A DNA stretch of 64,000 bases, taken from contig NZ_REGA01000002.1 of the NCBI RefSeq assembly GCF_003841505.1, positions 124,001 through 188,000 on the forward strand, in the 5' to 3' direction. Below are positions 1 to 64,000 of this stretch, one piece after another. Origin of the DNA: Natrarchaeobius chitinivorans (lineage in GTDB: Archaea > Halobacteriota > Halobacteria > Halobacteriales > Natrialbaceae). Numbering within the stretch: the stretch's first letter is position 1; every line of letters begins with the position of its first letter. The notes beneath the pieces were generated by a model. It had not been told where the DNA came from, did no database searches, and saw only the letters and a list, made by a program, of their open reading frames with translations. The translations under genes were made by a program, and so were the position numbers.

Positions 1-753
1 TGCACCTTCCTCGATTACCACGTTTCCGTCGAGGAACGCAGCGTCGCTTACGTCGCCGTCGATCCGGGGCTCGAGTGTCTCGAGTTTCCACTCGTTCGCC
101 TCGAGGAGCTCCCAGGGGCGGCCGACGTCCATCCACCGATCGGTAGTGATCGGTGTGACGGTGAACTCGTCGATAACACGGCCGAGGACGTCCGTAATCT
201 CGTGTTCACCGCGTTCGCTCGCCGGGACCTCGAGCCACTCTCGGGCCTCGGCCGGGAACGCGTACGCACCCGCATTGGCGAGGTTCGTCGGCGGGTCGTC
301 CGGTTTCTCGACGATATCGCTGACCGCTCCGTCGGTCGTGGTGAGAACGCCGTAGTGCTGTGGAGAATCGACTTCGACGGCACAGACGGCAGGACAGGCC
401 TCGAAGAGTCGCTCGATTGCAGCCGGTTCGTAGAGGTTGTCACCGTTGAGAACGGCGAATCGGCCATCGAGATAATCTCGAGCGACGTTGACCGCGTGTG
501 CGGTTCCCGCCTGTTCCGTCTGGAGGGCGTATCGGACGGGGACACCCCGGTAGCTCGACCCGAAGTACGATCTGACCGTCTCGCTTTCGTATCCGACGAC
601 GAGGACGATTTCGTCCGCGCCGGCGTCGACGGCCGCGTCGACGGTGTGAGCGGCCAGCGGGCGGTCCGCGACGGGCAGCATCGGTTTCGGTACTGATGCG
701 GAGAGCGGTCGAATCCGTGTACCCTCACCCGCGGTGAGGACGACAGCTTTCAT
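1..753 (-). CDS. GlmU/RmlA-like sugar-1-phosphate nucleotidyltransferase (C-terminus beyond window)
   Basis: The first 251 codons are visible and the gene continues past the left edge. The N-terminus has the nucleotidyltransferase signature (KAVVLTAGEGTRIRPLS) with the NTP-binding glycine loop. A LNGDN metal-site segment (about residues 94-98), a VEKPDDPP segment and a WMDVGRPWELLEANEW segment follow. The last visible residues begin a hexapeptide-type acyltransferase region, as in archaeal GlmU-like bifunctional enzymes. The family makes activated sugars (UDP-GlcNAc or dTDP-glucose type) in the cytoplasm. It lies next to glycan genes, which fits a role in surface polysaccharide or protein glycosylation. 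The ATG at 753 is supported by a TATA box at 780-787, giving an almost leaderless transcript. The exact sugar is not decided by the sequence seen. Confidence 0.9.
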   Translation of the reverse strand, partial: MKAVVLTAGEGTRIRPLSASVPKPMLPVADRPLAAHTVDAAVDAGADEIVLVVGYESETVRSYFGSSYRGVPVRYALQTEQAGTAHAVNVARDYLDGRFAVLNGDNLYEPAAIERLFEACPAVCAVEVDSPQHYGVLTTTDGAVSDIVEKPDDPPTNLANAGAYAFPAEAREWLEVPASERGEHEITDVLGRVIDEFTVTPITTDRWMDVGRPWELLEANEWKLETLEPRIDGDVSDAAFLDGNVVIEEGA

Positions 754-1121
754 GACTTTGTGTAGGACGATTCCCCGGATAAATATACCGTTGCTACCGA
801 GCCCGCTCGTGAAACCGATCTGAAAAATCGGTCGCCGGCACGCGTTGACGGTCGATCAGTTGGGTTACAGACGCCGCTCGTTGAAAAATCGAGTGTGGAG
901 ATTGCAACCAACAGCGCAACTCCGAATCCACACTGAATCACGCCCTCAAAACGTTTCGTTTCCGGCCAGAAATATCCCATTTCGAGAACGTGAGGCCGTG
1001 AATGACACGATATCTGAATCCTCACGAATTCCTGATAATCGCCCGTGAAATCCGAGACTAACCGAAACGAAGTGAGTTATGCGGTCTATAGTAAATACCG
1101 TTCTGTGGCTACGGGCTGTTG
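754..1121. other. Intergenic region, no gene recognised
   Basis: Apart from the TATA box at 780-787 nothing definite is seen. Short open frames on both strands here lack haloarchaeal composition. Confidence 0.5.
780..787 (-). promoter_or_regulatory. TATA box of the nucleotidyltransferase gene
   Basis: On the minus strand this reads TATATTTA, 26 nt upstream of the ATG at 753. That is the normal archaeal TATA-to-start distance, so the transcript should have almost no leader. Confidence 0.6.
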
Positions 1122-1331
1122 ATGTCGACGGAACCAACCGATGCGAAGTGGACGCCGATGACGTCCGGACACCAGACCAGTGCCCCGCAATGTGTCAACT
1201 GTGGAAACCAGGTTACCCGACAATTCGCTCGCGTGTTCGGCGACAACCGCGACGTCGTACACGCCTGTCCCGACTGCTCGACGTACCGCGAGATGAAAAC
1301 TTCGGATTTCATACCCAAAGAAGCTCGGTAG
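1122..1331 (+). CDS. Small CxxC zinc-ribbon protein (haloarchaeal DUF7563-like)
   Basis: A 69-residue protein with two CxxC pairs about 28 residues apart (CVNCGNQV and CPDCSTY), expected to bind one zinc. The middle part (VTRQFARVFGDNRD) resembles the haloarchaeal small zinc-finger family with the core VTxQFxRVFxD. Members are widespread and uncharacterised. DNA or RNA binding is often guessed but not shown. The ATG at 1122 is preferred to the TTG one codon earlier. A TIR-bounded repeat element begins about 145 bp downstream. Confidence 0.75.
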   Translation: MSTEPTDAKWTPMTSGHQTSAPQCVNCGNQVTRQFARVFGDNRDVVHACPDCSTYREMKTSDFIPKEAR

Positions 1332-1477
1332 CGCTTCGTCGCAGCCTCGAGCGACGAACGCACGAAAGCGACGGCCCCCAGCCCGCCCACTGAGATTCCA
1401 GCCACCGATTCGCCAGCGGCGTCGGTGCGTCTTCTCGGCTCGAAAACCACGCCCCTCGAGTGCGAGCGATGTGGGAA

Positions 1478-1765
1478 TATAGTACCAGCTGAAACGATTT
1501 CCACACTGATCGCACTATTCGCGGTTCTCGCTCGTTCCACTCGCTCACGGGTCACTTCGTTCCCCGTTCGCTGTTCCGCGGTTCTCGCTCACTCCGTTCG
1601 CTCACGGGTCACTTCGTTCCCCGTTCGCTGTTCCGCGGTTCTCGCTCACTCCGTTCGCTCCGAACCGCGTACGCTCCGAACCGCGTACGCTCTAAATTGC
1701 GGACACTCCAAACCGCCCAGACCGTCGTGCGATCGGGTGTGTATCGACGTTCAGTAGCCACTATA
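1478..1765. repeat. MITE-like element, family A (TATAGT ends), long copy
   Basis: A 288-bp element bounded by imperfect inverted repeats of about 38 bp. The left end starts TATAGTACCAGCTG and includes CACACTGATCGCAC. The right end, read on the minus strand, starts TATAGTGGCTACTG and includes CACACCCGATCGCAC. The interior holds two tandem copies of an about 57-bp block (cgcggttctcgctcac type) and two copies of a 16-bp unit CGCTCCGAACCGCGTA at 1657-1688. Related elements lie at 39791-39874, 43428-43634 and 51355-51541. No coding sequence is present, so it would need a transposase acting from elsewhere. Confidence 0.75.
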
Positions 1766-1942
1766 GTTCACCGGCTGTCATATCGTAACGATCTGTCGGA
1801 CAACTGCGACCCGATTGCGGTTGTGCCGGGAACTCTCACACCAGACCGGATGAAAGACACGATCGGTAGCATGTCCCTATATCGATGAACTGTCGACACC
1901 GACTATGTAGGGATCGATCGTACTGTTCGACGAATCCTTCAT
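1766..1942. other. Spacer between repeat element and wHTH gene
   Basis: AT-richer sequence including CCCTATATCGATG at about 1874-1886, a possible TATA region for the regulator gene at 1943. No gene is seen. Confidence 0.35.
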
Positions 1943-2203
1943 ATGAGCGCAACCGACCACGATCGCGAAGTCGACGACGGTACCCACGCTGGTTCGATCG
2001 GCGACCTCTCACCCAGTGCGAAACTCGTCTACAAGGTTCTCGAGTACGAAGGATCGATGACCCAGGAAGAGATCGTCACGGAATCGCGACTGTGCTCGCG
2101 CACGGTCAGATACGCTCTCGGCAAACTCGAGGACGGCGACCTGATCGACAGTCGAGTCCACCTCGAGGATGCTCGTCAGTCGAAGTACTGGATCGAGGAC
2201 TGA
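1943..2203 (+). CDS. Small winged-helix transcriptional regulator (MarR/TrmB-like)
   Basis: An 86-residue protein that is almost entirely one winged helix-turn-helix. The helix pair lies around residues 30-65 (LVYKVLEYEGSMTQEEIVTE, then LCSRTVRYALGKLEDGDLI), followed by a short wing. Small single-domain wHTH proteins of this kind are common in haloarchaea and bind DNA as dimers. Targets are unknown. The stop codon TGA at 2201-2203 is formed by the first three bases of a palindromic element, so the C-terminal end has probably been set by that insertion. Confidence 0.8.
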   Translation: MSATDHDREVDDGTHAGSIGDLSPSAKLVYKVLEYEGSMTQEEIVTESRLCSRTVRYALGKLEDGDLIDSRVHLEDARQSKYWIED

Positions 2204-2286
2204 TACGGATTGCCGTAACTGGTTACCGGAACGACCGGACGCCGTCCCGCGGTTGCTTCGGAAATGGCTTGCAGTAAACCGTATGA
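2201..2286. repeat. TGATACGG palindromic element, copy 1
   Basis: About 86 bp, starting TGATACGGATTGCCGTAAC and ending GCAGTAAACCGTATGA. The ends are inverted repeats and the centre is a GC-rich hairpin. The first bases provide the stop codon of the wHTH gene. Confidence 0.8.
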
Positions 2287-2305
2287 GACGGTTTGCTGTC
2301 CCAAC

Positions 2306-3316
2306 TCACTGTATCTTCCGGTACTGATCGATGACGAAGTCGATTCCGAACGTCCCGCCGGTTATCTCGTAGTGCGTCTCGAGGCGCGGATTGAACTTCG
2401 CTTTGTACCGGTTGATACTCGGTACGCCCGCACCGACCAGGTCGTATCGCTCGAGACCGTCCCGGAGACCGTCACGCATCACGTGCCAGTCGAGTAGATC
2501 GTTAATCGGGAGATCGACCTCGACGTCGGGTTTGACTCCTCCCTGCCACCGGTAGCGAGTCGTCTCGGATTCGACCACGAGGATCCCACCCAGAAACTCG
2601 CCATCGACGCGACAGACGTACGGTCGAACCGCTCCGTCGGGTAACGTTTCATACGCCGAGCGGGCGAACTCCTCACTCAGGTGGAACGTCCGTCCCTGAT
2701 TCTCGTAGCGATTTGCGACCTGTTCGACGATCCGTTCGACGTCCGCGCCGTCGCCCTCCTCGACGACGTACGTTTCTTCGTCGGCGTTTCGAACGTTACT
2801 GCGGGCGTCGCTGCTGAAGCGGTTGATCAGATCGTCCTCGCTTCCCTCGAGGTCGACGACGTAGGTGTAGCCGGGTGTGACGTCGTACTCGTTCCAGACG
2901 AACGGACGAACGTCGTCGAACTCGGCTGCGACGAACTTGCAGTAGTGCGGTGAGATTTCCTCGTCGATCCACTCCAGACAGCCCTCGAGAAATCGGGAAA
3001 CGCGACGATCGGCTTTACGCTGTTTGAGTTTGTCGAGGTTGAGCGTCGCCGGCCCGAGATAACACGACCACGACCGAGGTGCGGGAGAGAACGCACCCGT
3101 GATGGGGCCTTTCTCGTACTCGAAGACGGGAAAGAGTCCGACGGCCTCCTGACCTTTGAACCCGGCCAGTAGATGTGGTCTGGTTCCCGTATCGTCGGCC
3201 TGCAACCGAAGAGCTTCGGCTCGAAAGAACGGGTTCGTTCCGTCCGATCGCTCGACGTACCGGTTCCACTCTTCGGCCTCGGTCCGCGGGTTGAAGACCG
3301 TGATGTCGATGCTCAT
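2306..3316 (-). CDS. FemAB/GNAT-fold acyltransferase (BioF2-like)
   Basis: A 336-residue cytoplasmic protein of the FemAB/BioF2-like acetyltransferase group. The C-terminal half has the typical pattern: a DARSNVRNADEE segment near residue 172, the GEFLGGILVVE strand, a YRWQGGVKPD segment and the final YDLVGAG..SINRYKAKFNP block, close to the family's YDLgG....gi..FKrgFG core. These enzymes transfer acyl or aminoacyl groups to sugars or cell-wall peptides. In archaea they occur in polysaccharide loci. Its start overlaps the stop of the upstream phosphodiesterase gene by 4 bp (ATGA), so the two are probably translated from one mRNA. Confidence 0.8.
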   Translation of the reverse strand: MSIDITVFNPRTEAEEWNRYVERSDGTNPFFRAEALRLQADDTGTRPHLLAGFKGQEAVGLFPVFEYEKGPITGAFSPAPRSWSCYLGPATLNLDKLKQRKADRRVSRFLEGCLEWIDEEISPHYCKFVAAEFDDVRPFVWNEYDVTPGYTYVVDLEGSEDDLINRFSSDARSNVRNADEETYVVEEGDGADVERIVEQVANRYENQGRTFHLSEEFARSAYETLPDGAVRPYVCRVDGEFLGGILVVESETTRYRWQGGVKPDVEVDLPINDLLDWHVMRDGLRDGLERYDLVGAGVPSINRYKAKFNPRLETHYEITGGTFGIDFVIDQYRKIQ

Positions 3317-4938
3317 AGATACCCCAGATCGGAGAGTCGATCTTCGACGGCGCGATCGTCCGTCGCCGTAATCGACGTCGGTTCGTACGTCGGATACTCC
3401 ATCTCGGCGCTTCCCTCGACGACCGAAAGCGCTTCCCCGTCGAACGCGGAGTCGACCGGGACGTCGAACAGCGAACAGATCGTCGGCGCGACGTCGAGAA
3501 TCGTCGCTTCCTCGAGCGACGCTCGCTGATCGAACGCCGGCCCGTTCGTGGCGATGACTCCGGTTCGTTTGTGGTTCCAGGGCTCCATCGGTTCGCCGAA
3601 TTGCTCGACCCCGAGGTCGGCGACGACCGCGTTGTCGAACGCCGCCGGCACCGTTACGACGTCCGGAGCGTCTTCCACGTACGGCCCCTCGAAGAACGAT
3701 TCACGGGGTTCGACCGACTCGAATACGGGTTCGCCGGCGGGAGTTCGAACGCTCGATAGCGCTTCGATCACCTCCTCGCGAACGTCCTCGTACTCCGACG
3801 GCGAAACGGTGCCGTCGGGTTCGCGACCCTCGAGGTTGATCCGGACTCCGAGTTCACTCTTCGAGCGCATGTAGACTCGTGAGTTCGAGAAGTCCACCTG
3901 TTCGGACGCCGCTCGAATCATGTCGTTGGGGATCCGTCTCCCGATCGGTTCTTTCAGACCCACTCGATCGAGCGCACCCGCGACCCGCTGTGTCGTGATC
4001 CCGGCGCGCGCAGCCACGTTCATGACTCGCTCGAGGGCGCTTTCCTCGTGTTCGCCGGCGTCTTCCCCCTCGAGGAGGTCGTTCTCCCACGCGCGTGACC
4101 AGTCGGGCATTCCATCGCCGCCACTCTGTCCGGACAGATACCCCTTCTCGCGCAGGTATTCGTTGATCCGAAACTCCGTGCCGGAAACCCGTCCAATCCC
4201 GTGATCGCTGACGACGAGAACGTTGTCCGGATCCGTCTCTTCGATCGTTTCGGCGATTTCGTGGTCGACCGCGCGGTAGACGGCTTCGATCGCCTCCCTG
4301 TCGCCGGGACGTTCGTGGAAGACGCTGTCGGTCAGTTGGAACTGGAGAAAACCGAAATCGGGCTTCATCCGTCGACAGAGGTATCGAAACGCCCCTCCAC
4401 GGCGTTCGATCGTCAGTTCATATCCCTCGATCGATCGATCGGGAGCCGGCGTGCTCTGTGGATAGACGTGGTAGTCTCCGCAGGCGATCTTTACGTCATC
4501 GAGTATCCCTTCCGGATGGCACTCCGGGTCCTCGGGAGCCGTCATTCCAGGAATCAACGCACCGTCGAACTCGCGTGGAGGGTGCGTAACCGGCAGATTG
4601 ACGACGACGCTCCTGAACCCGTGTTCGCTGAGGAGTTTCCAGATCGGGCGAGCGCGAACGTGCGTCGCGTTCACGACGTTCCAGTCGTAGCCGTCGAACG
4701 AGAGAAAGTCGTAAACGCCGTGTTTGCCGGGGTTTTTCCCGGTAACCATCGTGGGCCACGCACTCGCCGTCCACGGTGGAATCTGAGACTCGAGTGCCCC
4801 GGTGACGCCGCCGTCGAACAGTCGTTCGAGGGTCGGGACCTCGCCGGATTCGAAAAGCGGCTCCAACACCGGCAGGCAGCCGGCGTCGATGCCGACCACG
4901 AGGAGGCGAAGGTCGGTCTCGTCGGTCTGTTCCGTCAT
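3313..4938 (-). CDS. Alkaline-phosphatase-superfamily phosphodiesterase/phosphatase
   Basis: A 541-residue protein of the type I phosphodiesterase/nucleotide pyrophosphatase group. Visible metal-site pieces are VVGIDAG (residues 14-20), the nucleophile region PPWTASAWPTMVTGKNPGKHG (about 55-75), VVSDHGIGRV (about 243-252) and the WNHKRTG segment near residue 456. No signal peptide or membrane segment is seen, so it acts in the cytoplasm. Such proteins are frequent in archaeal glycan loci but the substrate is unknown. A paralogue sits at 41376-42968. It heads a two-gene unit with the FemAB-type gene. Its start is preceded by the ATAACAAAGC-like motif at 4961-4973. Confidence 0.85.
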   Translation of the reverse strand: MTEQTDETDLRLLVVGIDAGCLPVLEPLFESGEVPTLERLFDGGVTGALESQIPPWTASAWPTMVTGKNPGKHGVYDFLSFDGYDWNVVNATHVRARPIWKLLSEHGFRSVVVNLPVTHPPREFDGALIPGMTAPEDPECHPEGILDDVKIACGDYHVYPQSTPAPDRSIEGYELTIERRGGAFRYLCRRMKPDFGFLQFQLTDSVFHERPGDREAIEAVYRAVDHEIAETIEETDPDNVLVVSDHGIGRVSGTEFRINEYLREKGYLSGQSGGDGMPDWSRAWENDLLEGEDAGEHEESALERVMNVAARAGITTQRVAGALDRVGLKEPIGRRIPNDMIRAASEQVDFSNSRVYMRSKSELGVRINLEGREPDGTVSPSEYEDVREEVIEALSSVRTPAGEPVFESVEPRESFFEGPYVEDAPDVVTVPAAFDNAVVADLGVEQFGEPMEPWNHKRTGVIATNGPAFDQRASLEEATILDVAPTICSLFDVPVDSAFDGEALSVVEGSAEMEYPTYEPTSITATDDRAVEDRLSDLGYL

Positions 4939-4960
4939 GGGCGACCGATTCGTCCGTCCG

Positions 4961-4973
4961 TGCTTTGTTATGC
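4961..4973 (-). promoter_or_regulatory. ATAACAAAGC motif upstream of AP-superfamily gene
   Basis: Minus strand GCATAACAAAGCA, ending 23 nt before the ATG at 4938. Similar motifs occur at 35403-35413, 35514-35523, 39612-39622, 41321-41330, 45353-45362 and 47254-47263, all ahead of glycan genes. Confidence 0.45.
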
Positions 4974-5346
4974 GAGTACTTTGGGCCTGTAAGCCCAGTC
5001 TTCACGAGCATTCCGATCGGCACGGTGGCGATTCCCCGGTGCCTATCGGAGTTACTGGAACTCGAGAACAACCTGACCGTACGGCAACTGCAGGATCGGT
5101 ACGTCACTGGTGGCACTGTGACTGGATCGCAACCATTGATCGTCTCTGTCAGCAATTCACACGGAAGCGGTACGACCGCCCTACGAATCGTTTCAGTACG
5201 GACGGTAACGAGAAGCGATCGGGGTGTAAGGGTCAGTTTCACCCATCTCGAGGAGTGTATTCTCCGCATCACTAAGGTCGTTTTCGACGAATGTTTGGTG
5301 GGATGCATCAGGTGATGGTTACGAAACTGTGGAGGGGGTCCGATCG
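4974..5346. other. Divergent intergenic region
   Basis: No gene is recognised between the divergent phosphodiesterase and aminotransferase genes. A weak relative of the glycan motif (GTTACGAAAC, about 5314-5323) lies 23 nt before the ATG at 5347. Confidence 0.4.
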
Positions 5347-6465
5347 ATGATCAACGGAACTCCGTCGTTGTTCGTCTCCACGCTCTCGGATCAACGACCT
5401 GTCGGAGTCGAACCGTTTCTCGACCGGTACGCCCGCGAATTTACCTACTACGGCTCGGGGAAAGTCGCGCTTCGAGACGGACTCGCCGGACTCGTCGAAC
5501 CGGGAGAAAACGTCGTTCTTCCGGCGTATCTCCCCGATGCCGTCGCCGAACCGCTCGTCGAACTCGGTCTCGAGGTTCGATACTACCGCGTCGAACCCTC
5601 GCTCGCTCCCGACCTCGCAGACCTCGAACGGCGGATCGACGACGACACCGTCGCCGCCGTTTCTGTCAACTACTTCGGCTTCCCACAGCCCGGACTCGAG
5701 GAGTTCGTCTCACTCGTCTCGGAGTACGACTGTTATCACGTCGACGACAACGCTCACGCACCGTTCAGCGTCGACCGCGGGACGCTGCTCGGAACGCGGG
5801 GCCACCTCGGCATTACGAGCCTCTGGAAGATGCTCCCGATCCCCGACGGAGCAGTTCTGTACCGATCCGACGATTCGGTAATCGATCGGTACGAGCCCTC
5901 GTCACTCGCGGGGGTTCGAGACGGGATCGGGTCGAGGGACTGTCGATTCGTCGCCACGTCCATCGTCGACGACCTGTTCGGAACGAATGGGGCGATTCGA
6001 CAGTCGATCGACGCCCTCGTCGCCGGACGCGGTGAATCGCCGGCGGTCGGCGGGCAGCGAGAGCGATACGAACGTAGTAAACAGCCGATGTCGAAACTCT
6101 CGATGTACGTCCTCGAGGACGCCGATCCAGGGGAGATCCGCTCCGCCCGGCGGGAGAACTACCGGGCGTGGCGAGACCACCTCGAGGGACGCGACGACGT
6201 CGAACTCCTCTACGAGTCGCTTCCGGACGGGATCTGCCCGCAGGTGCTTCCAGTTCGGGCGATCGATGCCGAGTCGTTCCTCGCGGAACTCGAAGCGTGC
6301 GGGATCGACGGCGTTCACACCTGGCCGCGGCTGTCGCCGACCGTCCTCGATGACCCGAGCTACGAAACCACGAGGCGACTCTCGCGGTCGATCGTCACGC
6401 TCCCGGTTCACCAGCAGATCGACCCTGTGGCGATCGACGAACACGCCACCGAGCTCGGACAGTAA
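5347..6465 (+). CDS. DegT/DnrJ/EryC1-like PLP-dependent sugar aminotransferase
   Basis: A 372-residue PLP enzyme of fold type I. Visible features: SGKVALRDGLAGLV near the N-terminus (cofactor phosphate site region), HVDDNAHAPFS around residues 138-148 (the Asp that contacts the PLP ring and the following His), and SLWKMLPIPDG about residues 159-169 with the candidate Schiff-base lysine. The family makes amino sugars from keto-sugar nucleotides, so this fits surface-glycan synthesis. The ATG at 5347 gives the usual N-terminus; an earlier start at 5329 in the same frame is possible. It is somewhat diverged from typical DegT proteins, so the substrate is open. Confidence 0.8.
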   Translation: MINGTPSLFVSTLSDQRPVGVEPFLDRYAREFTYYGSGKVALRDGLAGLVEPGENVVLPAYLPDAVAEPLVELGLEVRYYRVEPSLAPDLADLERRIDDDTVAAVSVNYFGFPQPGLEEFVSLVSEYDCYHVDDNAHAPFSVDRGTLLGTRGHLGITSLWKMLPIPDGAVLYRSDDSVIDRYEPSSLAGVRDGIGSRDCRFVATSIVDDLFGTNGAIRQSIDALVAGRGESPAVGGQRERYERSKQPMSKLSMYVLEDADPGEIRSARRENYRAWRDHLEGRDDVELLYESLPDGICPQVLPVRAIDAESFLAELEACGIDGVHTWPRLSPTVLDDPSYETTRRLSRSIVTLPVHQQIDPVAIDEHATELGQ

Positions 6466-6508
6466 TCCGTCCGGGATCCGTTCCGGATGGATCGCGTCGT
6501 CGAACGCA

Positions 6509-8317
6509 TCAGTCGTTTCCCGCGAGCAGCGTCAGCTTCGACCGCACGTCGTCGGCCAACCCGTACCGGCGCGTGCCGGTTCTGTCGAGGATCGATTCAC
6601 TTCGTAACTCCGAGAGCAGGCTCTGGACGGCGACCGTCGACCGATCGACACGGGCCGCGAGCGGTTCGACTTCGCTGGCCCCCTCTCGAGCGAGTATCGC
6701 CAGCACGTGGGCAGCAGTCTCCGTCGAGCACCGCGACCGTTCGCTCGCCCGCTCGACCTGTTCGGCGATGCCAGCCGTCTCGAAGTACTCCGAAAACTCC
6801 CGGCGGTCGTTCGCGACGACGATTCGAGAGCGGCTTTCGGGATCGTCGACGCTCACGTAGCCGAATTCGAACTCCTTCCCGTCGCCGTGAACGATCGGCT
6901 CCTCCTCGGCGTCACCGGGTCGTTCTCCCGACTGATCCGTGCCGGCTGTTTCACCGACCGCTCCGTCCGAATTCGTGTCTCCCGTCCCACCATCGTCGAC
7001 GCCGTCCTCGGCCGGTTCGTCCGTCCCGTCGTTCGGCTCGTCGGCTCCACGGCGTTCGAGTTCGTCGACGCGGGTTCGCAGCCGATCCGTTTCGGCCCGA
7101 AGCCGCCGGATCAGGTCGGACCGGGACTCGAGTTCGGACTCGAGGGTTTCGATACGCTCCTCGCGGTCGTCGAGTTCCGCCTCGCGGTCGGCCAGTTTCG
7201 ACTCGAGTTCGTCGCGCTCGTTCTCCAGTTCGACGAGTTCGTCGTGGAGTCGCCGAAGTTCCTCGTCGCCGGCGGGGAGTTTCGACTGGACCGTCGACGG
7301 ATTGCTCAACGCGTCGGCCATCTGCTTCGCCGCGTTCGAGACGTCGCGAGCGGACTCGAGTTCGTCCTCCAGAGTCTCGATCCGTTTTTCCTTCTTCTCG
7401 AGTTCGTTCTCGAGTTCGTGAATGCGATCCTGTTTGCGCTCCTTTCGTTCGGAGATCTCCTGGAGGTCGCCGACGAGCGCGTCCGAGACGGATTTGAGTT
7501 CGGGTCGTTCGAAGTCATCGAGTCCCGGCGTCGCGCCCGCGTCGAACGTCCGCTTGCGCCGGAACTGGACCTTCCGCACGTCGGCTTCGTTCCAGTCGGT
7601 CTGGACGAACGCCTGCCCGTCGTTCAGGTCGGAGACGAGTTCGGCGTACTCGGTGTCGATGATCCGGCCGACGACGTTCGTGTCGTTCTCCCAGGTGAGC
7701 CGATGCCAGACGAGCCAGTTCGCCTGCGTGATGAAGTCTTTCTTGACGTCGGCGGGCCGCTGGCTGATGCCGAGGATGCCCAGTCCGTGCTTTCGGCCGC
7801 GCTTGCCGATCTTGATCAGGAGTTTTCCCGTCTCGCCGACGCCGCCGCCCTCGGGGATGTACTCGTGGACTTCCTCGACGACGAGCAAGAACGGTTTCTT
7901 GAGTTTCTTCTCCTTGACGAACAGCTGGCGTGCGATCTCTCGGATGAGTTCGTTCGCGACCTCCTCGTCGAGATATCCGGAGACGTCGAGGATCACCGGG
8001 ACGTTCTCCTCGAGTGCGAGCGTCGCCATCTGTTCGGCGTGTTCAGGTCCGATCTGGATGTCACACTCCTCGTCTGCACCCGCGTGGAGCATCTCGTACT
8101 CCTCTTTCAGCCCGTAGTACTCCCCGTCGGTGTCGACGATGAGCAAGGGGAACCCGGACTCGAGCAGTTCCTCGGCGATGACGGAGGCGGTATTCGACTT
8201 CCCCGACCCCGACTTGCCGGTGACGAAACCGCGTCCGGTCAACAACTCGACGACTGGGAGGTATAGGTCCGTCCCGTCGTCGTCCTCGCCGACGAGAATC
8301 TGGCGCTGGTCGCTCAC
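6509..8317 (-). CDS. HerA-like ATPase (DUF87) with coiled coil and C-terminal winged helix
   Basis: A 602-residue protein. The N-terminal 270 residues are a HerA/FtsK-type ATPase: Walker A GKSGSGKSN (about 34-42), a VVEEVHE Walker B-like segment near residue 145 and a GISQRP sensor-like segment. Residues about 280-420 are heptad-rich coiled coil, followed by a very acidic linker and a winged helix (about 520-590). HerA ATPases pump DNA for end resection or defence. The partner nuclease NurA is not adjacent, and this architecture with a C-terminal winged helix is the stand-alone haloarchaeal type. It probably acts on DNA, but no partner is identified here. Confidence 0.85.
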   Translation of the reverse strand: MSDQRQILVGEDDDGTDLYLPVVELLTGRGFVTGKSGSGKSNTASVIAEELLESGFPLLIVDTDGEYYGLKEEYEMLHAGADEECDIQIGPEHAEQMATLALEENVPVILDVSGYLDEEVANELIREIARQLFVKEKKLKKPFLLVVEEVHEYIPEGGGVGETGKLLIKIGKRGRKHGLGILGISQRPADVKKDFITQANWLVWHRLTWENDTNVVGRIIDTEYAELVSDLNDGQAFVQTDWNEADVRKVQFRRKRTFDAGATPGLDDFERPELKSVSDALVGDLQEISERKERKQDRIHELENELEKKEKRIETLEDELESARDVSNAAKQMADALSNPSTVQSKLPAGDEELRRLHDELVELENERDELESKLADREAELDDREERIETLESELESRSDLIRRLRAETDRLRTRVDELERRGADEPNDGTDEPAEDGVDDGGTGDTNSDGAVGETAGTDQSGERPGDAEEEPIVHGDGKEFEFGYVSVDDPESRSRIVVANDRREFSEYFETAGIAEQVERASERSRCSTETAAHVLAILAREGASEVEPLAARVDRSTVAVQSLLSELRSESILDRTGTRRYGLADDVRSKLTLLAGND

Positions 8318-8908
8318 CGCAACCTCACCTCGAGTACGGTCGCTTCGTTCATGCTACAAGAGTTCGAACCGGGTACCTTGAATATTGGCCCGCGATCGGT
8401 CGTGGCAATCGACCGAGACACAGCGTACGCGTGGGACCGCAAAAACGCACATACACCCCCGTTTCGCTCGAGCGTACCGGCCCGTGACACGGGTGGGCAC
8501 ACCGGAGAAACGATTATGTCAATGGAGCAAAACCGTTGACGTAGGTTCGTCGACCGATGATCACGATTCCACCGACCGCTCACCTCGCAGCCGGCTATCG
8601 CCTCGAGGTGGGTCTCTCCCCCGCTATGTCCATCGAGGTCGACGGCGGAGACGGTGGTCGTGGACGGCATCCCGGCTGGAGTTCGGGACCGTCGTCGGTC
8701 GAAACCGGAACCGTCCGCGCCGCATAAGTCGTCTTCGGCCGGGCGGTTCCCGCTTCGTTTTCGGGCTCTTCACCGTTCCCCACGCGTCCGAGCCCACGAC
8801 GTTCGGTACCGTCCGGCCAGCGACGACCACGCAATCCCCGTGGTTACTGGCTACCACGCGGACTCGATTCGAGTCCGAACGCCGAGTTCGACTCTCGGCG
8901 GGGACCTC
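8318..8908. other. Long intergenic region, no supported gene
   Basis: About 590 bp. Open frames exist on both strands, but none has haloarchaeal composition or a recognisable family. A minus-strand frame ending at 8314 overlaps the HerA start by ATGA, which may be chance. Confidence 0.4.
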
Positions 8909-9268
8909 ATGAACGAACCAGGTGTCCGCGTCGTCGCGACGCTGGCCGTTCGCGTCCCCCTCGGCGCGACCGGCAGCCTCGCCGACGGTGCCGTGTGCGT
9001 AGTCGAGCGAATCGAGGCCGTAAACGCGGTGTCGAACCCGTCCGTCCGACAGGTTTCCCCCGGGTTGAACGCGACGACGGTCGAACTCCAGGCCAGCATC
9101 GCACTCGAGAGAGACAACGTCGGTGCCGACGACGCACTCGAGAGAAACGACGCGGGTGCCGACGACGCGCTCGCCAGACGCGAACTCGAGGCCGGCGTCG
9201 GCGTCGAGGCAGTCGAAGACGTCGAGACTTTCGAACCCGACGCGGCGACGGTGGCGGAAATCGGCTAA
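8909..9268 (+). CDS. Hypothetical haloarchaeal acidic protein with internal repeat
   Basis: A 119-residue protein of unknown function. The first 65 residues look like a compact alpha/beta domain (GVRVVATLAVRVP, then SLADGAVCVVERIEAVNAV). The rest is acidic and contains a short duplicated segment, GADDALERNDAGADDALARR, encoded by a direct repeat near 9116-9172. Composition and codon use fit haloarchaeal coding sequence. The ATG at 8909 is chosen because the frame upstream has non-haloarchaeal composition. Confidence 0.55.
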   Translation: MNEPGVRVVATLAVRVPLGATGSLADGAVCVVERIEAVNAVSNPSVRQVSPGLNATTVELQASIALERDNVGADDALERNDAGADDALARRELEAGVGVEAVEDVETFEPDAATVAEIG

Positions 9269-9371
9269 TTCGGAAATCGGCTACTTCCGTCGACGGAATC
9301 GGGTTCTTGCTACTGGCCGGTCGACCGATCGGCCGGTCGGCGTCCCGATGCTCGAACGAGAGTGGTTTCTC

Positions 9372-11027
9372 TCACCCGTCCTCCCGCAATTCGTCGCGTC
9401 GGATCTGGCCGGTTTCGGTTCTCGGCAACGAGTCGCGGAACTCGATGGACTCGGGAACCTCTCGATTCGAGAGCGCTTGCGTGGCGTTGGAAACGATCTC
9501 GTCCGCGAGTTCGTCGGACGGGTCGGCCGAGTCGCGGACGACGACGAACGCTTTCACCGCCTGATTCCGATCCGGGTGCGGCGTCGGAACCGCGGCGACC
9601 TCCCTGACCGAACCGTGATCGGCCAGTTCCCGCTCGATCGAGAACGGGCCGATCCGGGAGCCGCCGCTGAGTATCACGTCGTCGGCGCGGCCCTGAAACC
9701 AGAAGTAGCCGTCCTCGTCGACGCGCGCCAGATCCCCCGTCAGATACCAGTCGTCGACGAACGAGTCGTCGGTCCGGTCGGGATCGTTCCAGTAGCCGAG
9801 AAAGAACGACGGAAACGTGTTTCGGACGGCGATCTCGCCCGTCTCGTTCGGCTCGAGACGGTCGCCGGTTTCGGAGTCGACGACGGCGCATTCGACGCCA
9901 GGCAGTGGTTTCCCCATGCTCCCCGGTCGCGTCTCGATCGAAGGGTAGGTGTTGATGATCATGTTCCCGGTCTCGGCCTGGCCGTACGTGTCGTGGATCG
10001 GGACGCCGAGGGCGTTCTCGCCCCACTCGACGAGCTCCGCCTCGAGCGGCTCGCCCGTGCTCAATGCCCGGTAAATGTCGACGTCGACGTCCGCGAGCCG
10101 GCGATCGTGATCGCGGAGCCGACGGTAGATCGCCGGCACGCTGAACATGACCGAGATGGGAAACTCTTCTATGAGTTCGATCCACGCGTCGGGATCGAAG
10201 CCGGCTTCGTTGACGAGAAGCGAGTGGCCCCAGAACCAGACGCCGAGCGTGTTCACCGGCGCGGTCAGCCACCCGAGGCCGCCCGTCCCCCAGTACAGGT
10301 CCGTCTGGTGTTGATCGAGATCACCCGCGTACAGCTGGGCGGCGGCGATTCCGACGATCCAGCGGTGACCGTGGACGACCCCCTTGGCCGGACCGGTCGC
10401 GCCGCTCGTGTAGTACAGGAGCGCGGGGTCTGATCCCTCGGTCTTCGCGGTTTCGTACTCGAGGGGAGCGGTTTCCATCGCCGCGTAGTAACTGACGTCC
10501 TCGCGGCGAATGCCGGTTCCGTCGTCGCTGACGACGATTACGTCTTCCACCGACTCGACGTCCTCGAGCGCCGTCGCGACGGTGGGACGGTGTGATGGAG
10601 TCGTGATCACGACGCGTGCATCGCTGTCGTTCAGTCGATAAGCGATTCGATCGGCGTCGTACTGTTCGTCGATTCCACCGAAGACGTAGCCGGCTTTGAG
10701 CGTCCCGAGCAGCGCGACGTACTGTTCGGGCACCCGCGGCATACAGGCGAACACGCGGTCGCCGTCCGCCAGACCGAGTTCGTCGAGTACGTTCGCAAAC
10801 TGGTTCGATCGCTGTGTCAGCTCCCAGAACGTGATCCGCTCGCGGTGACCGTCGCGCCCGACGAAAAACAGGGCGACCGTCCCGCGGTTCGTCGCGTGGC
10901 GATCGCAGACCTCGTGGGCGACGTTGATCGTATCCGGTGCGTCCCAGTCTGCGTCCGCGTAGATGCTGTCCCACTCGAACACGTCGCTGAGTCCCTCGTA
11001 GTTCGCGAGGTTCGGCGATCGGTCCAT
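9372..11027 (-). CDS. AMP-forming acyl-CoA synthetase, C-terminal lysine replaced by Gln
   Basis: A 551-residue member of the ANL (acetyl/acyl-CoA synthetase) superfamily. Seen: the P-loop-like motif YYTSGATGPAKG (about 205-216), the GWLTAPV region, DTYGQAETGN (about 343-352), YLTGDLARVDEDGYFWFQGRADD (about 427-449) and the hinge. The family activates carboxylic acids to acyl-CoA through an acyl-adenylate. The C-terminal motif, normally PKTxSGKIxR, reads PRTETGQIRR here, so the lysine needed for adenylation is Gln. The codon is a clear CAG in the DNA. The ATG at 11027 is chosen over an upstream GTG. Confidence 0.88.
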   Translation of the reverse strand: MDRSPNLANYEGLSDVFEWDSIYADADWDAPDTINVAHEVCDRHATNRGTVALFFVGRDGHRERITFWELTQRSNQFANVLDELGLADGDRVFACMPRVPEQYVALLGTLKAGYVFGGIDEQYDADRIAYRLNDSDARVVITTPSHRPTVATALEDVESVEDVIVVSDDGTGIRREDVSYYAAMETAPLEYETAKTEGSDPALLYYTSGATGPAKGVVHGHRWIVGIAAAQLYAGDLDQHQTDLYWGTGGLGWLTAPVNTLGVWFWGHSLLVNEAGFDPDAWIELIEEFPISVMFSVPAIYRRLRDHDRRLADVDVDIYRALSTGEPLEAELVEWGENALGVPIHDTYGQAETGNMIINTYPSIETRPGSMGKPLPGVECAVVDSETGDRLEPNETGEIAVRNTFPSFFLGYWNDPDRTDDSFVDDWYLTGDLARVDEDGYFWFQGRADDVILSGGSRIGPFSIERELADHGSVREVAAVPTPHPDRNQAVKAFVVVRDSADPSDELADEIVSNATQALSNREVPESIEFRDSLPRTETGQIRRDELREDG

Positions 11028-11148
11028 GCGCAACCGTCCAACGCAGGGACGTATAATTCTCCCACCGGATTTCACCTCCGAACCCGCAGTATCCCTGCAG
11101 CACCGTTTAGTGACTCGGTCCGAAACTCTCGCTGTGAGAGGTGGTCAC

Positions 11149-12198
11149 ATGAACGCCGCTGATATCCGGGTCGGCGTCCGAACCCGGTCGCTGTCGAGAC
11201 CCCGATTGCGGTACATCCGCCAGCTCGGGGCGACGGACATCTTCATCGACCACGCCAACGTCGACGAGGAGCCCGACGAGTTCAACGACCGCGAGGCGGA
11301 CGTCACCCTCGAGGTGGGCCGAGACGCCATTCCCACGGTCGAGCAACTGGAGACCGCTCGCGACCACGCAGAGGCCGCCGACCTTCGACTGGCGGGAATT
11401 CACTCGCTCCCGCACGCGCTGTACGGAGACATCATGTTCGGCCGCGAGGGTGCCCGGGAGGCCCTCGAGCAGATCACGACGCTCGTCGAGAACCTCGGCG
11501 CGGCGGACGTCCCGATTCTCGGCTACCAGTGGAACCCGCGCGGCGTCGTCCCGATGCGGACGAACCCGGTCGAACTCCGCGGCGGAGCCGTCGGAACCGG
11601 GTTCAACTACGACGAACTCGAGAGCCCGGACGAACTCGCTCCCGGTCTCGATCGCGAGTACACCGAGGCGGAGTTCTGGGAGAACTTCGAGCGGTTCCTC
11701 GAGACGGTACTGCCGGTCGCCGAAGCGGCTGGCGTCGACCTCGCGTTACACCCCGTCGATCCGCCCGTACTCGAGTCGATGTGCGGAATTCCGCGGCTCT
11801 GTCGCAGCGTCGAGAACTTCGAGAAGGCGATGGACCTCGTCCCGAGCGATAGCCACGGGCTGAAACTCTGTCTCGGCTGTTTCTCGCAGATGGGCGAGGA
11901 CGTCACCGAGGTGATCCGTACGTTTGCAGCCCGCGACGAGATCGTCTTCGTCCACTTTCGAGACGTCGTCGGCACGGTTCCGAAGTTCCACGAGACGTTC
12001 GTCGACGAGGGGAACTTCGACACACCCGAGGTCGTCCGAACCCTCTACGACGTCGGATACGACGGCGTCGTCATCCCCGATCACGTCCCGCAGATGGAAG
12101 GCGACTCCGACTGGCGACACCGCGGGCGCGGGTACACGATCGGCTACCTCCGCGGGACTATCGACTCGGTCGCGCCCGATCGAGAGTGGGAGGATTGA
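11149..12198 (+). CDS. Mannonate dehydratase-like sugar-acid dehydratase (UxuA family)
   Basis: A 349-residue TIM-barrel protein of the UxuA/xylose-isomerase-like group. Family hallmarks are HPVDPP with CGIPRLCRSV in the centre, KLCLGCFSQMGEDV, VHFRDVVGTVPKFHETFVDEGN, and GYDGVVIPDHVPQMEGD near the C-terminus. UxuA enzymes dehydrate D-mannonate to 2-keto-3-deoxygluconate using a divalent metal. With the neighbouring DapA-family lyase and aldehyde dehydrogenase this suggests a hexuronate or aldonate degradation route. The N-terminus departs from bacterial UxuA, so a related aldonate may be the true substrate. The ATG at 11149 follows the sequence GAGAGGTGGTCAC. Confidence 0.78.
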   Translation: MNAADIRVGVRTRSLSRPRLRYIRQLGATDIFIDHANVDEEPDEFNDREADVTLEVGRDAIPTVEQLETARDHAEAADLRLAGIHSLPHALYGDIMFGREGAREALEQITTLVENLGAADVPILGYQWNPRGVVPMRTNPVELRGGAVGTGFNYDELESPDELAPGLDREYTEAEFWENFERFLETVLPVAEAAGVDLALHPVDPPVLESMCGIPRLCRSVENFEKAMDLVPSDSHGLKLCLGCFSQMGEDVTEVIRTFAARDEIVFVHFRDVVGTVPKFHETFVDEGNFDTPEVVRTLYDVGYDGVVIPDHVPQMEGDSDWRHRGRGYTIGYLRGTIDSVAPDREWED

Positions 12199-12312
12199 AT
12201 CCGTCGGACTCGAGCGCGCGTCGGTCGTGGAGTCCGATTGCGGCCCTACAGCAACGACCGAAACCGTTTCCACGCCGGCCGGAGAGGCGGCAACGGCTTT
12301 CCTCCGATCCCA

Positions 12313-13773
12313 TCAGCGTCGGCCGTAGTTCTCGTACACCGTCTTGGTGATCGTGTAGAAGTCGATCGCGGCGTCGCCCTGCTCGCGGAACGTCTCCGAA
12401 GAGGAGGCATTCATTCCACCGAAGGGGACGTAGTACTGGAGTCCGGTCGTCTTCTCGTTGATCTTGACGATACCGAAGTCGACGGCATCCCGAAAGCGGT
12501 TCGCCTCCGCGTGATCGCGCGTTACGATACTCGTCGAGAGCCCGAACTCGACGTCGTTGACGAGTTCGACGGCTTCCTCGAAATCGGTCGCTGACATCAC
12601 GCCGACGAACGGGCCGAATATCTCCTCTTGCATGATGGCCGCGTCGGAGTCGACGTCGGTGAAGATCGTCGGTTCGACGAAGTGGCCGTCGTCGTACTCG
12701 CCCCCCTCGAGCGCTTCGCCGCCGTACGCGAGCGTTCCGTCCGCGTCGCGTCCCCGCTCGACGTACTCGAGGGTTCCCTCGAGGTGGTCCCGGTCGAAGT
12801 GTGGGCCCATGTCCGGGTCCTCGAGACCGGGTCCGATCTCCAGGCCGTCGGCGTACGCGATCAACTCTTCGAGGAATTCGTCGTGGACGTCCTGGTGGAC
12901 GGCGACGCGTTCGGTACCCGTACAGGCCTGGCCCGTGACGCCGAACGCACCCGCGCCCACGATTTCGGCCGCTTCCTCGAGGTCGGCACTCGGCATTACG
13001 ACGGTGGTGTTTTTCGACCCCATCTCGGTCTGGACGCGCTTCTGGTTCGCGCCGGCCTGTTCGTGTATCATCTCCCCGACACTGCGGCTGCCCGTAAACG
13101 AGACGACGTCGACGTCGTCGTGATCGACGATGGTCCCGCCGACATCGCTCCCGGGCCCGGTCAGGTAGTTTACGACGCCGTCCGGAATTCCCGCCTCGTC
13201 GAGGCACTCGACGACCTTCCGGAAGACGTTCGGCGCGCCGTTCGCGGGTTTGAGGACGACCGTATTCCCGGTCGCAAGCGCCGGCGCGCTCTTCCAGGCC
13301 GGGATCGCGACGGGATAGTTCCACGGCGTCACGAGTCCGGCGACGCCCATCGGCTCCTCGACCGTGTAGAGGTTCGCGTCCCGCGATCCGGGCTGTTTCA
13401 CCTCGCCGCCGAAGTCCACCGCCTTCTGGCCGTAGTACTCGAAGATGTCGACGGCGCGCTGGACCTCCGCGCCCGCCTCCGTGAGGGTCTTGCCCTCCTC
13501 GCGGGTCAGCGTCTCCGTAAGTTCGTCCGTCCGATCGGCCATGTGGCGGGCCGCCTCGGTGAGGATCGAACCGCGTTCCGTTCCCGGTACGTCGGCCCAC
13601 TCGTCCGCCGCGTCGGCCGCTGCTTCGACCGCCGCCGTCGCGTCGTCGCTGCTCGAGCGCTGAAACCCCCCGATCACGTCGGTCGTATCCGCGGGGTTTA
13701 CCACCTCGAACGTGTCACCCGTTTCCGACTCGACCCAGTCGCCGTCGACGTAGTTGTAGTACACCTCGGACAT
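12313..13773 (-). CDS. Aldehyde dehydrogenase (candidate 2,5-dioxopentanoate dehydrogenase)
   Basis: A 486-residue NAD(P)-dependent aldehyde dehydrogenase. Catalytic parts are visible: TPWNYPVAIPAWKSAPALA, the glycine turn SFTGSRSVGE, the general-base Glu in QTEMGSKN, and the nucleophile Cys in TGQACTGTERV. EIFGPF lies later. In haloarchaea related enzymes oxidise 2-oxoglutarate semialdehyde to 2-oxoglutarate at the end of oxidative sugar-acid pathways. That role fits the adjacent divergent DapA-family gene, but other aldehydes are possible. The ATG at 13773 is chosen because MSEVYYNYVDG is the typical family start. Confidence 0.85.
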   Translation of the reverse strand: MSEVYYNYVDGDWVESETGDTFEVVNPADTTDVIGGFQRSSSDDATAAVEAAADAADEWADVPGTERGSILTEAARHMADRTDELTETLTREEGKTLTEAGAEVQRAVDIFEYYGQKAVDFGGEVKQPGSRDANLYTVEEPMGVAGLVTPWNYPVAIPAWKSAPALATGNTVVLKPANGAPNVFRKVVECLDEAGIPDGVVNYLTGPGSDVGGTIVDHDDVDVVSFTGSRSVGEMIHEQAGANQKRVQTEMGSKNTTVVMPSADLEEAAEIVGAGAFGVTGQACTGTERVAVHQDVHDEFLEELIAYADGLEIGPGLEDPDMGPHFDRDHLEGTLEYVERGRDADGTLAYGGEALEGGEYDDGHFVEPTIFTDVDSDAAIMQEEIFGPFVGVMSATDFEEAVELVNDVEFGLSTSIVTRDHAEANRFRDAVDFGIVKINEKTTGLQYYVPFGGMNASSSETFREQGDAAIDFYTITKTVYENYGRR

Positions 13774-13946
13774 ACCGGGACCTACCGGCTCGAGACCCAC
13801 CGTTCTTGGCCCCGCCCATGCAGCGTTCCGCTCGGGACTGCTGACTGAACCCGGTTACATGCCCGATCTGTCCCCGTCTGGAACCGGTCTGCGGTCAGCA
13901 GCTTGCAACGCGGAGATTTATTCGACCGAGGGTGGACCCCACCACC

Positions 13947-14885
13947 ATGTCCTCCTCAGTCGAGCAGGTGCAGGATCGTCTTCGCGGGGTCGCGGTCGGG
14001 CTCCTGACGCCGTTCGACGCCGACCTGGAGATCGAACACGAGAAACTCGAGGAGAACGCCCGGGCACTGTACCGAGAGGGGATTCGGACGTTCCTCGCGG
14101 CCGCGAACATCAGCGAGTACCACTCGCTCTCTCAGGACGAGCGGATCGCCGTCGTCGAGACGAGCGTCGACGCCTTGCCGGACGACGCCTGCGTACTCGC
14201 CGGCGTCGGCGGCTCCACGGCCAACGCCCGGCACCTCGTCGCGGCCTACGACGAAGTCGGCGTCGATGCGATGATGATCATGCCGCCGGATCACACGTAC
14301 CTCCACGAACGGGGATTGCTCGCGTACTACCGCCAACTCGAGGCGATTACCGACGCTCCGCTGGTGCCGTACGTCCGCGGGTTCTCCCCTTCCGTGGAGT
14401 ACCTCGCGGAACTCACGCGAATCGACGGCGTCGCCGGCATCAAGTACGCGCTCGCGGATCCGGTCACGCTCGGGGCCGGGGTCGAAGCGGGGAGCGACGA
14501 CGTGGTCTGGGTCGACGGCCTCGCAGAACCGTACGCGGTGTCGTTCTGGGCCGAAGGGGTCGAGGGGTTCTCCGCGGGCGTTAGTAACTTCCGGCCGGAA
14601 ATCGGCCTCGAACTGTTCGACGCGCTCGAGAGCGGAGACTGGGACCGGGCGCGCACGCTCCGAAGCATCTGTTTGCCCTACCAGCAGTTCCGAGATGGAA
14701 GCGGCCACGACAACGACATACCCGGCGCGGTCAGCGTGCCTGCCGTAAAGAAGGGTCTCGAGCTGGCAGGGCTCCACGGCGGTCGGGTGCGACCGCCGCT
14801 CGAGTCGCTCGCGCCGGAAGACGAGAATCGGGCGGAGGATCTTTACGAGCGACTCGATGAGGAGATCACACGTCTCGTCGAATAG
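13947..14885 (+). CDS. DapA-family lyase/dehydratase (candidate sugar-acid dehydratase or KDG aldolase)
   Basis: A 312-residue class I aldolase-type protein of the DapA/NAL family. The Tyr motif is in PYVRGF (about 139-144) and the Schiff-base Lys in GIKYALAD (about 164-171). GVGGSTANA marks the phosphate/carboxylate-binding region. Family members include 5-dehydro-4-deoxyglucarate dehydratase, which yields 2,5-dioxopentanoate, and 2-keto-3-deoxygluconate aldolase. The divergent aldehyde dehydrogenase favours the first reading, but sequence alone does not separate them. The ATG at 13947 is used; an in-frame GTG at 13932 is less likely. Confidence 0.8.
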   Translation: MSSSVEQVQDRLRGVAVGLLTPFDADLEIEHEKLEENARALYREGIRTFLAAANISEYHSLSQDERIAVVETSVDALPDDACVLAGVGGSTANARHLVAAYDEVGVDAMMIMPPDHTYLHERGLLAYYRQLEAITDAPLVPYVRGFSPSVEYLAELTRIDGVAGIKYALADPVTLGAGVEAGSDDVVWVDGLAEPYAVSFWAEGVEGFSAGVSNFRPEIGLELFDALESGDWDRARTLRSICLPYQQFRDGSGHDNDIPGAVSVPAVKKGLELAGLHGGRVRPPLESLAPEDENRAEDLYERLDEEITRLVE

Positions 14886-14948
14886 GCGTGTACCGTTGTT
14901 ACTATAGCCGATACCGTCCGCCTCGAACGGCGGGCAGACGGACGTCTT

Positions 14949-15368
14949 TCAGATCGACATTAACACGATCGCCAGTATCGCCATGCCAACACCGGCGATT
15001 TTTCTCCTCGTGACCGACTCGCCGAACGCGACGACGCCGATCCCCGAACTGACGGCGATAAACAGTCCGTAGATCGGAACCACGACACTTATCGGACCCA
15101 GAGCAAGCGCCCGGTAGTACGCTAACAGCCCGATAGCTAACACGACGCCCCACGCGATGATGTGGGGGAGTTTCGGGTGGGTGAGGTAGGGAATCGGTGA
15201 CGTCCGCGCGTATACCAATGCCGCTGCGAGCAACGAGAACATGACGACGTTCGAGAGGAAGACTGCCATCGTACTCGGAATCGTCTCCATCGCGATTTTC
15301 AACAGCGGAGCGACGAGGCTGTAGGCACCGAACGCGATCACCGAAAGGACGAGATAGCGTCGCGCCAT
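14949..15368 (-). CDS. Half-size EamA-type transporter subunit (second of pair)
   Basis: A 139-residue membrane protein with about five hydrophobic segments, corresponding to half of a ten-segment drug/metabolite transporter. The EamA pattern LGPISVVVPIYGLFIAVSSGIGVVAFGESVTRRKIAG is read here as LGPISVVVPIYG, then GVVAFGESV. Its ATG overlaps the TGA of the upstream sister gene by one base. The two proteins have exactly the same length and closely matching C-terminal halves, so they probably form a heterodimer like paired SMR-type exporters. Export or uptake of a sugar acid is suggested only by the neighbours. Confidence 0.8.
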   Translation of the reverse strand: MARRYLVLSVIAFGAYSLVAPLLKIAMETIPSTMAVFLSNVVMFSLLAAALVYARTSPIPYLTHPKLPHIIAWGVVLAIGLLAYYRALALGPISVVVPIYGLFIAVSSGIGVVAFGESVTRRKIAGVGMAILAIVLMSI

Positions 15369-15787
15369 CACGCCCCCTCCGCACTCAGGTAGATCGCGAT
15401 CATCGCGCAGCAGATTCCCGCGACTCGGGTGGCCGTCACCGACTCGCCGAGAAAGAGTATCCCGATAGCCGAACTTCCGACGATGAACATCCCGTAAATC
15501 GGGACGACGACGCTTACGGGGCCAGCCTCGAGTGCCGCGGTGTAGCCGAGTATTCCAACCGTGAGAAACACCCCAGCGACGTACACGTAACGGGCGTCTC
15601 TCGATACCACGTACGACCACTCGCCCGTCCCGGCGACGACGAGTACCACACCGGCGATGGCGAGAAATACCGCCGTCGAGAGAAACAGGGCTGGTGTCGG
15701 CGGGACGTCCTGAGTGGCGGAACTAGCCAGAGGGGCGACGAGTGAGTACGCCAACAGTCCCACCACTGCCCAGACGAGATACTCCAT
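15368..15787 (-). CDS. Half-size EamA-type transporter subunit (first of pair)
   Basis: A 139-residue sister of the gene at 14949. It shares the conserved block AGPVSVVVPIYGMFIVGSS and the LFLGESVTATRVAG ending. About five hydrophobic segments are seen and no soluble domain. The ATG at 15787 gives the same length as the sister. An ATG at 15802 (MCSVS addition) is an alternative. The two genes are translationally coupled and presumably act together in the cell membrane. Confidence 0.8.
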   Translation of the reverse strand: MEYLVWAVVGLLAYSLVAPLASSATQDVPPTPALFLSTAVFLAIAGVVLVVAGTGEWSYVVSRDARYVYVAGVFLTVGILGYTAALEAGPVSVVVPIYGMFIVGSSAIGILFLGESVTATRVAGICCAMIAIYLSAEGA

Positions 15788-16166
15788 CGATACCGAACAC
15801 ATCTCCGTTATCGAGTTAAATCGTTCGCAACGGTGGTCGACCGCAAGAGAAAGTGGTGAGAAATCTATCCGGAGATCGAAAAGATCTAGAAACCGATACG
15901 TCTCCAGAGACGGTCCCGAAGACGGGTTACAGTCCTGTTGGTCCATCGGTACGCCGATCCGCACCACTGACTGCCGGCCGGCAGTACGAACACCCCACCG
16001 ACCGATCGGGGCCCGCTTGAGCGTACAGGGCGATACGTTATCCGGCCGTTCGTGGACGTCGGCACAGGTGAGTGAACGTGATCGACGTACGAATCCCGGT
16101 GGTACGACACGGGGGTTACGATCCAACGCCGACGAACGTCCGCGACGTCCCCTCGAGGGTGTGGCG
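15788..16166. other. Divergent intergenic region
   Basis: About 380 bp between the EamA pair and the oxidase gene. It includes an AT-richer stretch near 15850-15900. No gene or repeat is recognised. Confidence 0.4.
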
Positions 16167-17447
16167 ATGAGCCAGGAACAACTCGACGAGGAGTCGCCCG
16201 AGGAGTGGACGAACTGGTCCGGTGGCATCTCGTTCGAACCGGATCGAGTCGTCAAACCGGAGCGCGAGTCCGAACTGCAGTCGGTCGTTCGCCACTGCGC
16301 CGAGACGGGCGAAACCGTCCGCGTGGCTGGTGCGGGCCACTCGTGGACGCCGGTCGTCGAGACCGACGGCGTGGTCGTCTCGCTCGAGAACATGACCGGC
16401 GTCGTCTCTCACGATTCCGAGGCGAACGAGGCCACGATTCGGGGCGGCACGACCCTCGGGGAGGCGGGTATCGAACTCCACGAGCGAAACCTCGCGATGG
16501 AGAACCTCGGGGACGTCACGATGCAGACCGTCGCCGGCGCGTGCGGTACCGGAACCCACGGGACGGGAGCCGGATTCGAGAACCTCGCGGGGTCGTTAGT
16601 CGGCGGGCGAATGGTCACGGGAACCGGTGAGATTCGCGAGTTCGACGCCGAAGACGACCCCGAGTTGCTCGACGCCGTCCGGGTTTCCCTCGGCACCCTC
16701 GGTATCTTCACCGAGATCCGCCTCGACCTGCTTCGGACGTACAAGCTCAGACGCCGGGAGTACTGCGCTCGCTTCGAAGACTTCTGGGACCACCTCGACG
16801 ACCTGATCGAGGAGAACCGCAACTTCGACTTCTACTGGTATCCCCGGTCGGACGAGGTCAAACTCCGACTGCTCAACGCACCCGGCGGCGGGACGGACGA
16901 CTCCGAACTCGAGTACGCGACGCTCGTCGAAGACGAAACGGGGTGGTCACACCAGGTGATCCCCGCGCACAACGAGATCGGCAGGAAGTTCGAGGAGATG
17001 GAGTACGCCGTTCCCCGAGAAGTAGCGAAGGAGTGCGTTCTCAGGGCCCGAGACCGGATCAGGGATCGCTGGCGAAGCGACGTCGGCTGGCGAGTGCTCG
17101 TCCGGACCGTCGGGGCCGACGACAGCTACCTCTCGACCGAGTACGAACGCGAGACGATGACGATCTCGTGCATTCAGAACGCTGAACTCGAGTACTGGGA
17201 GTACTTCGAGGACATGGAGCCACTCTTTCGGGAGTACGACGGCCGCCCACACTGGGGGAAGCGACACAGCCTCCGTGCACCCGAACTCGAGGAACTGTAT
17301 CCGGAGTGGGACCGGTTCCAGTCGTTCCGACGCGAACTGGATCCGGAAGGGGTGTTCACGACCGACTACGTCGTGGAGCTGCTGGGCGAGGTACCGAACG
17401 GCGGGACGGCGGCGGATGCGGGCAAAACCGAGGGCGAAGAATCGTGA
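16167..17447 (+). CDS. FAD-linked aldonolactone/alditol oxidase (L-gulonolactone oxidase family)
   Basis: A 426-residue flavoprotein. The N-terminal FAD-binding type 4 domain shows VRVAGAGHSWTPVVETDG (about 52-69), in which the His of GHSW is the usual covalent FAD site of alditol oxidases, and ACGTGTHGTG (about 128-137). The C-terminal half ends in PHWGKRHS ... ELDPEGVFTTDYV, the signature of the D-arabinono-lactone oxidase domain. The family oxidises alditols or sugar lactones with oxygen. It is the first gene of a pair with the ASRT-family protein and belongs to the sugar-acid cluster. Lactone versus alditol substrate cannot be decided here. Confidence 0.87.
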   Translation: MSQEQLDEESPEEWTNWSGGISFEPDRVVKPERESELQSVVRHCAETGETVRVAGAGHSWTPVVETDGVVVSLENMTGVVSHDSEANEATIRGGTTLGEAGIELHERNLAMENLGDVTMQTVAGACGTGTHGTGAGFENLAGSLVGGRMVTGTGEIREFDAEDDPELLDAVRVSLGTLGIFTEIRLDLLRTYKLRRREYCARFEDFWDHLDDLIEENRNFDFYWYPRSDEVKLRLLNAPGGGTDDSELEYATLVEDETGWSHQVIPAHNEIGRKFEEMEYAVPREVAKECVLRARDRIRDRWRSDVGWRVLVRTVGADDSYLSTEYERETMTISCIQNAELEYWEYFEDMEPLFREYDGRPHWGKRHSLRAPELEELYPEWDRFQSFRRELDPEGVFTTDYVVELLGEVPNGGTAADAGKTEGEES

Positions 17448-17833
17448 CGGACGACGAGACGGGCCGACCGATCGGAAAAGAGCGCTGGCAGATTCCGGGC
17501 GGGCACGTGCCCGTGGATAGTACCGGCCCCGAGCCGGAGATGGTCAGCCACGACAGACTCTGTCTGTTAAACGCCGGCACGGAGATGGCGATCCTCGAGA
17601 TACTGCTGTACTACGCGGACGGCCGCGAGGCGGGCCCGTATCCGCTCACCGTCGCTCCCAGACGCGTTCGCCACGTTCGGATCAACGACCTGATCGACCC
17701 CTACGCGCCGCCGCTGGGTGAGGACTACGGGATCGTCGTCGAATCGAATGAACCGATCGTCGTCCAGTTCAGCCGGCAGGACACGACTCACGCGGAGCGG
17801 GCGACGCTCTCGTCGATCGCGTACGGCGAGTGA
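17444..17833 (+). CDS. Sensory-rhodopsin-transducer (ASRT) family protein
   Basis: A 129-residue protein of the family named after the Anabaena sensory rhodopsin transducer. Conserved blocks include WQIPGGHVPVDSTGPEPEMV, RVRHVRINDL, YGIVVESNEPIVVQ and the end ATLSSIAYGE. The family forms a beta-sandwich tetramer. Most members lie in sugar-metabolism clusters without any rhodopsin, and carbohydrate or small-molecule binding has been proposed. The GTG start at 17444 overlaps the oxidase stop (GTGA), showing tight coupling with the oxidase. No rhodopsin gene is in the window, so a phototransduction role is unlikely. Confidence 0.85.
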   Translation: MTDDETGRPIGKERWQIPGGHVPVDSTGPEPEMVSHDRLCLLNAGTEMAILEILLYYADGREAGPYPLTVAPRRVRHVRINDLIDPYAPPLGEDYGIVVESNEPIVVQFSRQDTTHAERATLSSIAYGE

Positions 17834-17875
17834 CCATCACCAATCTATTTATCTCGCCAGACGTTTGATACGAAT

Positions 17876-18058
17876 ATGCTCCGCCGACTGGTGTCCCGCG
17901 TCCGCGAGTGGATCGCGGTCGAAGATCCCGAAGAACGCATCGAGGGAACGGGCGAGCCGATCATGTCGCCCAAGAACCGACGATGCGCCGAGGCGGAGTC
18001 GATGCTCCGCGACTCTCAGGAAGCCCTCGAGAACAGGCCCGACGATCGCTTCGAGTAG
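17876..18058 (+). CDS. Small hypothetical basic/acidic protein
   Basis: A 60-residue protein of no recognised family. The N-terminus is an amphipathic basic helix (LRRLVSRVREWIAV) and the rest is charged. A TATA-like CTATTTATC at 17846-17854 lies about 25 bp before the ATG, which supports a real leaderless gene. Confidence 0.5.
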   Translation: MLRRLVSRVREWIAVEDPEERIEGTGEPIMSPKNRRCAEAESMLRDSQEALENRPDDRFE

Positions 18059-18078
18059 TGACGACTGGCTGACTCGGT

Positions 18079-18783
18079 TCAGCTTTCGGTCGCTCGCCGA
18101 TACTCCTCCTTGCCGATCGTATACCGGTGGTGGTCGGCGACGTCGCCGTCGATCGCGAGCCAGTTGCGCAACAGCCCGTCGTACGAACCCCCGACCTCGT
18201 CGACGAACGATTCGATCGTTCGCTTCGATCGCTCGTTCCCCTCCGCGTGGTCGATCGCCACCACCTCGAGGTCGAGGTGGTCGAACGCGACCGCGGTCAA
18301 CGCGTCGGCGCACTCGCCCGCGTACCCTCGACCCCAGTAGGGCCGTCCCAGGATGAACCCGATTCTGGCCATCCGGCGGTCCCACTCCGGAATCAATCCG
18401 GTGTATCACGCGAGGTCGCCGTCTACCGTACGAACGGCGTACTGAGCGGTTTCGCCGTCGTCCCAGGATGCTTCCGCCTCCGCCAACTGATTGTGGGCGT
18501 CTTTGACCGACGAGTACGGGTCCTGCGGGACGTACTCGAAGACCGCCGAAACGTCGTCGCGGCTTCGCGCGAACAGTTCGTACAACTCGAGGGCGTCGAC
18601 GTACTCCGGCGACAGCCTCTCGAGCACGAGGGAGTCGGTTTCGATGGTCTCGGGGAACACGCTCTGTGGGTGTTCCTCGAGCAGGGTCTTGATAGTTCGC
18701 CAACGATATGGTGCCGGTCGGTACACCCCGTAAACCGTCTCGGCCTGCCCCGGCCGTAGAGGCGCGGTCTCGAGGGGCGACAC
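18079..18783 (-). pseudogene. RimJ/RimL-like GNAT N-acetyltransferase with in-frame stop
   Basis: One 235-codon frame with a single in-frame TGA (18406-18408). The N-terminal part (LVLERLSPEYVDALELYELF, YSSVKDAHNQLAEAEASW, QYAVRT) and the C-terminal part (ARIGFILGRPYWGRGYAGEC, the acetyl-CoA-binding loop, then LEVVAIDHAEGNERSKRTIE) are collinear and in the same frame. Together they make a complete GNAT of normal length. The sequence around the stop reads GDLA-stop-YTGLIPEWD, where Gly (GGA) would be expected. This is either a recent nonsense mutation or a sequence error. The two halves could also be made separately, but the N-terminal half lacks the cofactor site. Confidence 0.75.
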
Positions 18784-18800
18784 TCCGGTTTGCCGCCGAA

Positions 18801-19226
18801 TTACGGCTGGGTTCGGACGGTCAGCACGGGTGCGTCGGCGGTTCGCACGACCTTCTCGGTGACGCTCCCGAGGAGGTACCTGTCGATCCCGCTTCTCCCG
18901 TGCGTCCCCATCACGATCAGGTCGACGTCAGAGTCGGCGTATTCGACGATTTCCTCGTAGGGATCGCCCTCCTCGATCGCCGCGACGGCGTCGATGCCGT
19001 CGGCCTCCGCGCGCCCGACGAGTTCGTTGGCCGTGGCTTCGCCCTGTTCTCGCATGGCGGCGATCGCCGTCTCCATCGACCCGACGCCGGCGTACGTCGT
19101 ATCGACGACGTAGAGGACGTGAAGTCGAGCGTCGTGGAGACGCGCTTGCGTCAGTGCGTGTTCGAACGCAGCCGTCGAGCCGTCGCTTCCGTCGGTCGGA
19201 AACACGATTTCGCTGTACGTGCTCAT
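18801..19226 (-). CDS. Universal stress protein (UspA family)
   Basis: A 141-residue UspA-fold protein. The start STYSEIVFPTDGSDGSTAAFEHAL and the ATP-binding end IVMGTHGRSGIDRYLLGSVTEKVV (read here as GTHGRSG, then GSV) are typical of the ATP-binding branch. Such proteins are cytoplasmic dimers linked to stress and energy state. The ATG at 19226 is chosen because STYSEIV is the usual N-terminus. It stands alone between the GNAT relic and the HalOD1 gene. Confidence 0.9.
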   Translation of the reverse strand: MSTYSEIVFPTDGSDGSTAAFEHALTQARLHDARLHVLYVVDTTYAGVGSMETAIAAMREQGEATANELVGRAEADGIDAVAAIEEGDPYEEIVEYADSDVDLIVMGTHGRSGIDRYLLGSVTEKVVRTADAPVLTVRTQP

Positions 19227-19625
19227 AGCTCTCACTCGTCGCCGCTTCACTTAATGGGGAGAGACAGTTCCCAGTTGGAGGAACCACCGCTCGAGAGACG
19301 TGTGGGCAACAAAGGGAACCGTGGGTGTGTAGAATGCGTGGGAACCGTGGAATTATGCGGAGGTAATCGGGAACGCCGAGGGATAACGACCGGTTTCCCG
19401 CTCCGACGACGCGGCGAACGGGAGTCGACGAGGGGCCACTGGTCGTTCGACGGAACGACGGTTCGGCGGTCGAACGGCTGTGACTGTCGAATCCGGGCCA
19501 CCTATTTCAAATATCGACCGTCAACCCAGCTATTAGTTCACGAACGAAAACCGTTTCACGTTGCGGTTGGTTTTTATACTGCGATATTGTACGAACAGCT
19601 GACGATCGAACGCCAGAGGATCGAC
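19227..19625. other. Divergent intergenic region with HalOD1-gene promoter
   Basis: No gene is recognised. GGTTTTTATACTG (19567-19579) is a probable TATA box about 50 bp before the HalOD1 ATG. Confidence 0.4.
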
Positions 19626-19979
19626 ATGCAAACGGAACGTTCTCCCACCCACGACTCGAGTGAGCTACAGTATGACCAACCTAACGACCGCTACGTCTTC
19701 CACCACGACAGCGACGGTACCGCGACGATAACGACCACGATCGTCCACGCGCTCGCGGAGATCGTCGAAACCGACGTCTCGCAGGGCGAGTTCTCGCTCT
19801 ACGACAGCGTCGACCCCGACGCCCTCGACCGACTCTTCAGTCGGAAGGCTGACGGAACCGAACGAACCGGGGGTCACGTCGCGTTCACCGCCCTCGAACA
19901 CGAGGTCTTCGTCTACGCGAACGGAGACGTCATCATCTACCCGCCCTCGGAGACGAGCGACGTCGCCCGATCGAGGTAA
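19626..19979 (+). CDS. HalOD1 output-domain protein
   Basis: A 117-residue protein made up of the halobacterial output domain HalOD1. Typical segments are VHALAEIVETDV, LYDSVDPDALDRLF, HVAFTALEHEVFVYANGDVI (seen as VFVYANGDVIIYP). The domain is found alone or at the end of haloarchaeal two-component proteins and is thought to be a signalling output. No function is proved. It stands alone here. Confidence 0.85.
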   Translation: MQTERSPTHDSSELQYDQPNDRYVFHHDSDGTATITTTIVHALAEIVETDVSQGEFSLYDSVDPDALDRLFSRKADGTERTGGHVAFTALEHEVFVYANGDVIIYPPSETSDVARSR

Positions 19980-20126
19980 GATTCTACGGTTTTTTCTCGT
20001 CCTCGAGTCGATCAACGGCGGTCATCGTGTACGCAGGGGTTCCAGCCGATACACACGAGCACGACGAACGAAAACGACACACATTCGTGGCCCGTCTTTA
20101 GGGTGCTCCTCAACGTGGTGTCGAGT

Positions 20127-20441
20127 ATGACGGTCGTTGCACTATTGAGCGTTGCACCGGTGATCGAAGACAGCATGGCGGGCGAAATCGCGAAAGCGGT
20201 CGACGCACTCGAGGAGTACGACGTCGCCTACGAGACGAATCCGATGGGGACGGTGATCGAGACGGACGACGTTGACGAACTGTTCGCGGCCGCGCAAGCG
20301 GCTCACGAGGCGGTCGACGGCGACCGCGTGAGTACGGTCCTGAAGATCGACGACAAACGGACGGTGGAAACGTCTGCGGCGGAGAAAGTCGACGCCGTCG
20401 AGGCGGAACTCGGGCGGTCACCGACGAGCGATCGGGAGTAG
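20127..20441 (+). CDS. MTH1187/YkoF-type thiamine-binding protein
   Basis: A 104-residue protein with the YkoF/MTH1187 fold: VVALLSVAPVIED at the start, AKAVDALEEYDVAYETNPMGTVIE in the middle (read as YDVAYETNPMGT) and DRVSTVLKIDDKR later. Family members bind thiamine or related compounds and form tetramers. The stop TAG at 20439-20441 runs directly into the palindrome at 20441-20457, which could end transcription. Confidence 0.82.
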   Translation: MTVVALLSVAPVIEDSMAGEIAKAVDALEEYDVAYETNPMGTVIETDDVDELFAAAQAAHEAVDGDRVSTVLKIDDKRTVETSAAEKVDAVEAELGRSPTSDRE

Positions 20442-20457
20442 TACTGTCCGACAGTAC
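20441..20457. repeat. Short palindrome related to family B repeat ends
   Basis: GTACTGTCCGACAGTAC, a perfect palindrome around one central base. It matches the ends of the inverted-repeat element at 34150-34250 and may be a minimal relic of that family or a transcription terminator. Confidence 0.5.
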
Positions 20458-20650
20458 ACGCGAACCGCCTTGGGGTCAAGTGGTTCGAGACGCCTTCGGC
20501 CTCTCGTCATCAAGCGAGACCGGCAGTCTCGCGGACCTCACGGAGCTTCGCTCCGCTCAGTCACGGAAATCCTAGATTTCCGTACGGCTCCGAGGCACTC
20601 GGCCTGCTCCGCCTGTAGACGCGAGTTCTTCGAACAGAACACTCAACTGT
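20458..20650. ncRNA. Tract of consecutive hairpins, possible IS-derived structured RNA
   Basis: Several adjacent short hairpins are visible: GAGACGCCTTCGGCCTCTC, GCGAGACCGGCAGTCTCGC, GGAGCTTCGCTCC and CGGAAATCCTAGATTTCCG. Stacked GC hairpins like this occur at the right ends of IS200/IS605-type tnpB elements, where they are transcribed as guide-like RNAs, but no tnpB is adjacent. Transcription is not shown. The nature is uncertain. Confidence 0.3.
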
Positions 20651-20671
20651 GGCAGCCAAGTACCGCCGAGT

Positions 20672-20875
20672 ATGGAGCAGACCACGATCGAAGTGACCGA
20701 CATGGCGTGTGAGGGATGTGAGGATACCGTCACCGACGCCTTGGAGGCGCTCGAAGGCGTGTCGTCGGCGACGGCGAACCACGAGGCCAACGAGGTGCGG
20801 GTCGAACACGACGGAGGGCTGGTCGACGGGAAGACGATCGCCGGAACGATCGAAGACGCGGGATATTCGGCCTAG
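20672..20875 (+). CDS. Heavy-metal-associated (CopZ-like) metallochaperone
   Basis: A 67-residue ferredoxin-like HMA domain. The metal site is TDMACEGCEDTVTDAL, with the two Cys of MxCxxC that bind Cu(I). The C-terminus DAGYSA is the family's usual end. It probably carries copper to a transporter or binds excess copper in the cytoplasm. No P-type ATPase or regulator is adjacent. Confidence 0.9.
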   Translation: MEQTTIEVTDMACEGCEDTVTDALEALEGVSSATANHEANEVRVEHDGGLVDGKTIAGTIEDAGYSA

Positions 20876-20971
20876 CGGTTGCTGCGATAGCTCGGCCGGC
20901 GGACTCTTGGTCCGACGGCCGTCAGACACGGACTGACAAACTGTTTTACGCCGGAGCCTGAAGCGTGAGCC

Positions 20972-21904
20972 ATGGAGAGTCTCAACCGGATGGCGATCGA
21001 ACTGGTCGACGAGGCACTCGAGTACGCCGAGGAGTTGAACGTCGGCGGGTACGACCTCGCAAACGACGCGACGGTTCTCGACTTCGGTCTCGAATTCGAC
21101 GGCGGGATCGAAGCCGGAATGCTCTTAACGGAGATCCAGACTGCCGGGATGGCGACGCCGAGTTACGAACTCGACGAGATCGGAGACGTACCGATCCCGT
21201 TCGTCAGCCTCTCGACCGACCAGCCTGCACTCTCGTTGCTCTGTTCGCAGAAGGCAGGGTGGGAACTGACAACCGAGGACTTCGAGGGGTTGGGCAGCGG
21301 GCCCGCACGGGCGCTCGTCGCCCAGGAGACGGAGTTCAGGCGCGTCGGATACACCGATGCGTTCGATCTGACCGCACTCGCCGTCGAAACCGAGGAGGAA
21401 CCGACCGAAGCGGTCGCAGAACAGGTTGCGACGCTCGCGGAGGTCGAAACGAGCAGCGTCTTCTTGCTTCCGTACTCTGCGGCGAGTCTCGTCGGCAGCA
21501 TCACGAACGCGGCTCGAGTCGCCGAACTCGCGACGTTCCGGCTGGCAGAACTCGGGTACGACCCCCTCGACATCGTCTCGGCGACCGGTCACGGGCCAGT
21601 CCCACCGGTGCCGGGCGACGAACGGACGGCGATCGCACGGACGAACGATGCGATCGCCTACGGTGGAACCGCCCACCTCACCGTTCGGGAGGACGACGAC
21701 TGCTTCGACGCCGTCCCGTCGACGGCCGCCGACGAACACGGCCGGCCGTTCGGCGAGGTGTTCGACGATCTCGAGTGGCAGTTCGAGGAGGTCCCTGCGG
21801 ATCTGTTCGCGCCCGCGAAAGTGACCATCGACGTCCTCGGCGGTCCGACGTACGTTCACGGTGAAACGAACGAGGAACTGCTTCTCGAGTCGTTCGGGCT
21901 ATAG
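20972..21904 (+). CDS. mch: Methenyltetrahydromethanopterin cyclohydrolase
   Basis: A 310-residue protein matching Mch over its full length: SLNRMAIELVDEALEYAEEL at the start (seen as MESLNRMAIELV), GGIEAGMLLTEIQTAGMA, VGSITNAARVAELATFRL, and HGPVPPVPGDERTAIARTND. Mch interconverts methenyl- and formyl-tetrahydromethanopterin. In haloarchaea, which do not make methane, it serves one-carbon metabolism, probably with a folate-type carrier. It stands as a single gene. Confidence 0.92.
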   Translation: MESLNRMAIELVDEALEYAEELNVGGYDLANDATVLDFGLEFDGGIEAGMLLTEIQTAGMATPSYELDEIGDVPIPFVSLSTDQPALSLLCSQKAGWELTTEDFEGLGSGPARALVAQETEFRRVGYTDAFDLTALAVETEEEPTEAVAEQVATLAEVETSSVFLLPYSAASLVGSITNAARVAELATFRLAELGYDPLDIVSATGHGPVPPVPGDERTAIARTNDAIAYGGTAHLTVREDDDCFDAVPSTAADEHGRPFGEVFDDLEWQFEEVPADLFAPAKVTIDVLGGPTYVHGETNEELLLESFGL

Positions 21905-21972
21905 CGTCCGCCCATCCAACCTCGAAAGTGAGAAACCCTCGACCGAGAAGTGGTTGCCTTTCGCGGCTGATC

Positions 21973-22056
21973 CATACGGATTGCTGTACCTGTGTACCGG
22001 AGCGACCGCGGGACTGCGCCCGGTCGCTCCGGTAACCACTCACAGTAATTTACAGG
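21973..22056. repeat. TGATACGG palindromic element, copy 2 (right end degenerate)
   Basis: Starts CATACGGATTGCTGTACC; the hairpin arms GTACCGGAGCGACCG and CGGTCGCTCCGGTAA are well kept. The right end has lost the CCGTAT part and reads CAGTAATTTACAGG. Confidence 0.75.
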
Positions 22057-22093
22057 GGCGCGCTTGATGCTGCCCCCAGGTTCTCGACGTCTA

Positions 22094-22264
22094 TCACAAA
22101 CTCGTTTCGTCTACGGCCCTGAGTTCGGGATCGTCGCACGAACAGGCGTTGTGTGGACTGATCGGACGAACGGTTCCGTCGTCGTGAACCCAAACGGTAA
22201 AGAGTTCGCCGCAGTTGTCACACGCGCCGGCGGCTTTCTCCCTACTCTTGTCACGTGCTGTCAC
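22094..22264 (-). CDS. Small CxxC protein (probable zinc binding)
   Basis: A 56-residue protein with CDNCGELFTVWVHDDGTV and NACSCDDPE, that is, four Cys suited to bind a metal. The GTG start at 22264 gives TARDKSREKAAGACDNC. Codon use and composition are haloarchaeal, but no family is recognised. An upstream extension in the same frame has poor composition and is not used. Confidence 0.5.
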   Translation of the reverse strand: MTARDKSREKAAGACDNCGELFTVWVHDDGTVRPISPHNACSCDDPELRAVDETSL

Positions 22265-22542
22265 TGGACGTACTCCATCGAACGATGGTATCGACGGGCC
22301 CGAGACGGAAATAATAGGGGGTATATTGCTAGCGGACACTCCGACCACGGCCGGTTCCGAGACGGTGATCCGAATCGAACTCGAGCGGGATCCGTTCACC
22401 GGACCGGCTGGAAAGATGCCGACCTGAACGTAGCGGTGACGTTCGGTCGTGCAGGTGTCGGTTCCAGTCCGGTCGAATTCAGGGACCTTCCTGACCGCTG
22501 AGATACGTATGTGGTTTTGTCGTTTGGCCGGCTATCTACGGT

Positions 22543-22788
22543 ATGGCACCGCCAATTCCCCCCAGAAATCGTCGTCAACCGTCGACACGTGCTCGTCTCG
22601 AGCGGGTCGAAACCCGCCTCGATTCGGCGGAAGCCCGGATGGCGCGATTACAGAACACGCTTCGGGGTGTCGCCCGGGAAGCCGACGTTTCGATCGGTTG
22701 TCCCTGCAACCGCTGTGGCCGAAGCCACTTTCTCGTCAAAAACGGGGAGATGTACTGTCCGGAGTGTCGGTTTCGACAGTCACTGTGA
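22543..22788 (+). CDS. Small zinc-ribbon protein with N-terminal coiled coil
   Basis: An 81-residue protein. Residues 18-45 form a heptad-rich helix (RLERVETRLDSAEARMARLQ). The C-terminal 30 residues have CPCNRCGRSHFLVKNGEMYCPECRF, with Cys pairs suited to one zinc. It resembles other small haloarchaeal zinc proteins, with no known function. Confidence 0.65.
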   Translation: MAPPIPPRNRRQPSTRARLERVETRLDSAEARMARLQNTLRGVAREADVSIGCPCNRCGRSHFLVKNGEMYCPECRFRQSL

Positions 22789-22884
22789 GCACGGAACCGT
22801 TCGCCTTACTGCCGACTGCTCCGATGTACCGACCGGCCGCAGACGGGTCGCGGGTGCGCCGGTGCTTCCAGCCAGCGGACCGTA

Positions 22885-22970
22885 TCATACGGATTACTGT
22901 AACTGTGTACCGGAGCGACCGCGGGACAGCGCCCGGTCGCTCCGGTAATGATTTACAGTAAACCGTATCA
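22885..22970. repeat. TGATACGG palindromic element, copy 3
   Basis: Well-preserved copy: TCATACGGATTACTGTAAC on the left and TTTACAGTAAACCGTATCA on the right, with central arms CGGAGCGACCGC and GCCCGGTCGCTCCG. The last three bases (TCA, minus-strand TGA) are the stop codon of the gene at 22968-23516. The left end adjoins an extra CCGTATCATACGG palindrome (22880-22892). Confidence 0.85.
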
Positions 22971-23516
22971 GGGGACGTCGTCAGTTGCCTCGACGAGATC
23001 GGATTCGGTCTCCCATCGATACAATCGCCCCTCTTCCTCCATGAGGTCGAACACGCCGTCTTGCATCCAGCCGAACGGTCGCGACTCCTCTTCGTACTCG
23101 CGTTTCAGGACGTAGCTCTTCGAGAAGTACTCCTCAGTGCCCACGAGAAGTCCCTGCTCGACGAGAAAGTCGCTTGGCTCTTTCTCCGCGACGCCGACGA
23201 TGTGGGTAACGAGGTCGGCGACGAGACAGAACTTCTGAATCCCGTTGTCCCACTCACCACGAATGTCGACCATGCGAAATGCGTAGGAGTCCGACCGGCG
23301 GTTCAATCGATCGACGACCAGGTTCAGTCTGCAGATTGGTTCCTGATCGTAGTTTCCGAGGACGAAGTACGTCCGATCGTGTTCGAAGATGGACGTCAAC
23401 TCCCCGACCGCGTGTAGTATCTCCTCGTTGTCGGCGAGCGTGAGATCCGCTCTCTCGATGCGGTCGGCCACACTCGGAAGGGAGTCGTCCCCACTGGAGG
23501 GCTCCGTATCAGTCAT
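22968..23516 (-). CDS. Haloarchaeal conserved hypothetical protein (DUF7509-like)
   Basis: A 182-residue acidic protein without membrane segments. It looks like a member of a haloarchaeal-only family of unknown function, with features such as FEHDRTYFVLGNYD, RLNLVVDRLNRRSDSYAFRM, and LVADLVTHIVGVAEKE. The ATG at 23516 is chosen over an upstream one that adds a low-quality stretch. Its stop codon lies in a palindromic element, so the C-terminus may have been trimmed. Confidence 0.65.
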   Translation of the reverse strand: MTDTEPSSGDDSLPSVADRIERADLTLADNEEILHAVGELTSIFEHDRTYFVLGNYDQEPICRLNLVVDRLNRRSDSYAFRMVDIRGEWDNGIQKFCLVADLVTHIVGVAEKEPSDFLVEQGLLVGTEEYFSKSYVLKREYEEESRPFGWMQDGVFDLMEEEGRLYRWETESDLVEATDDVP

Positions 23517-23619
23517 ACCCCGACGTTCTCGCGTCCGGGAAATAGAAGTTTCCGAGTCGTTTCCATTTACGATAGTCGATGGCAACGGCTCGAGTTCCCC
23601 GGCGGTTGACTCAAGAGTG

Positions 23620-23635
23620 GTATACTCCAGAGTAA
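23620..23635. promoter_or_regulatory. Possible operator upstream of wHTH gene
   Basis: TATACTCCAGAGTAAA contains the inverted repeat TACTC-CA-GAGTA, about 35 bp before the ATG at 23668. It could be a binding site for the gene's own product. Confidence 0.3.
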
Positions 23636-23667
23636 ATTACTTGTGACTCCACTCCGTAGGTGACCAC

Positions 23668-24087
23668 ATGAGTACCAGTCTGGGGACCGACGACGGTGGG
23701 CAAACGCGCGAACTCGTCCACTTCATCACCCAGGAGACGCGGTTCGCACTGATCAGTAACCTGCTTCAACACCCCGAAGGGCTGCCCTCGATGTACGAAC
23801 TCGAGCAGTTGAATCCGAGCGTAAGCGAGGCGACGGTGTACAAACACGTTCAGAAACTGATCGACGCCGGCATCGTCGAGGAAGTGACGCTCCCGGACGA
23901 CGAACGGCGGCAGGGATACCCGTGGAAATTCTACCGACTGACCGACGACGGGCGGACGTTTCTCGACGATCACAACCTGCTCGCGGCGGAGGAAACGTTA
24001 CAGCGGATGTACGAGACGATTTCCGATAAACCGGAGAAGATGGTCAAATACGAGAACGCGCCTCGCCCGGATCTCGAGACGGCGTGA
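23668..24087 (+). CDS. Winged-helix transcriptional regulator
   Basis: A 139-residue protein with a PadR/ArsR-like winged helix: TQETRFALISNLLQHPEGLP, then SVSEATVYKHVQKLIDAGIV (recognition helix, about 55-74) and the wing GYPWKFYRLTDDG. The C-terminal helix may dimerise. Similar proteins are common in haloarchaea, often repressing neighbouring genes. A small inverted repeat sits just upstream. Confidence 0.85.
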   Translation: MSTSLGTDDGGQTRELVHFITQETRFALISNLLQHPEGLPSMYELEQLNPSVSEATVYKHVQKLIDAGIVEEVTLPDDERRQGYPWKFYRLTDDGRTFLDDHNLLAAEETLQRMYETISDKPEKMVKYENAPRPDLETA

Positions 24088-24215
24088 GAACCGTCACGGG
24101 TGGGCGTTCGCTTCGCTACCGCTGTAACAGGTCGGTCGTACTTGGGAATCGCGGGTTTCGATCGGTGACCGTTCGTTCCGCGGATTTCGATCGGTGACCG
24201 TGCGGAACGTCGGTA

Positions 24216-24755
24216 TCAGGAAAAGCGACTCGCGATGTCCGCCTCGGTAATGATCCCGACGGTGTCGCCGGCTTCGGTAATCATCACGGCCTTGTAGTGT
24301 TCGAGGAGGTTTCCGATTTCGTCCAGCGTCGCGTCTTTCGAGACGGTCGGGAAGCTTTCGCTCATGTGCTCCTCGATGGGTTCGTCCCGAGCCTCGGAAT
24401 CCAGTTGCACGAGGTCGCTCTGGCTGATCGAGCCGACCGGAATGCCGTCCTGAATAACCGCCAGTTGAGAGTAGGCTTCCGCCTCCATCTTTTGTGCAGC
24501 CTCGCTTACGGCCTCGCCGGGCGAGACGCTGACGACGGCTTCGTTCATCAGATCTTCGGCCCGGACGACGTCGCTTTCGGCCTTCTCGAGGGCGTTGACG
24601 ATTCGCCGAAGCGTAGAGAGACGTGGATCGACGTCCCCGCCTTCGATGCGGGCGATAAGTGGCTGCGAGACGTCAGCTTTCTCGGCGAGTTCGCTCTGCG
24701 TGAGCCCGAGTTCGGTGCGGCGCTGGCGAAGATCCGCTGGGGTCGGGAGCTCCAT
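24216..24755 (-). CDS. XRE-type HTH regulator with CBS domain pair
   Basis: A 179-residue protein. An N-terminal lambda-repressor-like HTH (LRQRRTELGLTQSELAEKAD, then SQPLIARIEGGDVDPRLSTL) is followed by two CBS domains (DLMNEAVVSVSPGEAV and HMSESFPTVSKDATLDEIGN). CBS pairs bind adenosine nucleotides or similar ligands, so this is likely an energy- or ligand-sensing regulator. It is a well-known archaeal architecture. The ATG at 24755 is chosen because the coding pattern begins there. Confidence 0.88.
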   Translation of the reverse strand: MELPTPADLRQRRTELGLTQSELAEKADVSQPLIARIEGGDVDPRLSTLRRIVNALEKAESDVVRAEDLMNEAVVSVSPGEAVSEAAQKMEAEAYSQLAVIQDGIPVGSISQSDLVQLDSEARDEPIEEHMSESFPTVSKDATLDEIGNLLEHYKAVMITEAGDTVGIITEADIASRFS

Positions 24756-24834
24756 ACACGTCAATAACCACGGGTTATAGAAAGTGTTTTGGGTGGACGC
24801 TCCGCTTCGGTGACCCGGATTCCGGACGGGAGGG

Positions 24835-25185
24835 TTACTCGTCGGGTACTTCGATGATCTCGAGAACGGACAGCGGCACGTCTCGTAACGCGCCACCGAC
24901 TTCGCTCTTTGCGATCCGAGAGGCGTGTTCCTCGCCGTCGGCGTTGAAGACCTCCATCTCGAGTCCGAGTCCGACGAGTGCGGTGTCGGCCGCGACGAAC
25001 GCGGAGTCAAACGGTTCGCCACACGCCGGACAGCCTGTCGCTCCGACCTCGACTTCGACGTAGTCCATGCCTTCGCTGTTGAGTCGTTTCCCCGCTTCGC
25101 TGACGGCGACGCCGATCGCGTCGTCGATCTCTTCGACGTCACGAACGAGCCACGCTGCTTCCATCGCGACGAGATAGTTTCCCAT
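24835..25185 (-). CDS. DUF555 (UPF0212) family protein
   Basis: A 116-residue protein of the archaeal DUF555 family. Typical blocks are [22 protein letters not shown] at the start (seen as [11 protein letters not shown]), [19 protein letters not shown] and [11 protein letters not shown]. The CPxC motif suggests a metal. Function is unknown in any organism. The ATG at 25185 gives the family's usual length. Confidence 0.88.
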
Positions 25186-25539
25186 ACAACCTCGTCGGCC
25201 CGGGGGGTTTCCTGCTTTGCGGTTCGACTCCCGGATCGCCGACTCGTACTGCCGGACGGACAATGCACACACCGATCGCGAGACGATCCGAACCACGACT
25301 CGTGAACGCGCCGCAGTGCGCACGTGAATCGAATAATGGTCATAAGTTACGAGAATTGTCGGAGTCGATTCCCACCTGCATAGCCGGATCCAGGCTCGAG
25401 TACACCCTGAGTTGTGCTCCCTAAAAGCCAGGTTGAATCGCAAGACTGCGTCGACCCGATCGATAATCAACAACCATTATACTAACTGTGATTCAAGAAA
25501 GCTTATATACTCCCTCCGTCTGAGCACGGCTGAACGCTG
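25186..25539. other. Intergenic region upstream of small membrane protein
   Basis: No protein gene or tRNA is recognised over about 350 bp. The end contains a TATA box (25502-25509). Confidence 0.4.
25502..25509 (+). promoter_or_regulatory. TATA box of the small membrane protein gene
   Basis: CTTATATA, 30 bp before the ATG at 25540, the expected distance for a leaderless archaeal transcript. Confidence 0.55.
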
Positions 25540-25710
25540 ATGATAACCCGCGCGTACCACGCGACACTGTTCGCACTGTACCAACTGTGCATTGTGATCG
25601 GAATCGTCGCAATGCCGCTCGCAATCGCCGCCCGCCAGGCAGGGATCACCCTCCCGATCCACCGGCTGCTTGCGAACGTCGAGCAAGCCTACGAAACCTC
25701 CCAGCCCTGA
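25540..25710 (+). CDS. Small haloarchaeal membrane protein
   Basis: A 56-residue protein with one hydrophobic segment (about residues 8-30, FALYQLCIVIGIVAMPLAIA) followed by a cationic-to-neutral helix with HRLLANVEQAYE. It resembles short conserved haloarchaeal membrane proteins of unknown function. The TATA box at 25502-25509 and good codon use support it. Confidence 0.7.
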   Translation: MITRAYHATLFALYQLCIVIGIVAMPLAIAARQAGITLPIHRLLANVEQAYETSQP

Positions 25711-25881
25711 TGAGCGCCTAAGAGATTTTCCCGTGTCGAGTTCGTGTCCAGTCACTCGAGTACATTCCAGCTACTGGAATCGTCGATGCTCGTATGTGCG
25801 GTCGTGAACCCGTCGGTGAAGTGGTGACCGTCCGGAACAGATGCCGTGACCTTTAAGCGGCCGTCACTCACGTGTGGGGGT

Positions 25882-26865
25882 ATGAAAGCGACCGCGATGG
25901 CCCACCCGATCCAGGGGCTGGTCAAGTACCACGGGATGCGCGACGATATCGAGCGACTTCCCTACCACGACAGCATCAGCCTCTGTACGGCACCGAGTCA
26001 CACCCGGACCACCGTCGAATTCTCGATGGACTACGACGACGACACGTTCGTCGTAGACGGCGAAGAACTCGAGGGTCGTGCCGCCGAGCGGGTGGAAGCT
26101 GTCGTCGAGAAGGCTCGCTCGCTATCGGACGCCGCGCACACGGTGTATCCCGTCCGCCTCGAGAGCGAGAACAGTTTCCCGTCAAACGTCGGACTCGGCT
26201 CGTCGTCGTCGGGATTCGCGGCTGCGGCGATGGCGCTCGCGGAGGCGGCCGACCTGGACCTCTCGCTGCCCGAGATTTCGACGATCGCCCGCGTCGGCTC
26301 GGCGTCGGCCGCCAGGTCGGTGACGGGTGCGTTCTCGCAACTCGACGCCGGATTGAACGACGACGACTGTCAGTCACGACGCGTTCCGACGAACCTCCAC
26401 GAGGATCTGAAGATCGTCGTTGGCCTCGTTCCGTACCACAAGGAGACCGAAGACGCCCACGAGGAGGCCACAGACAGCCACATGTTCCAGGCCCGAAACG
26501 CCCACATCCACGACCAGATCGTCGAGATGCGCGACGCATTACGTAGCGACGACTTCGATCGCGCGTTCGGACTCGCCGAGCAGGACTCACTCTCGCTCGC
26601 GGCGACGACGATGACCGGTCCCTCGGGCTGGGTCTACTGGCAGCCCGCGACGCTCGCCATCTTCAACCGCGTGCGCGAACTCCGCGAGCAAGAGGACATC
26701 CCGGTCTACTTCTCGACGGACACGGGAGCGAGCGTCTACGTCAACACCACCGAGAAACACGCCGAACGCGTCGAAGAAGAGATCTCCGAGTGTGGGGTTT
26801 CGACGACCACCTGGAGCGTCGGCGGCCCTGCCCGATTGCTCGAGGAGGACGACCACCTGTTCTAG
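25882..26865 (+). CDS. mvaD: Phosphomevalonate decarboxylase (GHMP kinase family)
   Basis: A 327-residue GHMP-family protein of the mevalonate decarboxylase branch. Seen: AHPIQGLVKYHG at the start, the GHMP motif PSNVGLGSSSSGFAAAA (about 98-114), SASAARSVTGAFSQLDAG (about 138-155) and YFSTDTGASVYV near the C-terminus. In haloarchaea the corresponding enzyme acts on 5-phosphomevalonate to give isopentenyl phosphate for ether lipids. The assignment to phospho- rather than diphosphomevalonate follows knowledge of haloarchaea, not a residue seen here. It stands alone. Confidence 0.9.
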   Translation: MKATAMAHPIQGLVKYHGMRDDIERLPYHDSISLCTAPSHTRTTVEFSMDYDDDTFVVDGEELEGRAAERVEAVVEKARSLSDAAHTVYPVRLESENSFPSNVGLGSSSSGFAAAAMALAEAADLDLSLPEISTIARVGSASAARSVTGAFSQLDAGLNDDDCQSRRVPTNLHEDLKIVVGLVPYHKETEDAHEEATDSHMFQARNAHIHDQIVEMRDALRSDDFDRAFGLAEQDSLSLAATTMTGPSGWVYWQPATLAIFNRVRELREQEDIPVYFSTDTGASVYVNTTEKHAERVEEEISECGVSTTTWSVGGPARLLEEDDHLF

Positions 26866-26984
26866 CATCTCCCCAAACAGCGGTCTAAGGGGAGAATAAG
26901 GGAGTTCTGTCCGGTTCGGCCCTGCCGTTCAGGGGTAGAACGTCACCGTTCCGATCGCGCCGAAGTATCGGACGCGTTCGAAGA

Positions 26985-27884
26985 TCAGTCTTCGAGCATC
27001 TGCTCGAGTTCCTCTTTCTCCCGTCCCGTGTTCCAGGTGAACAGCCACTCCCGAAATCCGAGACGGCGGCTCGGGTCCTCCTGGATGAACGTCGGCGTCT
27101 GGAAGTAGTTCACGATAGTAACGAGCAACACGCCGCCGAACGTGTTTCCGAGCAAGACGGGAAAGGCGAAGTTGTACGCGCCGTGGACGAGGCCGACCTG
27201 TCCTTCGAGGACGAGATAGACGACTTCGGTACTCGCGACGACGACGTGGAACAAGTTACCGAGCGGAATCGCCAGAAACGCCATGTAAACGAGAAGGAAT
27301 CGTGCCGTCGCGTTCTGGACGCCGAAATCCAGCCAGACGACCCCGGCCACGATCAATCCCGCGAACGCAGCCTTGAAAAACAGAGCCATCCATTCCGTGT
27401 TGATCCCGGCCATGCCGATCTCCGTCGCCGTTTGGGCGACGTCCGGAGAGAAAACCCCGCCGTACGATAACGCGGCTGCTCCTATCGCGCCCCCGAGAAG
27501 GTTACCCAGAAGGACGACGGTCCACATTCCCAGCATCGCCGGAACGCTCGCCATGCGTTCGATAACGAGGGCGACGGGGGGAAGCGTATTCTCGGTGTAC
27601 AGCTGATAATTCCCCAGGATGATATACACGAACCCGATGGGGTACAGCAACGCACCGATTATCGGAATTCCACCCGCTGCGTCGGTCATCGACGCGTACA
27701 GTAGCACTGTCAACGTGATCGCAAAACCCGCTGCAAGACCACTGAAAAAGAGTTCCCGGAAGCTCCGTGAAATCTCTTCGTCCGCATCTACGATGACGCG
27801 TTCGAAAATTTCCTCGGAGGTAAACCGATCCCGCAACACGGAACTCTCAGATAGATCTCTGTTCGTTTCCAGTTCTTGGCCCAT
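26985..27884 (-). CDS. Formate/nitrite transporter (FNT) family channel
   Basis: A 299-residue membrane protein with six hydrophobic segments between about residues 45 and 265. Features: ELFFSGLAAGFAITLTVLL, the YPIGFVYIILGNYQLYTENT block and LLGNLLGGAIGAAAL. It belongs to the YfdC-like side of the FNT family, which includes channels for formate, nitrite and other small anions. The extended charged N-terminus and C-terminus are cytoplasmic. Substrate is not known. Confidence 0.87.
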   Translation of the reverse strand: MGQELETNRDLSESSVLRDRFTSEEIFERVIVDADEEISRSFRELFFSGLAAGFAITLTVLLYASMTDAAGGIPIIGALLYPIGFVYIILGNYQLYTENTLPPVALVIERMASVPAMLGMWTVVLLGNLLGGAIGAAALSYGGVFSPDVAQTATEIGMAGINTEWMALFFKAAFAGLIVAGVVWLDFGVQNATARFLLVYMAFLAIPLGNLFHVVVASTEVVYLVLEGQVGLVHGAYNFAFPVLLGNTFGGVLLVTIVNYFQTPTFIQEDPSRRLGFREWLFTWNTGREKEELEQMLED

Positions 27885-28133
27885 TACGAACGCTACTAAC
27901 CAACTGGTGAAAAGAGTTCACGTTCGAGATAGAGAATGCGGCCGAATGCTAAATATTTCTCCGAAAACCCAGATATAATTCGAAGGAGGCGACCAGCTTA
28001 CGAACGATCATGTACGAGCCCCCATCATCTGCAGAATCGATCCGCGGACGCGATCGGGTTTTCCGCGATCGTCGGCCGGGACCGACTCGCCGCGTCGCCG
28101 ACGACGATCGGCTCCGGGGCCGTCGGCCGGGTT

Positions 28134-29261
28134 CTACGAATCGGCGTCGAGGGGCCGCCACGTCCGCGGCGAGTCGTTTAGCCGCTCACAACCGTCGTCG
28201 GTGACGACGACCAGATCTTCGATCCTCACACCAAACTCGCCCTCGAGGTAGACGCCGGGTTCGACGCTGAACACCATGCCGGGCTCGATTTTTCGGTCGT
28301 TTTCGCTCGTGATATACGGCGGTTCGTGGACGTCGAGGCCGACGCCGTGGCCGGTTCGATGGACGAACCGATCGCCGTAGCCCCGCTTCTCGAGCAATTC
28401 ACGAGCCGCCCGGTCGACCTCTCGGGCTTCGATGCCGGGTTCGACCGCGTCGATCGCCGCCTGCTGGGCAGCCAGAACGGCGTCGTGGACGTCCTCGAAC
28501 TCCGCGGGCGGGTCGCCGTCGAAGACGACGGTTCTGGTCTGGTCGCCGGGATACCCTGCGGTCCAGGTACCGAAATCCAGAACGACGGGATCACCGGACT
28601 CGATCGTCCGCTCGCCGTGGCGGTGGTGCGGACGGGCTCCGTTCGGTCCGGAGCCGACGACGGTCTCGAAGGAGACTCCGTCGCCGCCGGCCTCCTCGAG
28701 ACGTCGCCCGATCTCGCGTGCGAGTTCGCGTTCGGTCAGCCCGACGGCGTCCGGACCCAGTTCGCGAACGGACTCGCTCACGGCGTCGGAAATCCGGGCC
28801 GCCTCGCGAAGCGCCTCGAGTTCGGCGTCGTCCTTCCGCAGACGCAGGTCCTCGAGGACCGCACTCGCCAGGCCGAAAGACGCGTCTGGGAACGTTTTCC
28901 GGAGGTCCTGGGTGAACAGCGCCCACATACGGTCGTCGACCAGCAACTGACCGCCCGCGAGGTCGAGTTCGTCGCCGATCGACGCGAGCAACGCCGTCGG
29001 GTCCTCGTCGTCACTCCACGTCCGGACGTCGTCGATCGGTGATTCATCACGGATCTGGTGGTCGTACATCTCGGGAGCGAGAAACAGCGCGCGGTCGGGC
29101 GAGACGAACAGAAACAGGTGGCGTTCCATCGGCTCGTCCTCGAACCCCGACAGGTAGTACATGTTCGAACTCGGAAAGCAGACGAGCGCGTCGATTCCTC
29201 GCGCCGCGAGTCGGTCACGGGCACGCTCGAGTCGGTCGTCGATGGCTGTCTCGTCGATCAT
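28134..29261 (-). CDS. M24-family metallopeptidase (Xaa-Pro aminopeptidase-like)
   Basis: A 375-residue protein with the creatinase/prolidase N-terminal domain and the pita-bread M24 domain. Metal ligands are seen: Asp in VLDFGTW and GDQTRTV, His in HRTGHGVGLDVHEPP, Glu in FSVEPGVYL and Glu in VRIEDLVVV. These enzymes cut X-Pro dipeptides or N-terminal residues next to proline in the cytoplasm. The ATG at 29261 is used because the upstream frame has poor composition. Confidence 0.9.
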   Translation of the reverse strand: MIDETAIDDRLERARDRLAARGIDALVCFPSSNMYYLSGFEDEPMERHLFLFVSPDRALFLAPEMYDHQIRDESPIDDVRTWSDDEDPTALLASIGDELDLAGGQLLVDDRMWALFTQDLRKTFPDASFGLASAVLEDLRLRKDDAELEALREAARISDAVSESVRELGPDAVGLTERELAREIGRRLEEAGGDGVSFETVVGSGPNGARPHHRHGERTIESGDPVVLDFGTWTAGYPGDQTRTVVFDGDPPAEFEDVHDAVLAAQQAAIDAVEPGIEAREVDRAARELLEKRGYGDRFVHRTGHGVGLDVHEPPYITSENDRKIEPGMVFSVEPGVYLEGEFGVRIEDLVVVTDDGCERLNDSPRTWRPLDADS

Positions 29262-29466
29262 AGCAGTGAACGCGTTGACGAAGATTGGGTTCGGATCGAC
29301 CTGAGACGTTCGGTTCGGAACCGAGTCGTCGGAGATTGCTCGCCGCAGCGGCCCACGAGTCGCACGTGGGCCGAATAGCGCGTCCGCCAGATCCGCCAGT
29401 TCTGTCGCATCCGTCGAATCGGGGCTGGTGTGGCGTGTGAGGAGCGTCGCCTGTGTCGTCCGACAG

Positions 29467-29474
29467 TATATATT
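29467..29474 (+). promoter_or_regulatory. TATA box of NDH-2-like gene, joined to CCGACAGTA half-site
   Basis: TATATATT, 22 bp before the ATG at 29497, so the transcript is probably leaderless. It is directly preceded by CCGACAGTA, the same sequence as the end of the family B element at 34150-34250. Confidence 0.5.
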
Positions 29475-29496
29475 CCTCGAGCGAGTAAGTGGAAGT

Positions 29497-30648
29497 ATGC
29501 ACGTCGTCGTCCTCGGAGCGGGGTACGCTGGACTGACGACGACCCGATTGCTCGAGCGTACCCTTCCCGCCGAAGTCGATATCACGGTCGTCGATCGGTC
29601 GCCGGATCACCTCGTCCAGCACGAACTGCACCGGGTGATCCGACGGCCGGAAGTCGCCGAGGAGATAACTGTCGCGCTGCCGGAGGTGCTCGACCGGGCG
29701 AGCGTTCGCGTCGGTCGCGTCGAATCGGTCGATCGGGACGATCGGACGATTTCGCTGTCGGGGGGAACGCTCTCCTACGACGTCGCTGCCATCTGTCTCG
29801 GGGCTCGAACCGCGTTCTACGGGCTCGAGGGTGTTCGCGAGCACGCGACCCCGCTCAAACGCCTCGCCGATGCGTTCAGGATTCGAAACCGCGCGCTCGA
29901 GGTCCTCGGGAACGACGACGCCCGGATCGTGGTCGGCGGTGCCGGCCTCTCGGGAATCCAGGTCGCCGGCGAGTTGGCAGCGCTCGCCACCGAGCGCAAC
30001 GCCGGAGCGAGGATTACGGTCCTCGAGCAGTTCGATACCGTCGCGCCGACGTTTCCGGCGAATTTTGGGCAGGCGGTCGAACGCTCGCTGGCGAACGCAG
30101 GCGTCGAGGTCCGGACCGGGGCGACCGTTCGAGAGGCCGACGCGGAGACGGTTACCCTCGAGAGCGGCGAATCGCTCTCGGCCGATCAGTTCGTCTGGAC
30201 CGGCGGTATCAGGGGATCGGACGCCTTCGACGGGGACCGGCCGACGGTCCGGGGTGATCTCAGACTCGACGAGCGAACGTTCGCCCTCGGAGACGCTGCC
30301 AGAGTGGTCGACGCCGACGGCGAACCGGTTCCGGCGAGCGCGCAGGCGGCCGTCCGCCAGGCCCGGACGGCGTCAACCAACGTGGCCCGTGTCGTCGACG
30401 CCCAACGGAAGGGAACGGACGCCTTCGACCCTCGAATGGCGTCGTTCAGTTTCCACTCGCCGGGCTGGCTGGTCAGCGTCGGCGACGACGCCGTCGCACA
30501 GGTCGGACCCGCGGTCGTCACCGGCCGGGCAGCGAAAGCGCTGAAGTCGACGGTCGGCGTCGGCTACCTCTCGGCCGTCGGTGCGACCGAAACGGCGCTA
30601 GGACGTGTCCGAGACGAACTCGACCCCCGTTCCCGCTCGAGGTACTGA
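29497..30648 (+). CDS. NAD(P)H dehydrogenase-2-like flavoprotein
   Basis: A 383-residue pyridine nucleotide-disulphide oxidoreductase family protein. Two Rossmann motifs are seen: VVLGAGYAGLTTT (FAD) at the start and VVGGAGLSGIQVAGELA (NADH) at about 149-165. FALGDAARV near residue 266 is the second FAD contact. No disulphide pair (CxxxxC) is present, so it is of the type-II NADH dehydrogenase type, which passes electrons to quinone at the membrane. The ATG at 29497 is set by the TATA spacing. Confidence 0.85.
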   Translation: MHVVVLGAGYAGLTTTRLLERTLPAEVDITVVDRSPDHLVQHELHRVIRRPEVAEEITVALPEVLDRASVRVGRVESVDRDDRTISLSGGTLSYDVAAICLGARTAFYGLEGVREHATPLKRLADAFRIRNRALEVLGNDDARIVVGGAGLSGIQVAGELAALATERNAGARITVLEQFDTVAPTFPANFGQAVERSLANAGVEVRTGATVREADAETVTLESGESLSADQFVWTGGIRGSDAFDGDRPTVRGDLRLDERTFALGDAARVVDADGEPVPASAQAAVRQARTASTNVARVVDAQRKGTDAFDPRMASFSFHSPGWLVSVGDDAVAQVGPAVVTGRAAKALKSTVGVGYLSAVGATETALGRVRDELDPRSRSRY

Positions 30649-30926
30649 CGGTGATCGACAGCCCAGATGGGCGGGTAATATCTCCACATTGATATCTAGG
30701 TGTGGAGCAAGACCAGTCGCTCCGAACCGGGTAAGGACGATTCATCGTTGGGGATTTGTGTCACGAAGTAAATAAATTTGACCCCCACCGTAACTCGTTC
30801 AGTTATTGCTGTATGCGTGGTACGGTTATACCACACGCTGGGAGTGGTTGATACAGAAATCCCAACACCCAGTGTGGCGAATTGGGCCAGAATGATTTTA
30901 TTGGTGGCTACTTTCTGACACTGTGA
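30649..30926. other. AT-rich intergenic region at left edge of island
   Basis: Noticeably AT-richer than the flanks. It contains the hairpin GTGGTACGGTTATACCAC (30819-30836) and the likely promoter GATTTTATTGG just before 30927. No gene is recognised. Confidence 0.4.
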
Positions 30927-31081
30927 ATGAGCACGTCCAAAAAAACTGTCGTCGAACGAGTTCAACAGGAGGTTGCACGTGACCCCTCAGTTGGGCTACA
31001 GTACATCGACCGCCTCGAGACGTGGCTGGTCCACGAGGACCCCCAGATCCGATACGGTGCACTGGACATCGCGATCAAATT

Positions 31082-31091
31082 GTCGGGCCAC
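31082..31091 (+). repeat. Target-site duplication of the IS (left copy)
   Basis: GTCGGGCCAC, repeated exactly at 32433-32442. It is direct evidence of the insertion point inside the nuclease gene. Confidence 0.9.
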
Positions 31092-32432
31092 TATTCGTCT
31101 TTAGCTAAGACTCACACCTCGGTTGCGTAGCGGTAGCGAGCGTCTCTTGTAACACTGGCCGTTGCTGGTGGATCTTCTGTGCATCGTCGATCAGTCGGTC
31201 GAGCAGCGGTGGCGGCGAGTAGCCAAGATATTCGCCAAGTTCGTGGAGGATGAGCTGGGCGTGCGACCGGAAGGTCGCCGCCCAGCGTTCCGGCGGAAAC
31301 ACGATCTCATCGTCCGCCTGTTCGGTGACCAGATCGAGCAATTCACGACTCACGAGCAGTGACAGCAACGCCGCGTACAGCAGAATTTCGACAACATGCT
31401 TCTTTGTCGTGTCGAACTCGTCCAGTTCGTACTGCGTCTTCAACTCACGGAATAGCAACTCCACCTCCCACCGACACCGATAGATCGTCCCTAGATCCGA
31501 CGGCAGGAACTCTTCTCTCGGGAGATTCGTGATGTACAGGTGGTAGTCGTCGGCGTCCTCTTTGCGGACGCCGACGACGCGAAACCGCTTTGTATCGCGT
31601 GACTGCGTTCCTCCGTACGGTCTTCGGTCGAACTCGGCTTCGACTTCCACGTCGATGTACTCGCGGTGCAGATCATCCACAACATTGTGGATCTTCTCAC
31701 CTTCCAAGGGAATGGCGCGCCCGCGCCATTCCCGTAATTCCTCCGTTACGACCGGATTTGCGCTCTCTTTCAGCCGACTCACGAAGTAGCCGTCGTTCTC
31801 ATCGATCAACGCGAAGCGGCGGTACTTGAAGTAGGCTCGGTCGAACAGAACGAGCCGATCTTCGAGCCACGATCCTGTGTTAAACAACGTGCTGTCGTGC
31901 GTTTTCTCGTCAGTCACGTCGAGACGTTCTATCGTCTGCTCAGTGGCATTATGGAGCAGGTGGAGCTTCGACGGTTCCATCAGCGATCATCACATCCCTG
32001 AATCGGTCGATATCGGCGTCAACAGTGTCAGGGACAGCGACCTCGTCGAGGCCACGCTCGACGAGGTCGCGGAAGTACTCTGCGAGAGACGGCGTCAACC
32101 GGTGATAGAAGCCGCCGGGAGAGATTGTCTCGTCGGCAGTGGAGTTGTAGCTGCGTCTGAAGCCAGCGAGTGTTCGGCTTTCGCCTGCGGCGAAGCCGAA
32201 CACGAATGCCCAGACGAAGGCGGGAATCTGGAGCTTGCGGTCACGTTCGACCACGCCGAGTTCCTCGGCGTGCTCTTCGAGGAACTCGGAGGGAAACAAT
32301 GTAGTGAGCCGACGCATAATCCGAGATGAGGAGGCTTCGTTGTGCACACTCGTCGCCTCCTCATTCCTCTCGAAAAGATGCCTCGATAAGCCGGCGCTGT
32401 CACGTGGTTTCTCGCTTAGCTAAAGACGGATA
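31092..32432 (-). mobile_element. ISH8-type IS4-family insertion sequence, internally deleted
   Basis: 1341 bp. Ends are inverted repeats: TATTCGTCTTTAGCTAAG on the left and, on the minus strand of the right, TATCCGTCTTTAGCTAAG. A 10-bp direct duplication GTCGGGCCAC flanks it (31082-31091 and 32433-32442). The ends, duplication length and transposase match the ISH8 group of haloarchaeal IS4 elements. The transposase is broken, so the copy is not autonomous. Confidence 0.9.
31105..32317 (-). pseudogene. IS4-family (ISH8 group) transposase, deleted and frameshifted
   Basis: The N-terminal frame (MRRLTTLFPSEFLEEHAEEL onward) ends soon after the first catalytic Asp region, RDVMIADGTV. The C-terminal part resumes in another frame with KLHLLHNATEQTIERLDVTD. 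The second Asp (VLFDRAYFKYR) and the Y..R..E..K block (YRCRWEVELLFRELK) are intact. Intact relatives have about 25 residues between ADGTV and KLHLLHN, so an internal deletion with a frame change removed that stretch. It could be moved only by a related transposase supplied elsewhere. Confidence 0.82.
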
Positions 32433-32442
32433 GTCGGGCCAC
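32433..32442 (+). repeat. Target-site duplication of the IS (right copy)
   Basis: Second copy of GTCGGGCCAC; the nuclease gene's frame resumes right after it. Confidence 0.9.
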
Positions 32443-33380
32443 TACCCGGCTCAACTTCGAGAGCAGGTCCCCGGTATCGTCTCACGGTTAGATGACGAAT
32501 CTGTTGCAGTTAGATGTGCTTCCCTTACCGTTATCTACAACCTCGCACGGTGGTACCCGCAGGCGTTCGGACACACGACAGAATATCTCTTCTGCGTTGT
32601 TCGAGAAAGCGAAGAAGACAAAGAGAGGACGACTGCAGTAGGGGTACTCGCCCGAATGGGCGTCATGCTTCCCACTGTGGTTACTCCCAGAGAAGACATT
32701 AGAGACAGCCTCAGCGCTTTTCTAGAACGAACCGACGGCGAAGAGCTGCTCGACTCGTGTAGTATCGATACCGAACTCGTCGAAACTGCAGTAGACGTTC
32801 TTTCGGGTGGAGATATGGCCAGCCGTCCACTCGAGGCAGATCTGGCACCGACTCCACGAAAGACGACCGTGAGTAAGCCAACTCAACTCGGCTTTCGAGG
32901 TGTTTTATGGGGGGCGATGGTCCCGCTGTTCTTTTTCGTGGCGTTGATCAACGCCTTACGCTTTGCGTGGCGGTTTAGATACCTGAGCCCGATGGGAAGA
33001 GCCGCGGTGATGATCTCCGAATTGCGGAAACTCACGTTCGTTTCGAACCGGAATCGACGAGCGCTCTATCTCCGGGCCTCGATGTGGCCAACGGCGACGC
33101 AGGTCTTTCCGTTCCTCCCTGGTCGAGCCCCCGTCTCTGAAAAAATGCGCGGTGAGACGAGACCGCTACCCGAGGATTGGGGGACACGCGCTCATCTGGT
33201 TCGCCACCGGGATGGATTCTACTGTCGAAACTGCGGAACCGGCGGCGGTCCGAACGGGAGTGCCGAGTTACACGTGGATCATCAGGTGCCCCGCAGTGCT
33301 GGTGGGAGTGATGAACCCGAGAATCTACGGACGTTGTGTCGTGGGTGCCACGAAGCACGACACGCGCGGGTGTTCGACAC

Positions 33381-33989
33381 GTGAAATACTACGATATTCT
33401 CGGGGTCGATCGGGATGCGTCACAAGAAGAGATCAAGCGAGCATATCGAGAGAAAGTAAAGGAGACTCATCCCGATCAATCCGATCACCCAAACGCCGGC
33501 CAGCTGTTTATGCAGGTCAAAGAGGCCTACGACGTTCTTGGCGATCCCGATCGAAAAAACCGCTACGACAAACACGGGATATCGGGGACTTCGTCGGATG
33601 GTGGTGCCACGCAGTCGACCACCAGCGCCGATGCTGACGGTGTCGGGTGGAGGGCTCACACTCGAGGCACCGACCGTAGTGAATCGCTGTGGGAAGGCGT
33701 TCAGCGACAGAGCGACAAGCCGCCTGGAGTCGACGATATCGGGGGCTCTCGAGTAACGGTGGTTGCGGGGAACGTCGTCGCTGCGTTCACGGGAGTTCTC
33801 CTGGGGTTGGAAATTGTAATCTATTCAGTTGCTCGTCTTCAGGGGGAGCAGGTCGGTTTGATTTTTTCAGGCAGTATCGGAGTGCTGGGAGTAGTACTGT
33901 TCGCGTTAATTTTCTTTGTCGTAATAGCTGGCATCGAGCACCTGTTGGGGACTCATCGGACGATCCTCTCGTCGTATCCTAACACCTGA
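33381..33989 (+). CDS. Membrane-anchored J-domain (DnaJ-like) protein
   Basis: A 202-residue protein. The N-terminal 65 residues are a J domain: YYDILGVDRDASQEEIKRAY, the HPD motif in KETHPDQSD, and YDVLGDPDRKNRYDKHG. J domains stimulate the ATPase of DnaK-type chaperones. A linker of about 70 polar residues is followed by two hydrophobic segments (about 130-158 and 163-190), so it should sit in the membrane with the J domain in the cytoplasm. There is no Gly/Phe region or zinc domain, so it is not the general DnaJ. The GTG start overlaps the nuclease stop, so the two are one operon. Confidence 0.85.
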   Translation: MKYYDILGVDRDASQEEIKRAYREKVKETHPDQSDHPNAGQLFMQVKEAYDVLGDPDRKNRYDKHGISGTSSDGGATQSTTSADADGVGWRAHTRGTDRSESLWEGVQRQSDKPPGVDDIGGSRVTVVAGNVVAAFTGVLLGLEIVIYSVARLQGEQVGLIFSGSIGVLGVVLFALIFFVVIAGIEHLLGTHRTILSSYPNT

Positions 33990-34047
33990 TCGGTCTGTCA
34001 GAGTGGTTACCGGCCGATCGCAAGAAACCGCCGGCGATCGACCGGCA

Positions 34048-34133
34048 TCGTACGGTTTGCTGTACGTCGTTGTCGGCGCACCCGCGACTCGGGCGTCGGG
34101 TGTGCTGGCACACAGTTACAGCAATCCGTATGA
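34048..34133. repeat. TGATACGG palindromic element, copy 4
   Basis: Left end CGTACGGTTTGCTGTACGTC, right end CACAGTTACAGCAATCCGTATGA. The centre has GGCGCACCCGCGAC against its complement GTCGGGTGTGCTGG. It lies alone between the DnaJ-like gene and the family B element. Confidence 0.8.
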
Positions 34134-34149
34134 ACCGATTCGTGTGGTC

Positions 34150-34250
34150 ATACTGTCGGACAGAAGTCAGTGAGTCGCGAATTCCGGCCGTCGCCACTGG
34201 AGACGGCCGCAGGGGGCGACCGATATTCAAATAGTTCTGTCCGACAGTAT
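34150..34250. repeat. Inverted-repeat element, family B
   Basis: 101 bp with perfect 16-bp ends ATACTGTCGGACAGAA and TTCTGTCCGACAGTAT. TCA precedes TACTG and follows CAGTA, so a 3-bp target duplication is possible. It ends at the stop codon of the DUF354 gene. Short relatives are at 20441-20457 and about 29459-29469. Confidence 0.75.
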
Positions 34251-35380
34251 CAATCGGAGGCCGACGAGCCGCGGTTCGATGTACCGACCCGGGGCTGAGG
34301 ATGTAACGACCGTCGAACCGATGGATCCACTCGCTCGAGGGAGCCGCCGGCTTCCGCCACGTCGACCAGCAACTCGGTTAGATTCACCAGGTCACCGACG
34401 TACTCGCGTCGTCGTCGCTCCCAGCGCTCTGACGCGCTCGGATCGCCGACCAGTTCGAGCGACCGATCGCGGACCGCGTCGTACTCGTCGAACTGTTCGG
34501 CGATCCCCACGCGCTCGAGTTCTCGAAATTCTCCGTATTCGTGGTCGTCAGTCCCACGGAAGCGCAACGCGGGCGTTCCGAGGAGCGCGGCCTCGTTGAC
34601 CATCGTTCCCGTGTCCGCGACGAGTAACGACGCTTCGGCCATCGCGTCGTGGATCAACGCCGGATGGAGGTCGTACTGGCGAGCCGGGAGGTCTTGTAGG
34701 TCCATCTCGCCGCCTTCGTCCGAGACGAACACCGTCGCCCGCTCGCCGAGGCGCTCCAGCAGATCCCGCCGCTGGTCTCGCGTGAACCCCTCGAGTCCGG
34801 CGTCGTGAAGCGCGTCGAGGGCGTTGAACCGCACCAATGCGTACGGCTCTTCGGGATCGACGCCGAGGTACTCCCGAACCGCCTCGTCGGGTTCGAACAC
34901 CTCGGGGTGGAGATACGCACACTCTTTGAACCCGTCGAAGGTGTAGTGTGCGTCGCCGAGGTCGCGACGGGTGACCGCGGGCGAGATGATACAGTCGGCG
35001 AACGGCCGCGAGACGGTGTGGTTGAAGTCGCCGGGTTCGTCGTCGAGGACCAGTACGACCGGCGTTCGAGTAACCGTTCCTGCCAGTGCGGCGTACGGCC
35101 CCCGCCCGAAGATTACGTCGGGCCGAAATCGGACGCTCTCCGTGACGATTCGGCCGGCCTGTTCCGCGAGCTCCCGTGCGAGTTGGGGTTTCGACGGAGC
35201 GGTCGTATCGTGCCTGCCGTACCGACGATAGGGAAGTCCGAAAAAGTCGAGTAAGTCGGTCGTACAGGCGTACTCCCTCGTCAGCACGAGGACGTCGTGG
35301 CCCGCGCTCTCGAGCCTGTCGACGGCGTGGCGATACAGGTGAACGTGTGCGGGCGTGTTAGCGAAGACGAGAATCCGCAT
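34250..35380 (-). CDS. DUF354 family glycosyltransferase-like protein
   Basis: A 376-residue protein of the DUF354 family, which has a GT-B-like (UDP-GlcNAc 2-epimerase/GT) fold. Features: MRILVFANTPAHVHLYRHAV at the start, DVIFGRGPYAALAGTVTRTP, and SLLVADTGTMVNEAALLGTPALRF (seen as DTGTMVNEAALLG), the typical nucleotide-sugar-binding block. It is common in archaeal glycan loci. Its reaction is unproved. The start is preceded by the glycan motif at 35403-35413. Its C-terminus touches the family B element. Confidence 0.82.
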   Translation of the reverse strand: MRILVFANTPAHVHLYRHAVDRLESAGHDVLVLTREYACTTDLLDFFGLPYRRYGRHDTTAPSKPQLARELAEQAGRIVTESVRFRPDVIFGRGPYAALAGTVTRTPVVLVLDDEPGDFNHTVSRPFADCIISPAVTRRDLGDAHYTFDGFKECAYLHPEVFEPDEAVREYLGVDPEEPYALVRFNALDALHDAGLEGFTRDQRRDLLERLGERATVFVSDEGGEMDLQDLPARQYDLHPALIHDAMAEASLLVADTGTMVNEAALLGTPALRFRGTDDHEYGEFRELERVGIAEQFDEYDAVRDRSLELVGDPSASERWERRRREYVGDLVNLTELLVDVAEAGGSLERVDPSVRRSLHPQPRVGTSNRGSSASD

Positions 35381-35402
35381 CGGTGGCGATTGCCTCCGCG
35401 TG

Positions 35403-35413
35403 CGCTTTGTAAT
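35403..35413 (-). promoter_or_regulatory. ATAACAAAGC-like motif, DUF354 gene
   Basis: Minus strand GATTACAAAGC, ending 22 nt before the ATG at 35380. Confidence 0.4.
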
Positions 35414-35513
35414 CGTACACGTACAAACGAACGAGAACCGTCCGGAAACGGACCACCGTCGCTACCGGGGCCACCCTATTCCGAACGAGCGAACCTGTCG
35501 GAAAAAGGGATGG

Positions 35514-35523
35514 ATAACGAAGC
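35514..35523 (+). promoter_or_regulatory. ATAACAAAGC-like motif, GT4 gene
   Basis: ATAACGAAGC, 30 nt before the ATG at 35554, one mismatch from the consensus. Confidence 0.35.
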
Positions 35524-35553
35524 CTCGTCGGTGGGTTCGACAAGTCGAACCGA

Positions 35554-36471
35554 ATGCACGTGCTCGCGCTCACGACGAACGACGATGCGCCGTTCATGAA
35601 CGAGCAGATGCGGATCATGGAGCGCCGAGGCGTCTCGTTTTCGACGCTGTCCGTCTCCGGCGACGGCCGCGCGGGTCACTCGAGGGGCCCGACGGACTAC
35701 CTCCGATTCCTTCCGTCGGTCGTTCGCGAATCGGCCAACGGGTACGACCTGGTCCACGCCCACTACGGGCTGACGGCACCGATGGCGGTCGCACAGCTTC
35801 GAAAACCGGTCGTACTCTCGCTGTGGGGGTCGGATCTTTACGGCCCCGTCGAACCGATCAGCCGGGCGTGTGCGCCGCTTTGTGACGAGGTCGTCGTCAT
35901 GTCCGAGGAGATGCGCCGGTACCTCGGGCGCGACTGTACGGTCGTCCCCGACGGCGTCGACCTCGAGAAGTTCCAGCCCGGATCACAGTCTCGAGCGCGC
36001 GAGGCGGTCGGCTGGAGCGACGACGAGTATCAGGTACTGTTCCCGTACACGCCCAAACGGACGGTGAAGAACTACCCGCGCGCACGACGGATCGTCAACG
36101 CCGTCAACGGGCTGGTCGACCGGCCGGTCCGGCTTCACACCGTCTACGGCGTCGACCACGACGCGGTCCCCGACTACATGAACGCCGCCGACGCGCTGTT
36201 GTTGACCTCCGACAGCGAGGGCTCGCCGAACTCGGTGAAAGAAGCGCTCGCCTGTAACCTCCCGGTCGTCTCCACCGACGTCGGCGACGTCAGCGACCGG
36301 CTCGAGGGCGTCTCGCCGTCCGTCGTCGCGAGCGACGACGAAAAATTGATCGAGGGGCTCCGGACGATCCTCGAGTGCGGTGAGCGATCGAACGGCAGGG
36401 AGGCCGCACGAGAGATCAGTATCGACCGCACGACCTCACGGATGATCGAAGTGTACGAACGGGTCGTCTGA
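35554..36471 (+). CDS. Family 4 glycosyltransferase
   Basis: A 305-residue GT-B glycosyltransferase, shorter than most family members (about 350-400). YDLVHAHYGLTAPMAV is in the N-terminal domain and the donor-site block SDSEGSPNSVKEALACNLPVV (seen as SEGSPNSVKEALACNLPVVS) is in the C-terminal domain, with the paired Glu of the family. It likely transfers a sugar in surface-glycan assembly on the cytoplasmic side. Its stop TGA is the first three bases of a palindromic element. Confidence 0.88.
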   Translation: MHVLALTTNDDAPFMNEQMRIMERRGVSFSTLSVSGDGRAGHSRGPTDYLRFLPSVVRESANGYDLVHAHYGLTAPMAVAQLRKPVVLSLWGSDLYGPVEPISRACAPLCDEVVVMSEEMRRYLGRDCTVVPDGVDLEKFQPGSQSRAREAVGWSDDEYQVLFPYTPKRTVKNYPRARRIVNAVNGLVDRPVRLHTVYGVDHDAVPDYMNAADALLLTSDSEGSPNSVKEALACNLPVVSTDVGDVSDRLEGVSPSVVASDDEKLIEGLRTILECGERSNGREAAREISIDRTTSRMIEVYERVV

Positions 36472-36554
36472 TACGGTTTTCTGTACGTCATTGCCGGCGC
36501 ACCCGCCGCCCGGGTCGCGGGTGCGCCGGTACACAGTTACAGTAATCCGTATGA
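36469..36554. repeat. TGATACGG palindromic element, copy 5
   Basis: Left end TGATACGGTTTTCTGTACGTC and right end CACAGTTACAGTAATCCGTATGA, enclosing the hairpin GCCGGCGCACCCGC / GCGGGTGCGCCGG. Its first bases form the stop of the GT4 gene. Confidence 0.88.
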
Positions 36555-36566
36555 ACGGGTCGGGTT

Positions 36567-37535
36567 CTACGCGTTTTGCTCTCGGTACCACGCCACCGTC
36601 TCCGGCAGGTGGGCCTCGAGCGGTTCGTACTCGTATCCCAGCTCATCGTGGGCTTTCTCCGAACTGTAGAACAGTTTCTGGGTCGCGAGGCGCGCCATCT
36701 GTCGGTCGAACGGGAACACCTGTCTGTCGGTGACCGCCCCGACGGCTTCGGCGACCGGGCCGGCGGCGTGGATCGCAGTCGATGGGACGGGGACGCGAGC
36801 GGGAGAGCCGTCTGCGTGGTCGGCGACGCGGGAGGCCGCCCGATCGTAGGTGAGGTTTTCGCCACCGAGGATGTAGTGTTCTCCGCTCGTGCCGTCGTGG
36901 TATGCGCCGAGCACGCCGTCGACGACGTCCGAGACGCCGACGATACTCAAGCCACCAGGGAGGTACGCCGGCATCGTCGGCTCGAGACCCATCGCGAGTA
37001 GCTGGGGGGTAAACGAGTCGTCACCCGGGCCGAAGATCGAGGTCGGGTGAACGGTAACGGCGTCGCCGTCGGTTTCGGCGTATCGATCGACGAGTCGTTC
37101 GGCCGCCGCCTTCGAGGACTGGTAGGCACCGATCGGCTCGGCGACGTCGGATTCGTCGGCGAACCGTTTCGTCCCGTTCGTCCGTCGCGTTCCGGCCGTG
37201 CTCGCGAAGATCAGGCGGCCGACGTCCGCGTCGCGACAGGCCGAAAGCAGCGTGGCCGTTCCGTCGCGGTTGACCCGTTCGACTGTTTCGGGACCGGCAC
37301 TCCAGAGACCGACACCCGCGAGGTGGAACGCGGCGTCTACCCCGTCGACGAGCGGTCGAAGTGTCTCCTCCTCGAGAACGTCGCCGACGTACCAGTCGAC
37401 GTCCTCGAGCCCGTCTCGGTCGGAGCTCGGGCGGCTAAGACCGCGGACGTCCCACCCCTCCTCGAGCAGGCGCTCACAGAGGTGGGTTCCGAGAAACCCC
37501 GTCGCACCGGTAACGGCCGCCGTTCCCGCCGACAT
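36567..37535 (-). CDS. NAD-dependent sugar epimerase/dehydratase (extended SDR)
   Basis: A 322-residue extended short-chain dehydrogenase. The NAD motif is AVTGATGFLGTHL (about 7-19), the catalytic Tyr and Lys are in YQSSKAAAER (about 147-156), and PTSIFGPGDDSFTP follows. The family epimerises, reduces or dehydrates nucleotide sugars. It is the last gene of a three-gene unit, starting exactly at the last base of the DUF362 gene's stop (ATGA-like overlap). Confidence 0.88.
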   Translation of the reverse strand: MSAGTAAVTGATGFLGTHLCERLLEEGWDVRGLSRPSSDRDGLEDVDWYVGDVLEEETLRPLVDGVDAAFHLAGVGLWSAGPETVERVNRDGTATLLSACRDADVGRLIFASTAGTRRTNGTKRFADESDVAEPIGAYQSSKAAAERLVDRYAETDGDAVTVHPTSIFGPGDDSFTPQLLAMGLEPTMPAYLPGGLSIVGVSDVVDGVLGAYHDGTSGEHYILGGENLTYDRAASRVADHADGSPARVPVPSTAIHAAGPVAEAVGAVTDRQVFPFDRQMARLATQKLFYSSEKAHDELGYEYEPLEAHLPETVAWYREQNA

Positions 37536-38485
37536 TACCGCCCCTCCTCGAGTTGTGGCGGGACGGCGTCGCGACCGATCGCCGCGTAGAGGCGATACGC
37601 CGTCGTCACGGCGGGGTGGGTGGCTCCGGACGGCGGCAACTCGCCCCCCGAGAGGCGCTCGCGGAGCGCGTCGAGGTCCAGGTGGTGGCGACCGCGGCCG
37701 ACGCGCTCGATACTGATCGGATCGTCGCGATCCTCGAGCGCGAGCGAGAGCGCTCGGTCTTTCTCGGTCGGACACCCGAGAAGGGAGCCGGCGAGGGCGT
37801 CGACCGGCGAGACCGGGCCGGAAAAGACGGCGTTCGCCGCGTGGGGCTCGCCGCCGTAGGCGATCGTCGCGTCGAGAACGGAGAGGAACGGATCGAGAAC
37901 CGTCGTGGACGCGACGGTCGTCGCCGCCGGATCGGCCGTCGATTCCGCGGTCGCCGCGAGCGTCCGCATTCCGCCCGCAACCGTCTTCGATTCCGTCGGC
38001 CTGAGAGTCGGAACGACGACGACGGTGCGCTCGAGGAGACGCGTCGGTACCGAAACCGAGACCGATCGTCCGTCGATATCGCACAGTTCGGTCGTTCGTG
38101 CGTCTCCGTCGTCGAGTCCGACGAACTCCGCCCCAAAGCGCTCGAGGAGTGACGGATATCCAAGATACGTCGCTGCCCGGTCGACGTCGATCCCGTCGGT
38201 TTCGGCGACGACGTCGACGTCGGCATCGAGGTGCGACTCGAGGGTAGAAACGATCGTGCCGACGAGAGCGGGGTCGGTTACCATTCCCGTCGATGGGTGA
38301 AACGGGTAGTGGACGTCGGGGACGATGGCGATCCGCTCTTCGTTCGGAAGGGATTCGAGCGCCGGGCCGAGAACGGCTTCGATCGGCGACTCGAACGCCG
38401 CCATCCGCGAGTCGATGTCTGGGTTCCAGTTTCCATCGCGACCGTTCTCTCCGACGATCGCTCCGCGAACGGGCTCTTCGGTCAT
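37535..38485 (-). CDS. DUF362-type protein
   Basis: A 316-residue protein resembling the DUF362 family. Features: IAIVPDVHYPFHPSTGMVTDP, VDVVAETDGIDVDRAATYLGY (seen as AETDGIDVDRAATYLGY) and RLLERTVVVVPTLRPTESKTVAGGM (seen as VVVVPTLRPTESKTVAG), the conserved Lys-Thr-containing loop. No iron-sulphur Cys cluster is present, unlike many DUF362 proteins. The reaction is unknown. It lies between Gfo/Idh and epimerase genes and overlaps both, so it probably works on the same sugar. Confidence 0.75.
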   Translation of the reverse strand: MTEEPVRGAIVGENGRDGNWNPDIDSRMAAFESPIEAVLGPALESLPNEERIAIVPDVHYPFHPSTGMVTDPALVGTIVSTLESHLDADVDVVAETDGIDVDRAATYLGYPSLLERFGAEFVGLDDGDARTTELCDIDGRSVSVSVPTRLLERTVVVVPTLRPTESKTVAGGMRTLAATAESTADPAATTVASTTVLDPFLSVLDATIAYGGEPHAANAVFSGPVSPVDALAGSLLGCPTEKDRALSLALEDRDDPISIERVGRGRHHLDLDALRERLSGGELPPSGATHPAVTTAYRLYAAIGRDAVPPQLEEGR

Positions 38486-39585
38486 AGCGTCACCTCGGGC
38501 ACTGTCTCCTCATCCTGATCGGATCGAATTGCCGTCTCGTAGGCCGTCTCGGCGAACTCGAGTGCGCGTTTCCCGTCTTCGCCGGCGACGGGCGGCCGTT
38601 CGTCGTTGCGAACCGCGTCGACGAAATCGGCCAGCGCGTCGTAGTGTGCCTGGAGGTAAAACGTCGGCCCGAAGACGTCGGAATCGGTTCCGGTTACCCG
38701 ACTCGCGACGTTCGCGAGCGCCGATTTCGCCGCGCTCGCATAGAAGTTCTCCGGCAGGTACTCCTCGTTGCTGATCGTTCCCGTCACGCCCTCGAGACGG
38801 AGTCGGGTGTTGACCTCGGGAAGCTGTTCCCACTGGTAGGAGCCACAGTGGAGCGTGATCGTCGTCTCGGTTTCGGGGGCGTGAATGAGGACGGTTGCGG
38901 CGTCTTCGACCGGTAATTCGAGCGTTTCGCCGATGGTTGCGCTTTGGACCTCCAGATCGCCGAACAGCCACTCGAGAACGTCGAAACAGTGAATGCCGAG
39001 TTCGAGCAGCGAACCGCCGCCGGCCGCCTCGGAGTCGAGGGGCCACTCGGGAGGCGTTTGCGTGACGGGAGGACGACCGAGCGGCCCGTCGTTGAGTCGC
39101 GTGATCGTCGCGTACGGAACGTGGCCGACGCTGCCGTCCTCGTAGGTCTCCTTGACACCGACCACGTCTGGCTGGTATCGGAGCGTGTGATCGACGCCGA
39201 CGGCGATTCCCGCATCGTCGGCAGCCTCGAGCATTCGGTCGGCTTCTTCGGTCGAACGGGCGAAGGGTTTCTCGACGAAGACGTCGACGCCGGCCGCGGC
39301 GGCTTGTTCGACGGCGTCGGCGTGTAAAAACGGCGGCAGCGCGACGATAGCCGCGTCGAGGTCCTCCGACTCGAGGAGCGTCGCGTAATCGTCGTACGTT
39401 CGAGAGACGCCGGTACGTTCCGCCCGCGTCCGATTTTCCGGTCGCGCGTCGGCCGCTGCGGGGACGTCGACGCCTGGCATAGCGAGTGCGGATTTCAGAT
39501 GTACCATTCCGATGTTTCCAACCCCGAGAACGCCCACGGAGAGCGAACTCGAGTTCGTCCACTGTCCGAGAAGTGCCGTATTCAT
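38482..39585 (-). CDS. Gfo/Idh/MocA-family sugar oxidoreductase
   Basis: A 367-residue NAD(P)-dependent oxidoreductase. Rossmann motif VGVLGVGNIGMVHLKSAL, the EKPFARS motif (Lys of EKP) and the catalytic-site His in GSLLELGIHCFDVLEWLFGD are all seen. It probably oxidises or reduces a nucleotide sugar (for example at C3). It is the first gene of a unit with DUF362 and epimerase; it overlaps the DUF362 gene by 4 bp. The ATG at 39585 lies 26 nt after the glycan motif at 39612-39622. Confidence 0.88.
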   Translation of the reverse strand: MNTALLGQWTNSSSLSVGVLGVGNIGMVHLKSALAMPGVDVPAAADARPENRTRAERTGVSRTYDDYATLLESEDLDAAIVALPPFLHADAVEQAAAAGVDVFVEKPFARSTEEADRMLEAADDAGIAVGVDHTLRYQPDVVGVKETYEDGSVGHVPYATITRLNDGPLGRPPVTQTPPEWPLDSEAAGGGSLLELGIHCFDVLEWLFGDLEVQSATIGETLELPVEDAATVLIHAPETETTITLHCGSYQWEQLPEVNTRLRLEGVTGTISNEEYLPENFYASAAKSALANVASRVTGTDSDVFGPTFYLQAHYDALADFVDAVRNDERPPVAGEDGKRALEFAETAYETAIRSDQDEETVPEVTL

Positions 39586-39611
39586 CTGTCCAAGAGGGGG
39601 GGCCGCGTCGG

Positions 39612-39622
39612 GCTTTGTTATC
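39612..39622 (-). promoter_or_regulatory. ATAACAAAGC motif, Gfo/Idh operon
   Basis: Minus strand GATAACAAAGC, ending 26 nt before the ATG at 39585. Confidence 0.45.
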
Positions 39623-39790
39623 GTCGTCGTACAGCCTGCACCGCCGCTGCATCTACCATTGTACATCTACTTTTCTGAGATATCGGCCCATAGGTGGCCG
39701 AAAACGAGGTTCTATCTGCTGATGAGGAACTCGCATTTCTGATAGTAAGAGCGAGATACAGCGCTCGGACGCCGTCGTTCCGCGAGACAG

Positions 39791-39874
39791 TATAGTAGCC
39801 ACTGCACGTCATCCCACACCTGATCGCCGGATAGATCGGCGATGGGTGTGCAAATCGTTACAGCTGTTAGCATA
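39791..39874. repeat. MITE-like element, family A, minimal copy
   Basis: 84 bp made almost only of the two ends: TATAGTAGCCACTGCACG on the left and, on the minus strand of the right, TATGCTAACAGCTGTAACG. The centre is a short loop. It abuts the stop codon (39875-39877) of the deacetylase gene. Confidence 0.7.
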
Positions 39875-40822
39875 TTACCCGTCGGACGACGGAGCCCTGA
39901 CCGATCTCGGTCCACTGTCGTTCCCCCCATCCGCCAGGGTTCGCCGGGCGAGTTCTCCCATCGTCTCGACGGTGAGGCCCGCTTCCGTCCGCCGTCGATC
40001 GATGTACTCGAGGATCGACCGCATCCGTTCGTCGTCCCGATCGTCGACGAGGTTGTTCGGGTGGAGCCACAGGTGACAGACGCCGTTTTTCTCGATCGCC
40101 TCGTCGATCCCGCGACGGGCCTGGACCACCATCGGGTCGCGCCAGACCGTCTCCGCGACCGTCCGTGCGGGCCCCTCGAACCCGAACAGAAACGCCGATG
40201 CGGGCACGTTCACCAGCCCGTATTCGTCGACCGACGGCTCGACGAGCAGCGACCGGTCACGGACCATCGAATCGAACAGTCCGCGGACGCCGTCGCCGGT
40301 CGGTGATCTACCCCGATAGCATCTGACTCCGTATTCTGCGAGCACGTCGCGGTGGTCCACGTCGTTTCGCGGATAGACGAACGAATCGACCGAGAGGCCC
40401 CAGTCGGCGGCGATCGACGCGCTTCGCTCGAGTTCGGCGGCAGCGAGGTTCCGGTCCGTCTTCGGATCGCCGAACAGAACGTGTGAAAAGGAGTGACTGG
40501 CGAACTCGTGGTCGACGTCGGACTCGAGGAGGTCCGTCACGAGATCCGGGGCGAACCGGAGGTCCTCGCGGTGGCGCCACTCGGATCGTTCGCGATCGAA
40601 CCACCCCTCCGGAGCCGGATGGTCGTCGTGGCGACCGTCACACGACTCGAGCATCAGGTGACCGACGACCGCCCAGGTAGCTGGGACGTCGTAGGTGTCG
40701 AGCAGTTCGAGCATGGTCGACCAGCCGCGTCGACCGGCCTCGACCCGGTCGTCTGGCGGGGACTCGAGGTCGTGAAACCCCCACCCGAGTTCGGCATCGA
40801 GCGAAATGACGACGCTACCCAT
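39875..40822 (-). CDS. Polysaccharide deacetylase-family protein (NodB fold)
   Basis: A 315-residue protein. The NodB motif 1 appears as VISLDAELGWGF (catalytic Asp) and motif 2 as HEFASHSFSHVLFG (two metal His). CHLWLHPNNL near residue 270 supplies the later His. Members remove acetyl groups from GlcNAc residues or act on other amides. No signal peptide is seen, so it works inside the cell, perhaps on a lipid- or nucleotide-linked sugar. The ATG at 40822 is preferred to a GTG 12 bp upstream. Confidence 0.85.
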   Translation of the reverse strand: MGSVVISLDAELGWGFHDLESPPDDRVEAGRRGWSTMLELLDTYDVPATWAVVGHLMLESCDGRHDDHPAPEGWFDRERSEWRHREDLRFAPDLVTDLLESDVDHEFASHSFSHVLFGDPKTDRNLAAAELERSASIAADWGLSVDSFVYPRNDVDHRDVLAEYGVRCYRGRSPTGDGVRGLFDSMVRDRSLLVEPSVDEYGLVNVPASAFLFGFEGPARTVAETVWRDPMVVQARRGIDEAIEKNGVCHLWLHPNNLVDDRDDERMRSILEYIDRRRTEAGLTVETMGELARRTLADGGNDSGPRSVRAPSSDG

Positions 40823-40876
40823 CGCGCCCACCACGACGTACGGTCATACCGGTACTGGTGTGAGCGGGTCGTTTTG

Positions 40877-41221
40877 TTAATGATCGCTTTTCCGCGTTCG
40901 TCCCGCGTTCGTCGTCACGTACGCCTTCGATCGTTCCGTTCGAATCGGCCCTTTGTCCGTGCCGTTCGAATCGGCTCTTTCGTCCCGCCTCCGACGCGAA
41001 TCGTGCCTCGGTTTCACGAGTTGCCACGTGCTGTCGTCGATCCCGTTCTCGAGCATACCGGTGTCCACCCCGATCAGACTGATGCCCGCTCCGATCAGAC
41101 CGATCGGTGGTGAGGGTGGCGTTGCCCGTCCTGGGGTGATCTCTTCCGTTTTCGCCGGCGGTTCGTACCGATCGTTTTCGCGGACGGTTCGAATCGCCCG
41201 GTTCAGCCGTCGGTTCGTATC
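40877..41221 (-). pseudogene. Possible relic of a protein gene
   Basis: On the minus strand this stretch has strong haloarchaeal codon bias (for example NRRLNRAIRTVRENDRYEPP, then PPIGLIGAGISLIGVDTG and LENGIDDSTWQLVKPRHDS). No credible start codon lies at its head and the end is repetitive (DERADSNGT-like duplications at 40937-40990). It may be the remains of a larger gene. No family is recognised. Confidence 0.3.
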
Positions 41222-41302
41222 ACTCGAGTGAACTCCCAGAGCGAACGGATACTCGGGGCTGCCAACGGTAAGGCGACCGAACAGCGTTGCGCTGGATCGA
41301 AA

Positions 41303-41318
41303 GGAGTGTGAACACTCC
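41303..41318. promoter_or_regulatory. Inverted repeat beside glycan motif
   Basis: GGAGTGTGAACACTCC, 7-bp arms with a 2-bp spacer, directly before the ATAACAAAGC motif at 41321. This is a plausible operator. Confidence 0.35.
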
Positions 41319-41320
41319 CT

Positions 41321-41330
41321 ATAACAAAGC
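41321..41330 (+). promoter_or_regulatory. ATAACAAAGC motif, second AP-superfamily gene
   Basis: Exact ATAACAAAGC, 45 nt before the ATG at 41376. Confidence 0.45.
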
Positions 41331-41375
41331 GGACATCCGGCCACCTCCACGACAGCAGGCGTTCTCAGTACAATC

Positions 41376-42968
41376 ATGAGCGGATCTACTCCCACGTCCG
41401 AACGAGCGTTCGTCCTCGGACTCGACGGTGTGCCGTGGAGGCTTCTCGAACAGTGGAGCGACGAGGGTGAACTCCCCAACTTCGCCCGAATGCGAGAGGA
41501 GGGGGCCTCGGGCCCGCTCGTCAGCACGAGTCCGCCGACGACTCCGCTGGCGTGGCCGTCGATCGCGACGGGCGTCTGGCCCGACAAACACGGCATCTAC
41601 GGCTTCCAGAACCTATCCCCGGAGTACACCCACGAGATGTACACGAGTCGAGACCTGAAGCAACCGACGCTCTGGGAACAGCTATCCCCGGCACACGTCG
41701 GTAACGTTCCGATGACGTACCCGGTCAACGAGATCGACGGGACGATGGTTTCGGGGATGATGACACCCTCAACCGAGCGCGAGTTTACCCATCCACCCGA
41801 TCTCGGCGACGAGATCGAGTCACGGATTCCCGACTATCGAATCAGCCTGGATTATCCGGAGTACGCCGGTCGACTCGACGCCTTCGAAGAGGCGGTCGAC
41901 GAGATGCTCACGAACCGTCGCGAGTTGATGCGCATGCAAATGGAACGCGCCGGAGACGACTGGCAGCTGTTTTTCTTCGTTTACACGGCTCCCGACCGTT
42001 TTCAACACCTCACCTGGGAGATGGACCGACTCCTCGAACACTACCGGAAACTCGACGACCTGCTCGGTGAAGTAATGGAGTACACCGACCGACACGATGC
42101 CGACCTCTACGTCGTCTCCGATCACGGGTTTGGGCCGATCGACGAACTGATCTTCGTCAACCACATTCTGGAACGGGAGGGGTATCTCGTCAGGCGCGAC
42201 GACGAGGGAACGAGGGGGGCTCTCGCGAGTCTGGGTATCTCCCGCGACCGAATCACGAACGTCTTGGAACGGGTGGGAATCTCCGAAGAAATGATCGTCT
42301 CGACGCTGCCCCGGGGACTCATCGATTCGGTCGCCGAACAGCTCCCCGGCGATCACGCCCTCTATGACGTCGACTACGACGAGACCGTCGCGTTCGTCCA
42401 CGGAGCGGGCAACTGTTACATCAACGACAGCGAGCGCTTCGAAAACGGCGTCGTCGAACCGGTGGACGTACCGGACGTCAAATCCGAACTCGTCGACGTC
42501 TTCGAATCGGTCACCGACGGAGACGGAACCCAGTTGATTACGATCGAAGACGGCGACGAACTGTTTCCGACGGACGACGGCTCGCCGGATCTCGTCGTTA
42601 ACGGAATCGACGGCTACGACTGCCGTAACGCCATCACCGACGAACCGTTCGGCGATACCGGAACGTACGCTGCAAGCCACCGGAAAGACGGCATCATCCT
42701 CTGTCACGGTCCGACGATCGACGCCGGTGCGACGTTACGGGGCGCTCGCGTCGTTGACGTCGCCCCGACGCTTTTACACGGCATCGGCGAACCGGTCCCC
42801 GAAAACGCCGACGGTCGCGTGTTGTTCGACGCGTTTCGCAACGACGCGACGCCATCCCGAACGAAAGTCAGACGCAGCGACGTCTCGAGCCGGAAACGAG
42901 GCGACGAGGTCGAAGAGGACTTCAGCGACGTCGAAAACCGCCTGAAGGGGCTGGGTTACATGGAATAA
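41376..42968 (+). CDS. Alkaline-phosphatase-superfamily enzyme, paralogue 2
   Basis: A 530-residue protein of the same family as the gene at 3313-4938. Metal and nucleophile parts are VLGLDGVPWRL at the start, PPTTPLAWPSIATGVWPDKHG (seen as TTPLAWPSIATGVWPDKHG), VVSDHGFGPI and ASHRKDGIILCHG. The end YMEDVENRLKGLGYM-like (ENRLKGLGYME) matches the other paralogue's end (EDRLSDLGYL). It is cytoplasmic by sequence. The substrate is unknown; its neighbours suggest a phosphate ester or diphosphate in glycan synthesis. Confidence 0.85.
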   Translation: MSGSTPTSERAFVLGLDGVPWRLLEQWSDEGELPNFARMREEGASGPLVSTSPPTTPLAWPSIATGVWPDKHGIYGFQNLSPEYTHEMYTSRDLKQPTLWEQLSPAHVGNVPMTYPVNEIDGTMVSGMMTPSTEREFTHPPDLGDEIESRIPDYRISLDYPEYAGRLDAFEEAVDEMLTNRRELMRMQMERAGDDWQLFFFVYTAPDRFQHLTWEMDRLLEHYRKLDDLLGEVMEYTDRHDADLYVVSDHGFGPIDELIFVNHILEREGYLVRRDDEGTRGALASLGISRDRITNVLERVGISEEMIVSTLPRGLIDSVAEQLPGDHALYDVDYDETVAFVHGAGNCYINDSERFENGVVEPVDVPDVKSELVDVFESVTDGDGTQLITIEDGDELFPTDDGSPDLVVNGIDGYDCRNAITDEPFGDTGTYAASHRKDGIILCHGPTIDAGATLRGARVVDVAPTLLHGIGEPVPENADGRVLFDAFRNDATPSRTKVRRSDVSSRKRGDEVEEDFSDVENRLKGLGYME

Positions 42969-43019
42969 CTCGAGGTTTGCAAGCAGGGGAACTACCCTTC
43001 CCGCTCGCCAACCTCGGCC

Positions 43020-43379
43020 ATGGTCGACGAAGATCTCGAACTCGAGCGAGACCTCGGTGAGGCGACGATCGTCTACGAGGAACCGGACGAGGGAACGGTC
43101 CGAAAGACGGTCCCGAACGAACACGTCGCGTACTTTCAGGACCACTGGATTATCAAGACCGACGAGGACGACGAGGGCCACGACATCGTCCGCCGGATTC
43201 CATCCCGCCGGGTTCACTACGTCGAGCGGTCGGTCGAACAGTTCGAAGAGGAGGTTCAGACGCTGGTCGATCAGGTCCAGTCGTTCGCGTCGGACCTCCG
43301 GACGAAGATCCCCGTCGGGAGCGATCGGGACGACGACGACGATACGCGACCGATCGAAGTGGATATCGAAGAAGAGTAG
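43020..43379 (+). CDS. Haloarchaeal conserved hypothetical protein
   Basis: A 119-residue acidic protein. The first 70 residues form a small beta-rich domain (EATIVYEEPDEGTVRKTVPN, then AYFQDHWIIKTD and RRIPSRRVHYVERSV) and the rest is a helix with a very acidic tail (DRDDDDDTRP). It resembles a haloarchaeal family without known function. Confidence 0.7.
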   Translation: MVDEDLELERDLGEATIVYEEPDEGTVRKTVPNEHVAYFQDHWIIKTDEDDEGHDIVRRIPSRRVHYVERSVEQFEEEVQTLVDQVQSFASDLRTKIPVGSDRDDDDDTRPIEVDIEEE

Positions 43380-43427
43380 CGGGCGCACGCTGGTGATCCG
43401 CTGCGTCGCGAACGGTCACCGGGAGTC

Positions 43428-43634
43428 AGTACCGTACCAACTAAAACGATTCCACCTCGAGTGCACTATCCGCGGTTCTCGCCCACTTCGTTCGGCTCAC
43501 GGGTCACTACGTTCCCCGTTCGCCATCCCGCGGTTCTCGCTCGTTTCATTCGCTCCGAACCGCGTGCGCTCCGAACCGCGTGCGCTCCGAACCGCGTGCG
43601 CTCCGAACCGCGTGCGCTCCGAACCGCGTGCGCT
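43428..43634. repeat. Family A element, right end missing, with five 16-bp tandem repeats
   Basis: The left end (AGTACCGTACCAACTAAAACG, 43429 onward) and the interior cgcggttctcgc/cacgggtcac blocks match the other copies. The unit CGCTCCGAACCGCGTG is repeated five times without change (43551-43566, 43567-43582, 43583-43598, 43599-43614, 43615-43630). The right inverted repeat is not found. The repeats end 5 bp before the stop of the next gene. Confidence 0.75.
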
Positions 43635-44999
43635 CTACCGTGCGAGTCGCCTCTCCTCGAGCCGCGTTTTCATCGCCTTCACCGCCGGGTAGGTGACGTT
43701 GTAGAGACGATTCGGAACGTTTCTTGCCCCCGCGCGAAGCAATCGGTCGGTGAGAGGCGGGTGCGCCTCGGAGACGAGGTCCTCGAGGTCGACCGCGAGC
43801 AGCCACTCGAAAAACGCACGTTCCTCGGGTGATTCCGGCGTCGTCTTCCGAACCCGGTCGCGGATGTCCGCCCACATGTACCGTTCGTCCTCCCCGAGGA
43901 CCCACTCGCCGCCCTCGAGTGCGCTCCGGATCCGATCGTAGTTCTCCGGGGAGAAAGGGTAGCCGTGTGCCGTCGGCTCGAGTCCCGAGAGACGGAGCCC
44001 AACGGCGGTTCGGTAACACTTCTCGCAGTCGCCGCAGTTGCCGTCCATTCGCCGGTTACAGGTCTGTAGCTCGAGCCTCGGGGCCTCGCTTTCGACGTAC
44101 TCTGCGATGACGTCGAGGCGCTCCTGTCTCGTCAGGTCGTAGGCGTCGTGATGACACCGGGTACCGGCCCAGCGAACGTAGTCGTCGATGTCGGGTCGAG
44201 ACCCCCACTCGAGGTCGATCCCCTCCCAGTGGGTCGCGCCGACGTACAGGTTCGAAATCCCTCGTGCGTACGCCATCGGGGCACAGAGGCCGAGCAGACC
44301 GAGTCCGTGACCGACGGAGCTGTACCAGGCGCCGTCGACGAACCGTTTGTAGTGTGCGAGTATCATCGGATGATCGAGCGCCGAGAGGACATTGGACTCG
44401 ACGAACGCCGTCTCGAGGCCGCGCTCGTCGGCGAACGAGGTGACGCGACCGCGAAGGTCGTCCCACTTCGCGTCGTCGGCCGACTCGGTCGTAATCGTCC
44501 AGCCGCGGATACTCACGAGCGTCGGCGACTCCTCGCGGTGGCGGACGTACGAACAGGTCGAGTCGACGCCGCCGGTAAAGAGGAGGGCGCTGTCGCTACC
44601 GGGGTCAGCTTTGGCGTCTCCGTCGATCGATCGGGGACCGTCCGTGACCTGGCTCCCGGAAGCCGGGTCCGGATCGATCGTCTCGCGCGCGTATAGAATA
44701 CCGCCTTCGAGGAAGTCGTACATCTCGAGCAACGACGCCTTGACGTCTTCGAGCGCGCGTGCGAACTCGGCGTCCACCTCGTCGACGTAGACGTCGGCCC
44801 CGTTCGCCCACGCGAGGGGACAGACGTTCGCGAGAACGGGAATCACGAGCACCCCTTCGGGAACCCCCTCGATCGAGCGGTCGTAGTCGGTTCTGAACGG
44901 TTCGCCCGAGAAAAACCGCTCCAGGTCGGCGGACGGACGAATTTCACACTCGAGCGTCGTTCCCTTCGCGGAGATCCGTTCGATAGTGATCGATGACAT
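43635..44999 (-). CDS. PP-loop ATPase (QueC/ExsB-like) in glycan cluster
   Basis: A 454-residue protein. The PP-loop LLFTGGVDSTCSYV (about 139-152) marks an N-type ATP pyrophosphatase, which activates a carboxylate or amide by adenylation. A second mark is CNRRMDGNCGDCEKCYRTAVGL (seen as CGDCEKCYRTAVG), with Cys residues like the zinc site of QueC. It is much longer than QueC (about 220) with extra N- and C-terminal domains. Relatives occur in surface-polysaccharide loci, so amidation or amination of a sugar is a reasonable guess; 7-deazaguanine synthesis is unlikely. Confidence 0.75.
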   Translation of the reverse strand: MSSITIERISAKGTTLECEIRPSADLERFFSGEPFRTDYDRSIEGVPEGVLVIPVLANVCPLAWANGADVYVDEVDAEFARALEDVKASLLEMYDFLEGGILYARETIDPDPASGSQVTDGPRSIDGDAKADPGSDSALLFTGGVDSTCSYVRHREESPTLVSIRGWTITTESADDAKWDDLRGRVTSFADERGLETAFVESNVLSALDHPMILAHYKRFVDGAWYSSVGHGLGLLGLCAPMAYARGISNLYVGATHWEGIDLEWGSRPDIDDYVRWAGTRCHHDAYDLTRQERLDVIAEYVESEAPRLELQTCNRRMDGNCGDCEKCYRTAVGLRLSGLEPTAHGYPFSPENYDRIRSALEGGEWVLGEDERYMWADIRDRVRKTTPESPEERAFFEWLLAVDLEDLVSEAHPPLTDRLLRAGARNVPNRLYNVTYPAVKAMKTRLEERRLAR

Positions 45000-45435
45000 G
45001 GAAGTGACCGTCGGCCCGGAAGATCACGCCGCAGTACAAAAACGGGGTGAATCGTTGATCGACCGTTCGACCCGAAAGTAGTCTGTACGACGATACCGTT
45101 CGGATGTGGATGAAACGGCGTCGATGTATGGCGAACATACCGCTTGGCAAAGCGAAAACTGAAACTGCGTCTCGAACTGCCCCGTTTTTCTGGCGCCGTC
45201 TGGGCATCAGGAAGCCGTACGCGACGCCCACAGGACGCGTTGCGTGTCGACGGCTTTCGAGTGAGCGTCCGATCCACCGTCCCGGTTCTGGATCGGCGGA
45301 CGGGCGTTTTCGGTGCTGTTGCGCTGTCTGGCAGGCGACAGTATAAGACCAGTATAACAAACCTCAGGTCCGATGATGGGGCGGTCGAGATATGTGTATC
45401 GATACGAGAGCCGCCGATATTGGGAGTGAGACTGT
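45000..45435. other. Divergent intergenic region
   Basis: About 435 bp. No gene is recognised. The motif ATAACAAAC (45354-45362) lies 73 nt before the next start. Confidence 0.4.
45353..45362 (+). promoter_or_regulatory. ATAACAAAC motif, membrane protein gene
   Basis: TATAACAAAC, a shortened match to the glycan motif, 73 nt before the ATG at 45436. Confidence 0.3.
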
Positions 45436-47241
45436 ATGAGACGCACCGAATCGAACGTCGCGTTCGCTCTCGGATTCTTTGCGCTCGCACTCGGATTGCT
45501 GGTTGCGCGAGCAAATCCGGCGACGTCGTACGAAGCATCCGTCTACTCCGCGACGCCGACCGCTGTGTGGGCCTTCTTCGGACTCGCGCTCGCGATTAGC
45601 GTCGTGGCGGCACTCGCCTGCCGCGGCCGCTCGCAAACGCTCGGGATGGCTCTCGGTGGAACGACCGTCACGTCCATCGTGGGTCTCCCGGCGATCAGAA
45701 ACTACCGGTTTTCGGGAATGGGTGATGCGCTTACACACCTCGGCTGGACGAGAGACATCGTCGACGGACAGTTGGCCCCCCTCGAGTTGATATACCCCGG
45801 CGTTCACACGCTCGGAACCGCGCTCCACTTTCTCGCTGGGATCCCGATAGAGCGGGCACTGCTCCTGACCGTCGTCGTCCTGTTCATCCCGTTCGTGATA
45901 TTCGTGCCGCTGACCGTCCGGGATATCACCGGAAATCCGGCGGCCGTCGGAGTCGCAGCGATCGTCTCGTGGATGGTGTTGCCGATCAATAACGTCGCGA
46001 CGCACATGGGTGTGCACACGAACTCCAACGCGTTGTTTCTGGTTCCGGTCGTCGTCTTCGCGCTCGTCGCGTATCTCCGACGCCGGTCGACGATCGAACG
46101 GCTCCCGTTCGGCGTTTCGCCGTTCAGCCTTCTCATCTACCTCTCCGGGATCGCGCTGTTGCTCGTTCATCCCCAGCAGATGATCAACGTCGTCGTCCTC
46201 GTCGGCGCGATCGCGTGCATACAATTTCTCGCACGGTGGCGGTTCGACGACCACCCGGTCGTGAAACAGCCGACGACGTACGCACACACGGTCGTCCTCG
46301 GCGCGCTGTTTGCGATCTGGACGGTATCGAACGAACGGTTTCGAACTGCGGCCGTCGGCCTGCTCGAGGGAATGGTCACTGCGGACGTCGGCGCGGGGGC
46401 CGAGGTCGACCAGCGTGGCTCCTCGCTCACCGAAATCGGCGGCAGCCTCGGCGAACTGTTCGTCGCGATGTTCCTGGATGCCGCCGTTATCGCGGTCATC
46501 GTTGGACTGTTCGTTCTGGCGACCTGGCTCGGATTGACCAGACTCGACCGCGAGGCGTCGACGTTCGTCACGTACTTCGCGCTGGCGCTGGTTCCGCTTG
46601 GCGGTATCTTCCTGATCTATTTCGTCGGGACCCCCACGATGGCGTTCCGGCAAGTCGGATTCATCTTCGTCATCCTGACGATCCTCGCGGGTATCGCGGT
46701 CGCTCATCTCGTCGGCGGTGCCTCGAGAGTGATCACGAGGTCGGGCGCGACCACCGTCGCGTCGGTCGCACTGGGGGCCCTCCTGGTCCTCGGACTGATG
46801 ACGGTGTACGCCTCGCCGATCATCTACAATCCCGGCCAGCACGTGACCGACCAGCAGTTCAGCGGCTACGAATCCGCGCTCGAACACGGTGCCGAAGACT
46901 ACCCCCACGCCGGCCTGGGATACGATCCGTTCCGGTACGATCACGGACTCAACGGTCTCGAGGGCGAGGAGACGCTCAGTGGCGCGACGGTCGCGACCGG
47001 GGAAGCCGATCCGGACGCGCTCGAAACGGGGAACTACACCGGAGCGTATCACGGCTTCGACTACTACCTGATCGTCACCGACTACGACGTCACGAGAGAA
47101 ATCGACGTCTATCAGGAGCTACACTACAGCGCCGAGTCACTCGAGGGACTGGACTCGGAACCGACCGTGAACAAGGTGATCTCGAACGACGAGTTCGAGA
47201 TGTATGCCATCGCTAGCGACGAGGAAGACGCCGACGAGTAG
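45436..47241 (+). CDS. Multispanning membrane protein, GT-C-like
   Basis: A 601-residue protein with about twelve hydrophobic segments (residues 8-460) and a soluble C-terminal part of about 130 residues that faces outside. An early loop, GLPAIRNYRFSGMGDALTHLGWTRDI (seen as SGMGDALTHLGWTRDI), contains acidic residues where GT-C glycosyltransferases have their catalytic Asp. The overall plan resembles oligosaccharyl- or mannosyltransferase-like membrane proteins, but no family is certain. In this locus a role in transferring or extending lipid-linked sugars is likely. Confidence 0.65.
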   Translation: MRRTESNVAFALGFFALALGLLVARANPATSYEASVYSATPTAVWAFFGLALAISVVAALACRGRSQTLGMALGGTTVTSIVGLPAIRNYRFSGMGDALTHLGWTRDIVDGQLAPLELIYPGVHTLGTALHFLAGIPIERALLLTVVVLFIPFVIFVPLTVRDITGNPAAVGVAAIVSWMVLPINNVATHMGVHTNSNALFLVPVVVFALVAYLRRRSTIERLPFGVSPFSLLIYLSGIALLLVHPQQMINVVVLVGAIACIQFLARWRFDDHPVVKQPTTYAHTVVLGALFAIWTVSNERFRTAAVGLLEGMVTADVGAGAEVDQRGSSLTEIGGSLGELFVAMFLDAAVIAVIVGLFVLATWLGLTRLDREASTFVTYFALALVPLGGIFLIYFVGTPTMAFRQVGFIFVILTILAGIAVAHLVGGASRVITRSGATTVASVALGALLVLGLMTVYASPIIYNPGQHVTDQQFSGYESALEHGAEDYPHAGLGYDPFRYDHGLNGLEGEETLSGATVATGEADPDALETGNYTGAYHGFDYYLIVTDYDVTREIDVYQELHYSAESLEGLDSEPTVNKVISNDEFEMYAIASDEEDADE

Positions 47242-47253
47242 AAAACAGCCTGC

Positions 47254-47263
47254 ATAACAAAGC
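47254..47263 (+). promoter_or_regulatory. ATAACAAAGC motif, CoA-transferase gene
   Basis: Exact ATAACAAAGC, 29 nt before the ATG at 47293. Confidence 0.45.
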
Positions 47264-47292
47264 CGAGAACTGCCTTCGAGGCCGATACGACA

Positions 47293-48513
47293 ATGTCTGC
47301 CCTCGACGACGTGTGTGTGCTGGATCTGACGAGGGTCCTCGGCGGACCGTACTGTACCATGTTGTTAGCCGACATGGGTGCCGACGTGGTGAAAGTCGAA
47401 CCACCGGGCGGCGATTTCGTGCGGGAGACGCCGCCGTTTCACGAGGACGACGACAGCTTCGGCGGCTACTTCCAGAGCATCAACCGCGGGAAGCGAAGCC
47501 TGGAACTCGACCTCACGAAAGAGGGCGACCGGGAGGAGTTCCGATCGCTCGTCGAGACGGCCGACGTCGTCGTCGAGAACTATCGGGCCGGAACGATGGA
47601 AAAGTTCGGTCTCGAGTACGAGCGACTGGCCGAGATCAACCCACAGATCATCTACGCTTCGATGCGTGGATTCGGCGATCCGCGGACTGGCTCGAGTCCG
47701 AAACAGGACGAACCGGCGTTCGATCTCGTCGCGCAAGCGCTCGGTGGCGTCATGCACCACACCGGTCAGAAAGACGGTCCGCCGACGAAAGTCGGCTTCG
47801 GCGTCGGCGATATCTTCACCGGGACACTCCACGCGGTCAACATTCTCGGGGCGTTGCACTATCGCGACAGGACCGGCGTCGGTCAGTTCGTCGACACGGC
47901 GATGTACGACGCGATGATCAGCCTCGCCGAGCGGGCAGTCTACCAGCACTCCTATACCGGAGAGACCCCGACCCGTCGGGGGAACGCCCATCCGACCCTG
48001 TTTCCGTACAACGCCTTCGAGGCTGCCGACGGATACGTCGTCATCGCGGCGCTCACCGATCGCCACTGGCAAAACCTGTGTGAGCGGATGGACCGGCCGG
48101 AGTGGGCCGTCGATTACCCGACCGCCACGGATCGCCTCGAGAACCGAGATCGGCTCCAGGAGGGGATCGCCGACTGGGTTCGATCGCTGTCGGTCGAGTC
48201 GGTTCTCGAGACGTTAAACGGTGCGGTTCCCTGCGGCCCCGTTCAGGACGTCACCGACATCTACGACTGTGAACACGCTCGACAGCGGGAGATGCTCGTC
48301 GAGGCGGAACTCCCGAACGCCGATGATACGGTGACGATCGCCGGCACGCCGATCAAAATGGCGAAAACGCCGCCGTCTCCGGGCGATCGAGCCCCACTTC
48401 TGGACGAGCATCGGCGGGAACTCGTCGACACGGAACCGTCGGCGCAGTCGGATCAGAGGGAAAGCGACTCGAACCGCGTCGGAGTGACCGACGGAAACCC
48501 ACAGGACGATTGA
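47293..48513 (+). CDS. Class III CoA-transferase (CaiB/BaiF family)
   Basis: A 406-residue protein with the family signatures: LDLTRVLGGPYCTMLLADMG at the start (seen as TRVLGGPYCTMLLADMGADV), NRGKRSLELDL, and RTGVGQFVDTAMYDAMIS, where the Asp after FV is the usual catalytic residue. These enzymes move CoA between carboxylic acids. Haloarchaea use one (mesaconyl-CoA type) in the methylaspartate cycle, so that role is possible. It is placed in a glycan locus together with a GNAT, so acyl-CoA supply for glycan acylation is another option. Confidence 0.88.
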   Translation: MSALDDVCVLDLTRVLGGPYCTMLLADMGADVVKVEPPGGDFVRETPPFHEDDDSFGGYFQSINRGKRSLELDLTKEGDREEFRSLVETADVVVENYRAGTMEKFGLEYERLAEINPQIIYASMRGFGDPRTGSSPKQDEPAFDLVAQALGGVMHHTGQKDGPPTKVGFGVGDIFTGTLHAVNILGALHYRDRTGVGQFVDTAMYDAMISLAERAVYQHSYTGETPTRRGNAHPTLFPYNAFEAADGYVVIAALTDRHWQNLCERMDRPEWAVDYPTATDRLENRDRLQEGIADWVRSLSVESVLETLNGAVPCGPVQDVTDIYDCEHARQREMLVEAELPNADDTVTIAGTPIKMAKTPPSPGDRAPLLDEHRRELVDTEPSAQSDQRESDSNRVGVTDGNPQDD

Positions 48514-48524
48514 CGACACCCAGT

Positions 48525-49718
48525 ATGGCAACAGAACACACTGTTCCGGAGGAAAAACCGCGACCGGATGACCGAACGATCGACGACGAAACCGCTTCGG
48601 CAAGCGGTGACGAGCCATCCTCACGTACCGACGACCCGTACGTGGTCCGGCCGTATCGTCCGGACGACAGAGACGGGTTTCTCGAGTTGTACGACCTCGT
48701 CCTCGGCGAACGAGACGACGAGTGGTTTCACTGGAAGTACGAGGCGAACCCGTACATAGACCACGTCCCGATGATCGTTGCGACGTACGAGAGTCAGGTC
48801 GTCGGCGCGAAGCCGTGTTTCGCGCTCGAGCTCAGCGTCGGGTCGACGACGAAACTCGGCCTGCAGCCCGCGGACGTGATGGTTCACCCGGACCACCGGC
48901 GAAACGGGCTGTACTCTCGAACCACGGAGCGAGTGAAAGACCACTACAGGAACCGCAAACCAGCGCTGTTTTTCAACTTTCCAAACGAGGCGACGCTTTC
49001 GGGAAGTCTCAAACACGGCTGGCGGACCGTCCAGGAGGTCCCAACGTTTTATCGGGTTCAACAACCGGAGTCGATGGTCGACGACGACCATCGCCTGGCG
49101 GCGCTTTCGTCGCTCGCTCGTCCGCTCGCCTACGGCTACCGAACGGCGTGTGACCGACTCGCCGACCCGCCGACGGACGTCACGGTACATCGCTTCGACG
49201 ATGTCCCGATCGAACAGTTCGTCGAACTCTCCGACCGGGAAACTCCGGGAACGATCCACGCGAACCGAGACGAGACGTTCTACGGGTGGCGGTTCGACAA
49301 TCCCCGCTGGTCGTACGACGCCTACCTCGCGAGTCGTGGCGGACGGCCCATCGCCGGGGTGGTCGTCGGAACGAGCGTCGACGATGGGTCACGGATAACG
49401 TGTCTGACCGACGTCGTCCCGCTGGATGAGACGACAGATCGTCGGGATGGTCTCCGCGCTATCGTCGACCGCGTCGTCGAGAACCACCGCGACGCAGCCC
49501 TCCTCGCCGCGAGCGGGCGGGCGATTCCCTCGAGTCTGCTTCGACGGTTCGGATTTCGTTCGGATCGACGACTGCCGCACTCTCGAGTGACGCTTCCGAC
49601 GACACAGGTGACCTACCCGATCGAAGACGACGGCGGTCACGAGTGGACGGTCGGCGGCCGAGCGGTGACCGATCGCTCGAACTGGACGATCACGTTCGCC
49701 GAGCAAGACTCCTGGTAG
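48525..49718 (+). CDS. GNAT-family acyltransferase with extended C-terminus
   Basis: A 397-residue protein. The GNAT core (about residues 40-170) has VRPYRPDDRDGFLELYDLVL, then DVMVHPDHRRNGLYSRTTER (acetyl-CoA loop R/QxxGxY) and ALFFNFPNEATLSGSLKHGW (seen as FFNFPNEATLSGSLKHGW). A second GNAT-like half follows (about 260-370). This matches acyltransferases in polysaccharide loci. It follows the CoA-transferase by 11 bp and is probably cotranscribed. The ATG at 48525 is chosen over a TTG at 48510. Confidence 0.78.
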   Translation: MATEHTVPEEKPRPDDRTIDDETASASGDEPSSRTDDPYVVRPYRPDDRDGFLELYDLVLGERDDEWFHWKYEANPYIDHVPMIVATYESQVVGAKPCFALELSVGSTTKLGLQPADVMVHPDHRRNGLYSRTTERVKDHYRNRKPALFFNFPNEATLSGSLKHGWRTVQEVPTFYRVQQPESMVDDDHRLAALSSLARPLAYGYRTACDRLADPPTDVTVHRFDDVPIEQFVELSDRETPGTIHANRDETFYGWRFDNPRWSYDAYLASRGGRPIAGVVVGTSVDDGSRITCLTDVVPLDETTDRRDGLRAIVDRVVENHRDAALLAASGRAIPSSLLRRFGFRSDRRLPHSRVTLPTTQVTYPIEDDGGHEWTVGGRAVTDRSNWTITFAEQDSW

Positions 49719-49820
49719 CTCATAGGGATTCTCGTAGAAGTTCATAGCTTTCCGCCGGATAACCAGGAGGTACTGCCGAGGACGGGGCTCACGACCTTCG
49801 GTTGGCTACGATAATCCCTC
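49719..49820. other. Short spacer
   Basis: No feature is recognised in this short stretch between the GNAT stop and the small minus-strand gene. Confidence 0.3.
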
Positions 49821-50024
49821 TCACTCGACGTGTAAGCCGATGTTTCTCTGACCCGCGTTCACGATTAGGCGAGGACCGTCCGCGATTAGGCGAGGATTTC
49901 TCCCGGTGACTCCCCGGCGCAGGACGTCTCTTCTCAGGAAATACGGAATTACTCGGTAAATCTCCTCGTACAGGTACCAGTACGCTCGCCGAATTCGTTC
50001 TTGATTCAGTGACGTTTCTCTCAT
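49821..50024 (-). CDS. Small basic hypothetical protein
   Basis: A 67-residue protein, NQERIRRAYWYLYEEIYRVI then YFLRRDVLRRGVTG, aromatic- and arginine-rich, unlike the acidic norm. It may bind RNA or membranes. No family is recognised. The ATG at 50024 faces the AT-rich divergent region shared with the Tat-exported gene at 50125. Real, but function unknown; it could also be a truncated protein. Confidence 0.45.
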   Translation of the reverse strand: MRETSLNQERIRRAYWYLYEEIYRVIPYFLRRDVLRRGVTGRNPRLIADGPRLIVNAGQRNIGLHVE

Positions 50025-50059
50025 AAAATGTGATCAATCCACAACCGATACGAACAAAA

Positions 50060-50098
50060 TCAGTAAATTTAATCTATATCGGCAAAGAAAAGTTTATG
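50060..50098 (+). promoter_or_regulatory. Shared promoter module, first beta-helix gene
   Basis: Upstream box TCAGTAAATTTAAT (50060-50073) followed by AAAGTTTATG (50089-50098), the likely TATA region, 36 bp from the box-like start to the ATG at 50125. The same arrangement precedes the paralogue. Confidence 0.55.
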
Positions 50099-50124
50099 AG
50101 TGTAAGCCCTCGTTACCCGAGTGT

Positions 50125-51069
50125 ATGGCGCAGAATCCCCGTACGTCCGAGACGGAATCCGCTCCGACTACAGGCCGTAACACACGATTAAGCCGACGTA
50201 ACTACGTTCGCTCGTTCGCCGCAGTTGCGACCGCAGCGACGTCACTCGGTGTTGCAGGCACGGCCGCGGCCACGGACGACTACGAGGTCATCGAAGCCGA
50301 GAATCAGACCATTACTATCGATTCCGGTGAGACCTGGGAGAACAAACTGATCGACATGACGACCGGCCAGGACGTCGTGATCACCGCCCACGGAAGCGAC
50401 TGGACGATCCGAAACGTCGGTTTCCGTGGCGAGAACACGTCGGGAACCGGTTCCGCGACGTTCGGCGTCTCCGATAGCGGCGGTTCGAGTACGGTCGAGA
50501 ACGTCTACCTCGGCGACGGCTCCGACAGCCGCAACGGGAGTTCGTCCGGCCACGGTCAGACCGCGTTCTGGGTCGATCCCGACCACGCCGGTCACATCGA
50601 CTTCGAGAACGTCAACATCCAGGGCTTCGCGGACAACGCGATCTACGCCTCCGCCCCTGGAAACGCCGGCGGCGGGACGATCCACATCGACAACAGTTTC
50701 GCCGCGAACTGTTACGTCTCTCACTTCCGTCTCGCGACCGAAGGGAGCAAAGTGACCAACTCCTGTGTCTACGTCGACGACGAGGGGTACCAGGGTCGGG
50801 GGATCTGGGCGTGGGCACCGGGAACGGTGGAAGTCGAGAACTGCCAGCTCGAGATGAACGGCCAAAACGTCGCAATCGACGCCGGCGCGAACGGCCAGGG
50901 AACGACCGTCGTCGTCAGCGACACCGACTACGACGAGACCGCTGGCATCGGTGAACACGCCGGTTCGAACGTCCAACTCGAGGACGACGTCGGAACGTCC
51001 CCGGACGCTTACATTCCACGCGGCGTTCCGACGTCGGCCGAAGACGCAGCGGCTGGCGTCGAGAACTGA
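50125..51069 (+). CDS. Tat-exported right-handed beta-helix protein, paralogue 1
   Basis: A 314-residue protein. The twin-arginine signal is LSRRNYVRSF (about residues 24-33), followed by an Ala-rich hydrophobic stretch ending near TAAATDD. The mature part has repeated beta-helix turns rich in Gly/Asn/Asp: VITAHGSDWTIRNVGFRG, STVENVYLGDGSD, HIDFENVNIQGFADNAIY. No catalytic residues of known polysaccharide lyases are identified. It is a secreted protein, perhaps acting on or binding surface glycan. The C-terminal motif IPRGVPTSAEDAAAG is shared with the paralogue. Confidence 0.82.
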   Translation: MAQNPRTSETESAPTTGRNTRLSRRNYVRSFAAVATAATSLGVAGTAAATDDYEVIEAENQTITIDSGETWENKLIDMTTGQDVVITAHGSDWTIRNVGFRGENTSGTGSATFGVSDSGGSSTVENVYLGDGSDSRNGSSSGHGQTAFWVDPDHAGHIDFENVNIQGFADNAIYASAPGNAGGGTIHIDNSFAANCYVSHFRLATEGSKVTNSCVYVDDEGYQGRGIWAWAPGTVEVENCQLEMNGQNVAIDAGANGQGTTVVVSDTDYDETAGIGEHAGSNVQLEDDVGTSPDAYIPRGVPTSAEDAAAGVEN

Positions 51070-51087
51070 GCGTCTGTTCGATTCTCT

Positions 51088-51177
51088 GATACGGTCCTCC
51101 ACCCACTTACGCGACCTTCCACCCGCTGACGCAGTCCTCCACCCGCTGACGCGACCCTCCACCCGCTGACGCGATCC
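51088..51177. repeat. 20-bp tandem repeats after a TGATACGG end
   Basis: Four copies of a 20-bp unit (consensus TCCACCCGCTGACGCGACCC) at 51098-51117, 51118-51137, 51138-51157 and 51158-51177. The first is more diverged. TGATACGG at 51088-51095 precedes them and may be the remnant of a palindromic element. They are directly adjacent with no spacers, so not a CRISPR. Confidence 0.6.
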
Positions 51178-51354
51178 CCTCCGGCAGACACGCCTATTTT
51201 TCCGGCTGATGCAGTTTTGCCGGCGATCACAACGTTTTCCGACGATCGTCTCACTCGTCCGTCGACCAGTTCCGCCGGGACGACCACCTCGATGGGTCCC
51301 GGTTCTCGAGTTCGATTTCACTCTCTTCGAGACGGCTCTCGGATTCGAGTGGGC
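51178..51354. other. Spacer between repeats
   Basis: No gene is seen; low-complexity open frames lack coding character. Confidence 0.35.
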
Positions 51355-51541
51355 TATAGTAACAACTGGAACTATTTACACACTGATCGCACAGCTCACG
51401 GGTCACTGCGTTCCCCGTTCGCTATATCGCGGGTCACGTCGTTCCCCGCTCGCCATTCCGCGGTTCTCGCTCGTTCCACTCGCTCCGAACCGCGTACACC
51501 TCGTGCGATCAGGTGTGCAGTGACTTCCAGTGGCTACTATA
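51355..51541. repeat. MITE-like element, family A, third copy
   Basis: 187 bp. The left end TATAGTAACAACTGGAAC and the minus strand of the right end TATAGTAGCCACTGGAAG agree over most of 38 bp, ending in GATCGCAC on both sides. The interior has one copy of the 16-bp-type unit (CGCTCCGAACCGCGTA). Confidence 0.8.
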
Positions 51542-51703
51542 CTATCCTGGGTAATAGCGTATTACCGACGGTTTTGGCAGTGCGGTAAGACGCCACGTGC
51601 GGGTAATCGATTATTACTCCGCTCGAGTCCGCCGATTCGGGCTCAAATTTCCCGTCCATTTCGTATATGCGTTTCTAAACAAATAGTCGTGTGAAAAGTA
51701 TAG

Positions 51704-51741
51704 TCAGTAAATTTTATGGAACGTTATGGGGAAAGTTTATG
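51704..51741 (+). promoter_or_regulatory. Shared promoter module, second beta-helix gene
   Basis: TCAGTAAATTTTAT (51704-51717) followed 28 bp later by AAAGTTTATG (51732-51741). Nearly identical to 50060-50098. Confidence 0.55.
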
Positions 51742-51768
51742 CGAGTAGTCCCATATTACTCGCATTGC

Positions 51769-53574
51769 ATGGCACGCGAACATTCGGTACTGGACGAGGA
51801 GCGTTCGGTCCGCGACGACGATGACACGACGGAAGACGGTGATAATACTGGATTACTCCACCGTCGATCGTACATGAAGCTGGCTGGCGTAACGACTGCA
51901 TCCGCGGCGCTTTCGGGGATGGCAAACGCCGGCGAAGAGTACGAAGAAATCACGGCACGCGGGCAAGTGATCAGGATCGGGCGGGGCGAGACGTACGAAA
52001 ACAAACTGTTCGATCTCACCAACGGAAACAGCGTCCTGTTGCTCGTCGAGGGGGGTAACTCCGTGATCCGGAACATCGGATTCAAGGGGCTCCACCGCGG
52101 CGACGGCTTTATGATCTCGATTACGGCCTCGAGCGGCGACGTACTGGTAGAAAACGTCTACCTCGGGGACGGATCGACGAAGGAAGGAGAGAGTTTCGTT
52201 CACGGACCGGGTGCAGTCTTCTATCACCGGGACGCATCGTGTGACGTCACCTTCCGGTATTGCAACGTCCAGGGGTGGCCGAACAACGGCTTTTACTGTT
52301 CGAATACCGCGTCCGGCGGTTCGGCCCGCTTCGAACACTGTTACGGGAAGAACAACGGGGTGAGCACCTACCGGGTCGCAGGCGGGAACGATGCGATTAC
52401 GAACTGCGTCGCTTACAACGACAACACTGATTACGGACCCGGCTGGGGTGGTTACGTCGAGGATGCCGGACGCCCCGTCTGGGTCTGGCCCGGCGGAACC
52501 GTGACGATCGAAAACTCGGAGTTTGCGAGCGGTGGCTACCCCTACTCGATGGTTCTCCGGGGTAGCGGGCGCGCCCGAATGAACGGCGGCGGCATTCGCG
52601 GTTCCGTTCAGGGCGGCGGACTCAGTCGTTCGAGCGTCTCGAGTTCGCCGGATCTCTCCGTTCCGGACGGGGTTCCGACGTCCGCCGAGGCGGCCGCCTC
52701 GGGCACCTCGAGTTCCGCACCGGACGACGAAGACACAGAACCGGCCGACGAGGACAGTTCCGCGGACGACGAACCGACGCTTCCCAACCTCGTGATCGTC
52801 GACGGCGATCCGTCCGACGTGACCCGCTACGAGTTCGACGTGACCGGGGACGTCGAGAAGTCGAACGAAGAGGGTGCCTCGATCGATCCGGAGGACGTAA
52901 TCGAGGGACGGTCGGTCCACGGTGTCGTCGCGGACTGGAAAGACGCGTTCCGGTTCAGCGGAGACCTGACCGAACTGACCGTCGACGGACCGGCGACGGT
53001 AACGGTAAACGGCGAGGAGATCGATCCGGACGAGTACGGCGAGGACCTGCCACACGTTCTCGAAACCGACGGCCGCGGCGCGCCGACGAGTTACGAGATC
53101 ACGGTCGACGGTTCGATCGAACTCGAGTCGACCGACGATCCGACGGAAGAGGCGACGACGATTTCCGGATCGACGGTCCAGAGTTCGGTTACCGATTCCA
53201 CCCAGCGGTTTCGCTTTTCGGGTGCAGTAACCGACGTGACGTTCACGGACGGCGAAGCGGCCGTGTTCGTCGACGGCGAGGAGATCGATCCGAGCGAGTA
53301 CGGAGATCACGAACTCCTCCCACACGCGCTCGTCATCGACGGAACTCACGCCGACGGGCCCAGCACGTACTCCTTCGAGGTGAGTGGCACGGTCGTGAAA
53401 TCCGACTATCGCGACGCGTCGATCGACGACGAAGACGTCATCGAGGAAGGGCGAGCGGTCCGCGGGAGCGTCGCGAACTGGCTCGACGCCTACTGGTTCG
53501 AGGGCGACATCGAATCGTTCAAGCTGGCCGGTAACGCGGCAGTCGACGTTCAGTACAACGCTCGCGGCCAGTGA
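51769..53574 (+). CDS. Tat-exported beta-helix protein with three C-terminal repeat domains
   Basis: A 601-residue protein. The Tat motif is LHRRSYMKLAG (about 30-40). Residues about 55-310 form a beta-helix region parallel to the gene at 50125, with shared blocks GETYENKLFDLTNGNSVLLL (as ENKLFDLTNG) and VENVYLGDGS. An acidic linker (DDEDTEPADEDSSADDE) leads to three repeats of about 75 residues, each with (S)YEFDVTGDVEKS-like start, a V-G-V-DW-DA-RFSG core and VNGEEIDPDEYG end (last one less complete). It is likely secreted and bound to the surface. The ATG at 51769 follows the shared promoter. Its stop TGA is supplied by a palindromic element. Confidence 0.8.
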   Translation: MAREHSVLDEERSVRDDDDTTEDGDNTGLLHRRSYMKLAGVTTASAALSGMANAGEEYEEITARGQVIRIGRGETYENKLFDLTNGNSVLLLVEGGNSVIRNIGFKGLHRGDGFMISITASSGDVLVENVYLGDGSTKEGESFVHGPGAVFYHRDASCDVTFRYCNVQGWPNNGFYCSNTASGGSARFEHCYGKNNGVSTYRVAGGNDAITNCVAYNDNTDYGPGWGGYVEDAGRPVWVWPGGTVTIENSEFASGGYPYSMVLRGSGRARMNGGGIRGSVQGGGLSRSSVSSSPDLSVPDGVPTSAEAAASGTSSSAPDDEDTEPADEDSSADDEPTLPNLVIVDGDPSDVTRYEFDVTGDVEKSNEEGASIDPEDVIEGRSVHGVVADWKDAFRFSGDLTELTVDGPATVTVNGEEIDPDEYGEDLPHVLETDGRGAPTSYEITVDGSIELESTDDPTEEATTISGSTVQSSVTDSTQRFRFSGAVTDVTFTDGEAAVFVDGEEIDPSEYGDHELLPHALVIDGTHADGPSTYSFEVSGTVVKSDYRDASIDDEDVIEEGRAVRGSVANWLDAYWFEGDIESFKLAGNAAVDVQYNARGQ

Positions 53575-53656
53575 TACGGTCTACTGTAGCGACGTCCCGG
53601 TGAGACCGAAGACGGGTTGCGGTTCCACCGGTAATGGTTTAGCATAATCCGTCTGA
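53572..53656. repeat. TGATACGG palindromic element, copy 6 (diverged)
   Basis: Left end TGATACGGTCTACTGTAGC and right end TAGCATAATCCGTCTGA. The middle is more diverged than in the other copies. Its first bases form the stop of the beta-helix gene. Confidence 0.7.
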
Positions 53657-53923
53657 TATCCCGTACTCGATAACACCGGTCGGGATCAGCCGACAAACGG
53701 CCGGTCGACTCTCCGAGTAAAAGTGGCTCCCGCGCCGAGAACAGCAAGCTGGCACGCGAACTGTTCCGGTACTGGATGACGGTCACCGGGAGCCACGCGA
53801 CACTACGGGCGGGGTAAATAAAAGTCCTTCTCGTATTCACGAACGACTTTTATAGCTGCCAGACGAAGCTAAACAATATCTGAGAGTGTGGTGTAAACTT
53901 CTCCAGGCGGGGGCTGTGACCGA
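53657..53923. other. Intergenic region around candidate RNA
   Basis: Apart from the candidate small RNA and its TATA box, no feature is seen. Confidence 0.3.
53719..53797 (-). ncRNA. Candidate small structured RNA
   Basis: On the minus strand the segment starts GTGGCTCCCG (53796-53787) and ends CGGGAGCCAC (53732-53723), a perfect 10-bp stem. A second stem GAACAG/CTGTTC lies inside. The right side is followed by TTTTACTC, a T-run that could end transcription. A TATA box TTTTATTTA (53816-53824, minus) lies 20-28 bp upstream of the first stem. This layout fits a short independent transcript of about 75 nt. No known RNA family is recognised. An alternative is a short peptide frame. Confidence 0.35.
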
Positions 53924-54523
53924 TCAATCGATCCGGGAGAGTCTGCCGTTGACCGACCGCTCGAGCCGACGGTTTCTGACGGTGTGGACGACCGACAACG
54001 CGAAGAAGGCGAGAACGACACTCCCGGCGACCGCGGCGAACGGAAGCGCCGAAAGCAGCGGAACGCCGAAAAACGCGCCGGCGACGACCGCTGCACCCGC
54101 GACGCTACATACACCGTACCACCGATCCCACCGATCCTGATGGTGAGAGTCGGTGTCCAGATACATCATCAGGAGGTCCGCGTTGTCCGCGAGTGAAATC
54201 AGGCCTCGGTCCTGATCGTATTCGACGATTCCGGCGTCGTCCATCTTGGGCAAGTGAGTCTGGTACAGCGCGACGTATACGCGCTTGCGCTGGTCGGAAC
54301 TGAGCGCGTTCACTTCCGTGTCGTTCTCCCAGGCGGCGATCTGTTCGGCGAGTTCACCGAGCGTAACGGTCTCCTCTGCCTCGAGCAGGTAGGCCAGAAC
54401 TTCTCGTCGTCGACGATTCTTCAGGAGTTCGAAAATGACGTCCTTCGAGAGCCCGTCGTCACCGTCGGAATCGGAGACTGAAGAGGAAATTTCGTCGGGG
54501 AGCGACGTATCGATCGACGACAT
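53924..54523 (-). CDS. DUF7344-type wHTH regulator with two membrane segments
   Basis: A 199-residue protein. Residues 25-115 form a winged helix typical of the haloarchaeal DUF7344 family: VIFELLKNRRRREVLAYLLE, VTLGELAEQIAAWEND, KRVYVALYQTHLPKMDDAGIVEYD. The C-terminal part has two hydrophobic segments (about 140-160 and 162-182) so it is membrane-bound, a common haloarchaeal arrangement. The ATG at 54523 gives MSSIDTSLPDE. Targets are unknown; the exported beta-helix genes are upstream neighbours. Confidence 0.85.
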   Translation of the reverse strand: MSSIDTSLPDEISSSVSDSDGDDGLSKDVIFELLKNRRRREVLAYLLEAEETVTLGELAEQIAAWENDTEVNALSSDQRKRVYVALYQTHLPKMDDAGIVEYDQDRGLISLADNADLLMMYLDTDSHHQDRWDRWYGVCSVAGAAVVAGAFFGVPLLSALPFAAVAGSVVLAFFALSVVHTVRNRRLERSVNGRLSRID

Positions 54524-55289
54524 TATCTCTGCCCTCCGGAAGGCGGCCACCTACTTCGACCACGTTTGCAGCGGTTTCGGTGGGTGAAACCACCACCAAA
54601 CTCTCGGGTTCGTGGGGGCCGCTTTACTCTCGAACGGCGGTTCGCAATCACGATTGACACACCAAGTTGTACACCAACAGTGACTCTCTTAAACACGGTC
54701 ACGTTTCGCACCCGCTGCAAAGGAGATACGGAACGACTTCGGGTGAGGGAGCGGCGCGTCGGTCGGCCCCACCAGCCGGCTCCGTTACAGGAGGTCTCCG
54801 ACAGTCGCTGGTATCGGTCGATTGCTCCACAGTATCCGCTGCGTACGTACCGCAGGGAGTCGAAAATCGAATCGACGACGGCGGCTGATATATGCGTCTG
54901 AAACACGGCAGTGATACAGAACGTTCGACTGCAGCGACATAAATTCGGGCGTCGGTTCGGGGGGGCAATCGACGTTTACGCAATGAAGTCGTGATTTATC
55001 GAGCGATACTCTTCGAACAATAGTGATGATTAATGTGGTGTGTTGCCATTCGACATCTTGGTCGAAGCGATCGACGGGACGCGCCGTCGGTCCGGTCGTC
55101 GCTTCGTCCGGTCACGACCGATGGGACACGGTCACGACACGAAAACTGACCGCCTCGAGCAGGCGGGTGGGACTCCGTGTCGTTCGTCTTCTTTCTCTCT
55201 TCGAAAGTCGACAATGAGGAAGTAAGTCGCTGTTTCCCGCGAAACCATGTGAACCCCTTACAGTCTCTGCAGGGTTTCGTCCGCTACTG
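54524..55289. other. Long intergenic region
   Basis: About 765 bp without a supported gene. A TTG-started minus-strand frame (54996-55214) has weak coding character and is not called. CTCTTAAACACGG near 54685 could be a promoter of something unseen. Confidence 0.4.
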
Positions 55290-56243
55290 ATGACACAGTC
55301 CATCATCGACCATACCAAAAGTGAGACCCAGCGAGCGGATGCCGAACTGTGTCCCGATTGTGAAACTGACACGATCGTCCACGATCCCGACCGCGGTGAG
55401 CGCGTCTGCAAGGAGTGTGGTCTCGTTCTGACCTCGGACCCGATCGATTACGGCCCCGAGTGGCGAGCGTTCAACGCGCAGGAACACGACGAACTCTCGC
55501 GCGTCGGTGCGCCGCTTACGCAATCGATGCACGACCGCGGGTTGACGACGACGATCGACTGGCGGAACAAGGACGCGAACGGTCACTCGATGTCGGCCGA
55601 GAAACACGGCCAGATACACCGGCTCCGAATCTGGCAGGAACGGATTCGGACGAAAAACGCCGGCGAACGAAACCTCAAGTACGCCCTCTCGGAGATCGAT
55701 CGGATGGTCAGCGCCCTCGGCGTGCCGAGTCCGGTCAAAGAAACGGCGAGCGTCATCTACCGCAGAGCCCTCGAACAGGATCTGATCCGTGGGCGGTCGA
55801 TCGAAGGCGTCGCGACCAGCGCCCTCTACACGGCCTGTCGAAAGGAGGACATTCCGCGGAGTCTCGAGGAGGTAACGTCAGTTTCACGCGTCGATCAACG
55901 CGAAATCGGCCGGACGTACCGATACATCGCGGACGAACTGAACATCAATCTGGAACCGACGAACCCGCGTCAGTTCGTTCCCCGGTTTTGCTCCGAACTC
56001 GACGTCGACAAGGGCGTCGAGTCGAAAGCCATCGAGATCATCGACCAGACGACCGAACAGGGACTGCACTCGGGGAAATCACCGACTGGGTTCGCTGCCG
56101 CCGCGATCTACGCCGCGGGCTTGCTCTGTGAGGAAACGATTCCCCAGCGCGCGGTCGCCGAAACCGCTCAGACGACCGTCGTTACCGTCCGCAACAGGTA
56201 CCGCGAACAACTCGAGGCGATCGATCAGACGGCGACTACATGA
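55290..56243 (+). CDS. tfb: Transcription initiation factor TFB
   Basis: A 317-residue TFIIB-type factor. The N-terminal zinc ribbon is CPDCETDTIVHDPDRGERVC (first and second Cys pairs, then CxxC as CKECG). The B-finger/linker has DYGPEWRAFNAQE, and two cyclin folds follow (HRLRIWQERIRT..., DQREIGRTYRYIADELN and GFAAAAIYAAGLL). It recruits RNA polymerase to TBP-bound promoters. Haloarchaea carry several TFBs; this one cannot be numbered from sequence alone. Confidence 0.93.
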   Translation: MTQSIIDHTKSETQRADAELCPDCETDTIVHDPDRGERVCKECGLVLTSDPIDYGPEWRAFNAQEHDELSRVGAPLTQSMHDRGLTTTIDWRNKDANGHSMSAEKHGQIHRLRIWQERIRTKNAGERNLKYALSEIDRMVSALGVPSPVKETASVIYRRALEQDLIRGRSIEGVATSALYTACRKEDIPRSLEEVTSVSRVDQREIGRTYRYIADELNINLEPTNPRQFVPRFCSELDVDKGVESKAIEIIDQTTEQGLHSGKSPTGFAAAAIYAAGLLCEETIPQRAVAETAQTTVVTVRNRYREQLEAIDQTATT

Positions 56244-56439
56244 TCGACCGCTCGTCGCCCCCGTATACCTCCTCGTTGACCAGCGCGTGGAGGTTCGCGT
56301 AGGGAACGAACGCGATGAACTCGTCGTCCTCGTCGTACAACTCGAGTCCCTTCTCTGCGTGATCGTACCGCTCACAGACGATCTGACCTTCCGGCAGGAT
56401 CGCACGGAACATACGAACGGGTACGGCCTCGACCGGCAT
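56236..56439 (-). CDS. Small haloarchaeal hypothetical protein
   Basis: A 67-residue protein, FRAILPEGQIVCERYDHAEK then EFIAFVPYANLHALVNEEVY. It looks like a beta-rich single domain found in haloarchaea only. It converges on tfb and overlaps its end by 8 bp. The function is unknown. Confidence 0.7.
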   Translation of the reverse strand: MPVEAVPVRMFRAILPEGQIVCERYDHAEKGLELYDEDDEFIAFVPYANLHALVNEEVYGGDERSIM

Positions 56440-56488
56440 ATAGTGTTGGACCGTTCCACGGAATTCGATCGGTCGAACCAGCTTCGTA

Positions 56489-56574
56489 TCATACGGTTTA
56501 CTGTACGTCGTTACCGGTGCGACCGTGGGACTGCTCCCGGTCGCGCCGGCACACAGTTACAGTAATCCGTATCA
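56489..56574. repeat. TGATACGG palindromic element, copy 7
   Basis: Left end TCATACGGTTTACTGTACGTC, right end CACAGTTACAGTAATCCGTATCA. The hairpin GGTGCGACCG / CGGTCGCGCCGG is clear. The last three bases (minus TGA) form the stop of the chemotaxis transducer gene. Confidence 0.88.
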
Positions 56575-58299
56575 GTGTTCGACGGTGAACGCCTCGAGTT
56601 GACCGCTCAGTTCGGTCGCACTTTCGGATAACGACCGCGTCGCGTCCGAAATATCGGCGATCGTCGCCGTCTGTTCTTCGACGGCGGCCGCTACGCTGCT
56701 CGTCTCCGTCAGCGTCCGTTCGCTCTGGGCGGTCGCATCGTCGACCATCGTTACGACCTGCTGACTCGAGCGGGCCTGTTCGTCCGTCGCCTCGTTGATC
56801 GACTGAACCCCTTCGTTCGCTTCCTGCACGCGATCGTCGATTTCCGAGAGGACCGCGAGACTCTCCTCGATCGTCTCGACGCCGTCGACGACGTCGCGTT
56901 GCATCGTCCGGATCTCGTCCAGCGCCTCCCGGGCCGACGCCTGGACGTTCCCCACCATCGCGTCGACGTCTCCGGTCGCGTCGCTCGTCTCCTCGGCGAG
57001 CGATTTGACCTCGTTTGCAACGACGGTGAACCGTTTCCCGTCTTCGCCCGCCCGGGCCGCTTCGACGGAGGCGTTGACCGCCAGCAGGTTCGTCTCCTCG
57101 GCGATCCGATCGATCAGTTCGACGATCTCACCGATCTCCGACAACTCGTCGTCGAGCGCCTCGATCCGGTCGACGATTGCATCGGAGCGACGTTCGATCC
57201 GGTCGAGTTCTTCCACCGCCTCGCTTGCAGTTTCCCGGCCGAACTGGGCCCGTTCGGCGGCTTCTTTGGAGACGTCGGCGACGCCATCGGCCGTCGACGC
57301 GATCTCCTCGACCGTCGCCGAGAGGTCACTCATCTCGCCGAGAACCTCTTCGAAGCGGTCGTTTTGCTCGTCCGTCGCAACCGAAATTTCCTCGGCCGAA
57401 CGGCTGACGTCGGCACTCGCCTGTTCGATCTGATCGACGCTCGTCGACACCTCCCGGCCGACCTCGTCGACCTCGTTCGCGAGCGTCTGTACGGTCCGAA
57501 GCGTCCCTTCGACGTCGTCGAGCATCCCGTTTAATCCCGACGCGATCTCCCGCATCGATTCGTGGCCGCTCTCGACTTCCACCCGGTGGGTGAAATCGCC
57601 GTCGGCACACCGCCCCAGTACCTCGCGGATCCGCTCGGCGTCCGCTTCGAGCGCCGCGTTTCGCTGTTCGACTCGCTCGCGCTGGCGTTCGATCCGTTCG
57701 CGGCTCTCCTCGAGTTCGTCGATCCGGCTCTGGAGAGCGGTCTGCATCTCCGAGAGCGAGCGACCGAACTCGCCGGGAACCGGCTCCTCTAGGACGTCGG
57801 CATCGAACTCCTCTCGAGCGAGCGCGTCCGCCTGCGCTGCCACCGTCGTCAGATACTCGTGCATCGACCCGAACGAACGCTGGAGATCACCGATTTCGTC
57901 GCTCTGGTCGGTTCGAGACGGTCGATCGTCGAGCTGTCCGTCGGCGATCCGGTCGGCCGTCTTTCGAGTGACTCGAATCGGATCGATCACGTCTCGCCGC
58001 GCGATCAGAAACGTGTTGACGAACGCGACGAGCGCGAGACCGAAGACGACAGCCGTCAGGGCGATCTGTTCCACCGGAAAGACCGCGAGTGCCTCCCACG
58101 GTCCGAGGAAGATCAGCGGCAACGCGAACACCGCGAGCGTCGAGAGGAACTGGAGGACGACCGCCGCCATGATCTTTCGCTCGAGGCTCTCGGCGACGCC
58201 AACCCGATCCATCGCGCTCCACAGCATCGATTCGTATTGCGACCGAATCGACGTCGTCCGGCCGTCGGAATCGTCGAGTCCTGATGAGACAGTCGACAT
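56572..58299 (-). CDS. Methyl-accepting chemotaxis transducer (Htr-like)
   Basis: A 575-residue protein. Two hydrophobic segments (about 45-65 and 78-100) are separated by only about ten residues, so there is almost no outside sensor domain. A HAMP domain follows ([20 protein letters not shown]), a second HAMP-like part with a heptad linker (about 190-260), and the signalling domain with the hairpin tip region [20 protein letters not shown]. Possible methylation Glu pairs flank the tip. A membrane-embedded or partner signal is expected. Its stop lies in a palindromic element. Confidence 0.88.
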
Positions 58300-58496
58300 A
58301 CCCTGAAATTCGACAACGAGTACTTAACCGCAGTGGCAATTTCACACCTGCTGGAATTCTCCGACGGGGCTGTCGGACGAACGAGTCGGCCCACGACGGC
58401 CGGGTTCCGGTCCGTGCCACGGTGACCGGGTCCGCAAACGAAAGCGTGCGTTCGCGAGCGAAATCTGTTTACTGCCGCCGACGGTACCTCCGCGCA

Positions 58497-60446
58497 GTGA
58501 CCAACGATCGTTCCCCGCACGACGCCTCTTCAGGTGGAACTTCCAGCGGTTCCGAATCCGACGGAAGCGACAGTTCGACCGAAGACGAATTCGAGACCGA
58601 CGGAATTACGCTCGCGGAGTTTCACGAGGCCTGCCAGCGGGAGGGACGACCGGTTCTCACCGCCGGCGCGGTCGCACGAACCCTCGAGCAGCCCCACGAA
58701 GCCGTCAGCGAGCAACTCGAGACACTCGCCAAGCAGGGTGACCTCGAGCGGCTCTCGGTGTCGACGGACCCCGTCGTCTGGTATCCGAGCGAACTCGAGG
58801 ACCTGACCGATCGCGAGCGCGTGGTGATCTTCCCGAAACGGCGGGAGATCGTCGTCGACCGACCGGATCAGTTCACCCGCGCGCAACTGGCGCAGTTCGC
58901 CCACCTCGCGGACGCAAATGGTGAGGACGGATACCGGTACGTCGTCCGTCCCGAGGACGTCTGGCAGGCACCCCACGACTCCTTCGACGCGCTCGCGCGG
59001 ACGATGCGCCAGGCGCTCGGCCAGCGCTCCGAGGAACTCGAGGAGTGGGTCCACAGTCAGTGGGACCGCGCCCACCAGTTCCGACTGCGAACGCACGAGG
59101 ACGGCTACACCGTTCTCGAGGCGAAAAGTCCGGAGGTGATGGGCAACGTCGCCCGGCAGAAACTCGACGAGGAACACGTTCACGCGCCGATCTCCGAGTC
59201 CGAAGACTGGGTCCGGGAGGGGTCGGAGGCGGCCATCAAACGCTTGCTCTACGAGGCCGGCTACCCCGTCCAGGACCACCGCGACCTCGAGACCGGCGAG
59301 TCGCTGTCGGTCGACCTCCAGGTTTCCCTGCGTGAGTACCAGCAGACGTGGGTCGACCGCTTCGCGGAGGCCGGCGAGGGCGTCTTCGTCGGCCCGCCCG
59401 GCAGCGGCAAGACCGTCGCGGCGATGGGCGCGATGGCCCACGTCGAAGGGGAGACGCTCGTCCTCGTGCCGAGTCGCGACCTCGCCCGCCAGTGGGCCGA
59501 CGCCGTCGCGGAGTACACCTCCCTCGAGCCGAGCCAGATCGGCCAGTATCACGGCGGTCAGAAGAACGTCCGGCCGGTGACGATCGCGACCTACCAGATC
59601 GCGGGCATGGACCGCCACCGGTCGCTGTTCGACGACCGCGAGTGGGGGCTGGTGATCTTCGACGAGTGCCAGCACGTTCCCTCGGACGTCTACCGGCGGA
59701 GTACGCACCTCCAGTCTCGTCACCGTCTCGGCCTGTCGGCGTCGCCGATCCGGGAAGACGACCGCCAGACCGAGATATTCACGCTCGTCGGTCCGCCGAT
59801 CGGCACCGACTGGCAGGCACTGTTCGACGCCGGCTTCGTCGCAGAACCGGAACTCGAGATCAGGTACGTCCCGTGGGGCGACGACGAGCAGCGAAACACC
59901 TACACCTCCGCCGAGGGCCGCGAGAAGTACCGCATCGCCGCACGCAACCGCGGCAAGGTCGACGAGATCCGGTATCTGCTCTCGTCGCATCCGGATTCGA
60001 AAGCGCTCGTCTTCGTCGACTACCTCGAGCAGGGTCGGGACGTCGCCGCCGCGCTCGACGTCCCCTTCCTCAGCGGCGAGACGCCACACCACGAGCGCCG
60101 TCGGCTGCTCGAGGAGTTCAGACGTGACGAACGCGACCTGCTGGTCGTCTCCCGCGTCGGTGACGAGGGGATCGACCTCCCGACCGCCGACCTCGCTATC
60201 GTCGCCTCGGGGCTCGGCGGCTCGCGTCGACAAGGAACCCAGCGAGCGGGTCGAACGATGCGGCCGGCCGGCGGCGCGCTCGTCTACGTGCTCGCAACTC
60301 GCGGCAGCCGCGAGGAGGATTTCGCCCGGCGCCAGCTCCAGCACCTCGGGCGTAAGGGGATGACCGTCCGCGAGCGGACGCTCGAGCGATCCGGGGACGG
60401 AGACGACCGAGACTCACAAGCCGATGGGGAAACGTCGGAGACGTAA
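58497..60446 (+). CDS. XPB/Rad25-like superfamily 2 DNA helicase
   Basis: A 649-residue helicase. An N-terminal extension (about 270 residues) contains a winged-helix-like part (LTAGAVARTLEQPHEAVSEQ). The helicase core has the Q/Walker A region FVGPPGSGKTVAAMGAM, Walker B as VIFDECQHVPSD, motif III LSASPI, and motif VI QRAGRTMRP. The sequence QVSLREYQQTWVDRF matches the XPB opening. XPB enzymes open or translocate on DNA in repair. The GTG at 58497 is chosen because it lies about 25 bp after AAATCTGTTTACTG. It could be used with a Bax1-type nuclease elsewhere. Confidence 0.85.
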   Translation: MTNDRSPHDASSGGTSSGSESDGSDSSTEDEFETDGITLAEFHEACQREGRPVLTAGAVARTLEQPHEAVSEQLETLAKQGDLERLSVSTDPVVWYPSELEDLTDRERVVIFPKRREIVVDRPDQFTRAQLAQFAHLADANGEDGYRYVVRPEDVWQAPHDSFDALARTMRQALGQRSEELEEWVHSQWDRAHQFRLRTHEDGYTVLEAKSPEVMGNVARQKLDEEHVHAPISESEDWVREGSEAAIKRLLYEAGYPVQDHRDLETGESLSVDLQVSLREYQQTWVDRFAEAGEGVFVGPPGSGKTVAAMGAMAHVEGETLVLVPSRDLARQWADAVAEYTSLEPSQIGQYHGGQKNVRPVTIATYQIAGMDRHRSLFDDREWGLVIFDECQHVPSDVYRRSTHLQSRHRLGLSASPIREDDRQTEIFTLVGPPIGTDWQALFDAGFVAEPELEIRYVPWGDDEQRNTYTSAEGREKYRIAARNRGKVDEIRYLLSSHPDSKALVFVDYLEQGRDVAAALDVPFLSGETPHHERRRLLEEFRRDERDLLVVSRVGDEGIDLPTADLAIVASGLGGSRRQGTQRAGRTMRPAGGALVYVLATRGSREEDFARRQLQHLGRKGMTVRERTLERSGDGDDRDSQADGETSET

Positions 60447-60948
60447 GAAGACGGGGAAACGCAGGAGACGTGTTCTCGCCCCCGGCACTCGAGTTTCCTT
60501 GGCCCACCGACGAACGACAGCCACGGGATTCCTGGGCCCGCCGACGAGCGCCAATCACGGGATGCAGGTCCGACCGTCGGCTTTCGATTCGGCCAGAACG
60601 GTCACACTCGAGCACGGTTTACGGGCCGCTCGTCGAAGTTGTTCGTCGTAGAAGTGCGCTGGCTGGGATTTGAACAGTGCCTGAGAACCTGCTCGCTCCG
60701 CTCGCAGAACCGCAGTCTGATTCAAATCCAGTGGATCTTCTCGACTCACGGATGACGAGCACACGCTACGCGGTGCTCGTCGAAGTTGTTCGTCGTAGAA
60801 GTGCGCTGGCTGGGATTTGAATAACGCGAAGACGGTCCTGCTCGCTCACTTCGTTCGCTCGCAGGCTGCGACTTCTCTCGTTCAAATCCGAGAACGATTT
60901 TCACTGGACAGACGACTCGCTTCGCTCGTCGTTGTTGTCCAGTGAAAA
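60447..60948. other. Intergenic region beside tRNA-Gly
   Basis: Holds the tRNA-end repeats (see 60628-60821) and several GC hairpins such as CTCGCTCCGCTCGCAG-like and GCTCACTTCGTTCGCTC. No integrase gene or other coding sequence is recognised. Confidence 0.45.
60628..60821. repeat. Duplicated copies of the tRNA-Gly 3' end
   Basis: A 47-bp exact direct repeat at 60628-60674 and 60775-60821 ends with TGCGCTGGCTGGGATTTGAA, which is the last 20 nt of the tRNA-Gly gene at 60949-61019. Each copy is followed on the same strand by TTCAAATCC-like sequence, so each is also half of a palindrome. These look like attachment-site scars left by elements that integrated at the tRNA. Confidence 0.65.
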
Positions 60949-61019
60949 TGCGCTGGCTGGGATTTGAACCCAGGTTGTGACCATGGCAAGGTCACGTGAT
61001 ACCACTACACTACCAGCGC
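60949..61019 (-). tRNA. tRNA-Gly (anticodon GCC)
   Basis: 71 nt. The acceptor stem is GCGCTGG/CCAGCGC with discriminator A. The anticodon stem GTGACC/GGTCAC encloses the loop TTGCCAT, anticodon GCC. The T-arm CTGGG-TTCAAAT-CCCAG is regular. CCA is not encoded. No intron is seen. Confidence 0.95.
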
Positions 61020-61335
61020 CCTGTTGCACTTTATCCTACTCCGGGACGGATGTATAAGAGTTGCGAATCGCCACTGCCTCGAGAGAGTAGCGCATGCACA
61101 CGTCCACACGTGGTTCGGATTGCGGACGGGCGAGTACACCTCGGAGGGACAGATCGCTCGGGGCGACTCGCTGAAGTCAGTGCCACGACAGTTCCCTGGT
61201 CGTGAATGTGTTGACGTTCAGCACGAATTCGGGGGTGTGAAGGGGTCACAGCCGCAATCGAATCCGCTATCCTTTTAAGACCCTATCGGCAACACATCGC
61301 TACAGTCTAGTGACGCGGCGCCGAAGCGTTTCGGC
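61020..61335. other. Intergenic region upstream of the L3 operon
   Basis: AT-richer end with CTATCCTTTTAAGACC (61268-61283), a possible promoter of the operon. No gene is recognised. Confidence 0.45.
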
Positions 61336-62196
61336 ATGACCGTCAGCGTACTCGTTCCGTCGTCACTGACCCGGGAAGCCGAGGACAAACGCGAGGCAAC
61401 TCGCAAACTCGGATACGTCGCCCGCGCGGCGACGATCTTTCGGGTCGACCGTCTGCTCGTCTACCCGGATCGGGAAGGCGAAACGGGGCGGTTCGACGGC
61501 GGGTTCGTACACACCGTCTTCCGGTACGCCGCAACGCCCCCCTACCTCAGAAATGAGGTGTGGGGCATGCGGGACGAACTGGAGTACGCGGGCATCCTGC
61601 CGCCGCTCCGCGCCGTGGCACAGACCGGCTCCGAATCGAACGGTTCGGGGTCGTCAAGACAAGGGATCGTGACCGAGGTCGGACCTGATCAACGCGTCCG
61701 GGTCAATTGCGGCTTGCAACACCCGATCACCCTCAACGTCCCTCCAGAAATGGAGGTCGTCGAGGGTGAGCGCGTGACCGTCAGGATCTCTTCGCGACGA
61801 CCGGTCCGGGCGAAGCTCGCAGACGAGCCCCTTCCGGGGCTCTCAGTCGAGTGGACGGACCTTTCGGCAGCACTCGGCCGTGAGGACGCCGGCGTCTGCA
61901 TCGCAGCCTCCCGATTCGGTGAGGAACTCACCGTCGGGAGACTCGAGACGCTGGCCGGACGCATCGAAGGCGACGGAACGACCGTGGCGTTCGGCGCGCC
62001 CGAGAGAGGGCTGCCGGACATCCTCGGAATCGAGGCGTCAGCAGTCGCCGACGACGGCGACAGCGACGGAGTCGAACCCACGGACGATTCGGGGTTCGAC
62101 CTCTGGCTGAACACGGTTCCGGATCAAGGGAGCGAGGTGGTTCGAACGGAGGAGGCTCTGTTCGCCACGCTCGCTCCCCTCTCACTGAGAGCGTGA
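61336..62196 (+). CDS. SPOUT-family RNA methyltransferase (DUF171-like)
   Basis: A 286-residue protein of the putative SPOUT methyltransferase family found just before L3 in many haloarchaea. Blocks are VSVLVPSSLTREAEDKREAT, KLGYVARAATIFRVDRLLVY, FRYAATPPYLRNEVW, and FGAPERGLPDILG (the knot loop region). An OB-like insert (VRVNCGLQHPITLNV) lies in the middle. It likely methylates rRNA. It is separated from L3 by 4 bp, so it should be translated with the ribosomal operon. Confidence 0.88.
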   Translation: MTVSVLVPSSLTREAEDKREATRKLGYVARAATIFRVDRLLVYPDREGETGRFDGGFVHTVFRYAATPPYLRNEVWGMRDELEYAGILPPLRAVAQTGSESNGSGSSRQGIVTEVGPDQRVRVNCGLQHPITLNVPPEMEVVEGERVTVRISSRRPVRAKLADEPLPGLSVEWTDLSAALGREDAGVCIAASRFGEELTVGRLETLAGRIEGDGTTVAFGAPERGLPDILGIEASAVADDGDSDGVEPTDDSGFDLWLNTVPDQGSEVVRTEEALFATLAPLSLRA

Positions 62197-62200
62197 TAGA

Positions 62201-63223
62201 ATGCCACAGAAAAACGCACCACGCAAAGGCTCACTCGGGTTCGGCCCACGAACGCGTGCGACCAGCGAGGTCCCACGCTTTAACTCGTGGCCGGACGACG
62301 AAGGACAGCCGACGCTTCAGGGTTTTGCAGGCTACAAGGCCGGCATGACCCACGCCGTCATGGTCGACGACGCAGCGAACTCGCCGACCGAGGGGATGGA
62401 AGAGACCGTCCCCGTGACGATCGTGGAGACGCCGCCAATGCGCGCGGTCGCCCTGCGAGCGTACGAAGATACACCGTACGGGAAAAAGCCGATAACCGAG
62501 GTCTGGACCGACGAGTTCGTTCCCGAACTCGGCCGCGTCCTCGACCTCCCCGGTGACGAGTACGACACCGACGCTGCCGAAGACGAACTTCGGGGCCTCC
62601 TCGAGGAGGGACGCGTCGACGACGTTCGCGTCATCACGCACACGGTTCCCGGCGACGTTCCCTCGGTGCCCAAGAAGAAGCCGGACGTCATGGAAACTCG
62701 CGTCGGCGGCGGTTCCGTCGACGAGCGCGTCGACTACGCACTCGAACTCGTCGCAGAAGACGGCGGCGAACACGTCATGAACGACGTGTTCCGCGCCGGC
62801 GAGTACGTCGACGCAAGCGGCGTCACGAAAGGAAAAGGAACCCAGGGTCCCGTCAAGCGCTGGGGCGTCCAGAAGCGCAAGGGCAAACACGCCCGGCAGG
62901 GATGGCGCCGCCGCATCGGGAACCTCGGTCCGTGGAACCCGTCCCGGGTTCGCTCGACGGTTCCCCAGCAGGGACAGACCGGCTACCACCAGCGAACTGA
63001 ACTGAACAAGCGCCTCGTCGACATCGGCGACGGTGCCGACGCGACGGTCGACGGCGGCTTCGTCAACTACGGCGAAGTCGACGGACCGCACGCGCTGATC
63101 AAGGGTTCGCTCCCCGGGCCCCAGAAGCGTCTCGTACGCTTCCGCCCGGCGATTCGACCCGGAGACCAGCCGCGCCTCGATCCTGAGGTCCGGTACGTCT
63201 CCACCGCATCCAACCAGGGCTGA
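62201..63223 (+). CDS. rpl3: 50S ribosomal protein L3
   Basis: A 340-residue universal L3. Signatures are GSLGFGPRTRATSEVPRFNS, AGYKAGMTHAVMVDD and the core RWGVQKRKGKHARQGWRRRI (seen as KRWGVQKRKGKHARQGW). It reaches into the peptidyl-transferase centre. It is the first ribosomal gene of the archaeal L3-L4-L23 order. Confidence 0.98.
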   Translation: MPQKNAPRKGSLGFGPRTRATSEVPRFNSWPDDEGQPTLQGFAGYKAGMTHAVMVDDAANSPTEGMEETVPVTIVETPPMRAVALRAYEDTPYGKKPITEVWTDEFVPELGRVLDLPGDEYDTDAAEDELRGLLEEGRVDDVRVITHTVPGDVPSVPKKKPDVMETRVGGGSVDERVDYALELVAEDGGEHVMNDVFRAGEYVDASGVTKGKGTQGPVKRWGVQKRKGKHARQGWRRRIGNLGPWNPSRVRSTVPQQGQTGYHQRTELNKRLVDIGDGADATVDGGFVNYGEVDGPHALIKGSLPGPQKRLVRFRPAIRPGDQPRLDPEVRYVSTASNQG

Positions 63224-63229
63224 TAGCAT

Positions 63230-63982
63230 ATGGATACAACAGTATACGACCTGGACGGCTCGGACGCGGGCTCGGTCGAGCTTCCGGCGGTCTTCGAGAC
63301 GACCTACCGCCCGGACCTGATCGCCCGCGCCGTTCGCGTCGCCCAGGCAAACAGAAAACAGGACTACGGTGCCGACGAGTTCGCCGGCAAGCGAACGCCG
63401 GCCGAGTCACTCGGTAGCGGTCGGGGGATGGCTCACGTCCCACGACAGGACGGACGCGCTCGTCGCGTTCCACAGGCCGTCAAGGGACGGAAAGCCCACC
63501 CGCCGAAAGCCGAGAAAGACTGGTCCGAATCGATCAACACGAAAGAGAAGAAACTGGCGATCCGAAGCGCGATCGCCGCGACGACCGACGCCGAACTCGT
63601 CGCCGAGCGCGGTCACGAGTTCGACGACGACGCAAACGTTCCGGTCGTCGTCGCAGACGAGTTCGAAGATCTGGAGAAGACGAAGGAAGTCGTCGAGTTC
63701 CTCGAGGCCGTCGGTCTCGAGGGCGACGTCGAACGCGCGGAGGACGGGCGAAGCGTTCGTGCCGGTCGCGGAACGACTCGCGGTCGCAAGTACAAGACGC
63801 CGGCGTCTATCCTCTTCGTTACCTCGAGCGAGTCCGGCCCGTCGCGTGCGGCCCGGAATCTCGCCGGTGCCGACGTCGCGACCGCCGCAGAGGTCAACGC
63901 GGAGGATCTCGCGCCCGGTGCACACCCGGGACGACTCACCGTCTGGACCGAAAGCGCACTCGAGGAGGTGGCCGACCGATGA
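63230..63982 (+). CDS. rpl4: 50S ribosomal protein L4
   Basis: A 250-residue archaeal L4 (L4e/L4P). It begins DTTVYDLDGSDAGSVELPAV and has the loop YGADEFAGKRTPAESLGSGR then HPPKAEKDWSESINTKEKKL (seen as HPPKAEKDW). It lines the exit tunnel. The gene follows L3 by 6 bp. Confidence 0.98.
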   Translation: MDTTVYDLDGSDAGSVELPAVFETTYRPDLIARAVRVAQANRKQDYGADEFAGKRTPAESLGSGRGMAHVPRQDGRARRVPQAVKGRKAHPPKAEKDWSESINTKEKKLAIRSAIAATTDAELVAERGHEFDDDANVPVVVADEFEDLEKTKEVVEFLEAVGLEGDVERAEDGRSVRAGRGTTRGRKYKTPASILFVTSSESGPSRAARNLAGADVATAAEVNAEDLAPGAHPGRLTVWTESALEEVADR

Positions 63983-64000
63983 GTTCGATCATCGAACACC
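63979..64000 (+). CDS. rpl23: 50S ribosomal protein L23 (start only)
   Basis: Only the first seven codons (M S S I I E H) are in the window. The start overlaps the L4 stop by 4 bp (ATGA). SSIIEH is the usual haloarchaeal L23 beginning and the position after L4 fits. Confidence 0.88.

Follow-up and report, generated by a model that had tools for sequence, protein, structure and literature searches.

RtT has been reported as an RNA that is freed from the transcripts of tRNA operons in the course of tRNA processing and is tied to the stringent response (PMC4986893), and the number of the tyrT repeats varies in Salmonella (PMC2658671). For the archaeal tyrosine integrases, the attachment sites lie in the 3′ ends of tRNAs (PMC8371274). 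Within a 64,000-nucleotide window of Natrarchaeobius chitinivorans (contig NZ_REGA01000002.1, positions 124,001 to 188,000), we analyzed the region behind a tRNA-Gly(GCC) gene, in which the 3′ end of the tRNA is repeated. The window is haloarchaeal, with a match in 61/61 genomes searched. The repeats belong to a family of structured elements, about 100-170 nt in length (hereafter, units), that form tandem arrays immediately downstream of tRNA genes in most Halobacteria. The existence of this structured and tRNA-linked family can be taken as established, with very little room for doubt. In a literature search limited to CC-licensed papers, no description of such units was found for archaea.

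Organization of the tRNA-Gly(GCC) locus

The features of the locus are listed in Table 1. Along the tRNA strand, each unit consists of hairpin I, a linker, an inverted T-loop (GGATTTGAA), an imperfect hairpin II core and a copy of the tRNA tail, and the linker can pair in part with the acceptor portion of the tail copy. The RNA folding of the tRNA strand gave -61 kcal/mol (z of -5.4) for unit 1 and -59.9 kcal/mol (z of -3.9) for unit 2.

Table 1. Features of the tRNA-Gly(GCC) locus (positions in the window)
Feature	Positions	Strand	Basis
tRNA-Gly(GCC)	60949-61019	minus	ARAGORN; Rfam RF00005
Tail of tRNA-Gly(GCC), T54 to nt 73, TTCAAATCCCAGCCAGCGCA	60949-60968	minus	ARAGORN, RF00005
Unit 1, 147 nt: hairpin I, linker, inverted T-loop, hairpin II core and tail copy	60802-60948	minus	sequence; fold
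Hairpin I of unit 1, containing G.A pairs in tandem (CGAG/CGAG)	60898-60948	minus	fold
Inverted T-loop of unit 1, GGATTTGAA, pairing with the tail copy at 60813-60821	60881-60889	minus	sequence, fold
Hairpin II core of unit 1	60822-60880	minus	fold
Tail copy 1, 20/20 identity to the tRNA tail	60802-60821	minus	sequence
Unit 2, 147 nt, architecture as unit 1 with other hairpin modules	60655-60801	minus	sequence; fold
Hairpin I of unit 2	60737-60801	minus	fold
Inverted T-loop of unit 2	60721-60729	minus	sequence, fold
Hairpin II core of unit 2	60675-60720	minus	fold
Tail copy 2, 20/20 identity to the tRNA tail	60655-60674	minus	sequence
Truncated third unit: initial 27 nt of hairpin I, identical to those of unit 2	60628-60654	minus	sequence

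The original prediction, that the tail TGCGCTGGCTGGGATTTGAA recurs exactly at two places beside the gene, was confirmed at both positions, together with the start-to-start spacing of 147 between the copies, which is again 147 to the tail of the tRNA itself, and with the 47-bp exact repeat (60628-60674 and 60775-60821). For a 20-mer, two additional perfect copies inside 300 bp far exceed chance, and the copies are true duplicates of the tRNA 3′ end. Since the 47-bp repeat joins the tail copy to the opening 27 nt of a hairpin I, the last copy is followed by a truncated third unit. The sequence TTCAAATCC, which had been described as following each copy, is the inverted T-loop; it does so on the plus strand but precedes the copy on the tRNA strand. 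The two had also been taken to form palindromes, and each such pair was found to enclose an imperfect hairpin. As a separate observation, the model RF03135 (L4-Archaeoglobi r-protein leader) matched at 61685-61784 on the plus strand (76 bits, E of 1.4e-14), within the coding ORF 61336-62196 upstream of the L3/L4 genes and not in a leader.

Distribution of the units among tRNA genes and genomes

A copy of the own tail was found within 450 nt downstream for 20 of the 42 tRNAs of the N. chitinivorans genome, as compared with 0 for the reversed tails in the same distance and 8 in 1614 trials for the tails of other tRNAs. The motif GATTTGAA-N38-68-TTCAAATC occurs at eight places in this genome (none for the reversed control), all directly behind tRNA genes, those for Thr, Gly(GCC) (twice), Asp, Lys, Val, Gly(TCC) and Phe. 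Using one genome per species, and with motif scans that are biased toward units with TTCRAATCC loops, we detected the strict motif GGATTTGAA-N36-66-TTCAAATCC in 225 of 292 haloarchaeal genomes, leaving 67 devoid of it, with 0 matches for the reversed pattern, while a looser Y/R version was present in 71/81 haloarchaea versus 6/312 other Halobacteriota genomes. Unit 1 was matched in 121 of the 125 genomes of Natrialbaceae. The unit pattern is nearly class-wide in Halobacteria. Since about half of the tRNAs stand without a unit and the strict motif is missing in 67/292 genomes, no tRNA needs a unit.

At all of the 30 class-wide motif loci listed, a tRNA was in reach when introns were allowed for, and the loci checked stood nearly always behind tRNA genes, for at least 13 amino-acid types. 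Matches to the modules away from tRNA-Gly also adjoin tRNAs in 18 of 20 cases. A dispersed repeat family was ruled out as a candidate, because the modules occur beside tRNAs.

Matching of the units to their own tRNA and sharing of hairpin modules

In a set of 71 loci, chosen solely by the T-loop motif and not by tail match, the 11 nt after the T-loop matched the tail of the upstream tRNA at 9.97/11 positions, versus 4.53/11 for other isotypes. Behind tRNAs with a different T-loop, the inverted piece differs likewise: TTCGAGTCC of the Asn tRNA is paired with inverted GGACTCGAG, and TTCGAACCC of the Val(TAC) tRNA with inverted GGGTTCGAA. Both the tail copies and the inverted T-loops are tRNA-specific.

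The hairpins show another pattern. For 89 of 135 hairpin II sequences, the closest one in another genome stood behind a tRNA of other isotype, 45 of these at an identity of at least 85%. Behind tRNA-Gly within one genus, the same hairpin I was found with different hairpin II, and vice versa, and one unit is 94% identical between two genera at nearby flanking DNA of about 79%. At one locus of a relative (L022), hairpin I is followed by a tail, with the inverted T-loop and the core missing. The hairpin modules are common to different tRNA types and genera, while the tail follows the host tRNA.

Conservation of the fold on the tRNA strand

The stems covary. Among 113 distinct cores of hairpin II, 81.2% of the cells in the second stem are paired, whereas 500 permutations of the 3′ arms gave a mean of 50.3% and a maximum of 55.3%, and at one pair of this hairpin all four Watson-Crick types are present. 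The one-sided mismatches, summed over the pair tables, were G.U in 121 cases versus A.C in 40, and G.A in 165 versus C.T in 33. In agreement with this bias, the words of the tRNA strand are unequal within the units (CGAG 411 versus CTCG 93; GCGAGC 130 versus GCTCGC 5), and the minimum free energy of hairpin II is lower on the tRNA strand in 109 of 136 cases (p = 2e-14). The toleration of G.U and G.A on the tRNA strand, and not of A.C and C.T, indicates that a single strand folds, either as RNA or as single-stranded DNA (ssDNA). Hairpin II likewise favours the tRNA strand under DNA folding parameters, so that ssDNA stays a candidate beside RNA. These patterns mean that selection acts on one folded strand, be it RNA or ssDNA.

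Integrase elements in the same genome and alternative explanations

In line with the original prediction, integrative elements do use tRNA tails in this genome. Two were identified, one of 16.4 kb at tRNA-Arg(TCT) (L372, G000:C11:110277-130276) and one of 13.1 kb at tRNA-Arg(TCG) (L373, G000:C2:290894-310893), each with a 13-bp att core (nt 61-73), no hairpins and an integrase-type gene (tyrosine integrase) beside attR. In Pfam, the integrase of the Arg(TCT) element matched Phage_integrase with an E of 8.5e-6, just below the curated cut-off, and Phage_int_SAM_1 above the cut-off; that of the Arg(TCG) element was identified from sequence similarity only. The 16.4-kb element lies between tRNA-Arg(TCT) and a full unit, a separation of the unit from its tRNA that is tolerated by the cell. 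A second element at the same site, whose left end shares 94% identity with that of the first, starts right after the tail copy of the unit; it carries a small zinc-ribbon-like ORF. The units thus coexist with integrase elements but leave a different footprint, copies of at least 20 nt with inverted T-loop and hairpins as against the 13-bp cores of nt 61-73.

The two tail copies had been interpreted as nested scars or minimal remnants of integration, for which duplication of the tail is indeed a hallmark, and some tRNA tails of this genome do harbour elements. This explanation was not supported: the genuine integrase sites are 13-bp cores with the integrase gene by attR, and lack the T-loop, the inverted piece and the hairpins. 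The 147 bp taken for the size of a remnant is the full size of a unit, complete units forming a family that spans the class and whose conserved fold is specific to one strand, and no integrated element was found at tRNA-Gly(GCC) in the loci of relatives examined. Nor would random erosion produce one and the same arrangement of two hairpins for dozens of tRNAs across hundreds of genomes. The origin as scars or eroded remnants is already contradicted by the conserved fold and must be considered very improbable. We regard it as equally improbable that the host maintains the units as decoy att sites, diverting integrases from the essential tRNA gene. The left end of the second element at tRNA-Arg(TCT) does abut the tail copy of the unit and not the tRNA, but a later insertion of the unit, following that of the element, would give the same order. 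Moreover, the other element at this site used the tRNA itself, and neither the hairpins nor the inverted T-loop would be required in a decoy. Slightly less probable still are short transposable elements, MITE- or casposon-like, that duplicate a target of about 20 bp at tRNA ends: this would account for the match of each copy to its own tRNA, but terminal inverted repeats were not seen at the unit ends upon inspection by eye, and simple target duplication leaves the tRNA-specific inverted T-loop inside the unit unexplained.

More serious, though still rather unlikely in our estimate, is the possibility that the units are function-free mobile mini-cassettes, which recombine as folded ssDNA in the manner of integron cassettes. 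The tRNA tail would then be the double-stranded target and the tail-copy hairpin its folded partner, with the integrase supplied in trans by the resident elements. The fixed orientation, the tandem array behind a fixed site, the imperfect hairpin with its one-strand mismatches and the modules common to several tRNA types all agree with such cassettes, as do the changes of hairpin I and hairpin II types behind one and the same tRNA among the members of a genus, and a unit of about 147 bp is awkward as a double-stranded circle. On the other hand, the units are without genes, no dedicated recombinase was identified for them, and the preference for G.U and G.A fits RNA equally well. Moreover, an incoming cassette would give the tRNA its tail, and so an extra step is needed for spread between tRNA types.

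Proposed mechanism for expression and spread of the units

Combining these comparisons, we propose that the units are trailer RNAs resembling RttR, which have passed from one tRNA gene to another as small modules targeted to the tail, and assign to this reading a probability of about 50%. The array of units would be transcribed together with the tRNA as a trailer of the precursor and released by tRNA 3′ processing, just as the tyrT trailer of E. coli yields RttR RNA. The inverted T-loop pairs with the tail copy, and may in this way prevent the spare T-loop and tail from competing during the folding of the tRNA. The units could spread and be exchanged through insertion or recombination at the tail, the newest unit standing next to the tRNA, so that every unit would leave behind an intact tRNA plus a tail copy. 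About a third of units carry T-runs at their start, which could stop transcription at the tRNA and would then count against transcription as a trailer. The lack of units behind about half of the tRNAs and the tolerated separation of unit and tRNA at tRNA-Arg(TCT) also weigh against the proposal. The depletion of T-runs was also considered as a sign of unit transcription, and turned out to be uninformative.

Unit-like sequences outside Halobacteria and on other replicons

The layout of tail, inverted T-loop, hairpin and tail was also found at tRNA-Ser in a contig of Woesearchaeota UBA10192 (L108) and at tRNA-Asp in a marine MAG labelled as bacterium (L167), the copy in the latter being identical at 20/20. 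Among viral contigs, the motif gave 97 matches, none with a tRNA in reach and none recognisably haloarchaeal, and phage records gave no unit match. Plasmid records yielded units on two haloarchaeal megaplasmids, one of them with tRNA-Gly and r-protein genes; the Natronorubrum bangense megaplasmid NZ_CP031306.1 (L413), filed as a plasmid, carries tRNA-Gly arrays beside the r-protein L3/L4 genes.

Two other types of palindrome were noticed. A separate repeat of 54-55 bp, GGATTTGAAGTTCC...GGAACTTCAAATCC, is present in Alphaproteobacteria (Brucella, Mesorhizobium and relatives; L083, L104, L112, L137 and others) away from tRNAs. Near-perfect palindromes of 58-61 bp in Bifidobacterium (L138, L141) and in the viral contigs L225, L240, L250 and L253 are made of tRNA-like anticodon-arm and T-arm sequence, GGATTTGAACC..CCTCTGG..CCAGAGG..GGTTCAAATCC, and are possibly phage att sites.

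In the widest sense, we tentatively suggest, with less than even confidence, that the units represent a previously unrecognised class-wide element, modular and structured RNA or ssDNA cassettes that target tRNA 3′ ends, adapt their end and anti-T-loop to the respective tRNA and build up arrays. The repeats of E. coli tyrT, and possibly those of Woesearchaeota and the marine MAG, would be independent counterparts, altogether one general mobile or regulatory type across domains. If the interpretation is right, roughly every second tRNA gene of a haloarchaeon would bear a structured, fast-evolving trailer array missed by annotation, with bearing on tRNA processing, on the small RNAs of model archaea and on tRNA ends as targets of mobile DNA, and the E. 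coli tyrT repeats, a puzzle of the 1970s, would no longer be a lone oddity. The presence, absence and module exchange of the units are traceable over hundreds of genomes.

Comparison with known systems

The archaeal tyrosine-integrase att sites share with the units the duplication of a tRNA 3′ end beside the gene, but the integrase elements found here differ from the units in their 13-bp cores, adjacent integrase gene and lack of hairpins. Integron arrays likewise consist of tandem units that follow a fixed site in the same orientation, and an imperfect hairpin, its mismatches specific to one strand, closes each of them; in the case of the units, however, the site is a tRNA tail, and no integron integrase, attC consensus or genes were identified, the resemblance being one of layout only.

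Judging from sequence and layout, the tyrT/RttR operon of E. coli appears to be the closest known system to the haloarchaeal units. The E. coli tyrV gene is followed by three exact 19-nt copies of its tail at a spacing of 178 nt, each unit carrying an inverted piece of the tail, 10 nt in length (GGGGAAGGAT), and a hairpin ahead of the tail copy. All three units match the model RF00391 RtT (134-138 bits), and rttR, annotated as ncRNA, ends on the last base of the tail copy. Among five tRNA loci tested in K-12, only tyrV carries extra tail copies; glyVXY, leuQPV, argX-proM and proL showed repeats of the whole tRNA or nothing. On the haloarchaeal side, the RtT model gave no match at E<=1 in five loci and, at best, 16.2 bits in the N. 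chitinivorans genome against a gathering cut-off of 45, and Rfam matched only the tRNA and the r-protein leader in the haloarchaeal loci. The units therefore have the layout of RtT, yet are not members of RF00391. Common to both systems are the tandem units behind a tRNA, each ending in a copy of its tail, and the inverted tail piece and hairpin ahead of this copy. The haloarchaeal units differ from those of tyrT/RttR in standing behind about half of all tRNAs, in carrying a separate hairpin I and in having exchangeable modules, and they invert the T-loop, whereas the tyrT units of E. coli invert the acceptor-proximal tail.
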